This document shows, one piece after another, positions 1 through 64,000 of a stretch of DNA of 64,000 bases. The notes beneath the pieces are model-generated. The model made no database searches and was not told the DNA's origin. It saw only the letters and a list, made by a program, of their open reading frames with translations. The DNA lies in contig NZ_JADEYP010000006.1 in the NCBI RefSeq assembly GCF_020295405.1, positions 1-64,000 of the forward strand, in the 5' to 3' direction. The first letter of the stretch is position 1, and each line of letters starts with the position of its first letter. The position numbers were made by a program, and so were the translations under genes. Source of the stretch: Sphingobacterium bovistauri (GTDB lineage Bacteria > Bacteroidota > Bacteroidia > Sphingobacteriales > Sphingobacteriaceae).

Positions 1-78
1 TTAAACCGGACAAAAAATATCCGTCTAAGGAACCGATCTGCACAACAACTTTTTGTTCTTTTCAGACCTCAACTCTGA

Positions 79-119
79 GGGGACACTTTGAAGTGGTGAA
101 GGGGGGACAGTTTAAATGG
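79..119. repeat. Two tandem imperfect repeats, possible IS21-family end
   Basis: Two near-copies follow each other: GGGGACACTTTGAAGTGG at 79-96 and GGGGACAGTTTAAATGG at 103-119. Arrays of GGGGACA(C/G)TTT-type repeats near a terminus are typical of IS21-family ends, but no istA/istB reading frame is present and only about 120 bases lie to the left. This is best read as the right-hand scar of such an element or an element lying mostly outside the window. Confidence 0.35.
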
Positions 120-182
120 TATATCCACGACTAGTGAAGCAAATAAAAAAACATTGTATGTTATTCGGCTATTTTGAGACGC

Positions 183-523
183 AAAACTAATCTAAAAGAA
201 TTCCAAAAAAATAGAAAAGGCTTTTATGCATTATATTTCAATACCAAACTTGATGTTGTAGCGTATAGAAAAATAGCTGATGGGGGATTAGATGCTGTGA
301 TGGTTGATATGCGATGATTATGTCATCAGCTCTTTAGTCGAATGTTACACGAATTGCTGTTGCTCATAATCACCCCTCTGGAACCATGACTCCAAGTTCT
401 GTTGATAGGGCTTTAACAAATAAAATCATCGAAGCTGGAAAAGTCTTAGATATACAGTTATTAGATCATCTTGTTCTAACTATCAATAATTATTACTCAT
501 TCAGAGATGAAAGAGAGTTTTAG
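183..523 (+). pseudogene. radC: Decayed radC / JAMM-domain gene
   Basis: Two reading frames together spell a RadC-like domain. Frame 1 (about 183-314) reads like the central RadC region, including GFYALYFNTKLDVVAYRK and DGGLDAVMVDMR, and then meets a TGA at 315. The remainder continues in another frame (SSAL, then a TAG stop at 335-337, then SNVTRIAVAHNHPSG). From 338 the frame is open to the TAG at 521. The JAMM metal motif H-x-H-x7-S-x2-D (HNHPSG...SSVD) and the C-terminal LLDHLVLT and YYSF motifs are intact. One missing base near 315 and one nonsense codon at 335 therefore inactivate the gene. Stand-alone RadC-like JAMM proteins are common cargo of integrative elements in Bacteroidota, so this fits a degraded mobile region. 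No start codon could be assigned. Confidence 0.75.
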
Positions 524-570
524 ACTTTCGAATTCCTACGAAGGATAATTTTCAGTACTTATAGTAAATA

Positions 571-600
571 TTAGCCATTGTCAAGACTATCAATGGCTAA
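571..600 (-). terminator. Hairpin downstream of the accessory operon
   Basis: A perfect 10-bp stem (TTAGCCATTG / CAATGGCTAA) with a 10-nt loop lies 18 bases past the stop of the last gene of the minus-strand operon. The following bases are AT-rich without a clean T-run, so this is a probable but weak intrinsic terminator. Confidence 0.5.
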
Positions 601-617
601 CATACTCTATTAATGTA

Positions 618-2879
618 TTATATAATATTATCGTGAACATTTAGAATTGCATCACTCAAGCTTTGGACGTGTTCATGTTCAATATTTTTAAGCTCATCAA
701 TCAAAAGAAGATAGTGTTCTTTCAATAAACGCAACTTTCCAATTGCCAGAGCGTGTAGAAATTCTAACAATGCTTCTCCTTGATATTCATCACTATGTTT
801 TGCAAAAGTCTTTAGAAGCATCAACATGTCCTCAGAATTCTTTCGACTAAATGAATAATTTAATTCCTCAGGCTTGGCTGCTCTTAGAATTGCTGCTTGA
901 ATGATTCCATCGTTGAAACGATTAAAAACAAATGGATCGAGTAAATTTTTGACAAAATTAGTCTGATAAAGACCATCAACTCTATTGTTTCTCATATTAT
1001 TTAAAACACAAGAAATAGTAAAATAAACATCTGATTGAGTTACTTGATTAAAGTAATCATTACTATTAAAAAAGGCTGAATTTTTTCGGATTTCCAATTC
1101 ATTTCCTAAAATATCTGGATAAAATATTTTTTGCGATCCCCCTTTAAATGATTTACTTGAAAAACTATTTATAGTCTTTATTCTTTCATTTACAAAACTA
1201 GACGCTTCATCCATGTCTTCCTGAATTCCTTTTAGATGATCTAACTCTACTTCCCACGGAGTTGCTATATTCGAATTATCACAGTTAATAGTTTCTATCT
1301 CGACAAATGAACTATTTTCAGCACCGTATAAACCATATTTAATATTACTTTTAAGCTCTTTATGCTTGTCAGAATCGCTAATCCTATTGATTCCCACAAA
1401 ATAGACAAGTCTAATATTATTGTAATTTCTAAAATATCTACTTAAATAAAGTAAGTTTTTACCATTTGTTATACAAGAAGCTACAATCAAAATGGAACCG
1501 GATTCGTCTTCAGAAATCTTTTTATCCGCTAATTCTGATTGATTAATCACTTCAATTGAATTATTAGAGAAGGGAGTTGTCTTTTCTAAAATGTACTTTG
1601 CTAATAACTCTGATCCCTTATCGTTTAAATGAATTATATATTTCAACGAGGCTGGTACATACTGATTAACAAAAGCATCTATCTTATCTTTATGGCTTCC
1701 AAATTGTTTGTTTTCAATATTTTTAATAATATTCTCGTAATCAATATATAAGTTGTATTTCTTCCTACTGATAGTATCTTCGCTAAAAGAAACTTTTAAG
1801 GAAGTATCAGTTGTCTCGTTAAATTTAAATACCTCTACAAAATCTTTTAAGGACTTTGTTACATATTTGCTCGCAATAATATTCCTTGTATTTACGATAG
1901 GTTCATCCAAACTGAAGGAATCACCAACAATCTTAATTGCAGTGGATTGATTCTCACAAAACATGCATTTTTCACCTACTTTGAATTGTTTATAAACATC
2001 TAACCCATATCCGAGCTTTTCATTACGTTCTAAATTACAAAGCACTCTTTCAAGAGAAAGGTTTGAAGTTTTTTCTATTGGAAGATAGTAAAGAACACAA
2101 ATGTCCTTAGAATCTATTTCTGGATGGTTTTCCTTTAAATAATGCACCAATCCCCCTGAAGTAGAGGCTGAAATTAAAAAAACAGAATCACTATCGAATA
2201 CAGTCTCTTTACTATAAATGCCATCGTAAGATTTAAAAGATTGAATATTTATATCATTTAATTCTTCAAAACGTTTCAAATATTGGTTAATTGAGTACCC
2301 TATAACATTGATTGATAAAGTATCACAATAAATATTTTTAATTTTCTGATTTTTAAATTGATGCAAAATATTCAAGCCAATGAAATCAATCTCACTTTTT
2401 TGAACTAATACATTCGCTGTCCTTAAAAATTTCGATGAATGTTTTCCAGAAGGGAATACATAATGATGAGAAATTCCACTACTTTCGACTAATCCTCCAT
2501 TTAAAATAAAAATATTCGACAACCCTTGATTGACAATTTCCCTAATATTTTTTTTTAGAAAACTGTTCTTACTAGAGAAAGTAAATTCATTTCGGTTGTA
2601 AGCCCCGTAAAAAAGACTTTCACTTAGTGAATTTTCTTCCGCTCTAGGTATACTTCTGAAAATATCATCAAGCTTTTCCTCAACTTCTTTTTGAGCTGAA
2701 AGATCGGTTGAACAATGAAGAAAAATTAATGCACTAGTTTGATGAAAATGTCTAAAATGCTCCGTTAGCTCTTTTTTTAAAGCTCCAAAATCAAATTCAA
2801 TATTTGGGTTAAAGATTATTGTAGCATTCTTATATTTTTTATCCTCAATCGTTGAGTTATAAATGTAAAACTTCCCCAT
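618..2879 (-). CDS. Uncharacterised protein with two degenerate phosphoribosyltransferase-like domains
   Basis: 753 residues with no signal peptide or membrane segment, so probably cytoplasmic. I do not recognise a named family. Residues about 139-158 (HYVFPSGKHSSKFLRTANVL) resemble the N-terminal 'F.L.SG.HS..Y' element of orotate phosphoribosyltransferases, and residues 232-249 (SVFLISASTSGGLVHYLK) resemble the PRPP-binding 'VVDDVxTTGGT' loop with the two acidic residues replaced. A second loop of the same kind is at 462-480 (SILIVASCITNGKNLLYLS), again without the acidic pair. A lone CxxC (305-308) lies between the two. The C-terminal 200 residues look helical. The start codon overlaps the stop of the upstream GHKL-ATPase gene by one base, which implies translational coupling. 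It is the last gene of an operon that begins with a type I restriction-modification system. A nucleotide-sensing or effector role in defence is a guess; catalysis seems unlikely without the acidic pair. Confidence 0.55.
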   Translation of the reverse strand: MGKFYIYNSTIEDKKYKNATIIFNPNIEFDFGALKKELTEHFRHFHQTSALIFLHCSTDLSAQKEVEEKLDDIFRSIPRAEENSLSESLFYGAYNRNEFTFSSKNSFLKKNIREIVNQGLSNIFILNGGLVESSGISHHYVFPSGKHSSKFLRTANVLVQKSEIDFIGLNILHQFKNQKIKNIYCDTLSINVIGYSINQYLKRFEELNDINIQSFKSYDGIYSKETVFDSDSVFLISASTSGGLVHYLKENHPEIDSKDICVLYYLPIEKTSNLSLERVLCNLERNEKLGYGLDVYKQFKVGEKCMFCENQSTAIKIVGDSFSLDEPIVNTRNIIASKYVTKSLKDFVEVFKFNETTDTSLKVSFSEDTISRKKYNLYIDYENIIKNIENKQFGSHKDKIDAFVNQYVPASLKYIIHLNDKGSELLAKYILEKTTPFSNNSIEVINQSELADKKISEDESGSILIVASCITNGKNLLYLSRYFRNYNNIRLVYFVGINRISDSDKHKELKSNIKYGLYGAENSSFVEIETINCDNSNIATPWEVELDHLKGIQEDMDEASSFVNERIKTINSFSSKSFKGGSQKIFYPDILGNELEIRKNSAFFNSNDYFNQVTQSDVYFTISCVLNNMRNNRVDGLYQTNFVKNLLDPFVFNRFNDGIIQAAILRAAKPEELNYSFSRKNSEDMLMLLKTFAKHSDEYQGEALLEFLHALAIGKLRLLKEHYLLLIDELKNIEHEHVQSLSDAILNVHDNII

Positions 2880-4057
2880 TACTGATTGCTTTTAAAAGGA
2901 TATAGAATACTGATATAAGAACCCTGTGATTTCGCTACATTATCCGTCTGAAAGCTATTGTTATTCCAGTCTTCAAGCTTTAAATCATCTAGTTTATCTA
3001 TATCAATTGGTTGATAATTATCTTTTATAAGATCCCTATACACAGAATATCTATCGGTAAGTATTTTTACAAACCCCTTCTTATTAAGTATATTCAAAAT
3101 TCGATCAAGCCCCATACCTTTTTTGGATCTTAAGTTTGAATTTGAAGAGGTTTGATTTTTGACAAGACACTTCTTAATAATTTCAAGATCTGTACAATTT
3201 TCTTTTTGATAAAACTTATCAATAAAACCTACACCAGAATCAAACACTAAGATTTCTAAATAATAAACCTGTTTAAGGTCATTTAAACAGTCCTGTTCAA
3301 TAAATGGATGTTTGAAAAAAGATTGAATAGCAGTACCCTCATATTCATTTAGAATAGTATCTATCTTATTTTTATGAAACCTAAAATAAACACCACGAAT
3401 ACTTTCAGAAATTTCAATCATTTTTTCATCTGTTCTACCCCATTCATAGGTGTTTTTAGTCAATTCGTAAACTATCGCACCAATATCATCAAGAATGCTT
3501 TCAAACTCCCTTTGATTATTTTTGTTAAAAGTCAAGATATACTCGTCAAAAATCTTCTTAATATTTTCTTTAATCTGATTTTCGTCATCGTTAAATCCAT
3601 TTTGATTTTCAAACAACTTTATTAAGCCCTTACTTTGAGGTAAATGATCGGTATTTGTGAAAATATATTTATTACCTTTCAATCTTGACAATGAATTCAT
3701 TTTTATAAAATATTCATTTTGCTTTTCCCTAAGAGTTGCCTTGATATTAATAGTATTTTTATCAATAAAAGTAACTTTATTCCACAATAATGAAATAATT
3801 GGATACGCATACTCATGGTCATAGAATCTATCGATATTCGAAACTTCATCGTCAAGAATGACAACTTTGATGTTAGATTTTGTGTTTAATGTTATAACGA
3901 ACTTTAATAAATCCCCTAGTAATCCATAAGTATATTTATCTATAGAACTCGGTACCTTTAATATTACATTATCCACTTGCTGATTATTTATATATCTACT
4001 ATATAAATTTTCGATTTTGCTAGGAGTGATATTTTTAGGTATTGATATTTCAGTCAT
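2879..4057 (-). CDS. GHKL-family (HATPase) protein, possible STAS-like N-terminus
   Basis: 392 residues, cytoplasmic. The C-terminal half carries the signatures of the GHKL ATPase fold: an N-box (YELTKNTYEWG, 197-207, with the E and N), a G1 box (DSGVG, 273-277) and a G2 box (KGMGL, 313-317). The barrel-closing strand is GSYISILYPF (379-388). No DHp domain, phosphorylatable His region, MutL-like domain or Hsp90 domain is visible, so it is not an ordinary histidine kinase. Residues 25-100 alternate short strands and helices in a way that recalls STAS domains; that is inference. It lies 34 nt after hsdR on the same strand and overlaps the next gene by one base, so it is probably co-transcribed with the restriction system and paired with its downstream partner. 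Confidence 0.6.
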   Translation of the reverse strand: MTEISIPKNITPSKIENLYSRYINNQQVDNVILKVPSSIDKYTYGLLGDLLKFVITLNTKSNIKVVILDDEVSNIDRFYDHEYAYPIISLLWNKVTFIDKNTINIKATLREKQNEYFIKMNSLSRLKGNKYIFTNTDHLPQSKGLIKLFENQNGFNDDENQIKENIKKIFDEYILTFNKNNQREFESILDDIGAIVYELTKNTYEWGRTDEKMIEISESIRGVYFRFHKNKIDTILNEYEGTAIQSFFKHPFIEQDCLNDLKQVYYLEILVFDSGVGFIDKFYQKENCTDLEIIKKCLVKNQTSSNSNLRSKKGMGLDRILNILNKKGFVKILTDRYSVYRDLIKDNYQPIDIDKLDDLKLEDWNNNSFQTDNVAKSQGSYISILYPFKSNQ

Positions 4058-4091
4058 TGATTTCCAATTATATGATACTTAACTACACATT

Positions 4092-7088
4092 CTACTTCTG
4101 CGCATTAATTCCTCGATTGATCAGTTCTTTCACTACACCGAACATCATTGCTGAAAAATCCTCTTTGAAATCCTTGTTGTCGGAATAAAGCTTATAAAGA
4201 TCAAAGTTGGTGGTTATATGCTTTAACAATTCTTCACCTACAACTTTGTCGCTGGTAATCCTTGCATTTTGATCATCTGAATGCTGAATAGAACTTATCA
4301 ACTCTTTATTTTTAGCTACATCACTAGCAATGTTTTCTGCCATTTGGCGTACCTTGTCCGCATCTTCAAATTGAGTTCCATAACGATCATTGAACGTTTG
4401 TAATATATTTGAAAGTCGATCAATATCAGCTTCAGACCTACCTCCTCGCATATCTGTAGGAATTGGTTTTAAATCCTCACCTTGCTCCATTGCAATATTT
4501 GTGGTTGCTTCCAATTGCAAACGATAGCTATCCATGTCAATATTGTCTAATATCCCTTGTGCTAAATCAGTGGGGGTTTCACCACCTAATTTCTTTTGTA
4601 AATGATTTAGAAAAATGTACAATCTTTCTAAATATGGATTCTCAAAAGGGACAATCTGAGAAAGAAAAATATATAAACGAACATAGGTTTTAACCTTTGC
4701 TCTAAAATCGGCTTGTTGTTCTTCTTCTAAGTCATTTCTAAAAATAACAGTAGAGCTATCGAGCATTGCATGTAACTGATCTACAGAAACATTTTCTAAT
4801 ATTTTATTCGAAAATTCAACGACCTGTTCTCTCGTATAAACTTGAAAATTATCCAAAGCATCTTGCAGATCGAATAATTTATTTGGATCAGTTGCTTCTC
4901 CTAAAATTGTACTTTCAAAATAGGGTTTAAATGCTTTTTCAATATCTTCTGCTGTATTTGCAAAGTCCAAAACAAATGTTTCTTTCTTTAATGGATGACT
5001 TCTGTTAAGCCTTGAAAGTGTTTGAACTGCATTGACACCTCCCAACTTTTTATCCACATACATTGTATGCAAAAGCGGTTGATCAAAACCTGTTTGGAAT
5101 TTATTAGCGACCAATAAAAAACGATATTCATTTTTCTCAAATTCAGAAGGAATATTTGCACTTGCAAATCCATTTAAGCTAGCTTCAGTATCCCCGTCTA
5201 TTTCTCCTGAAAATGCAACAATTGCTTTGTAAGGACTATTTATTTTAGTTAAATAATCATCAAATGCCCGTTTATATTTTACCGCATTAGCTCTGCTGCT
5301 TGTTACCAACATAGCTTTTGCTAAACCACCCATTCGCTTTTTCTTTACTACATTTTCTATAAAATGGCTAATGATTAGAATTGCTTTTTTCTTTATGGCG
5401 TGATCGTGACTTTCTACATAAGCTTTTAATTTCTTTTGGGCATTTAGTTTGTCGTATTCAGGGTCGTCTTCAATCTTTTTGAGTAACGCATAATAGCTTT
5501 GGTAGGTCGTATAATTCTGCAAAACATCCATAATAAAACCTTCTTCAATAGCTTGTTTCATTGAGTACAAATGAAATGCTCTAAACTTGGTTTTATCACC
5601 TTCTGTAAATGGAACACCAAACAACTCTAAAGTTTTGTTTTTAGGTGTTGCTGTAAAAGCAAAATAACTGGCATTTGGCAATAACTTTCTTGACTTAATC
5701 AAATCTGTTATTAAATCTTCACCTGTTACAGTGTCATAATCATCTGTTTCTATTTCATCATCTTCATTTGGCTTTGCCAAAGCCTCGTTTAGTTTTCTTG
5801 CCATTTGTCCACTCAAGCTGCTGTGCGCTTCATCAATAATAATAGCGAAGTTAGTACCAGGCAAGTCACCAATTTCTTCAACGATATGAGGGAATTTTTG
5901 GATAGTGGTAATAATAATCCTTTTCCCTTCTTCCAACGCTTCTTTTAGTTGTTTACTTCCTTCAGTAATAGCTTCAACCACTCCGTTTACTTGTTGAAAC
6001 TGCTTAATATTGTTTCGAATTTGAGCATCCAAAACCCTTCTATCGGTAACTACAACTACCGTGTCAAAAATATTATCAGTTCCCGTTTTATCATGCAAAC
6101 CAACCAATTGATGTGCCAACCAAGAAATCGAATTTGATTTACCAGATCCTGCCGAATGTTGAATTAAATATTTTTGTCCTGAACCATTTACTTGCGCATC
6201 GGCTAATAAATTACGTACTGCTAGTAATTGATGATAACGTGGAAAAATCATCTTTTTTTCCTTTCTGGTCTTGATTTTTCCTTTTTCGTCCAAATACTCC
6301 TTTTCTTCCGCTATTAATTGACAAAAGCTCTGTATAATGTTCGTTAGATTCGCTTTTGTTAAAATTTCTTTCCATAGATAGTCGGTTTTGATGCCATTAT
6401 TTGGCGGATTTCCAGCGCCGTTATTATACCCTTTATTGAAGGGTAAAAAATAGGATTTTTCTTTTTTGAGTTGTGTACACATCCATACTTCCTCAGTATC
6501 TACAGCGAAGTTTACCATTAATCTACCCAAACGGAACAGTTCCTCATTTGGGTCTCGATCATTTTTGTATTGCTTTATCGCATGTTGTACATTTTGTTTC
6601 GTAAGTTCATTTTTCAATTCAAATGATATCACCGGAATACCATTGATAAAAATCATCAGATCTAATGACTTTTTATCCTTTGGTGAAAAGTAAACCTGGC
6701 GCATAACAGAAAACTGGTTAGCTTCATATAGAGCATTGGCAGAAGCATTATATCCCGACACTGGTTTATCGTAAAACAAACGAAGTTTAGTATCTGTAAA
6801 GCCGTCTATAATACCTTTGCGAAGTACTTCTATAATACCTTTAGCTTGTATTTGGTCATTTAAGCGTTTTATTATTTTCTGCTTATACAGATCTTTATGA
6901 TACGTTTTAAGTTTAGCAACAGCTTTAGGTTGAGTCGCTTCTAAAAATTGAAAAAGTAACTCATTATCTAAACAAGAGACATTATCATATGCTTTATTTT
7001 CACGTAACACATACTTATTTTGTTCAACCAAATATTGAGATATGTGAGCTTCCAAGCCTTTTTCGGTGGTATCTGTTTGTTTACTCAT
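4092..7088 (-). CDS. hsdR: Type I restriction enzyme, R subunit
   Basis: 998 residues, the normal length for HsdR. It is the motor and nuclease subunit of a type I restriction-modification complex and cuts unmethylated invading DNA after ATP-driven translocation. The N-terminal PD-(D/E)xK nuclease is visible as D143 (LDLMIF) and the E157-x-K159 of SFELK. The SF2 helicase core follows: Walker A HSAGSGKS (311-318), DEAH box (419-422), motif III FTATP, and motif VI QTLSRLNR. The C-terminus is the helical region that docks on the methylase. Its start overlaps the stop of the preceding 117-residue gene by one base (TAATG). All catalytic motifs are present, so it looks functional. Confidence 0.95.
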   Translation of the reverse strand: MSKQTDTTEKGLEAHISQYLVEQNKYVLRENKAYDNVSCLDNELLFQFLEATQPKAVAKLKTYHKDLYKQKIIKRLNDQIQAKGIIEVLRKGIIDGFTDTKLRLFYDKPVSGYNASANALYEANQFSVMRQVYFSPKDKKSLDLMIFINGIPVISFELKNELTKQNVQHAIKQYKNDRDPNEELFRLGRLMVNFAVDTEEVWMCTQLKKEKSYFLPFNKGYNNGAGNPPNNGIKTDYLWKEILTKANLTNIIQSFCQLIAEEKEYLDEKGKIKTRKEKKMIFPRYHQLLAVRNLLADAQVNGSGQKYLIQHSAGSGKSNSISWLAHQLVGLHDKTGTDNIFDTVVVVTDRRVLDAQIRNNIKQFQQVNGVVEAITEGSKQLKEALEEGKRIIITTIQKFPHIVEEIGDLPGTNFAIIIDEAHSSLSGQMARKLNEALAKPNEDDEIETDDYDTVTGEDLITDLIKSRKLLPNASYFAFTATPKNKTLELFGVPFTEGDKTKFRAFHLYSMKQAIEEGFIMDVLQNYTTYQSYYALLKKIEDDPEYDKLNAQKKLKAYVESHDHAIKKKAILIISHFIENVVKKKRMGGLAKAMLVTSSRANAVKYKRAFDDYLTKINSPYKAIVAFSGEIDGDTEASLNGFASANIPSEFEKNEYRFLLVANKFQTGFDQPLLHTMYVDKKLGGVNAVQTLSRLNRSHPLKKETFVLDFANTAEDIEKAFKPYFESTILGEATDPNKLFDLQDALDNFQVYTREQVVEFSNKILENVSVDQLHAMLDSSTVIFRNDLEEEQQADFRAKVKTYVRLYIFLSQIVPFENPYLERLYIFLNHLQKKLGGETPTDLAQGILDNIDMDSYRLQLEATTNIAMEQGEDLKPIPTDMRGGRSEADIDRLSNILQTFNDRYGTQFEDADKVRQMAENIASDVAKNKELISSIQHSDDQNARITSDKVVGEELLKHITTNFDLYKLYSDNKDFKEDFSAMMFGVVKELINRGINAQK

Positions 7089-7441
7089 TATTCAAATTTC
7101 TTATTTAGGCGTTCAAGTTCATCCGTAACTTCAGTTAATAATAGTATTCTTTGTTGTCTTGGCATATCCGGATGTATCCAAAATCTTGATTTATCACTTA
7201 GTTGCCGTGCCAGCTCTCTATCTATTAATCGAGTTTTAGAAGCTGCATCGTTCCACAAATCCGATAATTGCTGGTTAGCAACATACTCACCATTTTCATT
7301 TCTCAAGTAATTATAGGTATAACTCCAAGCTTTAGATATTGATGTAATTGCATCATTTACTCTTACTTTGTGCTTATCGCTGTATTGAAAAAGTTTATCA
7401 ACTACTGCACTTAAAATCCCTATATCTGCTAAAAAACTCAT
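7088..7441 (-). CDS. Uncharacterised small protein inside the type I RM operon
   Basis: 117 residues, rich in charged and aromatic positions and predicted largely helical, with no signal peptide. I do not recognise the family. It sits between hsdS (2-nt gap) and hsdR (1-nt overlap), so it must be co-expressed with them. The sequence includes a KAWSYTYNYLRNENGEY stretch, a conserved-looking WIHPDMPRQQRILLL, and an acidic/basic C-terminal helix. Small genes at this position could encode an accessory or control factor for the complex, but nothing in the sequence proves a role. It has no recognisable nuclease, DNA-binding helix-turn-helix or antirestriction motif. Confidence 0.7.
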   Translation of the reverse strand: MSFLADIGILSAVVDKLFQYSDKHKVRVNDAITSISKAWSYTYNYLRNENGEYVANQQLSDLWNDAASKTRLIDRELARQLSDKSRFWIHPDMPRQQRILLLTEVTDELERLNKKFE

Positions 7442-7443
7442 CC

Positions 7444-8760
7444 TTAATATTCTAATGTTTCATATTCCTCTCCATCCTCAGCCGCTATACTTAATTCTTC
7501 TTCTAATTCTTCATACGTTTCACCTTCTGTAATATCAGGTATTGCGTAGTTTCTAACATCTATTTTACCAGTTACAACTTCAGCAATTAAAGCCGCTTTG
7601 TATTCTTCCACTAAAGCTATTTCTCTATTTATTAATGTTTTTAACTCATTTTCTTTTCGAACAAACTCTATCAATTCTTTTTGTAAACTAATCTCTGGCA
7701 CAGGAATTTTTTCTTTAATTAAAAATCTAGGGTTTAATGGGCGATTTCTCCCTGCTGCTCCTCTAGAATGGTAATCTAATAACAAATGACCTTCTGATAT
7801 TGTAAATAATGAGAAAAGGTATTCAGGAACGATATTACTCAAATCACAATCAAGCACTGGATATCTATGAGAAGCAACACACCCATCATCATTTATTCCA
7901 ACTAATGCCACAGCGCCCTCCCAAGCAAATTGTCCACTTAATATAACATCACCTTTTTTTAAATAATAAAAACTAGAATCACCTAATTCTTTCCCTAAAG
8001 TTGGGGGCTTATGGAATAATCCTCTTCCTTTATTAAACACTCCTATAGGTATATAGATATCATTATCTAATCTTTCAATCGGTCTTTCAATTAGCTTTGC
8101 AACAGAATTTAATCTTAAATATTTTACTCCCTTAGAATTAATAATATTTCTTGTTAAAGATTTTCTTCTTTCAGTGTACAAAGCAAGGATTTGTCTTTTC
8201 TGTTGGACAAAACGATTGATTTTTGCTACTTTATAATTTAAAAATTGAGCAATCGCAATTTGTTCCTGTTTTGGCGGGACAGGAAAAAGAAAGTTTTTAA
8301 AATTATCTGAAGGCATTCTCCATCTACCTAATTGAGCCGCACCTTGACCTTCTGCAAAGAAAATTTTCTGCTTATAACACATTTGCAAAAGTCTAAGCAT
8401 ATAATTTTTATCTGACTGATTGTCTATTTGAGAAAAAACACGATAATCAGGACTAATAACACCATCGTACTTAGAAATATCAACGTACCCAGTAAGTAAG
8501 TCCATATGATTCATTCCAAATTCACCTGTATAAATTCTTTGGTATTTAGAGTAATCCATAGCAAGCTGTCCTTTTCCAGAGGTAATATCTTTCACTTTTA
8601 TACCATGCTGAGTGATTGACAAAACATTATACCCCAATTCTCCTGCAATTCGTTTTTGAATTCTAAAAATATATTTAAGTCGCTTGGTTTCCCAGTGTTT
8701 GGGGATTCTACCAACCCAAGAGATACTACTGTCCCTGTAATAACTGTATTTAATTCTCAT
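7444..8760 (-). CDS. hsdS: Type I restriction-modification specificity subunit S
   Basis: 438 residues. HsdS recognises the bipartite DNA target for both methylation and restriction. Two target-recognition domains are visible: the first begins near WVGRIPKHWETKRL and ends in the conserved helical spacer PPKQEQIAIAQFLNYKV...ALYTERRKSL; the second begins around VKYLRLNSVAKLI and ends in the matching helix ISLQKELIEFVRKENE with EYKAALIAEVVTGKIDVR. The two halves are not repeats in the recognition parts, so an asymmetric target is expected. The start overlaps the hsdM stop by 4 nt (ATGA). No partial hsdS copies, inverted repeats or invertase gene were found nearby, so phase variation is not indicated. 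Confidence 0.93.
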   Translation of the reverse strand: MRIKYSYYRDSSISWVGRIPKHWETKRLKYIFRIQKRIAGELGYNVLSITQHGIKVKDITSGKGQLAMDYSKYQRIYTGEFGMNHMDLLTGYVDISKYDGVISPDYRVFSQIDNQSDKNYMLRLLQMCYKQKIFFAEGQGAAQLGRWRMPSDNFKNFLFPVPPKQEQIAIAQFLNYKVAKINRFVQQKRQILALYTERRKSLTRNIINSKGVKYLRLNSVAKLIERPIERLDNDIYIPIGVFNKGRGLFHKPPTLGKELGDSSFYYLKKGDVILSGQFAWEGAVALVGINDDGCVASHRYPVLDCDLSNIVPEYLFSLFTISEGHLLLDYHSRGAAGRNRPLNPRFLIKEKIPVPEISLQKELIEFVRKENELKTLINREIALVEEYKAALIAEVVTGKIDVRNYAIPDITEGETYEELEEELSIAAEDGEEYETLEY

Positions 8761-10565
8761 TCTACAATCTCTTTTAGTAATCCGTCAGTTTCACTTTCTA
8801 ACTGTAAAATATCTGAAGCAATATCATCCAATGACCTTAGTGGCTCATACTGATAAAAATATTTACTAAAGGGGATTTCATATCCTACTTTCATTTTGGT
8901 TTTGTCATACCAAGCATCAGGTGCAAACGGTAATACCTCCTTTTTGAAATATTCGGGAATGCTATCTTTCATGGGAACATTTTCAATATCTCTTAAACTA
9001 CTGTCACTACGCGATTTACCTTTACTATCGATTATTTTTTCTCCATTTTCATCTTTCTCTGGTTGATGCACCGTTATTTGGAAAAATCCAAAGTCTTCAT
9101 TGTCAAAAATTTTACTATACTCGTTTTCCTCAAATGAAAAATACATTTCCTGAATTGTCTGAATATGCTCAGGGTTAAACTGTACTCGTTTATCTCCCAA
9201 ATTTTTTCGCATTCTTTGATAAAACTCTTCTGACGAAGCATTAATCAACTGTACCTTACCTTTTCTATGTGCTTCTTTTACATTTGTCAATAACCAGATA
9301 TAGGTGGTAATACCAGTATTGTAAAACATGTCATTTGGTAACTGAATAATGCATTCCAAGAGATCATTTTCCAGTATGTATTGACGAATACCGCTTTCGC
9401 TACTACCTGCATCTCCTGTAAACAATGCTGAACCATTATGAACGGAAGCAATACGGCTACCACCGTCTTTCGGGTCTTTCATTTTAGAAAGCATATGCAG
9501 CATAAACATCAACTGTCCATCATTACTTCTTGAAGTCAAACATGTTTCTTCCAATTCGCCTTTGAAGTTTTTGATAGGCAGATTGAATCGTTTATCAACG
9601 ATGCTTATTTTCTTTGCTGTTCCTACGTTTAAGTTTTCTATATCTTGTTTCCAAGTAGTCCCATACGGAGGGTTAGTCAGCATGAAATTAAATTTCAAAT
9701 CGGGATCAAATCCGTATTCGCTCAGTGTAGATCCAAACTTTATTTTGTCAGGGTCTTCATTTTTCAGCAACATATCCGATTTACAGGTGGCGTACATTTC
9801 TCCTGTATTTTCTTGACCGTATAAATGAAAAGTTGCTTTTGATTTTATTTCTCCTTCGGGATTGGTTGCAAATAATTTTGACTGTGTCAACATCGCTCCC
9901 GAACCTGCGCAAGGATCATACACTAAAAAAGTGCCTTGTTGAATCTTGTCTTTTACAGGAAGATACACCAGATGCGTCATCAGTTCTATGATTTCCCTAG
10001 GTGTAAAGTGACGACCTGCCGCAGCATTTGTTTTCTCGTTGAATCTGCGAATTAAATCCTCAAACATATAGCCCATTGCCATAGGTGATATTTTATCTGG
10101 ACTTAATTCTACTTTTGGATTACAAAACTTCTCAATTAAGGAGAAGGTAATGCCTGTACTTTCAAATGTTTCTAATTGATTTCTAAATTTGAATTTGCTA
10201 ATAATGTCTTGTACATTTTCAGAAAAACCATTCAGGTAATCTAAAAAATTGGCATCAATATTTTTAGGATCTGCCAACAGTTTTTTCATCGTAAACTGAG
10301 AGGTATTATAAAATGCCAAGCCTGTACCATGCTGTTCGCTTGTTAACAATCCCGATAAATTATCTATTTTATCTCTAAACGCTTCGTGGGTTTTTAACAC
10401 TTTATCTTTTGTTGCTTCCAATGCTAAATCCAAACGTCTCAGAACCGTCATCGGAAGTATTACATCTTGGTATTGATTTTCTAAAAATTTATTAATCAAT
10501 ACATCGTCTGCAACAGTCCAAATAAAGTTGATGATCGGTTGAAGGGTTTGTGTATTTAAACTCAT
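8757..10565 (-). CDS. hsdM: Type I restriction-modification adenine methyltransferase, M subunit
   Basis: 602 residues. It transfers methyl from S-adenosylmethionine to N6 of adenine in the target set by HsdS, protecting host DNA. An HsdM N-terminal helical domain (IINFIWTVADDVL, residues 11-23) is followed by the methylase core with FTPREIIELM (187-196), SAM-binding motif I DPCAGSG (217-223) and catalytic NPPY (298-301). The C-terminus is somewhat longer than in E. coli HsdM. It is the first gene of the minus-strand operon. No convincing TAnnTTTG promoter was found directly upstream, although the 410 bp before it are free of genes. Confidence 0.95.
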   Translation of the reverse strand: MSLNTQTLQPIINFIWTVADDVLINKFLENQYQDVILPMTVLRRLDLALEATKDKVLKTHEAFRDKIDNLSGLLTSEQHGTGLAFYNTSQFTMKKLLADPKNIDANFLDYLNGFSENVQDIISKFKFRNQLETFESTGITFSLIEKFCNPKVELSPDKISPMAMGYMFEDLIRRFNEKTNAAAGRHFTPREIIELMTHLVYLPVKDKIQQGTFLVYDPCAGSGAMLTQSKLFATNPEGEIKSKATFHLYGQENTGEMYATCKSDMLLKNEDPDKIKFGSTLSEYGFDPDLKFNFMLTNPPYGTTWKQDIENLNVGTAKKISIVDKRFNLPIKNFKGELEETCLTSRSNDGQLMFMLHMLSKMKDPKDGGSRIASVHNGSALFTGDAGSSESGIRQYILENDLLECIIQLPNDMFYNTGITTYIWLLTNVKEAHRKGKVQLINASSEEFYQRMRKNLGDKRVQFNPEHIQTIQEMYFSFEENEYSKIFDNEDFGFFQITVHQPEKDENGEKIIDSKGKSRSDSSLRDIENVPMKDSIPEYFKKEVLPFAPDAWYDKTKMKVGYEIPFSKYFYQYEPLRSLDDIASDILQLESETDGLLKEIVE

Positions 10566-10949
10566 ATCTTATTGTTTCTATTCTGTCTATTTTTTATACG
10601 TTCTTTGAGATTGTAAAAATACTTACACCTTTTTAAAACCTATATGTTATATTCATTACTTAGTTAATCTTAAACGTTTTAGTTTTGGTATTAATGAAAA
10701 ATCTTATGATTTCGTATTAATTGAAGAACTAATCTCTTCCAAAATCAATACAAGGGAAATTTTTGTAATCCGCAAAAGCTATTCTAAAATAGCAAATTTA
10801 ACCAATTAAATCAGCCAACCAATCCGCAAAATCAATTATTATCAATAATTCATAAGATTAGTAACATTAATGGAGTAGACATTAACTTTATCCAACTTAA
10901 CAATATTAAAATTTTAATGGAAATTGTCCGAAATATGTCCGAAAATAGA
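10566..10949. other. Gene-free stretch between hsdM and tRNA-Pro
   Basis: About 380 very AT-rich bases with stop codons in all frames and no recognisable gene. It must contain the hsdM promoter, which I could not pin down. Two GTCCGAAA-type words (at about 10925 and 10937) occur close to the tRNA 3' end. If the left part of the window is an island integrated at tRNA-Pro, this is where its inner att-side sequence lies. No integrase remnant could be read in any frame. Confidence 0.5.
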
Positions 10950-10951
10950 AA

Positions 10952-10974
10952 AAGCCACTGAAATTCAGTGGCTT
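10952..10974 (-). terminator. Terminator of tRNA-Pro
   Basis: A 9-bp perfect stem (AAGCCACTG / CAGTGGCTT) with loop AAATT lies directly after the tRNA 3' end. It is flanked by A-runs on the + strand, which give a T-run for minus-strand transcripts. Confidence 0.8.
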
Positions 10975-10977
10975 TTG

Positions 10978-11051
10978 TCGGGGTGGCAGGATTCGAACCT
11001 ACGACCTCCACATCCCAAATGTGGCGCGATACCGGGCTACGCTACACCCCG
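10978..11051 (-). tRNA. tRNA-Pro (TGG)
   Basis: A complete cloverleaf on the minus strand: acceptor stem CGGGGTG / CACCCCG with discriminator A, anticodon stem CCACA / TGTGG with loop TTTGGGA (anticodon TGG), and T-arm containing GGTTCGAATCC. The CCA end is not encoded. Its 3' half faces the accessory region at lower coordinates, the usual orientation for an island integrated into a tRNA gene. Confidence 0.95.
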
Positions 11052-11080
11052 AAAAGGTATCACCTTTGTTGATTGTGATG

Positions 11081-11111
11081 CAAATATACAGCGATTTATT
11101 AACATGTCAAG
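11081..11111 (-). promoter_or_regulatory. Promoter of tRNA-Pro
   Basis: On the minus strand TATATTTG (11081-11088) matches the Bacteroidota -7 element TAnnTTTG. A CTTG lies 19 bp upstream at the -33 position. The spacing to the tRNA 5' end is about 30 nt. Confidence 0.6.
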
Positions 11112-11233
11112 ACTTTTTTCACTTTTATGGATTAACAAGCTGATTTATTGCAACATATTTTTCCGACGACATCTCTTTTGTATATTTAGAAAAATAGTCT
11201 ATCATGATGTTAGGAAAAATAATATAAATTCTC

Positions 11234-11270
11234 TACCTTTGCACTCACCTTAGAAGTGAGGTGGTTTTTT
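11234..11270 (+). promoter_or_regulatory. rplS promoter with adjoining hairpin
   Basis: TACCTTTG at 11234-11241 fits the -7 consensus. Directly after it comes an imperfect stem-loop (CAC-TCAC at 11242-11248 pairing with GTGA-g-GTG at 11256-11263) and a T6 run (11265-11270). The hairpin begins at or before the expected start site, so whether it acts as an attenuator or only marks the initial transcribed region cannot be decided by reading. The leader to rplS is about 110 nt. Confidence 0.5.
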
Positions 11271-11358
11271 ATAAAAACATTTTTAAAATTAAAATAAAAG
11301 CTGTAATATTGCATTCCGATTTTTACAGGATATAAATCGTTTATAATTACTCGAAATC

Positions 11359-11712
11359 ATGGATTTAGTAAAATTTGTAGAAGAACAAGCGGTCGTAAGA
11401 AATGAAATTCCCGCTTTCAAAGCAGGAGATACCATCAGCGTGCATTATAAAATTCGCGAAGGAAACAAAGAGCGTGTTCAGGTGTACCAAGGTGTAGTGA
11501 TCCAATTAAACAGCGAGGGTACTAACGCTACTTTTACTGTTCGTAAAATCTCTAACGGTATAGGTGTTGAGCGTATTTTCCCTATAAATTCTCCAAACAT
11601 TGAAAAAATTGACGTAAACAGTGTAGGTAAAGTTCGTCGCGCTAAATTATTTTATTTACGTGGTCTTACTGGTAAAGCTGCTCGTATCAAATCTAAACGT
11701 ATTGCAAAATAG
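11359..11712 (+). CDS. rplS: 50S ribosomal protein L19
   Basis: 117 residues, the normal size. L19 sits at the 30S-50S interface of the ribosome. The family pattern is clear: [24 protein letters not shown] near the N-terminus (positions 19-42, split here only for identification), [10 protein letters not shown] in the middle, and [18 protein letters not shown] at the C-terminus. It stands alone here rather than in the rpsP-rimM-trmD-rplS operon seen in many bacteria, and has its own promoter and terminator. Confidence 0.97.
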
Positions 11713-11744
11713 TTTTAGACGTATACAAGACGTTATCAAAGCAT

Positions 11745-11777
11745 AAAAAAGGATGTAACATTGTTACATCCTTTTTT
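11745..11777. terminator. Bidirectional terminator between rplS and the aldo/keto reductase
   Basis: A 10-bp stem (GGATGTAACA, 11751-11760; TGTTACATCC, 11762-11771) is flanked by A6 and T6 runs, so it can terminate both convergent genes. Confidence 0.85.
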
Positions 11778-11780
11778 ATT

Positions 11781-12767
11781 TTATCTTAACAAGGGAGGTT
11801 TCGTTCCCATAATCTCATCAATACGCATTAACACCTCTGGAGTCAATAACGGAAGCACATCTAATGCTTTTAGATTTTCATTCAATTGACTTTCTTTAGT
11901 TGCCCCTAAAATAGCTGTTGTTACATTAGGATTGCTAACGCACCAAGCTATAGACAATGTTGACAAGCTGACCCCTAACTCATCAGCAACATTGGCCAAA
12001 TTAATTACTTTAGAAATTTTATCATCCACTAGAGCTGCGTCTTTCAACCATTCATATCCTTCTAAAGACATCCTTGATCCTTCTGGAATACCATTATTAT
12101 ATTTCCCACTCAATAGGCCTGAAGCTAATGGCGACCATATTGTAGCCCCCATTCCAACATTCCTAAAAATAGATAAAAACTCAGACTCCATTTTGCGTCT
12201 ATTAAAGAGATTATATTCTGGTTGCTCAACCGCTGGGCCTTCCAAGCCTAATTCTTTTGCTACCATATGTGCTTCCAAGATTTCAGCAGCAGACCATTCG
12301 CTTGTTCCCCAATATAATATTTTCCCCTGCTGAATGAGAGTATTCATGGTACGCACAACCTCCTCCATTGGCACATTTGGATCCGAACGATGACAATAAT
12401 ACAAATCCAAATAATCAGTTTGCATACGCGTCAATGCTTCATGACAAGCTTCCATTAAATGCTTACGACTCAAGCCATGCTGATTCGGTTTCTTATCCTC
12501 TCCTTTCCAACCAAAAAAAGCTTTACTTGACAAAGCATATGAGGTACGGTCCCAACTCTTTCCTTTCAATACACGCCCCATCATTTCTTCCGACTTTCCT
12601 GCGGAATACACCTCTGCATTATCAAAAAAATTGACCCCCGCATCATAAGCAATAGACATTAAACGATCATTATCCTGATCGTCAGTTTGACGTGCAAAAG
12701 TAACCCAAGAGCCGAAAGATAACACACTCAATTGGAGCCCTGACTTACCCATTCTTCTATATTCCAT
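11781..12767 (-). CDS. Aldo/keto reductase (potassium-channel beta-subunit/YghZ type)
   Basis: 328 residues. It is a cytoplasmic NADPH-dependent oxidoreductase of the AKR superfamily, reducing aldehydes or ketones; the physiological substrate cannot be read from sequence. The catalytic tetrad is visible: D in FFDNAEVY, Y in EVYSAGKSE, K in LSSKAFFGW and H in LYYCHRSDP. The C-terminal cofactor-binding motif is AILGATKESQLNENL. The opening MEYRRMGKSGLQLSVLSFGSW and the EQPEYNLFNR motif match the Kv-beta-like subgroup. It is a single gene between rplS (convergent) and pyrG (divergent). Confidence 0.88.
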   Translation of the reverse strand: MEYRRMGKSGLQLSVLSFGSWVTFARQTDDQDNDRLMSIAYDAGVNFFDNAEVYSAGKSEEMMGRVLKGKSWDRTSYALSSKAFFGWKGEDKKPNQHGLSRKHLMEACHEALTRMQTDYLDLYYCHRSDPNVPMEEVVRTMNTLIQQGKILYWGTSEWSAAEILEAHMVAKELGLEGPAVEQPEYNLFNRRKMESEFLSIFRNVGMGATIWSPLASGLLSGKYNNGIPEGSRMSLEGYEWLKDAALVDDKISKVINLANVADELGVSLSTLSIAWCVSNPNVTTAILGATKESQLNENLKALDVLPLLTPEVLMRIDEIMGTKPPLLR

Positions 12768-12891
12768 AGTTCGTTTTTTTAATAAAAATATAATAAAACA
12801 GTAGCTTCAACAAATAGAATTATGATATTATTACACTATGAAAGAAATTTTCAACAAGTCATTAAAATTTCCCTAATATCGAAAAAAATGC

Positions 12892-12899
12892 TACCTTTG
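12892..12899 (+). promoter_or_regulatory. pyrG promoter -7 element
   Basis: TACCTTTG matches TAnnTTTG. It lies about 72 nt upstream of the chosen pyrG start, leaving a leader of roughly 65 nt. No pyrimidine attenuator of the C-run type is obvious in that leader. Confidence 0.6.
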
Positions 12900-12970
12900 T
12901 ATCCCGTACATAAGGCTGATGTAATGGAGTAAAAATCCAACATCTAGAGTTGAAAAATTCCATAATTGCT

Positions 12971-14587
12971 ATGACTAAATATATTTTTGTTACGGGCGGC
13001 GTAACCTCGTCGTTAGGGAAAGGCATTATTGCTGCCTCTCTTGCCAAGCTTCTACAGGCACGTGGCTTTAAAGTTACCATTCAAAAGTTTGATCCATACA
13101 TTAACATTGATCCAGGAACCCTGAATCCATATGAGCATGGAGAGTGTTACGTAACGGAAGACGGTGCAGAAACAGATCTAGACTTAGGACACTATGAGCG
13201 CTTTTTGAATGTTCCTACTTCACAAGCAAACAATGTAACAACAGGTCGTATCTACAAACACGTAATCGAACAAGAACGTGAAGGTGCTTATTTAGGTAAA
13301 ACTGTTCAAGTTGTACCTCATATCACTGATGAAATCAAACGCCGTATGCAACTTTTGGGGCAGACTGGTGAATACGATATCATTATTACTGAATTAGGTG
13401 GTACAGTTGGTGATATCGAATCCTTACCTTTCGTTGAAGCTGTGCGTCAATTACGTTGGGAATTAGGTAATAATGATTCACTAGTTATACACTTGACATT
13501 AGTTCCTTATTTAGCTGCTGCTGGTGAATTGAAAACAAAACCGACACAACACTCTGTAAAAACTTTATTAGAATATGGCGTACAACCTGATATTTTAGTT
13601 TGTCGTACAGAACACAATCTGAACCAAGACATTCGTAAAAAATTAGCGTTATTCTGTAATGTAAACATCAATGCGGTAATCGAGTCAATCGATGCCTCGA
13701 CAATATATGATGTTCCATTATTGATGTTGAAAGAGCAATTGGACAAAACAGTATTAACAAAATTAAAACTGTCTACTAAAAATGAACCTAATTTAGAAAA
13801 TTGGAAAGCATTCTTAGGTCGTCTGAAGAACCCAACTGAAGAAATCAACATCGCTTTAGTAGGTAAATATGTTGAATTACCAGATGCGTATAAATCCATC
13901 ACAGAAGGATTTATTCATGCTGGTGCTGCTAATGAAACCAAGGTAAAAGTAAAATATATTGCAGCCGAAAGTATAACCGATGAGAATGTTGCCGAAAAAC
14001 TTAAAAACATTGACGGAGTATTAGTAGCCCCAGGATTTGGAGAAAGAGGTTTGGAAGGTAAACTTTCAACGATCAAATATGTTCGTGAGAACAAAGTTCC
14101 ATTCTTCGGAATCTGTTTGGGTATGCAATGTTCGGTTATTGAGTTTGGTCGTAACGTACTTGGCTTAAAAGATGCCAATTCATTCGAAATGAATGAAAAT
14201 ACACCTCACCCAGTTATCAACTTGATGGAAGAACAAAAAACCATCAAAAATATGGGCGGTACGATGCGCCTAGGTGCTTACGATTGTGAAATCAAAAAAG
14301 GCACAAAAGCTTTTGCTATTTATGGAAAAACTAAGATTTCGGAACGTCACCGTCATCGTTATGAGTTTAACAACGATTATTTAGCACAATACGAAAAAGC
14401 TGGTATGATTGCTTCAGGTATCAACCCAGATACAGGATTAGTTGAAATCGTAGAGTTAAAAGACCACCCTTTCTTCGTGGCTGGACAATTTCATCCAGAA
14501 TTAAAGTCAACAGTAGCAAATCCTCACCCACTTTTTGTTAGCTTTGTAGCCGCTGCATTAGCAAATAAAAAAGTATTAAAGAAATAA
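12971..14587 (+). CDS. pyrG: CTP synthase
   Basis: 538 residues from the start at 12971. It makes CTP from UTP, ATP and glutamine, the last step of pyrimidine nucleotide synthesis. The N-terminal synthetase domain begins [18 protein letters not shown] with the P-loop. The C-terminal class I glutamine amidotransferase has the nucleophile C382 ([11 protein letters not shown]) and the H/E pair in QFHPELKS. An upstream in-frame ATG at 12950 would add seven residues, but the family starts at [10 protein letters not shown], so the later ATG is preferred. yidC follows after 21 nt with no terminator, so the two are probably co-transcribed. Confidence 0.96.
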
Positions 14588-14608
14588 TTTTTCACCAAAA
14601 TAATATAA

Positions 14609-16408
14609 ATGGATAGAAATAACATTATTGGATTAGTATTAATCTTCCTTATCGTCGGAGCTTCATTCTATTTGATAAAACCTAGCGAAGCTGAAATCAA
14701 ATTAGAACAAGCTAGACAAGATTCAACAGCCGCTGCGAAAGACGGTAGTGTTGTTAATAAGGATACTATCAATAAACTAGTACAACTTGACTCAGCAGCT
14801 GCATTAGCTAAACCATTTGGTGCTGCACAACTAGCGCAAGAAGAAATAGTAACACTAGAAAACAGTATTCTTAGAATTGACTTAACATCAAAGGGAGCAA
14901 AAGTTAAGAATGTATTATTAAAAGGCGAAACTAATTTTGACGGATCTGCCCTTAATATAATTGAAGGTGAAAACAACAAATTTGGTTTCTTATTCAAAGC
15001 TGCTGGCGAAAATATCAACACCAATGATTTAGTATTCTCAGTAGTAAATAAAACGGCTAATTCCGCTACACTTCGTCTTAATTATAAAAACAACCAATAT
15101 TTAGAGTATATCTATACACTAACTGACAGTCATAATTTAGCACTCAATGTAAATGCAGTAGGAATCCAAAAATTAGTTGATATACAACAAAAATCGTTGA
15201 TTTTAGATTGGGAAACTACCTTATTACAAAAAGAACAAAACATCAATTCAGAACGAGAAAAATCATCTATCTTCTTTAAAGATAGTGAAGGTGATATTGA
15301 TCACCTTTCTGAAACAAGTGATGATGAAGAAAAAATTGAAGGCACGAAGCTGGACTGGATCGCATTCAAACAACATTTCTTTTCTTCAATCCTATCATCA
15401 AAACAACAATTTGAAAATACTAATCTTGTTACAAGATTAGCTACACAAGATGGTGTAGTTAAAACTTTCAAAGCGACTGCTGAACTAGCTTTCAATGCGC
15501 AGGCTAACAATCACTATGAATTCAATTATTTCTTTGGTCCTAACAAATACAATACATTAAAAGCAGAAGGTAAATCTTATGATAAACTGATCAATATGGG
15601 CTGGGGTCCGATTGGTTGGATCAATAGATTCTTGACTGTTCCATTGTTTGATTGGTTAGATGGTTATGCGTTGAGCTATGGTATCGTTATTCTGATTTTA
15701 ACATTATTGTTGAAAGGTGCGATGTTCCCATTGACACGTAAATCGTATTTGTCTATGGCAAAAATGCGTGTACTGAAACCCCAATTAGATACTATCAAAG
15801 AAAAAGTAGGTGATGACAATCCGATGTTGTTGCAACAAGAGCAGATGAAATTATACAAGCAAGCTGGTGTAAATCCACTTGGAGGTTGTTTGCCATTGTT
15901 ATTACAAATGCCATTTACCTTAGCGTTCTTCTTCTTCTTCCCGAATTTATATGAACTAAGAGGTGAAAGCTTCCTTTGGATGAAAGATTTATCAACGTAT
16001 GACACTTTCATTTCATTCAGCCCTATAATGGGTATAGGTCATATTTCATTGATGTGTGTGTTGATGACATTGGTTACATTATTGACAACTTGGTATAATA
16101 ACGTGACATCAGGAGCTACATCAGGTATGGCTAGCCAAATGAAATACATTGGTTACATCATGCCGTTATTATTCTTCTTCATGTTGAATAGCTTCCCTTC
16201 AGGATTGAACTATTACTACTTCTTAGGTGCTGTATTCACATTCTTGACACAATTCATCATCCGTCAATCAATTGACGATGACAAGATCTTAGCAAAATTG
16301 GAAGAGAATAAGAAAAATCCTAAAGTGCAGAAGAAATCATCTTTCCAAGCAAAAATGGAAGAAATGATGAGACAGCAACAAGCTGCACAACACAATAAAA
16401 ACAAATAA
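14609..16408 (+). CDS. yidC: Membrane protein insertase YidC
   Basis: 599 residues. YidC inserts and folds inner-membrane proteins, alone or with SecYEG. There is an N-terminal membrane anchor (residues about 6-23), then a large periplasmic beta-domain (about 60-340). The conserved Oxa1/YidC core of five membrane helices starts near DWLDGYALSYGIVILILTLL and includes the cytoplasmic hairpin FPLTRKSYLSMAKM and the GGCLPLLLQMPF segment. The C-terminus is basic and Gln-rich (EMMRQQQAAQHNKNK), as expected for ribosome contact. It is probably expressed from the pyrG promoter. Confidence 0.96.
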   Translation: MDRNNIIGLVLIFLIVGASFYLIKPSEAEIKLEQARQDSTAAAKDGSVVNKDTINKLVQLDSAAALAKPFGAAQLAQEEIVTLENSILRIDLTSKGAKVKNVLLKGETNFDGSALNIIEGENNKFGFLFKAAGENINTNDLVFSVVNKTANSATLRLNYKNNQYLEYIYTLTDSHNLALNVNAVGIQKLVDIQQKSLILDWETTLLQKEQNINSEREKSSIFFKDSEGDIDHLSETSDDEEKIEGTKLDWIAFKQHFFSSILSSKQQFENTNLVTRLATQDGVVKTFKATAELAFNAQANNHYEFNYFFGPNKYNTLKAEGKSYDKLINMGWGPIGWINRFLTVPLFDWLDGYALSYGIVILILTLLLKGAMFPLTRKSYLSMAKMRVLKPQLDTIKEKVGDDNPMLLQQEQMKLYKQAGVNPLGGCLPLLLQMPFTLAFFFFFPNLYELRGESFLWMKDLSTYDTFISFSPIMGIGHISLMCVLMTLVTLLTTWYNNVTSGATSGMASQMKYIGYIMPLLFFFMLNSFPSGLNYYYFLGAVFTFLTQFIIRQSIDDDKILAKLEENKKNPKVQKKSSFQAKMEEMMRQQQAAQHNKNK

Positions 16409-16430
16409 TCTCTATCGAGATCCAAGCATA

Positions 16431-16469
16431 AAAAAATCCCGATTAGTCAATGACTAATCGGGATTTTTT
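16431..16469. terminator. Bidirectional terminator between yidC and the response regulator
   Basis: A perfect 19-bp inverted repeat (16431-16449 and 16451-16469; core ATCCCGATTAGTCA) with A6/T6 outer ends and a single unpaired base at the dyad. Confidence 0.92.
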
Positions 16470-16515
16470 ATGCTGCTTTATTAAGAATTACTTTAATATC
16501 TAACGCACAATTGAG

Positions 16516-17205
16516 TTATTGCAAATCAAATTTATAACCTACTCCTTTCACTGTAGAAACATACGTTTCGCCAATCTTTTCACGTAATTTACGAATATGC
16601 ACATCGATCGTACGATTGGTAACCACAACAGAATCTTCCCAAATAGCTTTTAAGATTTGTTCACGTGTATACACTTTATTCGGCTTAGAAGCTAATAGAT
16701 ACAACAATTCAAATTCTTTACGCGCTAAAATGATTTTATCTTCACCACGATAAACGATGAATTCATCCCGATCAATTATCAAATCTGAAATAGTAACCTT
16801 ATCCGATGGAGCTTCAATGATATCTTGACTCGTTCTACGCAATATAGCATTAATACGAGACATCAAAGCTCTTGGCTTTATCGGTTTGGCAATGTAATCA
16901 TCGGCTCCCACGTGGAACCCCGCGATTTCAGAATACTCTTCACTACGTGCAGTCAGGAAAATCATAAATGTATGTTTGAATTCGGGCATAGCACGCATCA
17001 AACGACAAGCTTCAATACCATCCATCACAGGCATCATGACATCTAGAATTATTAAATCCGGATTTACTTCTTTGGCTTTCTCTATAGCAAGTCTTCCATT
17101 GGTAGCGGTGTATACCTGATACCCCTCTCGTGTTAAATTGTAGGAAATGAGATCTAGAATATCTTGCTCATCATCTACCACAAGTATTTTTTGCTTGGCG
17201 TTCAT
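16516..17205 (-). CDS. OmpR/PhoB-family response regulator
   Basis: 229 residues. The receiver domain has the acidic pocket (DDE, 11-13), phospho-acceptor D55 in LIILDVMMPVMDG, and the conserved lysine in YIAKPIKPRAL. The C-terminal winged-helix DNA-binding domain carries the usual LTLEF-like element as ARKEFELLYLLASKP, and ends RTIDVHIRKLREKIG and TVKGVGYKF. No sensor kinase is adjacent, so it is an orphan here; similar stand-alone regulators in Bacteroidota are often paired with a kinase encoded elsewhere. The signal and target genes are unknown. Confidence 0.9.
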   Translation of the reverse strand: MNAKQKILVVDDEQDILDLISYNLTREGYQVYTATNGRLAIEKAKEVNPDLIILDVMMPVMDGIEACRLMRAMPEFKHTFMIFLTARSEEYSEIAGFHVGADDYIAKPIKPRALMSRINAILRRTSQDIIEAPSDKVTISDLIIDRDEFIVYRGEDKIILARKEFELLYLLASKPNKVYTREQILKAIWEDSVVVTNRTIDVHIRKLREKIGETYVSTVKGVGYKFDLQ

Positions 17206-17260
17206 AGCTTGTTTTTTTGCTAAAATATGTACTTTATGGTAAAATAAAGTTAATCAAATA

Positions 17261-17304
17261 TTATGAAATTGTTAAGCCGTAAAATAGACTTAACAATTTC
17301 ATAA
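17261..17304 (-). terminator. 16-bp perfect inverted repeat between the TlpA-like gene and the response regulator
   Basis: Arms TTATGAAATTGTTAAG (17261-17276) and CTTAACAATTTCATAA (17289-17304) with a 12-nt loop start 5 bases past the stop of the lipoprotein gene. It is most simply that gene's terminator, although the T-run is poor. Because it also lies about 55 bp upstream of the response-regulator start, it could alternatively be an operator. Confidence 0.55.
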
Positions 17305-17309
17305 ATATA

Positions 17310-18410
17310 TTATTTTACTAAAATGGAATTTAGTAGTTCTTCTAGCTCCTTACTGCGCAAATTTTTAGCTACAATTTTTCCTTCAGGATCCAGTACAACT
17401 GAGCTGGGAATAGCCTTGATTCTGTAGTCAATAATAAGATTAGATGACCAAGCTTTCAAATCAGAAATATTTGTCCACGTGAGTTTATCTTCATCAATCG
17501 CACGGATCCAAGATCCTGGATTATTATCTAGAGATACGCCCAATATTTCAAAGCTCTTTTCCTTATATGTATTATAGATGCGAACTAAATTTGGATTTTC
17601 CTTACGACAGGGTACACACCAAGAAGCCCAGAAATCAACCAAAACGTATTTACCACGATAATCAGACAACTTAACGAGCTTATTATTTGGAGTATACGCT
17701 TCAAATTCAGGAGCCGGCTGACCTATTGCCAACTTCTTAAGTTTTTCTATTTCCTCCCGAAATTGGTTGACAATAGCATTTTCTTTGAATTGATCCTTGG
17801 TCTTTTCCGTATAAGCTATTAATTCACTCTCTGCCAATTCGGGATCCAATGTACTTACCGCATAAAAACCTGCTAAATCATTATGCTTATCGGAAAATGC
17901 AATCGCCTCTCTGGTATAAAAACTTATCGAGTTTTTATACTGACTTAAATATTCCGAACGAAGGATATCTATCTCGCCTTCAGTTTTACCAACAATTCTC
18001 TTCGTGAAATCCGACTGAAGAGAATCCTCAATAAATTCCTTCCTTGCTTTGATTGGAGCGAATTGCTTTAATGCGATTGATAAATCCGAACCTTCTACTT
18101 TATAGTCCTCAGGATTTTGAAGATCAGCATTGAATACGACCTTCTCTCCTGGAGTTAAAATGATAGGATATTTATTATTACCAATTTGAACAGAAAACAA
18201 ACGAGATTGTGTTGCTGTACGTTCAAATTGGAATTTATTTAGATCCGAAAGAAAGACAGAATCCAACTTACGGTCACCTTCATAAAAAGCTACCACTTTC
18301 ACGTTTCCTGGATTTTGGATTTCACCAGAAATAGAAATCGTGTCTTTATTCGAACATCCAAACGCCCCAAATAATACTGCACCTGCCAAAAAAGATTGTA
18401 GCTTTCTCAT
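17310..18410 (-). CDS. TlpA-like thiol-disulfide oxidoreductase lipoprotein with DUF4369-type N-terminus
   Basis: 366 residues. A lipoprotein signal peptide ends FGAFGC (C19 lipidated), so it is anchored on the periplasmic face of a membrane. Residues about 25-110 resemble the DUF4369 domain common in Bacteroidota, followed by a helical linker and a thioredoxin-fold AhpC/TSA-type domain from about residue 228 with the active site WASWCVPC (C265, C268) and a cis-Pro loop at AIPSSVVLDP. It probably reduces disulfides in periplasmic proteins, for example in cytochrome c maturation. It follows alaS by 17 nt on the same strand and is likely co-transcribed with it; the functional link is not obvious. 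Confidence 0.85.
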   Translation of the reverse strand: MRKLQSFLAGAVLFGAFGCSNKDTISISGEIQNPGNVKVVAFYEGDRKLDSVFLSDLNKFQFERTATQSRLFSVQIGNNKYPIILTPGEKVVFNADLQNPEDYKVEGSDLSIALKQFAPIKARKEFIEDSLQSDFTKRIVGKTEGEIDILRSEYLSQYKNSISFYTREAIAFSDKHNDLAGFYAVSTLDPELAESELIAYTEKTKDQFKENAIVNQFREEIEKLKKLAIGQPAPEFEAYTPNNKLVKLSDYRGKYVLVDFWASWCVPCRKENPNLVRIYNTYKEKSFEILGVSLDNNPGSWIRAIDEDKLTWTNISDLKAWSSNLIIDYRIKAIPSSVVLDPEGKIVAKNLRSKELEELLNSILVK

Positions 18411-18427
18411 GTACTTATATTTTTTTA

Positions 18428-21043
18428 TTATTTAGTCAAAAAATCTTTAGCTCTAGCAACCGCTTTATCCAATCCACTTGCATCTTTCCCCCCTGCAGTA
18501 GCGAAAAATGGCTGACCTCCTCCTCCACCTTGGATATCTTTTGCCAACTCACGAATAATCGTGCCTGCATTTAATCCTCTCTCTTTTACTAAATCTTCCG
18601 TTACAACCACGGTCAAACTTGGTTTTCCATCAAATTCAGCTCCTAATACAAGGAATAAATTATTCAAAGCACCTTTCAATGCATATGCTAAGGTTTTTAC
18701 CGCATCTGCACTAGGCAAGTCTACACGAGTAGCCAAAAAGTTCACGCCATCAATAGTTTCGAACTTAGCCTCCAAATCCTTTTTCATAGAAAGAGATTTC
18801 TCACGAATCGTATTTTCTATCTCCTTCTTCAACGCACCGTTCTCTTCCACTACTTTCGTCATTGCAGAAATGAAATCTTTAGGATTGTTTAAGATTTCCT
18901 TCATATTTTGCGCCAGTTCAAAATGCTCGCGTATTACTGCTGCAGCATGTGTACCTGTGATCGCTTCTATACGACGTACACCAGCTGCAACCGCAGACTC
19001 AGAAATGATTTTGAAAAAGCCAATCTGTCCAGTCGCTTTCACATGTGTACCTCCACAAAGCTCTTTCGAAAATGTATCATCAAAAGTAATTACACGAACA
19101 TAATCACCATATTTTTCACCAAATAAAGCCGTAACTCCTGACTCAATAGCTTTTTGATATGGAACTTGACGTTCTTCCTTCAATGTTACATTCTCACGAA
19201 TTTTCGCATTTACGATATCTTCTACCGCTTTGATTTCATCATAGGTCATTTTCGAAAAATGCGAAATATCAAAACGCAACACTTCCGAATTGACCAATGA
19301 ACCTTTTTGATTCACGTGATCTCCCAAGACTTGCTTCAACGCCCCGTGCAACAAGTGCGTAGCCGAATGATTACTTTCTGTATCCAAACGATTAGCTACA
19401 TCTACTTTTGCCTCAAAATATCCTTCCAACGAAGATGGCAATTGATTCACGAAGTGTACAAAAAGACCATTTTCTTTCTTCGTATCGGTGATATATATTT
19501 TTTCACCAGACTCTGAAATCAAAATCCCTGTATCACCAACTTGGCCACCACCCTCTGCATAAAAAGGTGTAACCGATAATACCAATTGATATTGATCTTT
19601 ACCTTTAGCCGAAACTTTACGATATTTTACAATTTCAGTAGTAGCTGTTAAGCTATCGTAGCCAACAAATTCTGTATCGTCAATATCATTTACAATTACC
19701 CAATCACCAGTATCAATCACAGTAGCTGCTCTTGAACGATCTTTTTGCGCTTGCAAAGCTTTATCAAAAGCCTCCATATTAACCGTTAAACCTTTTTCAC
19801 GAGCCAACAAATCTGTCAAATCGATAGGAAAACCGTAAGTATCAAATAATTCGAAAGCAAATTCACCATCAATAACTTGATTTCCTTCGGCATAATTTTC
19901 GAAACGCTGAATGCCTGTAGTCAAAGTACGCAAGAAAGAAACTTCCTCTTCTAAAATTACTTTCTCCACGAAATCTTGCTGAGCATACAACTCATCAAAA
20001 ACACCTTTGAATTGTTCTGCCAAAACAGGAGCCAATTCGTGGAAAAATGGATTTTTGAAATTCAAAAACGTATAAGCATAACGTACTGCACGACGTAAGA
20101 TACGACGGATGACATACCCTGCCTTATTATTAGATGGTAACTGACCATCTGCTATCGCAAAACTCACTGCGCGGATATGATCCGAAATAACACGCATGGC
20201 GATATCTGTTTTCTCGTCCGCACCATAAGCAATACCAGATTTCTCTGAGATAAAGCGAATCAATGGCTGGAATACATCCGTATCATAGTTAGAGGTTTTA
20301 CCTTGTATACAACGCACCAAACGCTCAAAACCCATCCCCGTATCCACATGTTTATTTGGCAAAGACTCCAAGCTTCCGTTTTTCAAACGGTTAAATTGCA
20401 TAAATACCAGATTCCAAATCTCAATCACTTGAGGATGGTCTACATTTACCAAATCTTGACCTTTTACCTGTGCACGTTCTTCTTCTGAACGCATATCAAA
20501 ATGGATTTCAGAACAAGGTCCACACGGTCCTTGATCCCCCATTTCCCAAAAGTTGTCTTTTTTATTTCCTAAAAGGATTCTATCTTCAGCAATGAATGAT
20601 TTCCATAAATCATACGCTTCTGTATCACGTTCCAAGTTTTCTGAAGCATCACCTTCAAAAATAGTAACATACAAACGATCTTTATCTAGCTTATAAACCT
20701 CAGTTAACAATTCCCAAGCCCAAGCGATCGCTTCTTTCTTAAAATAATCACCAAATGACCAATTTCCCAACATTTCAAACAAGGTATGGTGATAGGTATC
20801 AATACCTACTTCCTCCAAGTCATTGTGTTTACCAGAAACACGCAAACAGCGTTGTGTATCGGCTACTCTTGGATATTTTACGGCGGCTTCACCCAAAAAC
20901 AATTCTTTGAATTGGTTCATTCCGGCATTCGTAAACATTAAAGTAGGGTCATTTTTGACTACTACTGGAGCTGAGGGTACGATGTGATGTGATTTGCTTT
21001 GAAAATATTCCAAAAACGCTGCGCGTATTTCTCTACTGGTCAT
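18428..21043 (-). CDS. alaS: Alanyl-tRNA synthetase
   Basis: 871 residues from the ATG at 21043. It charges tRNA-Ala. The class II catalytic core starts TSREIRAAFLEYFQSKSH with FTNAGMNQFK (motif 1 region). The editing domain carries the zinc motif HSATH and CGGTH, and a C-terminal DHHA1 domain ends with GGGGGQPFFATAGGKD. A longer reading frame begins 36 bases upstream, but the family begins at MTSREIR, and the -7 element at 21067-21074 would place the transcription start inside the longer version, so the shorter start is chosen. Confidence 0.95.
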   Translation of the reverse strand: MTSREIRAAFLEYFQSKSHHIVPSAPVVVKNDPTLMFTNAGMNQFKELFLGEAAVKYPRVADTQRCLRVSGKHNDLEEVGIDTYHHTLFEMLGNWSFGDYFKKEAIAWAWELLTEVYKLDKDRLYVTIFEGDASENLERDTEAYDLWKSFIAEDRILLGNKKDNFWEMGDQGPCGPCSEIHFDMRSEEERAQVKGQDLVNVDHPQVIEIWNLVFMQFNRLKNGSLESLPNKHVDTGMGFERLVRCIQGKTSNYDTDVFQPLIRFISEKSGIAYGADEKTDIAMRVISDHIRAVSFAIADGQLPSNNKAGYVIRRILRRAVRYAYTFLNFKNPFFHELAPVLAEQFKGVFDELYAQQDFVEKVILEEEVSFLRTLTTGIQRFENYAEGNQVIDGEFAFELFDTYGFPIDLTDLLAREKGLTVNMEAFDKALQAQKDRSRAATVIDTGDWVIVNDIDDTEFVGYDSLTATTEIVKYRKVSAKGKDQYQLVLSVTPFYAEGGGQVGDTGILISESGEKIYITDTKKENGLFVHFVNQLPSSLEGYFEAKVDVANRLDTESNHSATHLLHGALKQVLGDHVNQKGSLVNSEVLRFDISHFSKMTYDEIKAVEDIVNAKIRENVTLKEERQVPYQKAIESGVTALFGEKYGDYVRVITFDDTFSKELCGGTHVKATGQIGFFKIISESAVAAGVRRIEAITGTHAAAVIREHFELAQNMKEILNNPKDFISAMTKVVEENGALKKEIENTIREKSLSMKKDLEAKFETIDGVNFLATRVDLPSADAVKTLAYALKGALNNLFLVLGAEFDGKPSLTVVVTEDLVKERGLNAGTIIRELAKDIQGGGGGQPFFATAGGKDASGLDKAVARAKDFLTK

Positions 21044-21066
21044 GAAATTATACTTTTTTAAAGTCG

Positions 21067-21074
21067 CAAATTTA
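21067..21074 (-). promoter_or_regulatory. alaS promoter -7 element
   Basis: On the minus strand this reads TAAATTTG (TAnnTTTG). Transcription should begin near 21061, giving a leader of about 18 nt to the start at 21043. Confidence 0.55.
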
Positions 21075-21236
21075 CTCAAAATTGCTGGCTAATACAATCA
21101 TATTAATTATTTGTTTAGGCTTTTAATCCATTAAAAAAAGCAACTAAAGTCATTTCTAAATGCTGACACTAATCATCTTTTAATTAAATAATCTTTAGTA
21201 AATTTATCCTATCATTTACAGCGATTACTAAATTAC

Positions 21237-22064
21237 ATGACAAAAAAGATATTAGTTCCTACCGATTTTTCTAAAAACGCCTTAGTTGCAGCCCAATACG
21301 CTTGTGAAATTGCGAAAGAAAACGATTACGACATTCACTTGTTTCATTGCTATACAACAAGCACTGCTACGGAGATGGAAAATTCTTCCCAACTTAAGGC
21401 TGATTTTCTAATCCAAGAATTAAAAGAGCAATTGACAAAAGAATACTCTTCTCTTGTCATAACAACAGAGTGCGTATCAAGATTATTAACAGACGTACTA
21501 CCTGACTACGCTGTTCAGCCAGACTTTGTATTAATTATTATGGGTACAACTGGTGCAGGGCAAGGTAAATCTGTCATTTGGGGTAGCAACACATCCTACA
21601 TTACGAGTAAATCAAAAATCCCTGTAATAGCAATACCGAATAATGTTATTACATTTTCTTCAAACAAAATAGCAATTCTTACGAATTTCAAAGCAGAAGA
21701 AATTGAAACCTTGAATACTTATATACAAAATGTCTCTTCTATTAACGAATTAGATATTATTCACATCTACAAAGACAACAAAAAAGCTAAAGATATTGAA
21801 CAACAACTCCAAGATTGGACATTTAACATCAAACAATTGAGTGATATAGGTTCAATAAATATTATAGCTCAACCTATTCAACATGACAACGAAGATCTAG
21901 ATACTGTTCCAGAAGTGATTAATCATATTATTAACAACAATAATTACGATATAATTTTGGTGACAAAAACCAGAAAATCATTCTTTGAAAGAATTATTTC
22001 GACTTCAGTATCACGTCAAATCACATTAAGCTTACAAAAACCAACATTCTTTGATAACATTTAA
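21237..22064 (+). CDS. Two-domain universal stress protein
   Basis: 275 residues, cytoplasmic. Two UspA-type domains are fused. The first (1-140) opens KKILVPTDFSKNALVAAQYA and has the nucleotide-binding GTTGAGQGKSVIWGSNT loop (G-x2-G-x9-G-S). The second (about 145-275) starts KIAILTNFKAEEIETL, but at the equivalent loop reads ILVTKTRKSFFERIISTSV, so it lacks the glycine motif. Universal stress proteins bind ATP or AMP and accumulate on starvation or oxidative stress; the exact role is unknown. A paralogue follows after 10 nt and is surely co-transcribed. Confidence 0.87.
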   Translation: MTKKILVPTDFSKNALVAAQYACEIAKENDYDIHLFHCYTTSTATEMENSSQLKADFLIQELKEQLTKEYSSLVITTECVSRLLTDVLPDYAVQPDFVLIIMGTTGAGQGKSVIWGSNTSYITSKSKIPVIAIPNNVITFSSNKIAILTNFKAEEIETLNTYIQNVSSINELDIIHIYKDNKKAKDIEQQLQDWTFNIKQLSDIGSINIIAQPIQHDNEDLDTVPEVINHIINNNNYDIILVTKTRKSFFERIISTSVSRQITLSLQKPTFFDNI

Positions 22065-22074
22065 TCATCATCAT

Positions 22075-22935
22075 ATGAGCAATAAAATATTAATACCAGT
22101 TGACTTCTCCATACATTCGGATAAAGCCGTAGAATATGCAGTAAAATTAGCAGACAAAAATGACTTTCAGATTGATTTGTTACATGTGTTTACCGATCAT
22201 AGCAATATATATCAAAATGCGATAGAAGACCCAAGCTTAGTTGACCCACGTGTCCCTGAAGCAAAAAAACAGATGGATAGTCTAATAGAAAAATTCCACA
22301 ATGATGCCCCAACCATTCAATTTAATGTTCTTTACACAGATGGCAACTTATATGACGAGGTGAGCAAATTCGCATCACAAGAGGCATATAATGCTATTGT
22401 AATGGGAACTAAAGGAGCATTTGGATTGGACGCTTTATTAATTGGTTCTAATATGTTTGATGTCTTTTTGAACACTAAAGTGCCTGTACTTGCAGTTCCA
22501 TACAGTGAAAAAAAATACAATGTGGATAAAGTAGGCTTATTGTGTAATTTTAAATACGGTGAAATAGATGTGTTGAAACAGGCAATCAAAGTTTATGGCA
22601 AAGATTTCGAATTAGTCTTAATACACATCAACACATCAAACGAATCGATTCACAATATTGACAAAAGTTTTGATGTATTTATTGAAAAGATCATTGAGGA
22701 AACAGGGATTGAAGATATTTCTTATGTGATTAAATCTCAAACCTTCTTTGTTCAATACAAAGAAGATATATCTTCGGCAATAGACACCGTTATTTCGGAT
22801 GAGCTATTAGATGTTTTATTAGTGACTAAAAGTAAAAAATCATTTTTAAGAAAAATTATTGAAGAGAATATTGTTCGCAGAATGGCATATCAAATTCAAA
22901 TACCCAAATTTTTTGCTAAACGAACAGAAGCATAA
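22075..22935 (+). CDS. Two-domain universal stress protein, paralogue
   Basis: 286 residues from the ATG at 22075; an upstream in-frame ATG would overlap the preceding gene and add a non-family N-terminus (MITFNHHH), so it is not used. Domain 1 begins NKILIPVDFSIHSDKAVEYA and has the ATP loop MGTKGAFGLDALLIGSN. Domain 2 begins KVGLLCNFKYGEIDVL and, as in the neighbouring paralogue, replaces the glycine loop by LVTKSKKSFLRKIIEENIV. The shared change suggests that both genes come from one duplicated two-domain ancestor. It is followed by a strong terminator. Confidence 0.87.
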   Translation: MSNKILIPVDFSIHSDKAVEYAVKLADKNDFQIDLLHVFTDHSNIYQNAIEDPSLVDPRVPEAKKQMDSLIEKFHNDAPTIQFNVLYTDGNLYDEVSKFASQEAYNAIVMGTKGAFGLDALLIGSNMFDVFLNTKVPVLAVPYSEKKYNVDKVGLLCNFKYGEIDVLKQAIKVYGKDFELVLIHINTSNESIHNIDKSFDVFIEKIIEETGIEDISYVIKSQTFFVQYKEDISSAIDTVISDELLDVLLVTKSKKSFLRKIIEENIVRRMAYQIQIPKFFAKRTEA

Positions 22936-22966
22936 CAATTAACTAACAATAAGCAATTACATATAT

Positions 22967-23013
22967 GAATCACCAGGTATCACATTTATTTGATATCTGG
23001 TGATTCTTTTTTT
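22967..23013 (+). terminator. Terminator of the stress-protein operon
   Basis: A 16-bp stem (GAATCACCAGGTATCA pairing with TGATATCTGGTGATTC, including one G-T pair) is followed by a T7 run. Confidence 0.88.
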
Positions 23014-23295
23014 AAAATTCTAACAGAAAATTTAAAAAGTACTTAGTAAAAATTAATTAAATCATGATATTTCGAGTCAACTAGTCTTTATTACCTTTCA
23101 CCACCAAAAAACAGCGATTACAGTTTAAAAAATATTTTAACAAAAAAACAACAACTTATTAATGAGGTTCGAAATCATGAAAACAAGCACCTGAGCTTCA
23201 TGTATTTAACAAAAAATTAAATTACACGTAATTTATGTAGCTTTTAACCTACATAAATTATCAAACATATAATCTTTTATCGATTTAAGATCATT

Positions 23296-23323
23296 GATTT
23301 TTATTTTTGCAAGAATAAAAATC
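23296..23323 (+). promoter_or_regulatory. ompA-like promoter embedded in an inverted repeat (first copy)
   Basis: A 10-bp perfect inverted repeat (GATTTTTATT, 23296-23305; AATAAAAATC, 23314-23323) has loop TTTGCAAG. The -7 element TATTTTTG (23302-23309) spans the left arm and loop. The start codon is 24 bases downstream. The region 23014-23295 upstream is gene-free and AT-rich with no other recognisable element. Confidence 0.55.
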
Positions 23324-23347
23324 TTAAAAATTAAAATTATTAATTTA

Positions 23348-24658
23348 ATGATCTGCAATTACAAAAAATTCACATTAGCATTAGCTACAGGCTTATTTAC
23401 TACAGCTTCATTTGCCCAAATTTCACACCCAACAATTGAAGGCACTACGCCATTTTCACCTAGATCAGAATACAAAACCTGGTCATTCGGACTAAATGCG
23501 GGACTTTTAAACCAATGGAATTTTTTTGACTTCAATCAAGAAGGTTTTAAAAAAATGGACAATAATGCAGGATACAGCGCATATATTAAAAAACACTTTT
23601 CACCTTCATTCGGAATTAAAGCTCAATATTTAGGAGGTAAAGTAGGAGGCAGTAATCCAACAACAGGAACTTCTTTTGAAACAAAGACACCTTGGTCAGC
23701 AGCTTTATCAGGAGAATTAACTTTAGGAAACGCTAATTGGAGATTTATCAATAGTTTTATCAAACCATTCGTTTCTGTTGGTGTTGGTGCTTTAAACTTT
23801 GAGACTACATACGCAGGTAATACGCACGATGCAAAAACTAAATTATTCATACCAGTAGATGCTGGTTTTAAATTCGCTATTGCTAAAGGGGTTAACTTCG
23901 ACTTAGGTTATCAACTTAACTTCGTGAATAAAGATTTTAATGGCATACAATCAGGCTCATTAAAGCATGATACTTATAATTATATTCACGCAGGTCTTGA
24001 AATTGCATTAGGAGGATCAGGCAAACCATTCTTAGCTAACAGTAATCCTGCCGCAACTTTAGCCGCTGACGTCAATAATAAGTATGATCAGATCAAAGCA
24101 GAGCGTGATGCACTTATCGCTTCTAACAATGTGTTGAAAGATCAAATAGCACAAATTAATCAAGATCTGGAAGATAGTGACAATGATGGTGTACCTAATA
24201 AATTTGACAAATGTCCAAACACACCAGCAGGAGTTCCTGTAGATGGAGCAGGATGTCCTATCAAATTAAAGAATGAAACAAAGGTTATTGAGAAAATAGT
24301 CGTTACCGAAGAAGACAAAAAAGTAGTAGATGAAGCCATTAAGAATTTAGAATTTGAAACGGGCAAATCGACTATACGTTCTACTTCATACTCATCTTTA
24401 GATAGAGTGGCAGCGATTTTAATTGAGAAAAACTTTAGTTTAAAATTAGCTGGTCACACGGACAATACAGGTTCTTTACAGACAAACTTACGTTTATCAA
24501 AAGAACGTGCTGAATCTGTTAAAGCTTACTTAGTATCCAAAGGTGCAAATGCTTCTCGTATAGAGGCTACTGGCTATGGGCCAAACCAACCTATCGCATC
24601 AAATACTACAGCAGAGGGTCGTCAGCAAAACCGTCGTGTTGAATTTACTTTATATTAA
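23348..24658 (+). CDS. OmpA-family outer membrane protein with TSP3 repeat
   Basis: 436 residues from the ATG at 23348; the upstream extension lies in the promoter hairpin and lacks signal-peptide character. The signal peptide ends TTASFAQ. Residues about 30-230 form an 8-stranded-type beta-barrel domain with repeated aromatic/glycine strands. Then come a coiled-coil-like segment (about 240-275), a calcium-binding thrombospondin type 3 repeat (DSDNDGVPNKFDKCPNTPAG), and the periplasmic OmpA peptidoglycan-binding domain (LKLAGHTDNTGS to GRQQNRRVEFTLY). It anchors the outer membrane to the cell wall. A paralogue follows at 24946, each gene with its own promoter and terminator. Confidence 0.92.
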   Translation: MICNYKKFTLALATGLFTTASFAQISHPTIEGTTPFSPRSEYKTWSFGLNAGLLNQWNFFDFNQEGFKKMDNNAGYSAYIKKHFSPSFGIKAQYLGGKVGGSNPTTGTSFETKTPWSAALSGELTLGNANWRFINSFIKPFVSVGVGALNFETTYAGNTHDAKTKLFIPVDAGFKFAIAKGVNFDLGYQLNFVNKDFNGIQSGSLKHDTYNYIHAGLEIALGGSGKPFLANSNPAATLAADVNNKYDQIKAERDALIASNNVLKDQIAQINQDLEDSDNDGVPNKFDKCPNTPAGVPVDGAGCPIKLKNETKVIEKIVVTEEDKKVVDEAIKNLEFETGKSTIRSTSYSSLDRVAAILIEKNFSLKLAGHTDNTGSLQTNLRLSKERAESVKAYLVSKGANASRIEATGYGPNQPIASNTTAEGRQQNRRVEFTLY

Positions 24659-24682
24659 TATATTTTAAGAGTAATTAAGCAT

Positions 24683-24722
24683 AAAAAATGGGCTTTGAAA
24701 TATTTCAAAGCCCATTTTTTAT
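24683..24722 (+). terminator. Terminator of the first ompA-like gene
   Basis: An 18-bp perfect inverted repeat (24683-24700, 24703-24720) with A6/T6 ends; core TGGGCTTTGAAA. Confidence 0.93.
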
Positions 24723-24874
24723 TTAGGTCTGTAGTGTATTCTCCACAAGAATACACAAACAACAAACCAAAATAAAAATCACATCTTATTAAAAATCAAC
24801 AAATTAAAACAAAAACCAGAACGAAATTTAAATTAAATTTCATAAGAGTATTTATTAAATAAAAAACTAATACA

Positions 24875-24920
24875 TATATTTGCAATATAAAGTTGTAATA
24901 AACAATTTTATATTGCAAAT
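24875..24920 (+). promoter_or_regulatory. ompA-like promoter with long 5' hairpin (second copy)
   Basis: The -7 element TATATTTG (24875-24882) overlaps the left arm of an inverted repeat: 13 bp perfect (TTTGCAATATAAA, 24879-24891; TTTATATTGCAAA, 24907-24919). The repeat extends inward by five more pairs (GTTGT with ACAAT, one G-T) around loop AATAA, and outward by one pair. The start codon is 26 bases after the right arm. If transcription starts near 24888 most of the left arm is not transcribed, so a DNA operator is as likely as an mRNA hairpin. Confidence 0.6.
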
Positions 24921-24945
24921 TATATTATGAATTAATATACATCTT

Positions 24946-26181
24946 ATGAAAATAAATAATTTAACTAAAGTATCTGCATTGCTACTTGCTTTGTTTACAA
25001 CTTCAAATAGTTATGCACAAGAAGCTATATACGATAGCTCTTTACCAAGATCAGAATACAGAACATGGTCATTCGGCCTGAACACAGGTTTGTTAAGTCA
25101 AGAGAACAAATTTGGTTTCAATGAAGGCAATTTAGAATTAGGGTATAGCGCATACATCAAAAAACACTTGTCTCCAAACTTCGGATTCAAACTTCAGTAT
25201 TTAGGAGGAAAAATTCGTGAGGCATCAAGTTCTACAACTCAATTTGAAACTAAACTACCATGGTCAGTAGCTCTTTCAGGAGAATACGTTTCTAATTTAT
25301 TTAATTCTAAAGTTGTTAAACCATATTTAGCGGCTGGTATTGGTTACTTAAATGTCAACAGAAGCTCTGGAAGCACAGAAACAGATTTAAATAGAGTATT
25401 CGTTCCTGCAGATTTAGGTTTGAAATTTGTAATTGGACGTGGTACTAACTTAGACTTAGGTTATCAATTTAATTGGACAAATGATTATTTTGATGGTAAA
25501 TCGAATCACTCATTTCCGTATGACTTATTTTCATATGTACACGTTGGTTTAGAATTCGCTCTAGGATCTAAAGAAAAACCGTTCATCCAAAATACAAAAC
25601 GAGCAAATACAAGTGATCACTTATCACAAAAATACGATGAGCTAAAAGCTGCACAAGAAGCTATTTTAAAATCAAACAATGATATTAAAAATCAACTTGA
25701 CAACTTAACTAAAGGCTTGAAGGATGATGACAAAGACGGTGTTGCAAACATCTACGACAAATGTCCAAATACACCTTCTGGAACTAAAGTTGATGGCTCA
25801 GGATGTCCATTGCCTGAATTAAAATTACCTGAAAACGAAAAACAAGTTGTAATTGAGGCTGTAAAAAATCTAGAATTTGATTTCAACACCGCAAGTATTC
25901 GTTCTTCATCAAATGGCTATTTAGATAAAGTTGCTGAATTAATGAAAAGTAAAGATTATAGCTTGAAACTGGACGGCTATACAGATAACATTGGTTCTTC
26001 AACTGTAAACCAAAAATTATCAAACGACCGTGCTGATGCTGTTAAAACATATTTAGTATCTAAAGGTGTATCTGCAAGTAAAATCGTAACTGCAGGTCAT
26101 GGCGAAAATCAACCTATCAGTTCAAATGATACGGAAGAAGGACGCCAACAAAATCGCCGCGTAGAATTCTCACTATATTAA
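24946..26181 (+). CDS. OmpA-family outer membrane protein with TSP3 repeat, paralogue
   Basis: 411 residues. The signal peptide ends TTSNSYAQ. It has the same order of parts as the preceding gene: N-terminal barrel with the shared PRSEYRTWSFGLNTGL motif, a helical linker (SQKYDELKAAQEAILKSN), one TSP3 repeat (DDDKDGVANIYDKCPNTPSG), and the OmpA C-terminal domain (LKLDGYTDNIGSS to GRQQNRRVEFSLY). The copies diverge in barrel loops but keep the strands, so they are an older duplication. They could be differently expressed versions of one structural porin. Confidence 0.92.
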   Translation: MKINNLTKVSALLLALFTTSNSYAQEAIYDSSLPRSEYRTWSFGLNTGLLSQENKFGFNEGNLELGYSAYIKKHLSPNFGFKLQYLGGKIREASSSTTQFETKLPWSVALSGEYVSNLFNSKVVKPYLAAGIGYLNVNRSSGSTETDLNRVFVPADLGLKFVIGRGTNLDLGYQFNWTNDYFDGKSNHSFPYDLFSYVHVGLEFALGSKEKPFIQNTKRANTSDHLSQKYDELKAAQEAILKSNNDIKNQLDNLTKGLKDDDKDGVANIYDKCPNTPSGTKVDGSGCPLPELKLPENEKQVVIEAVKNLEFDFNTASIRSSSNGYLDKVAELMKSKDYSLKLDGYTDNIGSSTVNQKLSNDRADAVKTYLVSKGVSASKIVTAGHGENQPISSNDTEEGRQQNRRVEFSLY

Positions 26182-26204
26182 TTCTCGGGATTGTTAAAGG
26201 TTAG

Positions 26205-26232
26205 AGGGGAGCTGGCGAGCTCCCCTTTATAT
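26205..26232. terminator. Terminator between the ompA-like gene and the acyl-CoA dehydrogenase
   Basis: A 9-bp GC-rich stem (AGGGGAGCT / AGCTCCCCT) with loop GGCG; T-rich on the right, so it serves mainly the + strand gene. Confidence 0.8.
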
Positions 26233-26234
26233 TT

Positions 26235-27584
26235 TTACACAAAAGCACTAAACCCCGTTATACTTCTTCCGACAATTAGAGAATTAATCTCTTTGGTCCC
26301 CTCGTATGAATAAATAGCTTCGGCATCTGCCAAGAATCGAGCTACATTATATTCTAACAAAATTCCATTACCCCCCATTACTTCCCTTGCCCTAGATACG
26401 ATATCTCTTGTCCTTAGTGTACAAAAAACCTTTGCTAATGACGCATGTTCATCTTTCAATTTACCCTCGTCTTGTAGTTCTGATAGTCTAAAAACAAGAG
26501 TTTGCATAGAAGTCAGATTTGAAAGCATCTCTACCAAATGATTCTGAATCAACTGAAAGGAAGCGATAGGCTTACCAAACTGTTCGCGCTTTAAGGTATA
26601 TTCTAAGGCATTTTCATAGGCACCACGTGCGCATCCTACCGCCATCCAGGCTACGCCTGCCCTTGTCATTTGCAAGACTTTAGCTGTATCTTTGAATGAA
26701 TTAGCATTTGGCAATCTATCTGATTCAGGGACGATGCAATCAGTTAACGTGATCAAACCATTTTGCACAATACGCAATGCCATCTTTCCTTTAATCTTCT
26801 CCACAGCAAAGCCAGGATTCTCTTTACGCACAATAAAACCTTTTACTTGATTATCAGCGACATCTCTTGCCCAAATGATAGTAATATCTGAAAAAGTCGA
26901 ATTTCCTATCCATTTCTTTTGTCCATTCAACACCCATCCCTCTGCTGTCCTTTTACAAGTAGTAGTCAATCCTCCTGCGGTAGCTGAACCAACCTCAGGT
27001 TCCGTAAGTCCAAATGCACCAATTTTTTTTAATTGCTGCATCTGAGGTAACCATTCTTGCTTTTGTTCTTCTGAACCACACATATAAATTGACCCCATGG
27101 CTAAGCCACTCTGTACCCCGAAAAAAGTAGCGATAGAAGGATCGATTCGGCCAAACTCAGCTGCAATTATACCATCCATTAAAGAACTTCCTCCTGCACA
27201 ACCATACCCGTCGTACACGTACCCACAGATATTCAGTTCTGCTAATTTTGGAATTACTTCAAAAGGAAATTCATCGTGCAGCCAATATTTATTTACTAAA
27301 GGTTTTATTTCTGCTTCAAGAAAAGATCTCACCTTTAATTGCAATGCCCTATCTTCTGGAGACAGTTTTTCTGCTACACTATAAAAATCTGCGTTGATTG
27401 GAGGAGGATCCTTTTTTTTCTTTTGAGAAGTCAACATTTTCATAGCCATTTGCAACTGTCCCTCATCCATTTTGGATACAGAGTTGATTACAGCCGCCAA
27501 ATCCACTTTTTGAGACAATTTCTCCAGCTGTGCTAAATCGACTGATTTATACAACTTTAACAACTTTTTAAACTTATCTAACAT
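26235..27584 (-). CDS. Acyl-CoA dehydrogenase, glutaryl-CoA dehydrogenase-like
   Basis: 449 residues, FAD-dependent. The motifs FGLTEPEVGSATAG and WIGNSTFSDITIIWAR, and the C-terminal YEGTKEINSLIVGR (with its catalytic-type glutamate) place it near glutaryl-CoA dehydrogenase and plant short-chain acyl-CoA oxidase ACX4. It oxidises an acyl-CoA at alpha-beta; glutaryl-CoA is plausible but unproven. The family core starts only around residue 65 (DFYSVAEKLSPEDRAL). The first 60 residues form an extra helical, Lys-rich extension (MLDKFKKLLKLYKSV... and TSQKKKKDPPP) that is not part of the usual fold. It is a lone gene with no electron-transfer flavoprotein nearby. Confidence 0.88.
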   Translation of the reverse strand: MLDKFKKLLKLYKSVDLAQLEKLSQKVDLAAVINSVSKMDEGQLQMAMKMLTSQKKKKDPPPINADFYSVAEKLSPEDRALQLKVRSFLEAEIKPLVNKYWLHDEFPFEVIPKLAELNICGYVYDGYGCAGGSSLMDGIIAAEFGRIDPSIATFFGVQSGLAMGSIYMCGSEEQKQEWLPQMQQLKKIGAFGLTEPEVGSATAGGLTTTCKRTAEGWVLNGQKKWIGNSTFSDITIIWARDVADNQVKGFIVRKENPGFAVEKIKGKMALRIVQNGLITLTDCIVPESDRLPNANSFKDTAKVLQMTRAGVAWMAVGCARGAYENALEYTLKREQFGKPIASFQLIQNHLVEMLSNLTSMQTLVFRLSELQDEGKLKDEHASLAKVFCTLRTRDIVSRAREVMGGNGILLEYNVARFLADAEAIYSYEGTKEINSLIVGRSITGFSAFV

Positions 27585-27657
27585 AGCACATCCATTAGCT
27601 TTTAAAAACTTTTTTATTAAAATAACTTTTTATTGTTGCATTTCAAGAAATCTGTAC

Positions 27658-27665
27658 TATATTTG
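27658..27665 (+). promoter_or_regulatory. Promoter -7 element of the small lipoprotein
   Basis: TATATTTG matches the consensus exactly. It leaves an unusually long leader of about 150 nt to the start codon. The leader contains a short dyad TGACTA-TT-AGTCA (about 27702-27714) and a possible hairpin ATACC...GGTAT just before 27782. Confidence 0.6.
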
Positions 27666-27820
27666 CATCCGAAATAAGACGGAATTAAATTTATACATCT
27701 GACTATTAGTCATTTAGAATAAAAATAAAAAAGTTTTATTTTTTGGGTTACCTTTTAAAGATACCCGTATTAATAGGTATAGTAAACAAATTTGTTTCAA
27801 TTAAAATAGAAAATTAAAAA

Positions 27821-28030
27821 ATGAAAAATTTATTCGCATTCGGATTTTTAGCTTTAGCTTTAACTGTAGTTTCTTGTAACAACACTACTAAAACAGAAGA
27901 AACTGCTGATTCTTTAACTAACGTTATCGATTCTACAGCAACAGCTTTAACTGATTCTATCAACGCTACTGCTGATTCAGCTGTTGCTAAAGTTGATTCA
28001 ATCGTTGATTCAGTAGCTAACGCTCAATAA
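27821..28030 (+). CDS. Small Ala/Asp/Ser-rich lipoprotein
   Basis: 69 residues. The signal peptide ends with lipobox TVVSC (C19), so the mature protein is a 51-residue lipid-anchored peptide. The mature part is built of T/A-D-S words spaced by 7 to 11 residues (ETADSL, VIDSTA, LTDSI, TADSAV, KVDSI, VDSVA), as in a long amphipathic helix or Lpp-like coiled coil. I do not recognise the family. An own promoter, a long leader and a strong terminator suggest abundant, separately regulated expression, and a structural envelope role is a reasonable guess. Confidence 0.85.
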   Translation: MKNLFAFGFLALALTVVSCNNTTKTEETADSLTNVIDSTATALTDSINATADSAVAKVDSIVDSVANAQ

Positions 28031-28054
28031 TTCCGATAAGAGTTAAAATACTCC

Positions 28055-28090
28055 AAAAAGCTCGTGTTTTTATTAACACGAGCTTTTTTG
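28055..28090 (+). terminator. Terminator of the small lipoprotein gene
   Basis: A 14-bp perfect stem (AAAAAGCTCGTGTT / AACACGAGCTTTTT) followed by further T. Confidence 0.92.
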
Positions 28091-28177
28091 TTTATATTAA
28101 TTAAACGAATAAGTTTAATATTTTCGTATTTTTACAGCTAACTTAATTAGTCCTTCTGACTCATATTATTTTAACTT

Positions 28178-29527
28178 ATGACATTATCATCACTTACAGC
28201 CGTAACTCCAGTAGACGGAAGATATTACAATGCTACAAAAGAATTATCTGATTACTTTTCAGAATTTGCACTTATCAAATACCGTGTTTTAGTTGAGGTT
28301 GAATATTTTATTGCATTAGCTGAATCAGGTATTCCACAATTGGCACATTTTGACGGTTCATTGAATGATAAACTAAGAAGTATTTATCAAAACTTTAGCC
28401 TTGAAAATGCACAATGGATTAAGGATACAGAGAAGGTAACCAATCACGATGTAAAAGCTGTAGAATACTTCCTTAAAAATGAATTTGAAAAATTAGGTCT
28501 TCAAGATTCTTTAGAATTCATCCATTTTGGATTGACTTCTCAAGATATTAACAATACAGCTATCCCCTATTCTTGGAAAGAAGCTATTAATAATGTATAT
28601 CTTCCTACTGTTACAGAATTAATCACGGAATTAAAAAGTCTTGCTGAGGAATGGAAAGACATCTCCATGCTAGCTCGCACACATGGACAACCAGCATCTC
28701 CTACCCGTTTAGGGAAAGAAATAAACGTATTCATCGAGCGTATCGAGAAGCAAGTGAACACTTTAAAATCGGTACCGTATTCTGCAAAGTTCGGCGGTGC
28801 AACGGGTAATCTTAACGCACATCACGTAGCATATCCTTCTATGGATTGGGTTTCTTTTGGAAATAAATTCGTAAACGAACAATTAGGACTTGACCGCTCA
28901 CAAACAACTACACAAATAGAGCACTATGACAACTTCGCAGCTAGCTGTGATGCTATGAAACGTGTAAATAATATTGTAATTGATTTATGTCGTGACATTT
29001 GGACGTATATTTCAATGGATTATTTCAAACAAAAAATCACTGCTGGTCAAATTGGTTCATCTGCAATGCCACACAAAGTAAATCCGATCGATTTTGAAAA
29101 TGCAGAAGGTAACTTGGGTCTTGCTAATGCTATTTTAGAACATTTAGCGGCCAAATTACCGATTTCAAGATTGCAACGCGACTTGACGGACTCTACTGTT
29201 CTTCGCAATATCGGTGTACCATTTGCACATACTTTGATTGCTTTCAAATCAACATTACGCGGTTTACGCAAATTGATTTTAAATGCTGAAGCATTCCAAA
29301 AAGATTTAGAAAATAATTGGGCTGTAGTAGCCGAGGCAATTCAAACCATCTTGCGTCGCGAGGGATATCCAAAACCTTATGAAGCATTAAAAGATTTAAC
29401 ACGTACAAATTCGCATATTACACAAGAAACAATTGCTGAATTTGTAGAAGGTTTGAATATTAATGATGATGTAAAGGCTGAAATTAAAAATATTACGCCG
29501 TGGAATTACACAGGCGTTTCATTGTAA
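28178..29527 (+). CDS. purB: Adenylosuccinate lyase
   Basis: 449 residues. It cleaves SAICAR to AICAR and adenylosuccinate to AMP, thus acting twice in purine synthesis. Fumarase/aspartase superfamily motifs are visible: TSQD (120-123), the ARTHGQPASPT region with catalytic H169, and the signature loop GSSAMPHKVNP (293-303) with the catalytic serine. Length and order match the long E. coli-type PurB. It is a single gene; no other purine genes are near. Confidence 0.95.
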   Translation: MTLSSLTAVTPVDGRYYNATKELSDYFSEFALIKYRVLVEVEYFIALAESGIPQLAHFDGSLNDKLRSIYQNFSLENAQWIKDTEKVTNHDVKAVEYFLKNEFEKLGLQDSLEFIHFGLTSQDINNTAIPYSWKEAINNVYLPTVTELITELKSLAEEWKDISMLARTHGQPASPTRLGKEINVFIERIEKQVNTLKSVPYSAKFGGATGNLNAHHVAYPSMDWVSFGNKFVNEQLGLDRSQTTTQIEHYDNFAASCDAMKRVNNIVIDLCRDIWTYISMDYFKQKITAGQIGSSAMPHKVNPIDFENAEGNLGLANAILEHLAAKLPISRLQRDLTDSTVLRNIGVPFAHTLIAFKSTLRGLRKLILNAEAFQKDLENNWAVVAEAIQTILRREGYPKPYEALKDLTRTNSHITQETIAEFVEGLNINDDVKAEIKNITPWNYTGVSL

Positions 29528-29567
29528 GCTTTTACGATTCAATGACGTGGATATTTAAGCTATCTAT

Positions 29568-29575
29568 TATATTTG
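29568..29575 (+). promoter_or_regulatory. nfu promoter -7 element
   Basis: TATATTTG matches the consensus, 18 bp before the chosen start at 29594, so the leader is only about 10-15 nt. This supports the later ATG. Confidence 0.6.
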
Positions 29576-29593
29576 AATAATTTAATAAATAAC

Positions 29594-30148
29594 ATGGCAA
29601 CAATTAACGTATATACAGAATCTACACCAAATCCTTCTACAATGAAGTTTTTGGTAAATAAGCTTTTAATTAACGGTAGTGTAGATTTTCCAGATAGAGA
29701 AAAGGCACAAGAATCACCGTTTGCGCGCGAATTATTCAAATTCAATTTTGTAAATGGCGTTTTCTTTGCTTCTAATTTCGTAACGGTCACTAAAACAGAC
29801 GATGCAGAATGGAGCGACATTGAAGCTTTACTTAAGGAGTTTGTTAAAGGTGCTGTAGAATCTGAATTAAAAATACAAGAAGTTGTAAAAGACGAAGATG
29901 TAGCTTTCGAAGGTACTGAAACTGAAATTAAGATTCAACAAGTATTGCACGACTATGTGCGTCCTGCTGTAGAACAAGACGGTGGAGCTATAGCTTATAA
30001 ATCTTTCGAAAATGGCACTGTAACAGTGGAATTGAGAGGATCTTGTAGTGGTTGTCCATCTTCGACTATTACGTTAAAATCTGGCATCGAAGGCTTGTTA
30101 AAACGTATGGTACCCGAAGTAGAAGAGGTAGTTGCGGAAGCAATGTAA
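29594..30148 (+). CDS. nfu: Nfu-type iron-sulfur cluster carrier
   Basis: 184 residues from the ATG at 29594; the in-frame ATG 21 bases upstream lies over the promoter and is rejected. The N-terminal Nfu_N domain (MATINVYTESTPNPSTMKF) is followed by a NifU-like C-terminal domain with the cluster-binding CxxC in GSCSGCPSS (C151, C154). Such proteins deliver 4Fe-4S clusters to enzymes including lipoyl synthase, and lipA is encoded about 2 kb downstream on the other strand, although not in the same operon. Confidence 0.92.
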   Translation: MATINVYTESTPNPSTMKFLVNKLLINGSVDFPDREKAQESPFARELFKFNFVNGVFFASNFVTVTKTDDAEWSDIEALLKEFVKGAVESELKIQEVVKDEDVAFEGTETEIKIQQVLHDYVRPAVEQDGGAIAYKSFENGTVTVELRGSCSGCPSSTITLKSGIEGLLKRMVPEVEEVVAEAM

Positions 30149-30170
30149 CAAATACCAATTCAAAACATAT

Positions 30171-30206
30171 AAAAAAGGCTTAGTAAGTTTACTAAGCCTT
30201 TTTTTT
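30171..30206 (+). terminator. Terminator of nfu
   Basis: A 16-bp perfect stem (30171-30186 with 30189-30204; core GGCTTAGTAA) and T-run. Confidence 0.92.
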
Positions 30207-30254
30207 GTTATTAGTATTACGATTTTACTAACTTTAATAAATAATCATATCTAC

Positions 30255-31883
30255 ATGAAATTTATAGGTCTAATTTTTACACTAATTTTATTTATACAGT
30301 GTACGACTAATATTGAAGTTGACTTAATCGTGCACAATGCCAAAGTTTATTCTGTAGACTCTAATTTCACTATTCATCAAGCATTCGCTGTCAAAAACGG
30401 GATATTTATTGATATAGGGACAGATAAACAGATGTTGTCACGATATAAAGCAAAAGAAATTATTGATGCCAATCAAAAAGCGATTTACCCCGGATTTTAT
30501 GATGGTCACGCACATTCATTTATGCTTGCAGATTATTTACAACAAGTTGATTTAGTTGGCTGCAAATCGATGAAAGATTTTGTTGCCCGCGTACAAGAAT
30601 ACCGCAAAAAAAATCCAGATTCCAAATGGATTTTGGGAGGTGGATGGGATGAGTCACTTTGGGATATTAAGCAATACCCACATAGAGATACTTTAGACAA
30701 ATATTTCCCAGATATCCCTATTTTCCTTAACCGCATCGATTATCACGCTGCAATAGTTAATTCTGAAGCATTAAGAATTGCACAAATCGATACTTCAGTA
30801 TATGTTGAAGGAGGGAAAATAGAAATAGATTCCACACAACGTATGACGGGATTATTAATTGATAATGCTATGGCATTAGTTTCAAAATATATCCCTGCGG
30901 GTAATGAAGTTAATATTTTACAAAAGCTAAGGCAGGCACAAGATTCCTTGTTATCAGTTGGCTTGACAAGTATTGTTGATGCAGGCTTAGAAGTTGAACA
31001 ATTAGAATTATTGAAGAAATTTTATGAGCAAGACTCCTTAAAAATTCGCAACTACGCCATGTTATTTGCTGAGCCTCATAATATTTCAAAATATATCAAT
31101 GAGGGAACATTCGAATCTGAAAGGCTAAATATTAAAGCTATAAAATTAATGGCAGATGGGGCATTAGGATCGCGTGGAGCTCGTATGTTAGAAAACTACA
31201 GTGACGATAGCACAAAAGGATTTCTTCTGCATTCCAAAGAAGAATTTAAGGAGTCGTTAGCACAATTAGCCAATTCCAATTTTCAAGTAGCGATACATGC
31301 TATAGGTGATTCTACCAACAGAATGCTTTTAGACTTGTACGGTGCTTTAGACATCAAAAATAGAAGATGGCGAATTGAACATGCACAAGTGGTACATCCG
31401 TCGGATTTTATAAAATTCAAAAGATATCAAATCATACCTTCGATACAGCCGACACACGCTACTTCTGATATGAATTGGCTAATACAACGCATAGGAATAG
31501 AAAGAGCCAAAGGAGCATATGCGTACAAGGAACTACTTAAATCATATGGAAAAGTAGTTATTGGCACAGATTTTCCCATTGAACATTTTAATCCACTATA
31601 TAGTTTTCACGCTGCTGTAGCTCGGCAAAATGCACAAGGACAACCAAAAGAAGGTTTTCAAATGGAAAATGCATTATCTCGAGAAGAAGCTCTACGAGGC
31701 ATGACGATTTGGGCAGCCTACGGCTGCTTTCAAGAGAAAAAAAGAGGATCGATAGAGAAAGGCAAGGATGCTGATTTTATCATATTAGACGATGATATCA
31801 TGACCGCATCAAACGAAAAATTAAGAGGTATCAAAACATTACGGACTGTAATTGCAGGTGAATCTGTATATATTAGACAATAA
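30255..31883 (+). CDS. Amidohydrolase family 3 (YtcJ-like) lipoprotein
   Basis: 542 residues from the ATG at 30255; a longer frame would begin inside nfu and cross its terminator. The short signal peptide ends with lipobox LFIQC (C16). The metal-dependent hydrolase core has the first metal-binding HxH in YPGFYDGHAHS (H85, H87), the strand motif KLMADGALGSRGARM, the histidines of VAIHAIGDS and RIEHAQVV, and a late aspartate in VIGTDFPIE. Family members hydrolyse amide or N-formyl bonds in diverse small molecules; the substrate is unknown. Export as a lipoprotein is common for this family in Bacteroidota. Confidence 0.85.
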   Translation: MKFIGLIFTLILFIQCTTNIEVDLIVHNAKVYSVDSNFTIHQAFAVKNGIFIDIGTDKQMLSRYKAKEIIDANQKAIYPGFYDGHAHSFMLADYLQQVDLVGCKSMKDFVARVQEYRKKNPDSKWILGGGWDESLWDIKQYPHRDTLDKYFPDIPIFLNRIDYHAAIVNSEALRIAQIDTSVYVEGGKIEIDSTQRMTGLLIDNAMALVSKYIPAGNEVNILQKLRQAQDSLLSVGLTSIVDAGLEVEQLELLKKFYEQDSLKIRNYAMLFAEPHNISKYINEGTFESERLNIKAIKLMADGALGSRGARMLENYSDDSTKGFLLHSKEEFKESLAQLANSNFQVAIHAIGDSTNRMLLDLYGALDIKNRRWRIEHAQVVHPSDFIKFKRYQIIPSIQPTHATSDMNWLIQRIGIERAKGAYAYKELLKSYGKVVIGTDFPIEHFNPLYSFHAAVARQNAQGQPKEGFQMENALSREEALRGMTIWAAYGCFQEKKRGSIEKGKDADFIILDDDIMTASNEKLRGIKTLRTVIAGESVYIRQ

Positions 31884-31908
31884 AAAAGGAGCTTACAGCT
31901 CCTTTTTT
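31882..31908. terminator. Bidirectional terminator between amidohydrolase and lipA
   Basis: A 12-bp perfect stem (AAAAAAGGAGCT / AGCTCCTTTTTT) with loop TAC occupies almost the whole 26-nt gap between the two convergent stop codons. Confidence 0.92.
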
Positions 31909-31909
31909 A

Positions 31910-32791
31910 TTATTGCATATCGAATAAATGTTTTTCGGCATGGTATGAAGATCGAACTAAAGGTCCTGATTCCACATATTTGAATCCCATTTCTAAACCA
32001 ATTTGTTTGTATTTTTCGAATTGTGCAGGCGTAATCCAATCGATGACTGGATGGTGTGCCTTAGTAGGTTGTAGGTATTGACCCAATGTCAAAATATGAA
32101 CACCTACATTATACAAATCTTGCATTGCTTCTACCACATCCTCTTCAGTCTCTCCCAATCCCAACATAATTCCAGATTTCGTACGAAGACCTGCTTCAGA
32201 AATACGACGAAGGCATTCTAATGAACGATCATATTTAGCTTGAATACGCACTTCACGAGTAAGTCTACGAACTGTTTCTAAATTATGCGAAACGACTTCA
32301 GGACGAACAGCAATCACACGTTCCAAATTTTCCCATTGGCCTTTGAAATCAGGAATCAATGTTTCCAAAGTTGTTTCAGGACTTTCACGACGAATTGCAT
32401 TAATGGTTTCAGCCCAAATTGTAGAACCACCATCTTTCAAATCATCACGATCAACAGAAGTAATCACACAATGTTTCACTTGCATCAACTTAACAGAATT
32501 TGCTACGCGATTAGGCTCATCCAAATCTACAGCCAATGGTCTTCCTGTAGCTACCGCACAAAATGAACATGAACGTGTACATATATTGCCCAAAATCATA
32601 AATGTAGCAGTACCTGCCCCCCAACACTCTCCCATGTTAGGACAATTACCACTCTCACAAATCGTATGTAGTTTATGCTCGTCTACCAAATTACGAACAT
32701 GACGATATTCTTTTCCCACTGGAAGTTTTACACGTAACCAATCAGGCTTACGCTGTGTCTGATTAACAGGTATAACAGGTAGTTCAATCAT
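31910..32791 (-). CDS. lipA: Lipoyl synthase
   Basis: 293 residues. This radical SAM enzyme inserts two sulfurs into octanoyl groups on lipoyl carrier domains. The auxiliary cluster cysteines are C45, C50 and C56 ([12 protein letters not shown]), and the radical SAM cluster is CTRSCSFC (C71, C75, C78). The C-terminal RSSYHAEK provides the serine ligand of the auxiliary cluster. lipB is not adjacent. Confidence 0.96.
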
Positions 32792-32795
32792 AGCA

Positions 32796-32803
32796 CAAAT
32801 GTA
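32796..32803 (-). promoter_or_regulatory. Possible lipA -7 element
   Basis: The minus strand reads TACATTTG, which fits TAnnTTTG, but it is only 5 bp from the start codon. If used, the lipA message would be essentially leaderless. Confidence 0.35.
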
Positions 32804-32861
32804 ATGAAACTTTGGCTAATCTGAATAAGAATTATTGTTAACAGAAAATCATATTAAAGAG

Positions 32862-32890
32862 AAAAGGCCTTGATTTTATCAAGGCCTTTT
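32862..32890 (-). terminator. Terminator of the two-gene barrel-protein operon
   Basis: A 13-bp perfect stem (AAAAGGCCTTGAT / ATCAAGGCCTTTT), loop TTT, 25 bp past the stop of the 223-residue barrel gene. Confidence 0.88.
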
Positions 32891-32915
32891 CAAGTATCAA
32901 ACGTGTATTCTTAAA

Positions 32916-33587
32916 TTAGAATTGATAACCTATCCCAAAGGAGAAACCACGGCTTTTTAGTTCTTCATTTCTGACTGTTCCTAGATTTCTAAGACCTAAA
33001 GTATATGAAGTATTGATCAAGATTCCATTGTTGAATTTATACCCCAATCCAAAATTAAGTCCATAATCATCCTTTCTAAAATCCTCATACCTTCCATATG
33101 ATATATCAGTTTCGTCAATTATAGGATTCTCTGGATCTGTAATATCGACTACACCTTTATAAGTACCACCGAAATTCAAACCATAATGACCACCAGCACT
33201 AATTACAACATCTCCGCCGAAATTCATTGGTAAGTAATAAGAGACAGCTAAGGGCACACCAACAAACATATAATTTGCTTCATAATCATTGCCTGGTATT
33301 TTTCCACCTCTTCCTTCCAATGTTATACCCGGTTCTAAAGCAATTCTATTAGAAAGCATAATACTAGTAAAACCCGTGATATAGAAATTGGTTACAGCTT
33401 TAGTTTCAACAGACTCCTGCTTATCACCATCAAAACCAACAAATTCATCACCATCCATTATGAAAACAGGCTCTAATAATGTAAATTTTGGAAAATTCAC
33501 ACCTGCTTTAACTCCATAACTAATTTGACCAAAAACATTACTGCTAAATACTAGCAACGCAAAACTTAATACTAACTTAAAATACAT
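32916..33587 (-). CDS. PorT-like outer membrane beta-barrel protein (A)
   Basis: 223 residues. The signal peptide ends SSNVFGQ, followed by the family opening ISYGVKAGVNFPKF. About eight amphipathic strands with alternating aromatics run to the terminal strand GFSFGIGYQF, ending in the C-terminal phenylalanine used for BAM recognition. It belongs to the 'outer membrane protein beta-barrel' families frequent in Bacteroidota; no function is known. It starts 19 nt after the next paralogue, with which it shares a transcript. It is the most diverged of the three copies, with an acidic loop (DPENPIIDETDI). Confidence 0.82.
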   Translation of the reverse strand: MYFKLVLSFALLVFSSNVFGQISYGVKAGVNFPKFTLLEPVFIMDGDEFVGFDGDKQESVETKAVTNFYITGFTSIMLSNRIALEPGITLEGRGGKIPGNDYEANYMFVGVPLAVSYYLPMNFGGDVVISAGGHYGLNFGGTYKGVVDITDPENPIIDETDISYGRYEDFRKDDYGLNFGLGYKFNNGILINTSYTLGLRNLGTVRNEELKSRGFSFGIGYQF

Positions 33588-33606
33588 TTATATGTTTACT
33601 TATTTT

Positions 33607-34245
33607 TTAAAATTGATAACCAATTCCGAAACGAATTGTATAATTGTGTAAATGATCATTTTTTTCTCTTGGATGCAAATCTGCAATACCCAATCCATAT
33701 TCAGCATTGATTAAGAAACCATTTCTAAGCTTATAGCCTAACAAAAAGTTTGCACCAGCATCAATTAGCTTTTGATCTCTATCATCTCCCGAAAATTTCA
33801 AATCAGACTCACCAACTGTTCCAAAATCTGGAGCACCTATTGCTTCTACTTTAGTTTTACCTGCAATATTAAACCCAACATAAGGACCAGCACCTATAAA
33901 CACAGAGCCTGACTCACCAGTTGGAATATAATACATCAAATTTACAGGCACTTCAATAGACATCACATCCCAAGTAGCAACCGTTTCGCCGTCTTTAGTA
34001 TACTTATCACCTTTACCTTGCAAGGATACTCCTGGTTGTAAACCAAAATTACCCCCTAAACCAAATTCAGCATATCCTGTAATGAAGTAAGATAAATAGT
34101 TTTTTTGCTTAAAATCAGAAGAAAAATCCTCATAATTTGTTTTTGTTAAATTAACTCCTGTTTTAATACCATAACTAACTTGTGCTACAGCCGCCGAAGA
34201 AGCGAACATTGCCAAAGCGGCAATTAAAAAGTTTTTCATTTTCAT
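33607..34245 (-). CDS. PorT-like outer membrane beta-barrel protein (B)
   Basis: 212 residues from the ATG at 34245. A longer frame to 34275 would cover the promoter element at 34265-34272 and spoil the signal peptide. The signal peptide ends SAAVAQ, then VSYGIKTGVNLTKT. The barrel strands are closest to copy C, sharing the PVNLMYYIPTGESGSVFIGAGPY-type core (about residues 95-117) and a terminal IRFGIGYQF. It is cotranscribed with copy A. Ligand or partner unknown. Confidence 0.84.
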   Translation of the reverse strand: MKMKNFLIAALAMFASSAAVAQVSYGIKTGVNLTKTNYEDFSSDFKQKNYLSYFITGYAEFGLGGNFGLQPGVSLQGKGDKYTKDGETVATWDVMSIEVPVNLMYYIPTGESGSVFIGAGPYVGFNIAGKTKVEAIGAPDFGTVGESDLKFSGDDRDQKLIDAGANFLLGYKLRNGFLINAEYGLGIADLHPREKNDHLHNYTIRFGIGYQF

Positions 34246-34264
34246 ATTGTAGATTATTGTTTCC

Positions 34265-34272
34265 CAAAAATA
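34265..34272 (-). promoter_or_regulatory. Promoter -7 element of barrel operon B-A
   Basis: The minus strand reads TATTTTTG. It lies about 20 bp from the chosen start and downstream of the terminator of copy C, so the B-A pair is a separate transcript. Confidence 0.55.
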
Positions 34273-34295
34273 CATAAAGTATATTGAAAATCAAT

Positions 34296-34325
34296 AAAAA
34301 AGGCCTTCCGAAACCGGAAGACCTT
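34296..34325 (-). terminator. Terminator of barrel gene C
   Basis: An 11-bp stem (AAGGCCTTCCG / CGGAAGACCTT). The one irregular position becomes a G-U pair only in the minus-strand RNA, which confirms the direction. A run of A on the + strand gives the U-tract. Confidence 0.85.
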
Positions 34326-34354
34326 CTATAATAAAACATTTACCTTGTTTTTAC

Positions 34355-34996
34355 TTAGAATTGGAAACCAACACCAAATGACAATACTCTATTCGAAATT
34401 TTGTCGTCAGTCTTATCGCTTGGTGACAAATTTGTCAAGCCTAAACCATAACCCGCATTAATTAAGAAGCCATTTGCTAATTTATATCCAGCTAAGAAGT
34501 TTACCCCTGCATCGAATGCTTTCATATCTTTATCATCACCAGTAAAATCAATGTCTTCTTCAATATCTCCACCGTTTTCTCCAATGTTTCCACTCACTTT
34601 ATATTTACCACTAATATTATAACCCGCGTAAGGTCCAGCGCCTAAAAATAGTGACCCTGAATTACCAGCTGGTACATAGTAAACAAAATTAACTGGAATT
34701 TCTACTGACATCGTAGAAAATTTGCCCTCTATAGATGCCGTAGTACCACCACCTGAAATACCACCTGAATGTTTAGATCCTTTATTTTGTAAAGATAGAC
34801 CTGGCTGAATTGAAAAATTTGGTGCGATTGGCATATCAGCAAAACCTGTAATGTGAAAACCTACATTGTTTTCAGCATTATCAGTATTAGAAAACTTACT
34901 TAAATTCACACCAGCCTTTATTCCATATGATGTTTGAGCCTGTGCTCCAGCTGCCATTAATAATGCAGCACCTAATGATAGTAAAACTTTTTTCAT
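34355..34996 (-). CDS. PorT-like outer membrane beta-barrel protein (C)
   Basis: 213 residues. The signal peptide ends AAGAQAQ, followed by TSYGIKAGVNLSKF. Strands such as FVYYVPAGNSGSLFLGAGPY and a terminal LSFGVGFQF mark it as a paralogue of the two downstream genes. Loops are Gly- and Asp-rich. It has its own terminator, so regulation may differ from copies A and B. No clear -7 element could be chosen in the 100 bp upstream. Confidence 0.84.
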   Translation of the reverse strand: MKKVLLSLGAALLMAAGAQAQTSYGIKAGVNLSKFSNTDNAENNVGFHITGFADMPIAPNFSIQPGLSLQNKGSKHSGGISGGGTTASIEGKFSTMSVEIPVNFVYYVPAGNSGSLFLGAGPYAGYNISGKYKVSGNIGENGGDIEEDIDFTGDDKDMKAFDAGVNFLAGYKLANGFLINAGYGLGLTNLSPSDKTDDKISNRVLSFGVGFQF

Positions 34997-35130
34997 AACC
35001 TTAATATTATATTGTTTTCATTTTTATGTAGTTACCCTAAACCCATATAGAATAACCTATCTTATTTAGGTTTTGCAAATTTGATACCAAAAATTAAACT
35101 CATAAAATTTTAGTTTATTTTGAATTTATT

Positions 35131-35162
35131 TTTGGCATTTACAAAATTAAGAGTTACTTTTG
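35131..35162 (+). promoter_or_regulatory. Promoter of tRNA-Cys
   Basis: TTTG (35131-35134), a 20-bp spacer and TACTTTTG (35155-35162) give a full match to the Bacteroidota -33/-7 pattern, ending 20 bp before the tRNA. Confidence 0.8.
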
Positions 35163-35182
35163 CACACCCAGTAAGGGAAAAG

Positions 35183-35253
35183 GGTCGGATGGCCGAGTGG
35201 CTAGGCAGAGGTCTGCAAAACCTCCTACAGCGGTTCGAATCCGCTTCCGACCT
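35183..35253 (+). tRNA. tRNA-Cys (GCA)
   Basis: A cloverleaf with acceptor GGTCGGA / TCCGACC, discriminator T, anticodon stem GAGGT / ACCTC with loop CTGCAAA (anticodon GCA), and T-arm GCGGTTCGAATCCGC. CCA is not encoded. The transcript probably continues into the small gene 33 nt downstream. Confidence 0.95.
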
Positions 35254-35286
35254 CGTTTAAAACGTAAAATAAAAATATTAAATACA

Positions 35287-35466
35287 ATGGGAGTTACACG
35301 TTTAAAAAGAAAAGATAGAAGAAACAAAACTGTTTCACGTGTTGAAGTTCAGTTTTTGAAATTAGGTCGTAACATTGAACAAGGTTCTCGTTCACAAATG
35401 CCTAAAAAAAGTCAAATCGTTAAAAACGATGAAATTTTAAACAAATTAGCTGTTGACGCTAAATAA
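35287..35466 (+). CDS. Small basic conserved-type protein
   Basis: 59 residues from the ATG at 35287; an upstream extension would run through the tRNA and is rejected. Strongly basic: MGVTRLKRKDRRNKT at the N-terminus, then VEVQFLKLGRNIEQGSRSQ and a short acidic tail. It resembles in size and charge small nucleoid- or ribosome-associated proteins, but I do not recognise a named family. It has its own downstream terminator and probably shares the tRNA-Cys promoter. Coding status rests on the clean reading frame and position. Confidence 0.7.
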   Translation: MGVTRLKRKDRRNKTVSRVEVQFLKLGRNIEQGSRSQMPKKSQIVKNDEILNKLAVDAK

Positions 35467-35490
35467 TTTAAAATTCATTTCTAAGATATA

Positions 35491-35525
35491 AAAAAGGTTT
35501 ACATTCATTTGTAAACCTTTTTTAT
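35491..35525 (+). terminator. Terminator after the small basic protein
   Basis: A 10-bp perfect stem (AAAGGTTTAC / GTAAACCTTT), 8-nt loop, T-run. Confidence 0.88.
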
Positions 35526-35550
35526 TTATTCATAAATCTAAAAAGTGTAA

Positions 35551-35592
35551 TACTACAAAAGCCTGCACTAAAGAGCGCAGGCTTTTGTAGTA
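35551..35592 (-). terminator. Terminator of pgk
   Basis: A 16-bp perfect stem (TACTACAAAAGCCTGC / GCAGGCTTTTGTAGTA) with a 10-nt loop, 21 bp after the pgk stop. Confidence 0.85.
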
Positions 35593-35613
35593 TAGTATAG
35601 CTAACTAAAATTA

Positions 35614-36804
35614 TTACTCTTGAATAGCCGCGATACCTGGCAATACTTTACCTTCCATATATTCTAATAAGGCACCACCACCAGTACTTACATAACTTAC
35701 GTGTTCTGTCATATCGAATTTAGCAACAGCTGCAGCTGAATCACCTCCTCCAATTAATGAAAATGCACCTTGCTCCGTTGCTAACACGACAGCATCTGCA
35801 ACGGTTTTGGTACCTTTAGCAAAGGTATCAAACTCAAACACTCCCATTGGACCATTCCATAATAATGTTTTAGAAGCAGAGATAACCTCAGCAAAATGTT
35901 TTGCAGAGTCGGCACCAATATCTAATCCTTCTAATCCAGCTGGAATTTGATCGTTAGGACCATTATACACATTAGCATCGTTAGAAAATGCGTCAGCTAT
36001 TTGCGCATCTGTAGGTAATACTAGATTTACGCCTTTTTCTTCTGCTTTTTTTACTAATTCATTTGCCAAATCTAATTTATCATTTTCACACAATGAGTTA
36101 CCAATTTCTCCACCACGTGCCTTTACAAAGGTATAAGCCATACCTCCACCGATGATCAAATTATCTACTTTATCTAATAATGCTTCGATTAACTGAATTT
36201 TATCCGAAACTTTTGCACCTCCCATGATAGCTGTAAAAGGACGTTCTGGATTATTCAATACTTTCTCAGCATTTTTTAATTCAGCTTCTATTAAATATCC
36301 GAAGTATTTAGCATCACCGAAAAATTGTGCTACCACTGCTGTAGAAGCGTGTGCACGATGTGCAGTTCCAAATGCATCATTCACATACACATCACCTAAT
36401 TTTGATAATTTCTCTGCAAAGTCTTTATCACCTTTTTCTTCTTCTTTATAAAAACGCAAGTTTTCTAATAATAAAACTTCACCTGCCTTAAGATTAGCGG
36501 CCTTTTCTGTTGCCTCTTCACCTATACAATCATTAGCAAATTGAACATCAACACCTAATACTTGGGATAAATGTGAGACGATATGGCGTAAAGAATACTT
36601 ATCTGTAGGTCCTTCCTTTGGTCTACCAAGATGAGACATTAAAATAACAGAACCGCCGTCATTCAAAATCTTTTTGATTGTAGGTGTTGCTCCTTGAATA
36701 CGGTTATCATCTGTGATGTTAAAGTCTGCATCTAATGGCACATTAAAATCTACACGTATTAATGCTTTTTTACCCGAAAAATTAAAGTTGTCAATTGTTT
36801 TCAT
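35614..36804 (-). CDS. pgk: Phosphoglycerate kinase
   Basis: 396 residues. It catalyses the reversible ATP-forming step from 1,3-bisphosphoglycerate to 3-phosphoglycerate in glycolysis. The N-terminal domain has [12 protein letters not shown] and [10 protein letters not shown], and the basic-patch motif [12 protein letters not shown]. The C-terminal nucleotide-binding domain has [22 protein letters not shown] and a final [14 protein letters not shown]. It is a monocistronic gene between two strong terminators. No consensus promoter was identified in the 100 bp upstream. Confidence 0.97.
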
Positions 36805-36905
36805 ATTTCTTTTGCAAAATCTAAGAGTATTGTGGAACTATTGTTTAACAATAAATCGCTCTTATATTATATTTTTAGTTAAGTTGATTACAGCTGTAAA
36901 TATAA

Positions 36906-36941
36906 AAAAAGCAAAGAAAAAAAAACCTTTCTTTGCTTTTT
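36906..36941 (-). terminator. Terminator of sppA
   Basis: A 14-bp stem (AAAAAGCAAAGAAA / TTTCTTTGCTTTTT) with a poly-U tract in the minus-strand RNA, 5 bp past the sppA stop. Confidence 0.85.
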
Positions 36942-36945
36942 GTCA

Positions 36946-38709
36946 TTAATAAATTTCTATGTCATTGGGAATACGGGCTTGAATACCTGTATTCTTCATG
37001 AGTTTTTGCAACTCAAGGATATATTTTTGATACTCTCCTAATTCCTCTTCAAACATCCACATTTTTACTTTTTCTTTGGACGTTGATAAAATTGATGCAA
37101 AAGGATCCTCCTTAGCAGGATATTCTTTGGTATAAAATGAAGTTAATTTACCTTTAGTAGCTGCTGCATTGATTGCAGCATTCAAATTACCTATTTTATC
37201 TACCAAACCGATTTGCAACGCCTGATCTCCTGTCCAAACACGTCCTTGACCAATACTATCCACTTGTGCTATAGAAATATTACGTCCTTTAGCAACTCTA
37301 TCCATGAATGTTTGGTATGTATTATTAACTTCTACTTGAATAATAGCTTTTTCTTCTTCAGTCAGTGGCTTATCTGGTGTTGACATTAGACTTGCAAATT
37401 TTCCAGTCTTCACATCTTCAAATGTTACACCAATTTTGTTATTTAATAAACCTTTTAAATTCGGTATCAAACCAAATACACCAATAGATCCAGTCAATGT
37501 GGTCTTCTCTGCGAAAATAGAATCTGCTGCTGCAGCAATATAATATCCGCCAGAAGCAGCGTAATCACCCATTGATACAATAACAGGTTTTACCTTTTTG
37601 GTCAATGCTACTTCACGCCAAATGACATCTGAAGCTAAAGCTGAACCTCCGCCCGAATTAATACGTAGAACAACAGCTTTCACTTTGTCATCTTGACGAA
37701 GTTTGCGCAATTCTCTTGAAATTTTATCTCCACCGATTTCTCCGACACTCCCCTCACCGTCTACAATACTACCATACGCATAGAGTACCGCTATTTCATC
37801 CGAGCCTGTTTCTTCTGTAGTTTTACCCGCATATTTTGTTATCGAAACAATCGAAATATCATCCTTATCTGTAATATTTAATCTTTTCTTCATCTCTGCT
37901 ATTAATTCATCCTTATACATTTTAGCATCGATAAATTTATATTTCAAAGCAGCATCAGCATTACGAACAGCGTATGAGTCTGCATATTGATGTAAAGAAT
38001 CTTTTGATATCTTGCGTGCAGCAGCTAAATCATCCAAGAAAGCATCATAAATACTTGTTAAATATGAAGTCACCTGCTGTCTATTTGCTTCACTCATTGA
38101 ACTTAGAATGAAAGGTTCAACAGCTGACTTGTACGTCCCAACCTTGATAACCTGCATATCAACTCCCAACTTATCTAAAGCCCCCTTCATAAACATAGTA
38201 CTTGAGCTTAGCCCTCTAAAGTCTAATGATCCCTGAGGATTTAAATAAATTTTATCAGCTACAGAAGCTAAATAATAAGCCTTTTGTGAATAACCGTCAC
38301 TATAAGCAACAATGAATTTCTTTGAACTTTTAAAATCTTCTAATGCATCACGTATCGCTTTTAGTGAAGCAAAACCAGTCCCAACCGTAGTCGGATTCAT
38401 ATAGATTCCCTTAATATTATCATCTGTTTTAGCGGCTTCGATACGAGACAGAATATCATTCAATCCAATTTCTGAATCAGAAACACCCAACGGAAGATTT
38501 AAATCACTAAATGGATTTGATTCTGATTTTTCAGTGATATTGTAATCCATAGATAGGTATAAAACCGAATTAGCTGGCGCGGGCGCTTTCGAGTCTTGAG
38601 TAGAACTCGAAACCAGTACAGCAATAATAAAAATAAAACCAAAGAATAAAATAACCCCTGTTATGAGCACTCCAGTGATTGTCGCAAGCACTTGCTTAAA
38701 AAAATTCAT
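36946..38709 (-). CDS. sppA: Signal peptide peptidase SppA, 67K type
   Basis: 587 residues, with an N-terminal membrane anchor (about 10-34) and two tandem SppA domains as in the E. coli enzyme. It degrades cleaved signal peptides in the membrane. The catalytic lysine is K143 in the N-terminal domain (GYSQKAYYLASVAD) and the serine nucleophile is S386 in the C-terminal domain (GDYAASGGYYIAAAAD), followed by the GSIGVFG strand. Both catalytic residues are present. It is divergent from folK with 75 bp between. Confidence 0.94.
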   Translation of the reverse strand: MNFFKQVLATITGVLITGVILFFGFIFIIAVLVSSSTQDSKAPAPANSVLYLSMDYNITEKSESNPFSDLNLPLGVSDSEIGLNDILSRIEAAKTDDNIKGIYMNPTTVGTGFASLKAIRDALEDFKSSKKFIVAYSDGYSQKAYYLASVADKIYLNPQGSLDFRGLSSSTMFMKGALDKLGVDMQVIKVGTYKSAVEPFILSSMSEANRQQVTSYLTSIYDAFLDDLAAARKISKDSLHQYADSYAVRNADAALKYKFIDAKMYKDELIAEMKKRLNITDKDDISIVSITKYAGKTTEETGSDEIAVLYAYGSIVDGEGSVGEIGGDKISRELRKLRQDDKVKAVVLRINSGGGSALASDVIWREVALTKKVKPVIVSMGDYAASGGYYIAAAADSIFAEKTTLTGSIGVFGLIPNLKGLLNNKIGVTFEDVKTGKFASLMSTPDKPLTEEEKAIIQVEVNNTYQTFMDRVAKGRNISIAQVDSIGQGRVWTGDQALQIGLVDKIGNLNAAINAAATKGKLTSFYTKEYPAKEDPFASILSTSKEKVKMWMFEEELGEYQKYILELQKLMKNTGIQARIPNDIEIY

Positions 38710-38784
38710 ATTTCATTTAATTTAAGTAATAAATTTACTGCAATAAAATGTAAAACAAAGAAATAAAATTAGATATTGCCAAGG

Positions 38785-39267
38785 ATGAACGACATTTATA
38801 TATTATTGGGTGCAAATCTAGGAAATCCTAGGTTACAGTTACAAAAAGCTAAAGAGCTGTTAAGTGAGAAAATAGGTACTCTTCTTAAGGCTTCTTCACT
38901 TTACCAATCAGAGGCTTGGGGAGTAGAAGATCAACCTCTCTTTCTAAATCAGGTGCTATTGTTTCAGACAACCTATTCCCCACATCAAAGCTTAACCATT
39001 TGTCAAGAAATAGAAAATGAATTAGGACGTGTACGTAAAGAAAAATGGGGTGCTCGAATGATTGATATAGATATTTTATATTACAACGATGCCATAATAG
39101 AAAGCACAGCACTAACGATTCCTCATCCATATATTCAAGATCGCAAATTCACCTTACAGCCACTTTGTGAAATAGCAAACAACTACAAACATCCAAAATT
39201 AAATGTTAGCAATGAAGAATTATTACTAAATTGCATTGATAACTTGAATGTAGTAAAAACCTCGTAA
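38785..39267 (+). CDS. folK: 6-hydroxymethyl-7,8-dihydropterin pyrophosphokinase
   Basis: 160 residues from the ATG at 38785, which has AAGG just upstream; a TTG three codons earlier is less likely. It transfers pyrophosphate from ATP to hydroxymethyl-dihydropterin in folate synthesis. Motifs: ILLGANLGNP at the N-terminus, SLYQSEAWGVEDQPLFLNQV, the ELGRVRKEKWGARMIDIDIL signature (about 89-108) and LTIPHPYIQDRKFTLQPL. It is the first gene of a run folK-hpt. Confidence 0.95.
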   Translation: MNDIYILLGANLGNPRLQLQKAKELLSEKIGTLLKASSLYQSEAWGVEDQPLFLNQVLLFQTTYSPHQSLTICQEIENELGRVRKEKWGARMIDIDILYYNDAIIESTALTIPHPYIQDRKFTLQPLCEIANNYKHPKLNVSNEELLLNCIDNLNVVKTS

Positions 39268-39269
39268 TT

Positions 39270-39623
39270 ATGGTCTTTCAAATTATAGATTTGGATGCTA
39301 TTAATCAATCCATGATGGGTAATGATGAATTGATTAAACAGCTAATAGGCATGTATATAGTACAGTCTCCATTAGATTTTCAATCATTAGATGATGCTAT
39401 TCTTAGTGGAGATAATAATTTGATACGGGAGAAAGCCCACCATATCAAACCTACCATGCAGTATATCGGTGCACAAAACTTGATGGATGATTTTCAATCG
39501 TTGGAATCTTTAGCTAAAGGCAATGCGCCTAACGCTGAGATAATTTCAACTTTTGAAAAAATAAAACCAAAATTTCAAACCATGCTAGATGAACTAAAAC
39601 ATCTTGCAGAAAGGGAATTTTAA
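39270..39623 (+). CDS. Hpt (histidine phosphotransfer) domain protein
   Basis: 117 residues, a single four-helix Hpt domain. The phospho-accepting histidine is most likely H57 in EKAHHIKPTMQYIGA, matching the Hpt pattern H-x-(L/I)-K. It would relay phosphate between a hybrid kinase and a response regulator, but no kinase is encoded close by; the nearest regulator in the window is about 22 kb away. It starts 2 nt after folK, so the two are co-transcribed, an odd pairing with no evident functional link. Confidence 0.82.
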   Translation: MVFQIIDLDAINQSMMGNDELIKQLIGMYIVQSPLDFQSLDDAILSGDNNLIREKAHHIKPTMQYIGAQNLMDDFQSLESLAKGNAPNAEIISTFEKIKPKFQTMLDELKHLAEREF

Positions 39624-39739
39624 CAGTTTACAAATCAATTTACAGGAAACAGATAAGTGCCTTCAATTAGCAATTGATGACCTACTACGAATTAACGAAA
39701 CTTCTCCTATAATCAAGCTCTCTTATGCGATATTTTTAA

Positions 39740-39747
39740 TAAGTTTG
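39740..39747 (+). promoter_or_regulatory. ftsK promoter -7 element
   Basis: TAAGTTTG fits TAnnTTTG, 22 bp upstream of the ftsK start. The 116 bp between hpt and this element hold no other feature I can see. Confidence 0.55.
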
Positions 39748-39769
39748 TATTGCAAAAGAATACACGCAC

Positions 39770-42451
39770 ATGGCATATAAAGGCAATTCATTTAAAAATA
39801 ATACGCAAAATAAAGTTTCTAAAGAAACAAAAAGTACAGCAAAGACATCGAGTCCGAAGCGTGAGCCAATTTTAAAGCCATTTAATAGTATAGATTTTAG
39901 CGAAGGACAACGAAAAGCCCTTAAAATAGCAGGTCTCTTTTTAGTTATTTGTTCCTTTCTATTAGCTGTTGCTTTCACCTCCTATTTATTCACATGGAAA
40001 GAGGATCAAAGTTATATTTCAGCAACAAATGGATCTTGGGGAACACTATTCAATACAAATGAAGAATTAGCAGACGAAAGTATAGAAGCACCTGTCGTTG
40101 AAAACAAACTTGGTAAATTAGGTGCTTTGTTAGCAAATCAATTTATTTTTGAATGGTTTGGCGTAGCTTCATTCTTATTTGTTCTATTATCATTTGTCAT
40201 TGGTTACAAATTTTTATATCAAAAGTCCATTTTGCCAATATGGAAAACACTTTTATATTCTATAATTGGAATTATATTTTTATCCGTTACGCTTGGATTT
40301 ATTCAAGATTACATTGCGGATACACCGCATATATTAGAAGGTAAATTTGGTTACTGGATAAACCAGCTTCTCAACGCACAAATTGGAAAATACGGTGTAG
40401 GTGGAATAATAATTTTTGCCTATTTGACTGCCTTAATTTTGATTTATAATCTTGATCTCAAATTTGCATCTAACAAACTTTCAGCTTCCGTTGACGATGA
40501 CACAGAAGACCTTGATGTTGTTGAGGAAAAACCTTTAAACAAAACTAATACTGTAATTTCTCCTATAGAGAACGAAAAGAACGATTCGTCAGAAAATATT
40601 GATGGTGCTGTAATTGAGGTTTCAAATACGTTGCGAAATATCAAAACTGACATCCCAACCTCTACAGTAAATGATAGGTACTCTCATCTTCATGAAACTT
40701 TTGAAGAAGAGGAAAATCTAGATGAAGAAGAAACTTCAACTAGCATTGCTTTTGAAGCAAAAGATTCCGAAAAAGTAAATGAAAATAATAACTCTATAGA
40801 TTTATCCATTCATGCACAACTTCATATCGAAGAGACTGTAGAAGAAACAGTGGTTGACAACCTTGAACTTGCTGTTGAGGAAGTAAAAGAAGAAAAACAA
40901 ATCACAGCAAATGATCTGGTAGCACAGTTTGGTGAATATGACCCAAAATTGGATTTATCAGGCTATCAATATCCAACATTGGATTTGCTGAAAGAATACG
41001 GAACGGGTAAAATTACCATCAACCAACAAGAATTAGAAGCCAATAAAAACCGTATTGTCGACACATTACGTAACTACAATATCGAAATCGAGCATATCAA
41101 AGCAACTATTGGCCCAACTGTTACATTATACGAAATCATTCCAAAACCAGGGGTTCGTATCTCCAAAATCAAGAACTTGGAGGATGATATTGCATTAAGC
41201 TTAGCAGCACTTGGTATTCGTATTATAGCACCTATGCCTGGTAAAGGTACAATAGGTATTGAAGTACCGAATAGTTCACCTGAGATGGTATCTATGCGTT
41301 CAGTATTAGCTACAGAGAAATTTCAAAAAACAGATATGGATTTGCCTATTGCCTTAGGTAAAACCATTTCCAACGAAGTCTATATTGCTGATTTAGCCAA
41401 AATGCCACACTTATTGGTAGCTGGAGCTACTGGTCAGGGTAAATCTGTTGGAATAAATGCGATTCTAACCTCATTATTATACAAAAAACATCCAGCAGAA
41501 TTAAAATTTGTCTTAGTCGATCCAAAGAAAGTAGAATTATCATTATTTAAAAAAGTAGAAAGACATTTCTTAGCTAAATTACCCGGTGAAGAAGATGCAA
41601 TTATTACAGATACAAAGAAAGTAATCAATACGCTAAACTCGTTATGTATCGAAATGGATCAACGTTATGATCTATTAAAAAATGCACAGGTACGTAATCT
41701 AAAAGAGTACAACGTAAAATTTATCAATCGCAGATTAAACCCTGAGGAGGGTCATCGATTCTTACCATTTATTGTTCTTATTGTTGATGAGTTTGCAGAT
41801 TTGATGATGACCGCTGGAAAAGAAGTCGAAACACCAATTGCTCGTCTTGCACAATTGGCCCGTGCTGTAGGTATACACTTGGTGATAGCGACACAACGAC
41901 CTTCGGTGAATATCATTACAGGTACTATAAAAGCCAACTTCCCTGCACGTCTAGCTTTCCGTGTGTTATCCAAAATTGATTCACGCACAATTCTAGATAC
42001 AGGTGGTGCAGATCAATTAATTGGTCGTGGAGATATGCTACTTGCCTCAGGATCTGATTTAATACGTATTCAATGTGCTTTTGTGGATACGCCAGAGGTA
42101 GAAGGTATCTCAGATTTTATTGGTGGTCAACGAGGATACCCATCAGCATTTATGTTGCCTGAATATGTCGATGAATCAGGAGAGGGGTCAGGCTCAATGG
42201 ACTTTGATTTATCAGACAGAGATGCTTTATTCGAAGAAGCAGCTCGTCTTATTGTAATGCATCAACAAGGCTCTACGTCGTTAATTCAACGTAAATTGAA
42301 ATTAGGGTACAACAGAGCAGGAAGAATCATTGATCAATTGGAATCCGCAGGTATAGTTGGTCCATTTGAAGGAAGTAAAGCAAGAGAAGTTTTATATCCA
42401 GATGAGTATTCTTTAGAACAGTTTTTACAAACGTTAAGAAAGGAAAATTAA
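39770..42451 (+). CDS. ftsK: DNA translocase FtsK
   Basis: 893 residues. It is anchored at the division septum by membrane helices (about 51-72, 124-147, 159-177, 207-228) and pumps chromosomal DNA to resolve dimers. After an acidic linker (about 240-380) come the FtsK alpha/beta motor with Walker A GATGQGKS (552-559) and the Walker B region PFIVLIVDEFADLM. The C-terminal gamma winged helix (DRDALFEEAARLIV to ARVEVL-like end KAREVLYP) reads KOPS sites. lolA follows after 2 nt. Confidence 0.95.
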   Translation: MAYKGNSFKNNTQNKVSKETKSTAKTSSPKREPILKPFNSIDFSEGQRKALKIAGLFLVICSFLLAVAFTSYLFTWKEDQSYISATNGSWGTLFNTNEELADESIEAPVVENKLGKLGALLANQFIFEWFGVASFLFVLLSFVIGYKFLYQKSILPIWKTLLYSIIGIIFLSVTLGFIQDYIADTPHILEGKFGYWINQLLNAQIGKYGVGGIIIFAYLTALILIYNLDLKFASNKLSASVDDDTEDLDVVEEKPLNKTNTVISPIENEKNDSSENIDGAVIEVSNTLRNIKTDIPTSTVNDRYSHLHETFEEEENLDEEETSTSIAFEAKDSEKVNENNNSIDLSIHAQLHIEETVEETVVDNLELAVEEVKEEKQITANDLVAQFGEYDPKLDLSGYQYPTLDLLKEYGTGKITINQQELEANKNRIVDTLRNYNIEIEHIKATIGPTVTLYEIIPKPGVRISKIKNLEDDIALSLAALGIRIIAPMPGKGTIGIEVPNSSPEMVSMRSVLATEKFQKTDMDLPIALGKTISNEVYIADLAKMPHLLVAGATGQGKSVGINAILTSLLYKKHPAELKFVLVDPKKVELSLFKKVERHFLAKLPGEEDAIITDTKKVINTLNSLCIEMDQRYDLLKNAQVRNLKEYNVKFINRRLNPEEGHRFLPFIVLIVDEFADLMMTAGKEVETPIARLAQLARAVGIHLVIATQRPSVNIITGTIKANFPARLAFRVLSKIDSRTILDTGGADQLIGRGDMLLASGSDLIRIQCAFVDTPEVEGISDFIGGQRGYPSAFMLPEYVDESGEGSGSMDFDLSDRDALFEEAARLIVMHQQGSTSLIQRKLKLGYNRAGRIIDQLESAGIVGPFEGSKAREVLYPDEYSLEQFLQTLRKEN

Positions 42452-42453
42452 AA

Positions 42454-43107
42454 ATGAAGAAACTGTTATTCTCAATAGCATTCGTAGGTACTACTGTATT
42501 ATCTTTCGCACAAACAGATGCGGCAGCAAAGAAAATATTAAATGATGTATCAAAAAAATACAGCGCATATAAAACTATTCAATCTGATTTCAGTTTGAAC
42601 ATTCAGGATTCTGATAAGAAAACCCACAGCACAAAAGGTGTAATGTACTTTAATAAGCCAAAAAATCAGTACGCAATATCACTTACTGAACAAGAGGTTA
42701 TTTCTGATGGTAAATCGGTTTGGAATGTCTCAAAAGACATAAAAGAAGTTCAAATCTCTGAAAATGAAAACAATAGTAACACTATTGGTCCAAATAATTT
42801 ATTTAATTTTTATCAAAAAGGCTACAAGTATGTATTAATGCCTGATGAGAAAATAACAAGACAGGGGAATTCGGAAATGGCTAAAGTAATTGAGTTGTCG
42901 CCAGAAGACACCAAAACAAATTACTTCAAAATCAAACTCAGAATCAATAAAAACAATCACATTCAAGATGTGACTATTTTTGATAAATCGAGCAATAAGT
43001 ATACCTATACTATAAACACATTATTTTTAGGTAAACGTTTTGACTCAAAAATGTTTACATTCAACAAAGACAAATATAAGGGATTTGAAATTGTTGACTT
43101 AAGATAA
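42454..43107 (+). CDS. lolA: Outer membrane lipoprotein carrier protein LolA
   Basis: 217 residues. The signal peptide ends TVLSFAQ. LolA ferries lipoproteins across the periplasm from the LolCDE complex to the outer membrane. The family pattern is seen in SKKYSAYKTIQSDFSL, KGVMYFNKPKNQYAIS, ISDGKSVWNVSKDIKEVQ and the C-terminal IQDVTIFDKSSNKYTYTI. It is directly behind ftsK and shares its transcript, a pairing common in bacteria. Confidence 0.9.
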   Translation: MKKLLFSIAFVGTTVLSFAQTDAAAKKILNDVSKKYSAYKTIQSDFSLNIQDSDKKTHSTKGVMYFNKPKNQYAISLTEQEVISDGKSVWNVSKDIKEVQISENENNSNTIGPNNLFNFYQKGYKYVLMPDEKITRQGNSEMAKVIELSPEDTKTNYFKIKLRINKNNHIQDVTIFDKSSNKYTYTINTLFLGKRFDSKMFTFNKDKYKGFEIVDLR

Positions 43108-43111
43108 AAGA

Positions 43112-43139
43112 GAAGAGCTCACAAATTTGTGAGCTCTTC
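43112..43139. terminator. Terminator-like palindrome between lolA and the MFS gene
   Basis: A 14-bp perfect dyad (GAAGAGCTCACAAA / TTTGTGAGCTCTTC) with no spacer; T-runs are absent, so termination may be weak. Confidence 0.65.
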
Positions 43140-43162
43140 ATACTTCACACTTTATACAACTA

Positions 43163-44524
43163 TTATAATTCAACAACTTTCATTTTTGGCACCAATGCTT
43201 TCATAATAAACCAAGCTACAATGTAAGCAACAGCACATATACTAAACATAATGGTATAACCTGTTTGTATATTCCCTAAGGTATCATATTTATCAAAAAG
43301 GTAACCACCAAGTTTTGACATCACAACACCGCCAATACCTCCTGCCATGCCACCAATTCCAGTCACAGATGCTACAGTAGATTTTGGAAACATATCTGAA
43401 ACAGTAGTAAATATATTTGCTGACCATGCTTGGTGAGCTGAAGCTCCGATACCTATTAATATTACAGGAACCCAAAATGAAATATCACCAAATGGTTGTG
43501 CTAATAGTACCACTAACGGAAAAAGTGCTATAATCATCATTGCTTTCATACGTCCATCATAAGCATTATACCCCTTGTTAATATAGTACATCGGAAACCA
43601 ACCGCCACCTATACTACCTACCATTGTCATACTATACAATACTGCCAATGGCAACATGATTTCTGTTCCAGTCATAGCGTATTGATCCTTTAAGAAGGAT
43701 GGTAACCAAAAAAGGAAAAACCACCACACTCCATCTGTCATAAATTTCCCAATTACAAACGCCCAAGTTTGGTTGAAGCTAAGTAATTTATACCAAGGAA
43801 TATTATGTTTAATCTCATTACCAGATGCATCCTCTACAGGCAAAACAGAATCACTATTGATATATTCTAGCTCAGTAGCAGAAAGTCTTTTTTGTTTAGA
43901 TGGAACGTCATAAAATATAAACCAAAAGATTAACCAGATAAATCCTACAGCCCCTACTACCCAAAAAGCAGACTGCCATCCCCAAGTAACAGCCATCCAA
44001 GGCACAGTCAATGGCGCTAATATTGCACCAACATTTGATCCTGAATTAAAGATACCTGTAGCCAAAGCACGTTCCTTCTTAGGAAAGTATTCTGCTGTGG
44101 TTTTAATTGCAGCAGGGAAGTTACCAGATTCACCAAAGCCTAGCAATACACGAGACACCATAAATCCTACAACAGACACTGACAATCCTGTAATACCTAA
44201 TACACCTAGTATTGTTACCGAAAACTCACCAACTTGAAATGCATAGGCATGCAAAATAGCTGCCAATGACCAAATTACAATTGCCCAGGCAAAACCCTTT
44301 TTAGTACCTAGTTTATCAATAAATCTGCCTGCAAAAAGCATTGCGATTGCATACGAAAATTGAAATGCTGCAGTAATATTTGCATAATCTGATTTAGACC
44401 ATCCAAATTCCTCTTCTAAAGTAGGATGCAATAAACTTAGAACTTGTCTATCCAGATAATTGATTGTAGTAGCAAAAAATAGTAAGGCGCAAATTGTCCA
44501 CCTATACTTTCCTATATTCCCCAT
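43163..44524 (-). CDS. MFS hexuronate transporter (ExuT / anion:cation symporter type)
   Basis: 453 residues with about 12 membrane helices. The first loop carries INYLDRQVLSLLHPTL and FAGRFIDKLGTKKGF, typical of the anion:cation symporter family that includes ExuT; VLLGFGESGNFPAAIKTTAEYFPKKERA is the second family motif (helix 4-5 region). It probably imports glucuronate or galacturonate across the inner membrane. It lies 42 nt after uxuA on the same strand, in a locus that holds the next four enzymes of hexuronate breakdown. Confidence 0.87.
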   Translation of the reverse strand: MGNIGKYRWTICALLFFATTINYLDRQVLSLLHPTLEEEFGWSKSDYANITAAFQFSYAIAMLFAGRFIDKLGTKKGFAWAIVIWSLAAILHAYAFQVGEFSVTILGVLGITGLSVSVVGFMVSRVLLGFGESGNFPAAIKTTAEYFPKKERALATGIFNSGSNVGAILAPLTVPWMAVTWGWQSAFWVVGAVGFIWLIFWFIFYDVPSKQKRLSATELEYINSDSVLPVEDASGNEIKHNIPWYKLLSFNQTWAFVIGKFMTDGVWWFFLFWLPSFLKDQYAMTGTEIMLPLAVLYSMTMVGSIGGGWFPMYYINKGYNAYDGRMKAMMIIALFPLVVLLAQPFGDISFWVPVILIGIGASAHQAWSANIFTTVSDMFPKSTVASVTGIGGMAGGIGGVVMSKLGGYLFDKYDTLGNIQTGYTIMFSICAVAYIVAWFIMKALVPKMKVVEL

Positions 44525-44566
44525 AATTTTAAATTTAATTTTATCTTTTGTTTCTCAAAGTATTAT

Positions 44567-45733
44567 TTAGCTTCCTAATATTCCCAATTCCAAACCCCTT
44601 AATTCTGCTAAACCTCTTAACCTACCGATAGCAGAATAACCTGGATTTGTAACCTTTTTTAAATCGTCTAACATTTGATGCCCATGATCTGGACGAAAAG
44701 GAATAGGTACTTCTCGATTTTGATTTTCTGCCACAAGAGCTTTCATCACCTTATACATATCGACATTCCCATCCAAATGATCTGCTTCATAAAAATTCCC
44801 TATTTCATCAATTTTTACGTTACGCAAATGCGTAAAATAAACGCGGTCTTTAATAAGTTCAAAAATTGACAACAAATCATTATCACGATTGGCTCCTAAA
44901 GATCCTGTGCAAAAGCAAAAACCATTAAACGGTTTATTTACCCCTTCAAGAATAGCTCTATAGTTGTCTATATTTTTCACTACTCTCGGTAATCCCAATA
45001 TTGGAAACGGAGGATCATCGGGATGAATTGTCATCTTAATTCCAGCTTCTTCACATATATCTGCAATTTCACTCAAAAACCAGATTAAATTATCCTTCAA
45101 GCCTTCCTCTCCCATATTATTATACACATTGATACTTTTCGTCAAATCTTCTAGAAGTATCTCCTTCTCCGTGGGAATCCCCATTAATATGGTTTTAGAC
45201 AAATCCGAAAGTTCTTCACTTGTCAATGATTTATTCTTCTCCTCTACTTGTTGCAATATATATTCACTATAGTCATTTTTAGCACCTTCTCTTTTCAGAA
45301 TATAAATATCAAATAGTGCTAAATCTATCCAATTGAAATATAAAGCTGTAGACCCATCCTTCATTTCATAGGCTAAGTCAGTACGTGTCCAATCTAGTAC
45401 AGGCATGAAGTTATAACAAACAGTATAAATGCCACATGATGCCAAATTCCGTAATGTTTGTTTATAATTTTCTATATATACACCCGCATCCTCAGCCCTA
45501 GTTTTAATCGACTCGTGTATAGGTACACTCTCTACTACAGACCAAGTTAAACCAGCATTTTCAACTATATTTTTTCGTTCAAGAATATCCTCTATAGGCC
45601 AAACATCACCATGGTTTATATAATGTAATGCTGAAACTATACCTGTAGCTCCAGCTTGCTTTACATCTGACAAACTCACTGGATCATTAGGTCCATACCA
45701 TCTCCACGTTTGTTCTAATTTACGCTTACTCAT
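44567..45733 (-). CDS. uxuA: Mannonate dehydratase
   Basis: 388 residues. It dehydrates D-mannonate to 2-keto-3-deoxygluconate (KDG). Family motifs: TWRWYGPNDPVSL at the N-terminus, GIVSALHYINHGDVWPIE, the metal-ligand region MTIHPDDPPFPILGLPRV, the cysteine/histidine segment FNGFCFCTGSLGANRDNDL, FTHLRNVK and the C-terminal PFRPDHGHQMLDD. The length matches E. coli UxuA. It lies 12 nt after the uxuB-type gene and is in one operon with it. Confidence 0.95.
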   Translation of the reverse strand: MSKRKLEQTWRWYGPNDPVSLSDVKQAGATGIVSALHYINHGDVWPIEDILERKNIVENAGLTWSVVESVPIHESIKTRAEDAGVYIENYKQTLRNLASCGIYTVCYNFMPVLDWTRTDLAYEMKDGSTALYFNWIDLALFDIYILKREGAKNDYSEYILQQVEEKNKSLTSEELSDLSKTILMGIPTEKEILLEDLTKSINVYNNMGEEGLKDNLIWFLSEIADICEEAGIKMTIHPDDPPFPILGLPRVVKNIDNYRAILEGVNKPFNGFCFCTGSLGANRDNDLLSIFELIKDRVYFTHLRNVKIDEIGNFYEADHLDGNVDMYKVMKALVAENQNREVPIPFRPDHGHQMLDDLKKVTNPGYSAIGRLRGLAELRGLELGILGS

Positions 45734-45745
45734 TTTTTATTTTAT

Positions 45746-46567
45746 CTAAACACCTGACCATGCCGAAAATCCGCCATCTACATATAATATCTCTCCATTC
45801 ACAAAGCTAGAAGCATCACTCAATAAGAAAACTAAGGCTCCAGCCAATTCTGAAGGATTACCTAACCTTCCAAAAGGCGTGTTATTTATAAATTTCTGTC
45901 CTCTTTCAGTATAAGAACCGTCTGGATTAGTTACCAAAGCTTTGTTTTGCTCTGTCAAAAATACACCAGGAGCTATGGCATTGACACGGACACCATCTCC
46001 ATATCGTAAAGACAATTCCGTAGCCATCCATTTAGTATACCCTACAATACCTGCCTTAGCAACAGTATATCCCAGCACTCGTGTAATTGCCTGATGAGAA
46101 GATAAAGAAGCAATGTTAATAATAGCTCCCTTACGCTTTTCTGCGATCACTTGACCAAAGATATGCGTTGGAATTATCGATCCATTTAGATTTAATTCTA
46201 TCGCAGATAATGTATCGGAAACAGATACATCAAACAGGTTCTTATCTGGTCCAATCACTGCATTCGGAAGATTTCCACCAGCAGCATTAACTAAACCATC
46301 TATGGTACCCCATTTTTCAAGGATAAGATCTTTTGCTTGAATTATTTGTTCTTCATTCAAAACATCAGCTTGAACAGCAAATCCCTCACCTCCTAATGCT
46401 TCTACTAACTGAACTCTTTCTATTGCTTTATCCCAATTACGTCCAAGAATCGCAACTTTAGCTCCAGCTTCGGCTAATGCTTTTACAAAAGACTCTCCAA
46501 GTATACCTGTTCCTCCTGTAACAACGATAACCTTCCCATTCAAGGAAAATTGATCCAAAATACTCAT
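45746..46567 (-). CDS. SDR-family D-mannonate oxidoreductase (fructuronate reductase)
   Basis: 273 residues from the ATG at 46567; a longer frame upstream has no family similarity and lies in the divergent control region. It is a short-chain dehydrogenase: NAD-binding TGGTGILG near the N-terminus, NAAGGNLP, and the catalytic S and YxxxK in IASLSSHQAI and GYTVAKAG. Its place directly before uxuA indicates that it interconverts fructuronate and mannonate, the UxuB step, although E. coli UxuB is of a different family. Substrate is inferred from context only. Confidence 0.85.
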   Translation of the reverse strand: MSILDQFSLNGKVIVVTGGTGILGESFVKALAEAGAKVAILGRNWDKAIERVQLVEALGGEGFAVQADVLNEEQIIQAKDLILEKWGTIDGLVNAAGGNLPNAVIGPDKNLFDVSVSDTLSAIELNLNGSIIPTHIFGQVIAEKRKGAIINIASLSSHQAITRVLGYTVAKAGIVGYTKWMATELSLRYGDGVRVNAIAPGVFLTEQNKALVTNPDGSYTERGQKFINNTPFGRLGNPSELAGALVFLLSDASSFVNGEILYVDGGFSAWSGV

Positions 46568-46650
46568 GACTATGATACTGTTCTTTATAAGGTTTATAAC
46601 TATAGTAAAGGTGCTAATATCACACTGCAATAAAAAAAATATCAACGACT

Positions 46651-46674
46651 TTTTACGATAACGATTCCGCAAAA
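46651..46674. promoter_or_regulatory. Candidate operator in the divergent hexuronate control region
   Basis: TTTTACGATAACGATTCCGC followed by AAAA is an imperfect dyad with T4 and A4 ends and CG words at the centre and flanks, like LacI-family sites. It lies in the 172-bp gap between the divergent uxuB-type gene and kdgK, where a shared regulator would be expected to bind. No regulator gene is in the locus. Confidence 0.3.
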
Positions 46675-46739
46675 TTATAAATAGGCAATCTCCACTATTA
46701 TCTAAAGTATTTGTAATTTGGATGTGAATTAATAAAAAC

Positions 46740-47741
46740 ATGAATAAACCTAACAAAAGAGTACTTTGCTTTGGAGAGTTACTACTACGACTTCAATCAA
46801 CTTCAGATTCATTTTTTGAGAAAGATAAAAACACGTTAAAAATATATACTGGAGGTTCAGAAGCCAATGTAGCAGTTACCTTAGGCCAATTAGGAATACC
46901 GACAAGCTATTTTTCAGCAATTCCACAAAATGCATTATCAAATGAAATTGAACAGATTTTAGAAACCAACTATGTTGATATAACTAAGATATTGCATCAG
47001 GGTGAAAGAATTGGTTCGTATTATTTGCTATCAGCAAATGGTTTGACGAATGGTGAAGTTATTTATGATCGAAATTTCTCTGCATTTTCAAACCTAAAAA
47101 TTTCAGATATTGATTGGGACAACCTTTTCGATGGGATTGATTGGATTCACTTTACAGCTATCAGCCCTGCTTTAAATCAACAGTTAGCGGACTTAACATT
47201 ATTTGCGTTAGAGCAAGCTACCAAAAAAGGAATTACAATTTCGGTAGATTTAAATTATAGAAGCAAATTATGGCAATATGGCAAAAACCCTATTGACATA
47301 ATGCCAAATCTTATACAATACGTAGATGTGGTAATGGGTAATATATGGGCAGCAAATAAAATGTTGGGTACAACAATAGATGAATCCTTCTCACGTAGCA
47401 CTTCAAAAGATGAATATATAGCTTTTGCCAATCAAACAGCTGAAGTGTTATTCACAAAATTTCCTAAAGTAAAACATGTAGCAAATACATATCGATTTAT
47501 GGATAATCCTACACATAATTTATTTTATGGAACATACCATAATAGAAATACTCACACCTACTCTCAGCCTCGTGAAACTAATGAAGTAATTGATCGTATT
47601 GGAAGTGGTGATGCTTTTATGGGAGGACTAATTTATGCTTTACTGCATGATTTATCAGCACAACAAATAATAGATACAGCTACGGCTGCAGGTTTTGAGA
47701 AATTATTTGTAGAAGGTGATTTTGGAAATGGAAAAATATAA
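46740..47741 (+). CDS. kdgK: 2-keto-3-deoxygluconate kinase
   Basis: 333 residues, PfkB (ribokinase) family. It phosphorylates KDG to KDPG. The N-terminal RVLCFGELLLRL and YTGGSEANVAVTLGQLG form the sugar-binding part, and the C-terminal signature DRIGSGDAFMGGLIYAL includes the catalytic aspartate and anion hole. It is the first gene of the + strand arm of the hexuronate locus and overlaps kdgA by 14 nt if kdgA starts at 47728. Confidence 0.93.
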   Translation: MNKPNKRVLCFGELLLRLQSTSDSFFEKDKNTLKIYTGGSEANVAVTLGQLGIPTSYFSAIPQNALSNEIEQILETNYVDITKILHQGERIGSYYLLSANGLTNGEVIYDRNFSAFSNLKISDIDWDNLFDGIDWIHFTAISPALNQQLADLTLFALEQATKKGITISVDLNYRSKLWQYGKNPIDIMPNLIQYVDVVMGNIWAANKMLGTTIDESFSRSTSKDEYIAFANQTAEVLFTKFPKVKHVANTYRFMDNPTHNLFYGTYHNRNTHTYSQPRETNEVIDRIGSGDAFMGGLIYALLHDLSAQQIIDTATAAGFEKLFVEGDFGNGKI

Positions 47742-48381
47742 AGAAATGAACATACTAGATATTATTGAAAAATACCCTGTTATTCCAGTATACTATAACG
47801 ATGATCCACAGGAGTGTATTGATGTAGTAAAAAAATGTTATGCTGGTGGAATAAGAGTATTTGAATTTGTAAATCGCGGAGCTAAAGCATTAGAAAATTT
47901 TAGAATATTACTGGACTATAAAAATCAGTTTTTACCGGATCTAAAATTAGGTATTGGAACTATCAAAACTGCACAACAAGCTGTAGAATTTGCTGAAGCT
48001 GGTACAGAATTTTTAGTAAGTCCAATAATAAAAAGAGAAATTGCAGAAGTAGCAAAATCATATCACCTAGAATGGATACCAGGCTGTATGACACCAACTG
48101 AAATTGCTTTAGCAGAAGAATTGGAGGTAAAGTTAGTTAAATTGTTCCCTGGAGATACATTAGGACCTAATTTCTTAAAAGCCATAAAACCATTATTTCC
48201 AAATTTAAAATTCATGCCTACAGGTGGAGTAGATACGACGGAATTAAGCATAACTACATGGCGACAAGCAGGAGTTTATTCTGTTGGTCTTGGTTCAAAA
48301 TTATTTGCAGCACCATCAGATTCAACTGAGGTAAATTGGTTAGAAAATAGGTGCTCCCAATTATTAACATGGGCTAAATAA
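47728..48381 (+). CDS. kdgA: KDPG aldolase
   Basis: 217 residues from the ATG at 47728, chosen because it leaves an N-terminal helix of the usual length before PVIPVYY; an ATG at 47746 would remove six residues. It cleaves 2-keto-3-deoxy-6-phosphogluconate to pyruvate and glyceraldehyde-3-phosphate. The glutamate of GGIRVFEFVNRG and the Schiff-base lysine in LVKLFPGDTLGPNF are present, with LKFMPTGGV near the C-terminus. It is coupled to kdgK. Confidence 0.93.
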   Translation: MEKYKEMNILDIIEKYPVIPVYYNDDPQECIDVVKKCYAGGIRVFEFVNRGAKALENFRILLDYKNQFLPDLKLGIGTIKTAQQAVEFAEAGTEFLVSPIIKREIAEVAKSYHLEWIPGCMTPTEIALAEELEVKLVKLFPGDTLGPNFLKAIKPLFPNLKFMPTGGVDTTELSITTWRQAGVYSVGLGSKLFAAPSDSTEVNWLENRCSQLLTWAK

Positions 48382-48393
48382 ACTATAGATTTT

Positions 48394-48445
48394 GTATATA
48401 AAAAGAAAGGCTTTCCAAATTTGGAAAGCCTTTCTTTTTATATAC
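48394..48445. terminator. Shared terminator of kdgA and rpoC, 26-bp perfect dyad
   Basis: Two perfectly complementary 26-bp arms (48394-48419, 48420-48445; core GAAAGGCTTTCC) meet without a spacer between the convergent kdgA and rpoC. A5 and T5 tracts on both sides allow termination in both directions. Confidence 0.93.
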
Positions 48446-48455
48446 AAGAAGAGAA

Positions 48456-51400
48456 TTAATCTTCTTCTTTTGATGCCAATAATTGATCGTACTCTTCACG
48501 AGAACCTACGATAATATTACTGTACGAACGTAAACCAGTACCTGAAGGAATCAAGTGACCTACAATTACATTTTCTTTCAAACCTAATAAGTCATCACGT
48601 TTACCTGCGATAGCTGCCTCATTCAATACTTTAGTAGTCTCTTGGAAAGAAGCTGCTGAAATGAATGATTTAGTACCTAATGAAGCTCTTGTGATACCTT
48701 GTAATAACGGACTTGAAGTAGCAGGAATTGCATCACGAACTTCTACCAATTTCAAATCTTGACGTTTCAAGTTAGAATTTTCTTCTCGTAAACCACGCAA
48801 AGTAACGATCTGACCTGGACGAAGTTTATTTGAATCACCAGCCTCTACAACTACCTTCTTATCAAACAATGAATCGTTTTCTAACATGAAATCCCATTTG
48901 TTTACTGCTTCTTTCTCTAAGAAACGTGTATCTCCTGGATCTTCAATATTCACTTTTTGCATCATTTGGTGAACGATAGTCTCAAAGTGTTTATCGTTAA
49001 TTTTTACACCTTGTAGACGGTAAACCTCTTGAATACCATTCACAATATATTCCTGAACAGCAGATGGACCTTTGATAGATAAGATATCTCCAGGAGAAAT
49101 CTGACCATCTGACAATGGCATACCTGCCTTCACGAAGTCATTATCCTGTACTAAGATGTGCTTCGAAAGTGGAACCAAGTATTTTTTAACTTGACCATCA
49201 CGAGATTCGATTGAAACCTCGCGGTTACCACGTTTAACACCACCTAAAGTTACAACACCATCAATTTCGGTAACAACAGCAGGATTTGAAGGATTACGTG
49301 CTTCGAATAATTCCGTTACACGAGGAAGACCTCCTGTAATATCTCGTGTCTTACCTGTAGAACGAGGAATCTTAACTAAGATAGCACCTTCTTTCAATTT
49401 CTGACCATCAGATACAGAAACGTGAGCTCCTACTGGAATATTGTATGAACGAATTACCTCACCTTTATTGTCAAGGACTTTAATAGTAGGGTTTTTCGTT
49501 TTATCACGCGTTTCGATAATTACTTTCTCTTTGTGACCTGTTTGATCATCTGACTCTTCACGGAAAGTAACACCTTCGATGATTGCGTCAAACTCAACCT
49601 TACCAGCAAACTCAGAGATGATTACCGCATTATATGGATCCCAATCAACAAGTTTAGCACCTTTTTCAACTTTTTCACCCTCTTTCACGTATAAGTTCGA
49701 TCCGTAAGGGATAATTTGTTGATAAAGAACTTTACCGCTGTTAACGATTTTGATCTCTCCAGAACGTCCTAATACAACTTGGTATGGACCTTCTTCACCT
49801 TCTTTTTCTACTGTACGTACATTCTCGAATTCTACAGTACCTTCGTATTTAGCAACAATCACTGAATCAGAAGCGATGTTTGACGCTGTACCACCCACGT
49901 GGAACGTACGAAGTGTCAACTGTGTACCTGGCTCACCAATTGATTGTGCTGCGATTACACCGACAGCTTCACCCAATTGAACACGTTTACCAGACGCTAA
50001 GTTACGACCGTAACAACAAGCACATACACCACGCTTAGATTCACATGTCAATACCGAACGAATTTCTAAACCTTCTATACCAGCCTGGTCGATAGCAGTA
50101 GCTACTTCTTCTGTAATATCATCATTAGCTGCAACGATTAGTTCGTTTGTCTCAGGGTGAACAACATCATTCAATGGTGTACGACCTAAGATACGATCAT
50201 ATAGTGGCTCAATTACGTCGTCATTATCTTTTAATGCAGTTGTATAAATACCTCTTAAACCTCCACAATCAAAACTTACAACGATCATATCTTGTGCTAC
50301 GTCATGCAAACGACGAGTCAAGTAACCCGCATCGGCTGTTTTCAATGCTGTATCGGCAAGACCTTTACGCGCACCGTGGGTAGAGATAAAGTATTCTAAT
50401 ACCGAAAGACCTTCTTTGAAGTTTGATAAAATCGGGTTTTCGATAATTTCACCACCAGAAGATCCAGATTTTTGAGGCTTAGCCATCAAACCACGCATAC
50501 CTGCAAGCTGACGAATCTGTTCTTTCGAACCACGAGCTCCTGAGTCCAACATCATGTATACAGAGTTGAAACCTTGATTATCATTCGAAAGAATATCCAT
50601 TACGTGTGAAGTCAACTTATTGTTGATACGTGTCCAGATATCGATAATTTGGTTGTAACGCTCATTGTTTGTAATGAAACCCATGTTATAGTTATTCATT
50701 ACATCATCTACTTCAGCAGTAGCTTGAGCAATCAATTCAGTTTTAGCAGCTGGAATTTGAACATCTTGTAAGTTGAACGAAAGACCACCTTTGAATGCTG
50801 TTTGGAAACCTAATTCCTTCATATCATCCAAGAATCTTGCAGCACGAGCCATACCTGTATTCTTCACGATCTCACCAATTACATTACGTAATGATTTTTT
50901 CGTTAAGATCTCGTTGATAAAACCAACTTCTATAGGAACGATTTGATTGAAAATTACACGACCAACAGTAGTCTCTATAATTTTTGGAGCCAACTCACCT
51001 TTCTCATTTAAATCGTTTGCTCTTACTTTAATCCAAGAGTGAAGATCTATTTGTTGCTCATTCAAGGCAATAATTACCTCTTCAGGAGAATAGAAAGTGC
51101 TTCCCTCCCCTTTCATTTTACGAGTCTCATCAGATTTACGACCTTTAGTAATATAATAAAGACCCAATACCATATCCTGAGAAGGTACTGTTACTGGAGA
51201 ACCATTTGCCGGGTTAAGGATGTTATGTGCAGCCAACATCAAAATTTGAGCTTCCAAGATTGCAGCATTACCTAATGGTAAGTGAACCGCCATCTGGTCA
51301 CCGTCAAAATCGGCGTTGAACGCTGTACACACTAATGGGTGTAATTGAATCGCTTTACCTTCTACCAATGTAGGTTGGAAAGCTTGAATACCCAAACGGT

Positions 51401-52730
51401 GAAGCGTAGGAGCACGGTTTAGTAATACAGGGTGTCCTTTCAATACATTTTCTAGGATATCCCATACTATAGGATCTTTACGATCTACGATTTTCTTAGC
51501 CGATTTAACAGTTTTTACAACACCACGTTCGATCATCTTACGAATGATGAATGGTTTGTAAAGCTCTGCAGCCATATCTTTAGGAAGACCACACTCATGT
51601 AATTTCAAGTGAGGACCTACAACAATTACCGAACGAGCAGAATAGTCAACACGTTTACCTAATAAGTTTTGACGGAAACGACCTTGTTTACCTTTCAAAA
51701 TATCAGATAATGATTTCAACGCACGGTTACCTTCTGTTTTTACAGCGTTAACTTTACGTGAATTATCAAATAACGAGTCAACAGCCTCTTGAAGCATACG
51801 TTTTTCATTACGTAAGATTACTTCAGGAGCTTTAATTTCGATCAAACGTTTCAAACGGTTGTTACGGATAATCACACGACGGTATAAGTCATTCAAATCC
51901 GAAGTAGCAAAACGACCACCATCCAAAGGCACTAAAGGACGTAACTCTGGTGGAATAATTGGAACGATCTTAACAATCATCCATTCTGGTCTATTTTCAA
52001 TACGTGTGTTAGCACCACGGAAAGCTTCTACAACATGAAGACGTTTTAACGCTTCATTTTTACGTTGTTGTGAAGTTTCGTTTGCAGCTTGGTGACGTAA
52101 ATCGTATGATAATTGATCTAAATCAAGACGTTTTAACAATTCTTCTAACGCCTCAGCACCCATTTTAGCAACGAATTTTTGAGGATCGTTATCGTCTAAA
52201 TATTGATTCTCTTTTGGTAAAGTATCTAAAATATCTAAATACTCTTCTTCTGTTAAGAAATCCATGTAAGAAATACCATCATCTTCTTTGATACCCGCTT
52301 GAATAACAACGTATCTTTCGTAGTAGATGATCATATCTAATTTCTTCGTAGGAAGACCTAATAAATAACCAATCTTATTAGGGAGAGAACGGAAATACCA
52401 TATGTGTGCAACTGGAACCACTAATGCAATGTGTCCCATACGCTCACGACGTACTTTTTTCTCTGTCACTTCAACACCACAACGGTCACACACGATACCT
52501 TTATAACGGATACGCTTATATTTACCACAGTGACATTCGTAATCCTTTACAGGACCGAAGATACGTTCACAGAATAAACCGTCACGTTCTGGTTTGTACG
52601 TACGATAGTTGATCGTTTCTGGTTTAGTAACCTCACCGCTTGAACGCTCCAAAATAGTTTCTGGAGAAGCTAAGCTAATCGTGATTGAAGTAAAGTTACT
52701 TTTAATTTTATTATCTTTTTTGTAAGACAT
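48456..52730 (-). CDS. rpoC: DNA-directed RNA polymerase subunit beta'
   Basis: 1424 residues, the usual size in Bacteroidota. It forms the catalytic half of RNA polymerase. The N-terminal zinc ribbon is visible as CHCGKYKR and CDRCG. The absolutely conserved NADFDGDQM holds the catalytic magnesium, followed by the bridge helix/trigger loop region ([19 protein letters not shown] and [16 protein letters not shown]). The second zinc site is [13 protein letters not shown]. It lies 72 nt after rpoB on the same strand and ends at the shared terminator with kdgA. Confidence 0.98.
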
Positions 52731-52802
52731 ACGTTGTATAACTTAAAGATGTATGTTAGAGCATAAGAGGCTCATCACCTCCTATGCTTGAATATTACTT
52801 GA

Positions 52803-55800
52803 TTAATCTAATGTGATATCTAAACCTAGACCACGCAACTCATGTACTAATACGTTGAATGATTCAGGAACTGATGGAGTTGGTAAGTTGTTACCTTTTA
52901 CGATAGCTTCGTAAGTTTTAGCACGACCTACTACATCATCTGACTTCACAGTTAAGATCTCTTGTAAGATGTTAGATGCACCGAATGCCTCAAGTGCCCA
53001 AACCTCCATCTCACCGAAACGCTGACCACCGAATTGAGCTTTACCACCCAATGGTTGTTGTGTAATCAATGAGTAAGGTCCGATAGAACGAGCGTGCATT
53101 TTATCATCAACCATGTGACCTAATTTCAACATGTAGATAACTCCTACTGTAGTCGGTTGATCAAAACGCTCTCCTGTCAAACCATTGTGTAAATAGGTAC
53201 GACCAGATTTAGGTAATCCTGCCTTTTCTACCCACTCTTCTACTTGGCCCATTTCGGCACCATCGAAGATTGGCGTAGCGAACTTCATGCCCAATTTTTG
53301 ACCAGCCCATCCAAGAACTGTTTCATAAATTTGCCCCAAGTTCATACGAGAAGGTACACCTAGAGGGTTCAATACGATATCCACTGGAGTTCCATCTTCT
53401 AAGAAAGGCATGTCTTCATCACGTACAATACGTGCAACGATACCCTTGTTACCGTGACGACCAGCCATCTTATCACCCACTTTCAATTTACGTTTCTTAG
53501 CAACATAAACTTTAGCCATCTGAACGATGCCAGAAGGAAGCTCATCACCTACAGAAACTGCAAATTTATCACGTTTGAAAGCACCTAACTCTTCGTTCAA
53601 CTTAATGTTGTAGAAATGAAGAGACAGTTTAATCAACTCATTTTTATCTTCGTCAGTAGTCCATCCAAACGGATTAATGTTTGCATAGTCAAGATCAGTT
53701 AAGATTTTTTGAGTGAATTTAGCACCTTTAGCTACTAACAATTCTTTGTAAACGTTATAGATACCTTGACTAGTTTTTCCATTCACGATAGTGAACAATT
53801 TCTCTACCAAACGCTCTTTTAATACTCTTACATTTTTGTCGTGCGTGATTTCTAATTTTTCTAAAGTTTTTCTTTCGACTTCTTTAGACATTTTCTTCGC
53901 ACGTGAGAATAACTTCGTATCGATAACTACACCTTTGATAGAAGGAGGAGTTTTCAAAGAAGCATCTTTTACATCACCAGCTTTGTCACCAAAGATAGCA
54001 CGTAATAATTTCTCTTCTGGAGAAGGGTCAGACTCACCTTTAGGTGTGATTTTACCAATTAAGATATCACCTTCGCCAACCTCAGCACCTACACGGATTA
54101 TACCGTTTTCATCCAAATCTTTAGTAGCTTCCTCCGAAACGTTAGGAATATCTGCTGTAAGCTCTTCTTCACCACGTTTCGTATCACGTACTTCTAATTC
54201 AAACTCTTCGATATGAAGTGAAGTGAATATATCTTGAGAAACAACACGCTCAGAGATTACGATCGCATCCTCAAAGTTGTAACCTTGCCAAGGCATGAAA
54301 GCCACTTTCAAGTTACGACCTAATGCTAATTCACCATCTTCTGTAGCATATCCTTCACACAATACTTGTCCTTTTGTAACTTTTTGACCTTTCTTAACGA
54401 TAGGCTTCAAATTGATACAAGTATTCTGGTTGGTTTTCTTAAATTTAATTAATCGGTAAGTTTTAATGTCATCATCAAATGATACTAAACGCTCATCTTC
54501 ATTACGTTCGTAACGGATTTTGATTTCTTCAGCATCTACATATTCAACAACACCATTTCCTTCCGCATTAATCAACGTACGTGAATCCGATGCAACACGG
54601 CCTTCCAAACCAGTACCTACGATTGGCGCTTGTGGGCGCAATAATGGTACAGCTTGGCGCTGCATGTTCGATCCCATCAACGCACGGTTGGCATCATCAT
54701 GCTCCAAGAAAGGAATCAATGAAGCCGCGATCGAAGTAATTTGGTTTGGAGCAACGTCCATATAATCCAATTTCTCTGGATCGATAATCGGGAAGTCACC
54801 CTCGTATCTCGCCTTAACTTTTGGATCTTCAAAATTACCTTTATCATCATAGTAAGCGTTTGCTTGCGCGATTGTCTTACCGTCTTCATCTTCAGCAGAT
54901 AAATATACTACAGGCTCATCTACGACTACTTTACCGTCTCTTACTTTACGGTAAGGAGTCTCGATAAATCCTAAGTTGTTGATCTTAGCGTGAACAGATA
55001 AAGATGAAATCAAACCAATGTTTGGTCCCTCAGGAGTTTCGATTGTACACAAACGACCGTAGTGCGTGTAGTGAACGTCACGAACCTCGAAACCAGCACG
55101 CTCACGCGAAAGACCACCTGGACCTAAAGCTGATAAACGACGCTTATGCGTAATCTCAGCCAATGGATTCGTTTGGTCCATGAATTGAGAAAGCTGATTC
55201 GTACCGAAGAACGAATTAATTACTGATGACAATGTACGTGCATTGATCAAATCAGTAGGTGTAAATACTTCGTTGTCACGAATATTCATACGCTCACGAA
55301 TAGTACGTGCCATACGAGCTAAACCAACTCCGAATTGTGCATACAACTGCTCACCAACAGTACGTACACGACGATTTGACAAGTGGTCAATATCATCCAC
55401 CTCTGCCTTAGAATTGATCAAGTTGATCAAATACTTTACAATAGCGATAATATCTTGACGAGTCAATACTTTAGTTTCTGGATCTGTATCCAACTTCAAC
55501 TTACGGTTGATACGGTAACGACCTACATCACCTAAATCATAACGTTTGTCTGAGAAGAATAAACGATCGATGATACCACGAGCAGTTTCCTCATCAGGTG
55601 GTTCAGCGTTACGTAATTGACGATAGATATGCTCTACCGCTTCTTTCTCTGAGTTGGATGTATCCTTCTGTAAAGTGTTATATATGATAGAGTAGTCTGC
55701 ATTGTTTGATTCATCTTCTTTCGCTAAGATAATAGACTTAACTCCAGCATCGATGATCAAATCAATGTGATCTTCTTCTAATACAGTTTCACGTTCAAGG

Positions 55801-56612
55801 ATAATTTCATTACGATCGATAGATACTACTTCACCAGTATCCTCATCTACGAAATCCTCCGTCCATTTATTCAATACCCTAGCCGCCAAACGACGACCAA
55901 CGAATTTTTTAAGACCCGTTTTACTAACTTTTACTTCGTCAGCTAAGTCAAACAATTCTAAGATATCTTTGTCCGAATCGTAACCAATAGCACGTAATAA
56001 AGTAGTAACTGGGAATTTTTTCTTACGATCAATATACGCATACATCACGTTATTCACGTCTGTAGCGAACTCAATCCAAGATCCTTTAAAAGGAATTACC
56101 CTTGCCGAATAAAGTTTTGTACCATTTGTGTGTCTACTCTGACCAAAGAATACACCAGGAGAACGGTGTAACTGAGATACGATTACACGCTCTGCACCAT
56201 TGATAACGAAAGTACCTTTGGGTGTCATGTATGGAATTGTACCTAAGTATACATCTTGTACGATAGTTTCGAAATCTTCGTGTTCTTCATCATTACAAGA
56301 CAACTTCAATTTTGCTTTCAAAGGCACGCTATAAGTTAAGCCACGCTCGATACATTCTTGGATATCATAGCGAGGAGGATCAATGAAATAATCCAAAAAC
56401 TCTAGCACGAATATGTTTCTTGAATCAGAAATAGGGAAGTTTTCTGCGAAAACCTTGTACAACCCTTCCTGATGGCGGTTATCAGAAGTAGTTTCTAATT
56501 GAAAAAACTCCCTGAAAGACTCCAATTGCACATCCAAGAAATCAGGATAATCGATTACCTTTTTACTTGTAGCAAAGTTTACTCTTTCGTTTTGAATATT
56601 ATTGTTTGCCAA
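52803..56612 (-). CDS. rpoB: DNA-directed RNA polymerase subunit beta
   Basis: 1269 residues. The rifampicin-binding cluster reads [20 protein letters not shown], with the wild-type D, H and S positions unchanged. The C-terminal motifs [30 protein letters not shown] and [20 protein letters not shown] are intact. It is preceded by a hairpin that separates it from rplL and followed by rpoC. Confidence 0.98.
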
Positions 56613-56721
56613 GGGAATAAGATTTTAGTTTTAAAAAACTGAACTTAATTTTTTGCTGTTATAAGTCTCATTTTGATGTGACAGCACACACAAAATCGTT
56701 TATTATATATTAAAACGGGAA

Positions 56722-56748
56722 TAGACTCTGATAAATTATCAGAGTCTA
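56722..56748 (-). terminator. Attenuator-type hairpin between rplL and rpoB
   Basis: A 13-bp perfect stem (TAGACTCTGATAA / TTATCAGAGTCTA) around one unpaired base, without a good U-run in the minus-strand RNA. Its place between ribosomal protein and polymerase genes fits a partial terminator or RNA-processing site, as known for rplL-rpoB in E. coli. Confidence 0.65.
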
Positions 56749-56772
56749 ATCTCGCTTTGGTGGTATTTGAAA

Positions 56773-57150
56773 TTATTTAATCTCAACTACAGCACCAGCT
56801 TCTTCTAATTGTTTTTTCAAAGCTTCAGCTTCGTCTTTAGAAACGCCAGCTTTCAATTCTTTAGGAGCACCGTCAACTAAATCTTTAGCTTCTTTCAATC
56901 CTAAACCAGCTAAGTCTTTTACTAATTTAACTACAGCTAATTTTTGACCACCAGCTTCTTTCAAGATAACGTCAAATGAAGTTTTCTCTTCAGCAGCAGC
57001 AGCGCCACCTTCAGCTGGAGCAGCAGCAACTGCAACAGCAGCAGCAGCAGGCTCGATACCGTACTCGTCTTTTAAGATATCAGCTAATTCTTTAACTTCT
57101 TTTACTGTTAAGTTAACTAACTGTTCAGCAAGTTGTTTTAAATCTGCCAT
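56773..57150 (-). CDS. rplL: 50S ribosomal protein L7/L12
   Basis: 125 residues. It forms the ribosomal stalk that recruits translation GTPases. There is an N-terminal dimerisation helix ([20 protein letters not shown]), an Ala-rich hinge ([20 protein letters not shown], about 35-54), and the C-terminal factor-binding domain ([19 protein letters not shown] and [16 protein letters not shown]). It follows rplJ after 77 nt. Confidence 0.98.
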
Positions 57151-57227
57151 TTTATTTTGATTTTTGAATGTTCTTTTAAAAAATATTGTTAATTAAACGT
57201 CGAACTTTTAATGTATTAAGGAGTTCG

Positions 57228-57746
57228 TTAACCTCTTTGTTCTAAAGTCTTTAATACACCTGAAATTGTATTTCCGCCTGATGAAAGAGCAGAGATAACA
57301 TTTTTCGCAGGTGATTGAAGAGCCGCGATGATATCAGCAACTAACTCGTCTTTCGATTTAAGTGTTACTAAAGCATTTAATTGATCATCACCAACAAAAG
57401 CTGTCTCTTGAATATAAGCTGCTTTTAATAATGGTTTGTCACCTGCTTTACGTAATTCTTTAATCAATTTAGCTGGAGCGTTACCTGTCTCAGAGAATAA
57501 TAATGTAGAAGCACCTTTCAATACACCTACTAATTCTTCTGATTCGATACCTGCTTCGATTAAAGCTTTCTCAATTAAAGTGTTTTTAGCCACTTGCATG
57601 ATGATGCCTGCATCAAAACATTTACGACGGATTCCATTGATCTTTTCAACAGATAAATCAGCAGTGTCAGTAATATAGAAGTTACCGTAGGATTTAATCT
57701 GCTCTGCTAAAGCTTGAACAATTTCTTGTTTTTCTTCTTTTCTCAT
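57228..57746 (-). CDS. rplJ: 50S ribosomal protein L10
   Basis: 172 residues. It is the base of the stalk that binds L7/L12 dimers. Motifs: MRKEEKQEIVQALAEQIK, NGIRRKCFDAGIIMQVAKNT, and the long C-terminal helix LQSPAKNVISALSSGG. Only 2 nt separate it from rplA, so there is no room for a separate L10-binding leader of the E. coli kind between them. Confidence 0.97.
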   Translation of the reverse strand: MRKEEKQEIVQALAEQIKSYGNFYITDTADLSVEKINGIRRKCFDAGIIMQVAKNTLIEKALIEAGIESEELVGVLKGASTLLFSETGNAPAKLIKELRKAGDKPLLKAAYIQETAFVGDDQLNALVTLKSKDELVADIIAALQSPAKNVISALSSGGNTISGVLKTLEQRG

Positions 57747-57748
57747 GA

Positions 57749-58447
57749 TTAAATTCCCGCTACTGATTTAGTTTCTACATGAATACCCGGACTCATCGTT
57801 GATGAGATATGGATACTCTTGAAGTATGTTCCCTTTGCTGCTGAAGGTTTTAATTTAGAGATTACTTGCAATACTTCTAATGCATTCTCATAAATCTTCT
57901 CTGCAGGGAAAGACACTTTTCCTACCGAAGTATGGATGATACCTGTCTTGTCAACTTTAAAATCGATCTTACCTCCTTTTACGTCTGTTACAGCTTTACC
58001 TACTTCTGTAGTTACTGTACCAGTCTTAGGATTAGGCATTAAGTTTCTTGGACCCAAAATACGGCCCAATTTACCTACTTTAGCCATTACCGAAGGCATA
58101 GTGATGATAATGTCAACGTCAGTCCAACCACCTTCAATCTTGCTGATGTACTCATCCAAACCTACGAAGTCTGCACCTGCAGCTTTAGCTTCTTCTTCCT
58201 TGTCAGGAGTTACTAATGCTAAAACGCGAACAGTCTTACCAGTTCCATGAGGTAATGTCGCAATACCACGAACCATTTGATTCGCTTTGCGTGGATCTAC
58301 GCCCAAACGTACGTCGATATCCACTGAAGCATCAAATTTCGTTGTAGTAATTTCTTTCACTAAAGCAGAAGCTTCAGCCAAAGTATACGCTTTACCAGCT
58401 TCAATTTTGGATAGTGCCGCTTTTTGATTTTTTGTTAATCTAGCCAC
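57749..58447 (-). CDS. rplA: 50S ribosomal protein L1
   Basis: 232 residues. It binds 23S rRNA at the mobile L1 stalk and represses its own operon in many bacteria. Motifs: [54 protein letters not shown] and [19 protein letters not shown]. It follows rplK after 22 nt. Confidence 0.98.
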
Positions 58448-58469
58448 TTTCTTAAACTGATTTCGTTAA

Positions 58470-58913
58470 TTAATTTTTCCAAGGAGCGTCACCTGTAACA
58501 GTGATACCCATACTACGTGCTGTACCAGCTACCATGCTCATTGCAGATTCTACAGTAAAAGCATTTAAGTCAGTCATTTTGTCTTTTGCAATCGTCTCCA
58601 CTTGCTCCCATGTGATAGCAGCAACTTTTTTACGATTTGGCTCACCTGACCCACTTTTTAATTTAGCAGCATCTTTTAATTGAATAGCTACCGGTGGAGT
58701 TTTGATGATAAAATCAAATGACTTGTCAGCATAAACAGTAATTACTACTGGCAATACTTGACCTGGTTTGTCTTGCGTACGAGCATTGAACTGTTTACAG
58801 AAATCCATGATATTCACACCCTTAGCACCTAAAGCAGGTCCTACTGGAGGAGATGGATTGGCTGCACCGCCCTTCACTTGTAATTTTACTAACGCACTGA
58901 CTTCTTTTGCCAT
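58470..58913 (-). CDS. rplK: 50S ribosomal protein L11
   Basis: 147 residues. It lies in the GTPase-associated centre. The N-terminal domain has [20 protein letters not shown] and [13 protein letters not shown]. The C-terminal rRNA-binding domain ends [16 protein letters not shown]. It is the first gene of the rplKAJL-rpoBC run and has its own promoter about 110 bp upstream. Confidence 0.98.
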
Positions 58914-59022
58914 TTTGTTTTGAATTTAATTTGTTAAATGTTTGTTAGTAAGTTGGAAGCAATACTTGTAACATTTATTCCCGAAGGACACCAAAACATA
59001 GCTTTGGCAACCAAACGAGGTG

Positions 59023-59030
59023 CAAAGATA
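59023..59030 (-). promoter_or_regulatory. rplK operon promoter -7 element
   Basis: The minus strand reads TATCTTTG; a TTTG lies 18 bp upstream (59049-59052). The leader of roughly 100 nt contains a small stem (CCAAA at about 58991 with TTTGG at about 59003) and is where L1 autoregulation would be expected; no L1-site consensus could be confirmed by eye. Confidence 0.65.
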
Positions 59031-59105
59031 ATAAGAATATTTGAATAACAAAATATTACTGAAAATATTCAATTACTATTCCATATAATTCACACCTGCA
59101 TAAAA

Positions 59106-59135
59106 AAGCCTTCTTACTTTGAGATAAGAAGGCTT
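59106..59135 (-). terminator. Terminator of the secE-nusG transcript
   Basis: An 11-bp perfect stem (AAGCCTTCTTA / TAAGAAGGCTT) with an 8-nt loop and A6 on the + strand giving the U-tract. Confidence 0.88.
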
Positions 59136-59152
59136 CTAATATTTTATGAAAA

Positions 59153-59698
59153 TTATTCTTTTTCGACTTGCATATAATTCAATTCAAGAGGCGTCTTACG
59201 ACCAAACACTTTAACCATTACGGTCAACTTTTTCTTATCCTCATGAACCTCTTCGATTTCACCAGTGAAACCGTTAAATGGACCATCTGTAACTTTAACT
59301 GACTCACCAACATAATAAGTTACATTAATAGACTCACCTTGCTCAGACATCTCATCCACCTTGCCCAAAATTCTATTAACCTCTGAAGGACGCAACGGAA
59401 TAGCAACACCAGCCTTATCACCCAAGAAGCCTATTACACTGTTCAAATTTTTGATAGCGTGCTCAATCTCTCCATCTAAAGCCGCTTCAATTAATACATA
59501 TCCAGGATAATAATTACGTTCCTTCGCAACTTTTTTACCATCGCGCATTTGGTAGTATTTTTCCATAGGAATTAACACCTGAGGAACTAAATGTTGAATC
59601 CCTAATCTATTAACTTCAGACTCTACGTATTGCTTAACTTTCTTCTCTTTACCACTCACAGCACGTACTACGTACCATTTTAAACTTTGATCAGCCAT
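59153..59698 (-). CDS. nusG: Transcription termination/antitermination factor NusG
   Basis: 181 residues. The N-terminal NGN domain begins KWYVVRAVSGKEKKVKQ, includes the MEKYYQMRDGKKVAKERNYYPGYVLIE region (about 65-91), and is joined to a KOW domain (VKVTDGPFNGFTGEIEEV). It binds the polymerase clamp and Rho or ribosomal protein S10. It lies 20 nt after secE and its message ends at a terminator before rplK. Confidence 0.96.
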   Translation of the reverse strand: MADQSLKWYVVRAVSGKEKKVKQYVESEVNRLGIQHLVPQVLIPMEKYYQMRDGKKVAKERNYYPGYVLIEAALDGEIEHAIKNLNSVIGFLGDKAGVAIPLRPSEVNRILGKVDEMSEQGESINVTYYVGESVKVTDGPFNGFTGEIEEVHEDKKKLTVMVKVFGRKTPLELNYMQVEKE

Positions 59699-59718
59699 AA
59701 TGTCTTTTAGATAAAACT

Positions 59719-59910
59719 TTACTTAGTACCGTATAACAATTCCAATACATTACTTGAAGCCTTGTCCATTAATAGTACCAATAAAGCTATGATCAACGAA
59801 GCTACAAGCACTATAACTGCATGATTTTGCAATTGTGACCAAGTAGGCCAAGTAACCTTCTCAGTCACCTCTTGATAAGACTCTTTAAAAAAATCAAGTA
59901 CTTTAGCCAT
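59719..59910 (-). CDS. secE: Preprotein translocase subunit SecE
   Basis: 63 residues with one membrane helix (about 28-50, AVIVLVASLIIALLVLLMD), the short single-span form. It stabilises SecY in the translocon. The conserved FFKESYQEVTEKVTWPTWSQ precedes the helix. It lies 28 nt after tRNA-Trp, from which it is presumably processed. Confidence 0.93.
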   Translation of the reverse strand: MAKVLDFFKESYQEVTEKVTWPTWSQLQNHAVIVLVASLIIALLVLLMDKASSNVLELLYGTK

Positions 59911-59938
59911 TGTTTGATTATTTATTTAAGTTATTTAG

Positions 59939-60010
59939 CAGGGATACTAGGATTCGAACCCAGACCAATGGTTTTGGAGACCACGATACTAACCATTATA
60001 CTATATCCCT
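59939..60010 (-). tRNA. tRNA-Trp (CCA)
   Basis: Acceptor AGGGATA / TATCCCT with discriminator G; anticodon stem GTGGT / ACCAT with loop CTCCAAA (anticodon CCA). The CCA tail is not encoded. It sits between tuf and secE, the widespread bacterial arrangement. Confidence 0.95.
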
Positions 60011-60029
60011 GTGTTTTTTTATGATGATG

Positions 60030-60061
60030 CAAATATAGGGTTTAACCACTATTAGACCAAA
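60030..60061 (-). promoter_or_regulatory. Promoter of tRNA-Trp-secE-nusG
   Basis: On the minus strand TTTG (60058-60061), a 20-bp spacer and TATATTTG (60030-60037) match the Bacteroidota consensus fully. Confidence 0.8.
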
Positions 60062-60110
60062 TATTTTTTGCTTTTTTTTATTATTTTAAGAATAAAAAAA
60101 CTGATAAAAC

Positions 60111-60148
60111 AAAATAAGCTAATCAGCATCAGCTAATTAGCTTATTTT
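60111..60148 (-). terminator. Terminator of tuf
   Basis: A 13-bp perfect stem (AAAATAAGCTAAT / ATTAGCTTATTTT), 12-nt loop, AT-rich flanks, 24 bp past the tuf stop. Confidence 0.75.
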
Positions 60149-60172
60149 ATGTATTTATCAATCTATTATAGA

Positions 60173-61360
60173 TTAAATAATTTCAGTTACCTGACCAGCA
60201 CCTACTGTACGACCACCCTCACGGATAGCGAAACGTAGACCTTTTTCCATTGCAATCGCAGAGATTAATTTTACTGTGATTGTAACGTTATCACCTGGCA
60301 TAACCATCTCAGTACCTTCTGGCAACATGATCTCTCCTGTTACGTCTGTTGTACGGAAATAGAATTGAGGACGGTATTTGTTGAAGAATGGAGTGTGACG
60401 ACCACCTTCAGCTTTTGATAATACGTAAACCTCAGCTTTGAAATGATCGTGAGGAGTTACAGTACCTGGTTTAACGATAACCATACCACGTTTGATATCA
60501 GTTTTCTCAATACCACGTAATAATAAACCTACGTTATCACCAGCTTCACCGTAATCTAAAATTTTACGGAACATCTCAACACCTGTTACTGTAGATTTCA
60601 AACCTTCAGCAGCACCCATACCTAAGATCTCAACTGGATCTCCAGAGTTGATTACACCTCTTTCGATACGACCTGTAGCAACTGTACCACGACCTGTGAT
60701 CGAGAATACGTCCTCTACTGGCATTAAGAAAGGTAACTCAGTTAAACGTGGAGGAATTGGAATGTAGTTATCTACAGCATCCATTAATTCCATGATTTTC
60801 TCAACCCACTCAGGCTCACCGTTCAATCCACCCAAAGCAGAACCTTTGATTACTGGAATATCATCACCTGGGAATTCGTAGAATGACAATAGCTCACGCA
60901 CTTCCATTTCTACTAACTCTAATAACTCAGGATCATCTACTAAGTCAACTTTGTTTAAGAATACTACTAACGCTGGTACACCTACTTGACGAGCTAATAA
61001 GATGTGCTCACGAGTTTGAGGCATAGGACCATCAGTAGCAGCAACTACGATGATAGCGCCATCCATTTGTGCTGCACCAGTAACCATGTTTTTCACGTAA
61101 TCGGCGTGACCTGGACAGTCAACGTGTGCATAGTGACGGTTTGCTGTTGAGTACTCAACGTGCGCTGTATTAATCGTGATACCACGTTCTTTCTCTTCAG
61201 GAGCAGAGTCAATTGAATCAAATGAACGAGCTTCTGATAAACCTGCATCCGCTAATACTTTAGTGATAGCTGCAGTTGTAGTAGTTTTACCGTGGTCAAC
61301 GTGACCGATAGTACCAATGTTTAAGTGCGGTTTACTACGGTCAAATTTCTCTTTTGCCAT
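60173..61360 (-). CDS. tuf: Elongation factor Tu
   Basis: 395 residues. It delivers aminoacyl-tRNA to the ribosome. The GTPase motifs are GHVDHGKT, the switch-I region [30 protein letters not shown] and GSALGG. Domains II and III follow, with [12 protein letters not shown] and [16 protein letters not shown]. It lies 73 nt downstream of tRNA-Thr(GGT) and is probably transcribed with the four tRNAs. Only one tuf copy is seen in the window. Confidence 0.98.
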
Positions 61361-61433
61361 GTTTATGCGAATTAGTAATTATTAAATATTTCTTGTTAAA
61401 ATTCTTTACAAAAATAATAAACTTAATTTATCG

Positions 61434-61505
<72 letters not shown>

Positions 61506-61597
61506 TTTCTTTTATAAAAGCTTATTTACGGAATTATGCCTCCACCTTACATATTTGAACCATGAAAGATAGAGACTGAAAAACCTTGAAAATTAAG

Positions 61598-61670
61598 AGC
61601 GGAAGACGAGGTTCGAACTCGCGACCTATAGCTTGGAAGGCTATCGCTCTACCAACTGAGCTACTTCCGC
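61598..61670 (-). tRNA. tRNA-Gly (TCC)
   Basis: Acceptor GCGGAAG / CTTCCGC with discriminator T, anticodon stem ATAGC / GCTAT with loop CTTCCAA (anticodon TCC). Confidence 0.95.
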
Positions 61671-61722
61671 TTTTTGATTACTGTATAAACATTCATTGAT
61701 ACAATAATCAAACAATTTAGTG

Positions 61723-61803
61723 TGGAGGGAGAAGGATTCGAACCTTCGAAGCCGAAGCAACGGATTTACAGTCCGTCCCATTTGACCGCTCTGGAACCCC
61801 TCC
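61723..61803 (-). tRNA. tRNA-Tyr (GTA)
   Basis: 81 nt with a long variable arm, as in bacterial tRNA-Tyr. Acceptor GGAGGGG / TCCCTCC, discriminator A; anticodon stem ACGGA / TCCGT with loop CTGTAAA (anticodon GTA). Confidence 0.95.
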
Positions 61804-61826
61804 AGACCTGTGATGTCTCACATTTG

Positions 61827-61899
<73 letters not shown>

Positions 61900-61960
61900 T
61901 TTTTATTTTTTTTGTTTTATCAAACTCTCGAAGAACACCTACTCTTTCGAGTAGCTGGTG

Positions 61961-61968
61961 CAAAGATA
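61961..61968 (-). promoter_or_regulatory. Proximal promoter of the tRNA-tuf cluster
   Basis: The minus strand reads TATCTTTG, 62 bp before the first tRNA. The -33 position has TTGCA rather than TTTG. Confidence 0.6.
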
Positions 61969-62084
61969 GAAAAATTCATTTCAAATTTGCAAGAGAATTT
62001 ATCAAAAACTTTTTCTTATTTATTTCTTAAAGAACTCTTTCAAAAAACGGCCTAAAACATATAATCCGTTTGTTTTTGATGTTG

Positions 62085-62114
62085 CAAAGATAGACACAGG
62101 ATTCACATTTCAAA
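62085..62114 (-). promoter_or_regulatory. Distal promoter of the tRNA-tuf cluster
   Basis: A second TATCTTTG (62085-62092, minus strand) with TTTG 18 bp upstream (62111-62114). With the element at 61961 this gives tandem promoters, common for highly expressed stable-RNA operons. The remaining bases between 61900 and 62251 hold no gene. Confidence 0.65.
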
Positions 62115-62218
62115 AATTTTTATGCAAAAAATAATTCCTTAAACAGTCATAATCCTGATATGCAGACCAATAATTTTTCAATAAAAATTTATTAAAGTCC
62201 ATTACCAATCATTTGATT

Positions 62219-62226
62219 TATATTTG
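62219..62226 (+). promoter_or_regulatory. Promoter -7 element of the Omp85-like gene
   Basis: TATATTTG fits the consensus, 25 bp upstream of the start codon. Confidence 0.55.
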
Positions 62227-62251
62227 AGCCTATTTTTTCGAACTTTAGTAC

Positions 62252-63394
62252 ATGAAAAAACTAACGACTTTATTTTTATTCTTAGCTGTTACGAACATTG
62301 TTAACGCCCAAGACTCGACTAACTTTATAAAAAAAATTATAAAAAAAACATTTTCTTCTCAAGGAGATACCACACGTAAAGGCAGCTTTTTCATATTACC
62401 GGCTTTCAGTTATGCACAAGAGACTGGTGCGGAATTCGGTATTGCCGCAGCCTACAATTTTTATCTTGACAAAGAAAACTTAGAAAGCCGCACATCAAAT
62501 ATTTCGTTAATTAGCACTCTTACCACCAAAAAGCAAAAGAAAATAAATCTCAATGCAGACCTTTGGTCTAAAAATAACGATTATCATATCCTACTAGAAC
62601 TGAGAGCTCGTGATTGGCCTTTCAATTTTTACGGAATCGGAAATGACACATGGATATCACAAGAAGACTATCTAGAACAGACACTCTATCGTGTTAAAGC
62701 CGATATTGAAAAACGCATCGCAAAAAAAATCTACATAGGTATAAACACAAGCTATGACCATTACAAATTTCAAGACGTAATAGAAGACGGAATTTTTAGC
62801 ACAGATAACTCAATATTAGGAAAGAGCGGGGGGCAATATGCAACTATAGGACTCTCTGCTTTGTTCGATAGTAGAGACATCACCACCTACACCAACAAAG
62901 GCATATATTCACGAATTAAGTTCGCATATGCTCCTCACCTATTTGAAGAAACAGACTTCACTGGATCACTTTTTGAAGCTGACGTTAGAGGTTTTCATCC
63001 TATACATAAAAAAATCATAGCATCTGGACAACTTATATATAGGGGCACTTATGGTGAAAACCTACCTTTTTATACACTTCGGGATCTAGGAGGAGACATG
63101 ACGATGCGCGGTTATTATCTGGGGAGATACAAAGACAAAAACTACATTGCTTCTCAAGCAGAATTGAGATATCGCTTCCATCCACGATTCGGAATAGTAG
63201 GATTTGCAGGAGCAGGAACTACGTTTTCAGATGAGCATAAAGCGCGTTGGACTCCTTCTTATGGAAGCGGACTAAGGTACTTCTTTAGCATTGAGCACAG
63301 CAGCAGTATCCGTTTTGATTACGCTTTTGGAGAGCAAAGAACTGGCGAAAAAAGACAATCAGGATTTTACCTAAGCTTAAGCGAAACGTTTTAA
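62252..63394 (+). CDS. Omp85/D15-superfamily outer membrane protein
   Basis: 380 residues. The signal peptide ends TNIVNAQ. It is a bacterial surface antigen-type beta-barrel with a short N-terminal part and no recognisable POTRA repeats. The barrel includes FFILPAFSYAQETGAEFGIA at its start, GLSALFDSRDITTYTNKG, and DLGGDMTMRGYYLGRYKD, the RGY element of the conserved Omp85 loop. It ends in an aromatic strand SGFYLSLSETF suited to BAM recognition. Without POTRA domains it is more like small Bacteroidota members of unknown role than BamA or TamA. Its stop overlaps the convergent gene by 4 nt. Confidence 0.83.
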   Translation: MKKLTTLFLFLAVTNIVNAQDSTNFIKKIIKKTFSSQGDTTRKGSFFILPAFSYAQETGAEFGIAAAYNFYLDKENLESRTSNISLISTLTTKKQKKINLNADLWSKNNDYHILLELRARDWPFNFYGIGNDTWISQEDYLEQTLYRVKADIEKRIAKKIYIGINTSYDHYKFQDVIEDGIFSTDNSILGKSGGQYATIGLSALFDSRDITTYTNKGIYSRIKFAYAPHLFEETDFTGSLFEADVRGFHPIHKKIIASGQLIYRGTYGENLPFYTLRDLGGDMTMRGYYLGRYKDKNYIASQAELRYRFHPRFGIVGFAGAGTTFSDEHKARWTPSYGSGLRYFFSIEHSSSIRFDYAFGEQRTGEKRQSGFYLSLSETF

Positions 63395-63819
63395 CGACAA
63401 TAATACTGATATGGATAGCGCAACCTAAAGTTTTCTTTTGGTTGCTCTTTTCGCTTGCAAATAATACCAAACTCAAATAAATCAATAAGCACAATAAAAC
63501 CCTCACTCTTTTGCATACACTCCCAGTAAACAAGAGATTGATTGAGATGAATATTTTTAACAAACACCATAAAATAGTCGTTTTGCAATTTTAACAGATC
63601 ATCGGGTTTATACTCCAAAAAATCTGTCACCACAAAAGAGCTTGGATCAATCCCTTTAGTGTTATAATAATCCTGAATATCTTGGATCAAAGATGAACTT
63701 CTCTTTACATGCTTATTATAAATCAATTCATCTGCCAATTCATATACAAATGGTGAATGAGTACCGTGACGAGTATTTGCAGTTAGAAAATGTTTGATTT
63801 TTCGAATTAAATAAGACAT
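63391..63819 (-). CDS. Short protein related to Bacteroidota methyltransferase-like family, core missing
   Basis: 142 residues from the ATG at 63819; an upstream ATG (63846) would add MLHYFYFCD, without support. The N-terminus has TANTRHGTHSPFVYELADELIY and the C-terminus IVLIDLFEFGIICKRKEQPKENFRLRYP. Both match, as I recall them, the two ends of SAM-methyltransferase-like proteins of about 230-260 residues in this phylum. The middle part, where the SAM-binding glycine motif should be, is very short and lacks it. The gene is thus either an internally deleted, non-catalytic version or a distinct short family. It converges on the barrel gene with a 4-nt overlap and no terminator. Confidence 0.6.
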   Translation of the reverse strand: MSYLIRKIKHFLTANTRHGTHSPFVYELADELIYNKHVKRSSSLIQDIQDYYNTKGIDPSSFVVTDFLEYKPDDLLKLQNDYFMVFVKNIHLNQSLVYWECMQKSEGFIVLIDLFEFGIICKRKEQPKENFRLRYPYQYYCR

Positions 63820-63899
63820 ATCACAAAAATAGAAATAATGCAACAAGTGAACATACTATTCCTGCTTTTTTAAATCAATCAATTTTTGTAAATTTATAT

Positions 63900-64000
63900 A
63901 TGAATGAGAAGGAAATAAAAGCGATTATATCATTATTAGAAGATCCTGATACCGAAATTTTCAATCAATTAGAACAACGACTGATCACTTGTGGTCCAGA
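63900..64000 (+). CDS. Partial gene, N-terminus only
   Basis: The frame opens MNEKEIKAIISLLEDPDTEI and continues FNQLEQRLITCGP up to the window edge. The helical pattern looks like the HEAT-like N-terminus of SirB1-type transglutaminase-like proteins of this phylum, but only 33 residues are visible, so the assignment is tentative. Confidence 0.5.
   Translation, partial: MNEKEIKAIISLLEDPDTEIFNQLEQRLITCGP

Follow-up and report, generated by a model that had tools for sequence, protein, structure and literature searches.

Putative sigma-54 promoters and a shared inverted repeat upstream of ompA-like genes in Sphingobacterium, with an apparently decayed promoter in Sphingobacterium bovistauri

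Background

Few studies, to our knowledge, have dealt with how Bacteroidota regulate their abundant outer-membrane proteins. In E. coli, ompA carries a 5' stem-loop that stabilises its message. For F. psychrophilum, the excerpts of PMC9723704 available to us describe one sigma-54 and three PF00158 proteins, a typical -24/-12 motif obtained from 5'-end RNA-seq and confirmed by mutagenesis at one operon, and sigma-54 promoters for protein quality control, envelope stress and gliding and for a probable lipoprotein that has an OmpA-like domain. The same excerpts place the TAnnTTTG box of this organism at -12 to -5. Among the matches listed in the open-licence literature, we recognised no paper on sigma-54 and OmpA in Sphingobacterium, and a search of that literature for both TGTAG/CTACA half-sites plus "enhancer-binding" gave none; the parts of PMC12316311 that were accessible make no mention of OmpA or Sphingobacterium.

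Results and discussion

The locus and the genomes compared

The window, which is the whole stretch of 64,000 nucleotides analysed, comes from a genome of Sphingobacterium bovistauri of 4.05 Mb in 71 contigs, the named close relatives of which are Sphingobacterium bovisgrunnientis, S. cavernae, S. litopenaei and Sphingobacterium sp. T2 (63 to 82% identity for gene B). It carries two OmpA-like genes in tandem, with the following features around the first of them.

22967..23006, + strand: terminator-like hairpin 3' of the upstream gene (best dyad in the gene A intergenic region, then a T run)
23229..23260, no strand: TAATTTATGTAG-N8-CTACATAAATTA dyad with the core TGTAG-N8-CTACA at 23236-23253, proposed enhancer or regulator site of gene A (exact match, 12-bp perfect arms, genus-wide conservation of the spacer of 8)
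23296..23323, no strand: dyad A, A/T-rich and within reach of chance (inverted-repeat search and shuffles, alignment of orthologues)
23302..23309, + strand: TATTTTTG, matching the Bacteroidota -7 box TAnnTTTG and overlapping dyad A (motif match)
23307..23323, + strand: apparently decayed sigma-54 core, TTGCAAGAATAAAAATC against TTGGCAACATAATTGTC in the nearest orthologues (alignment)
23348..24658, + strand: gene A, OmpA-like protein (start codon placed from the signal peptide)
24681..24722, + strand: terminator-like hairpin 3' of gene A with 21-bp perfect arms (inverted-repeat search, shuffles)

The gene that precedes the hairpin at 22967..23006 is presumably universal-stress-protein-like, a name taken from reading its sequence.

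At least one such OmpA-like gene at E <= 1e-60 was found in 88 of the 93 genus genomes. Three sets of upstream sequences were collected: 76 of A/B type, 58 of a third paralogue (C) and 37 from 30 further genomes, which belong to the same genus and are not an independent lineage; relatedness among the genomes makes the counts look stronger as evidence than they are. The broken-gene fragment L064 at 3774 was excluded from all upstream counts (76 of 77 kept), and the 58 C sequences exclude L143, which has no start codon in reach, and one stretch of G051; L055:99, with only 99 bases upstream, stays in the counts. S. bovisgrunnientis (L086) was used in alignments and lies outside the 76, the 37 and the 25 tandem loci, and G051, the two genes of which are on two contigs, is outside the tandem-locus set. 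The alignment upstream of gene A holds the window and six orthologues, G042 being excluded as it aligns poorly; gene B has few orthologues, and its comparisons rest on five sequences (the window and four others).

The dyad before gene A

The original prediction was that each of the two genes has a -7 element built into an inverted repeat just upstream of its start codon. Both dyads are indeed found in the sequence, each overlapping a TAnnTTTG box (TATTTTTG in dyad A and TATATTTG in dyad B), and for dyad A the described 10-bp perfect arms around TTTGCAAG were recovered at 23296-23305 and 23314-23323, with an alternative closure of 13/14 pairs between 23296-23309 and 23310-23323. When the last 100 nt before gene A were shuffled 2000 times with dinucleotides kept, a fraction of 0.0615 of the shuffles reached a repeat of this grade, and the best dyad in the last 120 nt is not dyad A, it is the TAATTTATGTAG-N8-CTACATAAATTA repeat at 23229-23260. 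In the alignment, dyad A and its TATTTTTG were found in none of the six orthologues. Dyad A was rejected as a selected element because it is absent from these orthologues and lies near the chance level. The argument that the same geometry with different sequence reveals selected structure therefore fails for dyad A: chance can account for it, and the orthologues hold a core of sigma-54 type instead.

All six aligned orthologues have TTGGCA-N6-TTG at the place of dyad A, followed by T in three and by A in three, and the window has TTGCAAGAATAAAAATC there, which lacks the combination of GG at -24 and, ten bases further on, G at -12. The left arm of dyad A aligns with the T-rich stretch that precedes the sigma-54 core of the orthologues; this stretch comes after a long hairpin, significant in L066 and L067 and seen by eye also in G103, G106 and G099, which we take for the terminator of the preceding gene. 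The start of the TGTAG dyad lies 71 bp from the start of the decayed core in the window, and the corresponding distance in gene A orthologues is 69-71 (L066, L067, L183 and L185) or 70 (L064). Dyad A thus occupies what looks like a worn-down sigma-54 promoter that relatives still carry, and it is best read, on this alignment, as decay products that pair by accident. A sequencing error is an unlikely cause of the lost core, because several bases differ in both core elements (one strain being compared).

The arrangement of hairpins also varies at this locus. In the orthologues compared (L086, L066, L067, L183 and L185), the long hairpin and T tract lie between the TGTAG dyad and the core, whereas in the window the terminator-like hairpin at 22967-23006 sits upstream of the TGTAG dyad; in L185 the arms of the hairpin have another sequence, with pairing retained by eye.

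At gene A, the enhancer-like dyad is intact and the -24/-12 core has apparently decayed into TTGCAAGAATAAAAATC, the A/T-rich remains of which pair by accident with the preceding T tract, which gives dyad A, and by accident also read TATTTTTG; gene A is therefore probably transcribed now from a weak sigma-A promoter, or only little.

A sigma-54-type core before ompA genes across Sphingobacterium

We searched the last 260 bases of each upstream sequence for TTGGC-N7-TTG, a pattern that leaves the base after the -12 TTG free and does not demand the canonical base, with shuffles and changed spacings as controls. The core was found before 49 of the 76 A/B-type genes (shuffle mean 0.38, maximum 3), and spacings of N5, N6, N8 and N9 gave 0, 2, 0 and 0. 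It precedes 51 of the 58 C paralogues (shuffle mean 0.14, other spacings 0) and 25 of the 37 upstreams from the further genomes, where shuffles, with a mean of 0.1, were the only control. The form TGGC-N7-TTGC accounts for 40 of the 76 A/B-type upstreams, and the C genes have mostly TTGT. In first copies of the genus, the GG-N10-G core occurs above chance and with strict spacing. The factor itself (PF04552) was matched in 92 of the 93 genus genomes, over the family cut-off in 91, the window's included, and a search of the window's own genome gave three strong sigma-54 activator genes (PF00158).

The C paralogue of the window's genome has both the core and the TGTAG dyad. A strict search of this genome for TTGGCA-N6-TTG[CT][AT] gave 15 matches, against 5 for the reversed control. 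Eight of the 15 lie inside open frames and are probably due to chance; of the seven outside listed open frames, five are followed, 70-114 bases on, by an open frame in the same orientation, namely the C paralogue, another OmpA-domain gene (C17), two signal-peptide proteins of 158 and 152 aa, and a Lon-like protein, which we take for Lon from reading its sequence. Seven outgroup loci, the start codons of which were only estimated, showed no core and one imperfect dyad.

Two side observations concern these genes. One of the activator genes (L102, C17 in the window's own genome) lies about 5 kb from an OmpA-domain gene and is a candidate for the TGTAG site; its neighbours look, from reading, like miaB and lptE. 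In the stretch that adjoins the start codon, the leader of the C paralogue varies very little within the genus, with AACAATTAAAA...AATAACCTTAAAAACAAGAGT and near variants (L003 at about 855-891 and other C upstreams).

A TGTAG-N8-CTACA dyad at set distances from the core

The signal that genes A and B have in common is an upstream TGTAG-N8-CTACA, and not dyads A and B. Before gene B it is present with one mismatch.

24730..24747, no strand: TGTAGTGTATTCTCCACA, one mismatch away from TGTAG-N8-CTACA, upstream of gene B (motif match)

With no or one mismatch, this dyad was found before 35 of the 76 A/B-type genes, 23 of the 58 C genes and 18 of the 37 further genes, and the controls gave 0.5 or less for shuffles and 0-3 for spacers of 5, 6, 7, 9, 10 and 11; at up to one mismatch it is absent from 41 of the 76 and 19 of the 37 A/B-type upstreams. 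In the 37 A/B cases that have both elements, the start-to-start distance between the dyad and TTGGC falls at 59-61 in 17, at 69-71 in 14 and at 83-84 in 4, the remaining two being 28 and 128, with nothing between 62 and 68. The distance is thus constrained in 35 of the 37, and gene B, having no core, offers none. In C genes it is 147-152 in 6 of 22 and 161-166 in 16 of 22.

Activators of sigma-54 must face the polymerase. Going from 60 to 70 adds about one helical turn, as would suit a protein under this constraint; the step to 83-84 and the step among C genes exceed a turn and fit such phasing less well. Judged by these positions, the simplest view of TGTAG-N8-CTACA is that a sigma-54 enhancer-binding protein would bind it, and the dyad would provide a handle on which of the three activators controls ompA. 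In 16 of the 76 A/B-type upstreams (one with only 99 bases available) the core is at -79 or -81 and there is no TGTAG dyad. Although no sigma-54 core is found there, gene B has a dyad upstream, as have its L066 and L067 orthologues (at -215 and -218), and a pure enhancer role therefore does not explain the dyad of gene B. Elsewhere in the window's genome, the stretches fetched for nine other exact TGTAG dyads contain no sigma-54-like match, and a genome-wide count shows no enrichment of the dyad (104 places with up to one mismatch, against 152 for the reversed control).

Two further upstreams, L187 and L198, retain a TGTAG-like dyad with one mismatch and have no sigma-54 core, perhaps a second loss.

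Other dyads at ompA promoters

Dyads at ompA promoters have arisen in other species too, with other sequence. A TTGCCA...TGGCAA dyad was found in 12 of 113 upstreams (L018, L020, L021, L029, L033, L056, L065, L184, L186, L190, L192 and L195), and it overlies the -24 element of the sigma-54 core in all of them but L056, which has 23-bp arms and no core match; in six of the first 76 upstreams it is both significant and over the core. These dyads have changing loops, some of them GNRA-like by eye, and differing outer pairs. At p < 0.05 (60 shuffles each), a dyad of any kind was detected in 21 of the 76 A/B-type upstreams, mostly terminator-like or TGTAG, and in none of the 58 C genes. What survives of the idea of repeated dyads is thus their presence, with other sequence, at the ompA promoters of other species.

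First and second copies of tandem loci

Among 25 tandem loci, many of them from closely related species, 24 show a core at the first copy only, and the window is the exception, with a core at neither copy. Single-copy loci have the core in 50 of 63 cases. Before the second copy, TAnnTTTG is found between -80 and -15 in 22 of the 25 loci, the window's included, and is missing from L042, L200 and L205.

The first, upstream tandem ompA copy in Sphingobacterium would then be served by a sigma-54 promoter (-24 TTGGCA, -12 TTG), helped in many species by a TGTAG-N8-CTACA site some six or seven helical turns upstream, and the second, without a sigma-54 core, would mostly use a sigma-A -7 box (TAnnTTTG). 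We consider it rather probable that sigma-54 and the dyad control first copies, that the core has been lost at gene A and that dyad B is a separate operator-like element. The positions of the elements, their conservation and spacing, and the loss in the window are direct observations; the binding of sigma-54 and of an activator, the start sites and the operator role of dyad B are what this account predicts from them. With only slightly more confidence than doubt, we extend it to a general scheme in which the OmpA porin genes of the whole genus would be enhancer-activated sigma-54 genes with the TGTAG site on one helix face, first copies would depend on sigma-54 and second copies on sigma-A, and the window's species would be in the midst of losing this division, gene A keeping an enhancer without a core. 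A structural reading of the two promoters is thereby replaced by a regulatory one that can be tested: the OmpA genes of a genus preceded by a core and by a dyad at exact spacing, under a rule for first and second copies that 24 of the 25 tandem loci obey.

The promoter and dyad of gene B

The second copy differs from the first in the standing of its dyad.

24875..24882, + strand: TATATTTG, Bacteroidota -7 box of gene B, overlapping dyad B (motif match; 6 of 8 columns invariant in five sequences)
24878..24920, no strand: dyad B, with arms at 24878-24896 and 24902-24920, where conservation before gene B is highest (inverted-repeat search, shuffles, alignment)
24946..26181, + strand: gene B, OmpA-like protein of 411 aa (ORF translation)

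A sigma-54 promoter was rejected for gene B, as no TTGGC-N7-TTG precedes it or its orthologues L066, L067 and L011, and by reading there is no GG between 24748 and 24945. The TAnnTTTG box is present in four of the five sequences compared, G051 reading TATTTTTA. Dyad B has 18 Watson-Crick pairs of 19 plus one G.T, which bears out the 18-19 pairs described at the outset, though the perfect outer run, put at 13 bp, is counted as 14 consecutive pairs by reading. No repeat of this grade arose in 2000 dinucleotide shuffles of a 100-base stretch. In the five sequences, 28 of the 43 columns of dyad B are invariant, against 10 of 43 in the adjoining stretch, and conservation upstream of gene B peaks at 24861-24920.

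That dyad B lies beyond chance, that this conserved peak covers it and that each of the two dyads overlaps a TAnnTTTG box would suit operators at which one or two repressors cover the promoters of abundant envelope proteins. We find this doubtful for the pair, since dyad A is reached by 6% of shuffles and is lacking in the aligned orthologues, the two dyads differ in sequence, and the arm of dyad B gives no sign of a regulon. Membership of a regulon was rejected for dyad B on its own account, the 18-base arm recurring only once elsewhere in the window's genome, with two mismatches. The suggestion of an operator stays plausible for dyad B, given its invariant columns, and not for dyad A.

A second possibility, stabilisation of the gene B message by dyad B as a 5' hairpin, as in E. 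coli ompA, we regard as quite improbable. With the box at -12 to -5, as in the accessible excerpts of PMC9723704, transcription of gene B would start near 24887, and only about 10 of the 19 pairs, the inner ones, would enter the RNA; since the -7 box places the expected start inside each dyad, neither should form a full RNA hairpin. RNA from 24888 does fold, at -7.9 kcal/mol, but modestly in comparison with shuffles (z -1.71, 10 of 200 as good), and the leader stretches of four orthologues give z from 0.31 to -1.03. Eight of the 19 pairs of dyad B are broken in some orthologue and one pair is changed on both sides; the covariation score over the five sequences is 0.105, against 0.103 in partner shuffles, which shows no excess, and a covarying hairpin was rejected. 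Conservation of pairing in relatives had been proposed as a check, and its failure as a refutation, and for dyad B the arms prove to be kept as sequence and not as pairs; with no covariation and weaker folds in the orthologues, the message-stabilising hairpin is left unsupported.

The fold of the whole dyad, -19.5 kcal/mol in the window against -6.3 to -10.4 in the four orthologues, bears on a third explanation, in which dyad B is mostly a by-product, of a conserved promoter together with template switching by which the window's species perfected a quasi-palindrome. Among the five sequences, the window alone indeed has the near-perfect 19-bp form, and the half-sites CAA..TTGT..ACAA..TTG are close to what all five have; however, 25 of the 38 columns to the right of the -7 box are invariant, beyond the needs of a promoter, and we think this origin unlikely.

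We favour, and hold loosely, the reading of dyad B as a conserved DNA-level element the role of which is uncertain. It would be a lineage-specific element covering the sigma-A promoter of gene B and the beginning of its transcript, most likely an operator acting at the level of DNA, of which the inner half alone could enter the message.

Comparison with known systems

As in the stem-loop of E. coli ompA, an inverted repeat is found near the leader of an OmpA gene. By contrast, the expected start would leave most of dyad A and about half of dyad B untranscribed, and the pairs are not conserved. Gene B resembles the sigma-A promoters of the Bacteroidota (TAnnTTTG) in having TATATTTG, and departs from them in that no -33 TTG is seen by eye before gene A or gene B and that a conserved dyad covers the gene B box. 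The closest likeness is to motif SM4 of F. psychrophilum, as given in the accessible excerpts of PMC9723704: both systems have a -24/-12 core (here TTGGCA-N6-TTG), a sigma-54 gene with three PF00158 activators, and outer-membrane and OmpA-domain targets. They differ in that, in Sphingobacterium, the base after the -12 TTG is C, T or A, the first copy of the window is without a core, and the promoters precede ompA genes across the genus, with a TGTAG-N8-CTACA dyad at set distances.
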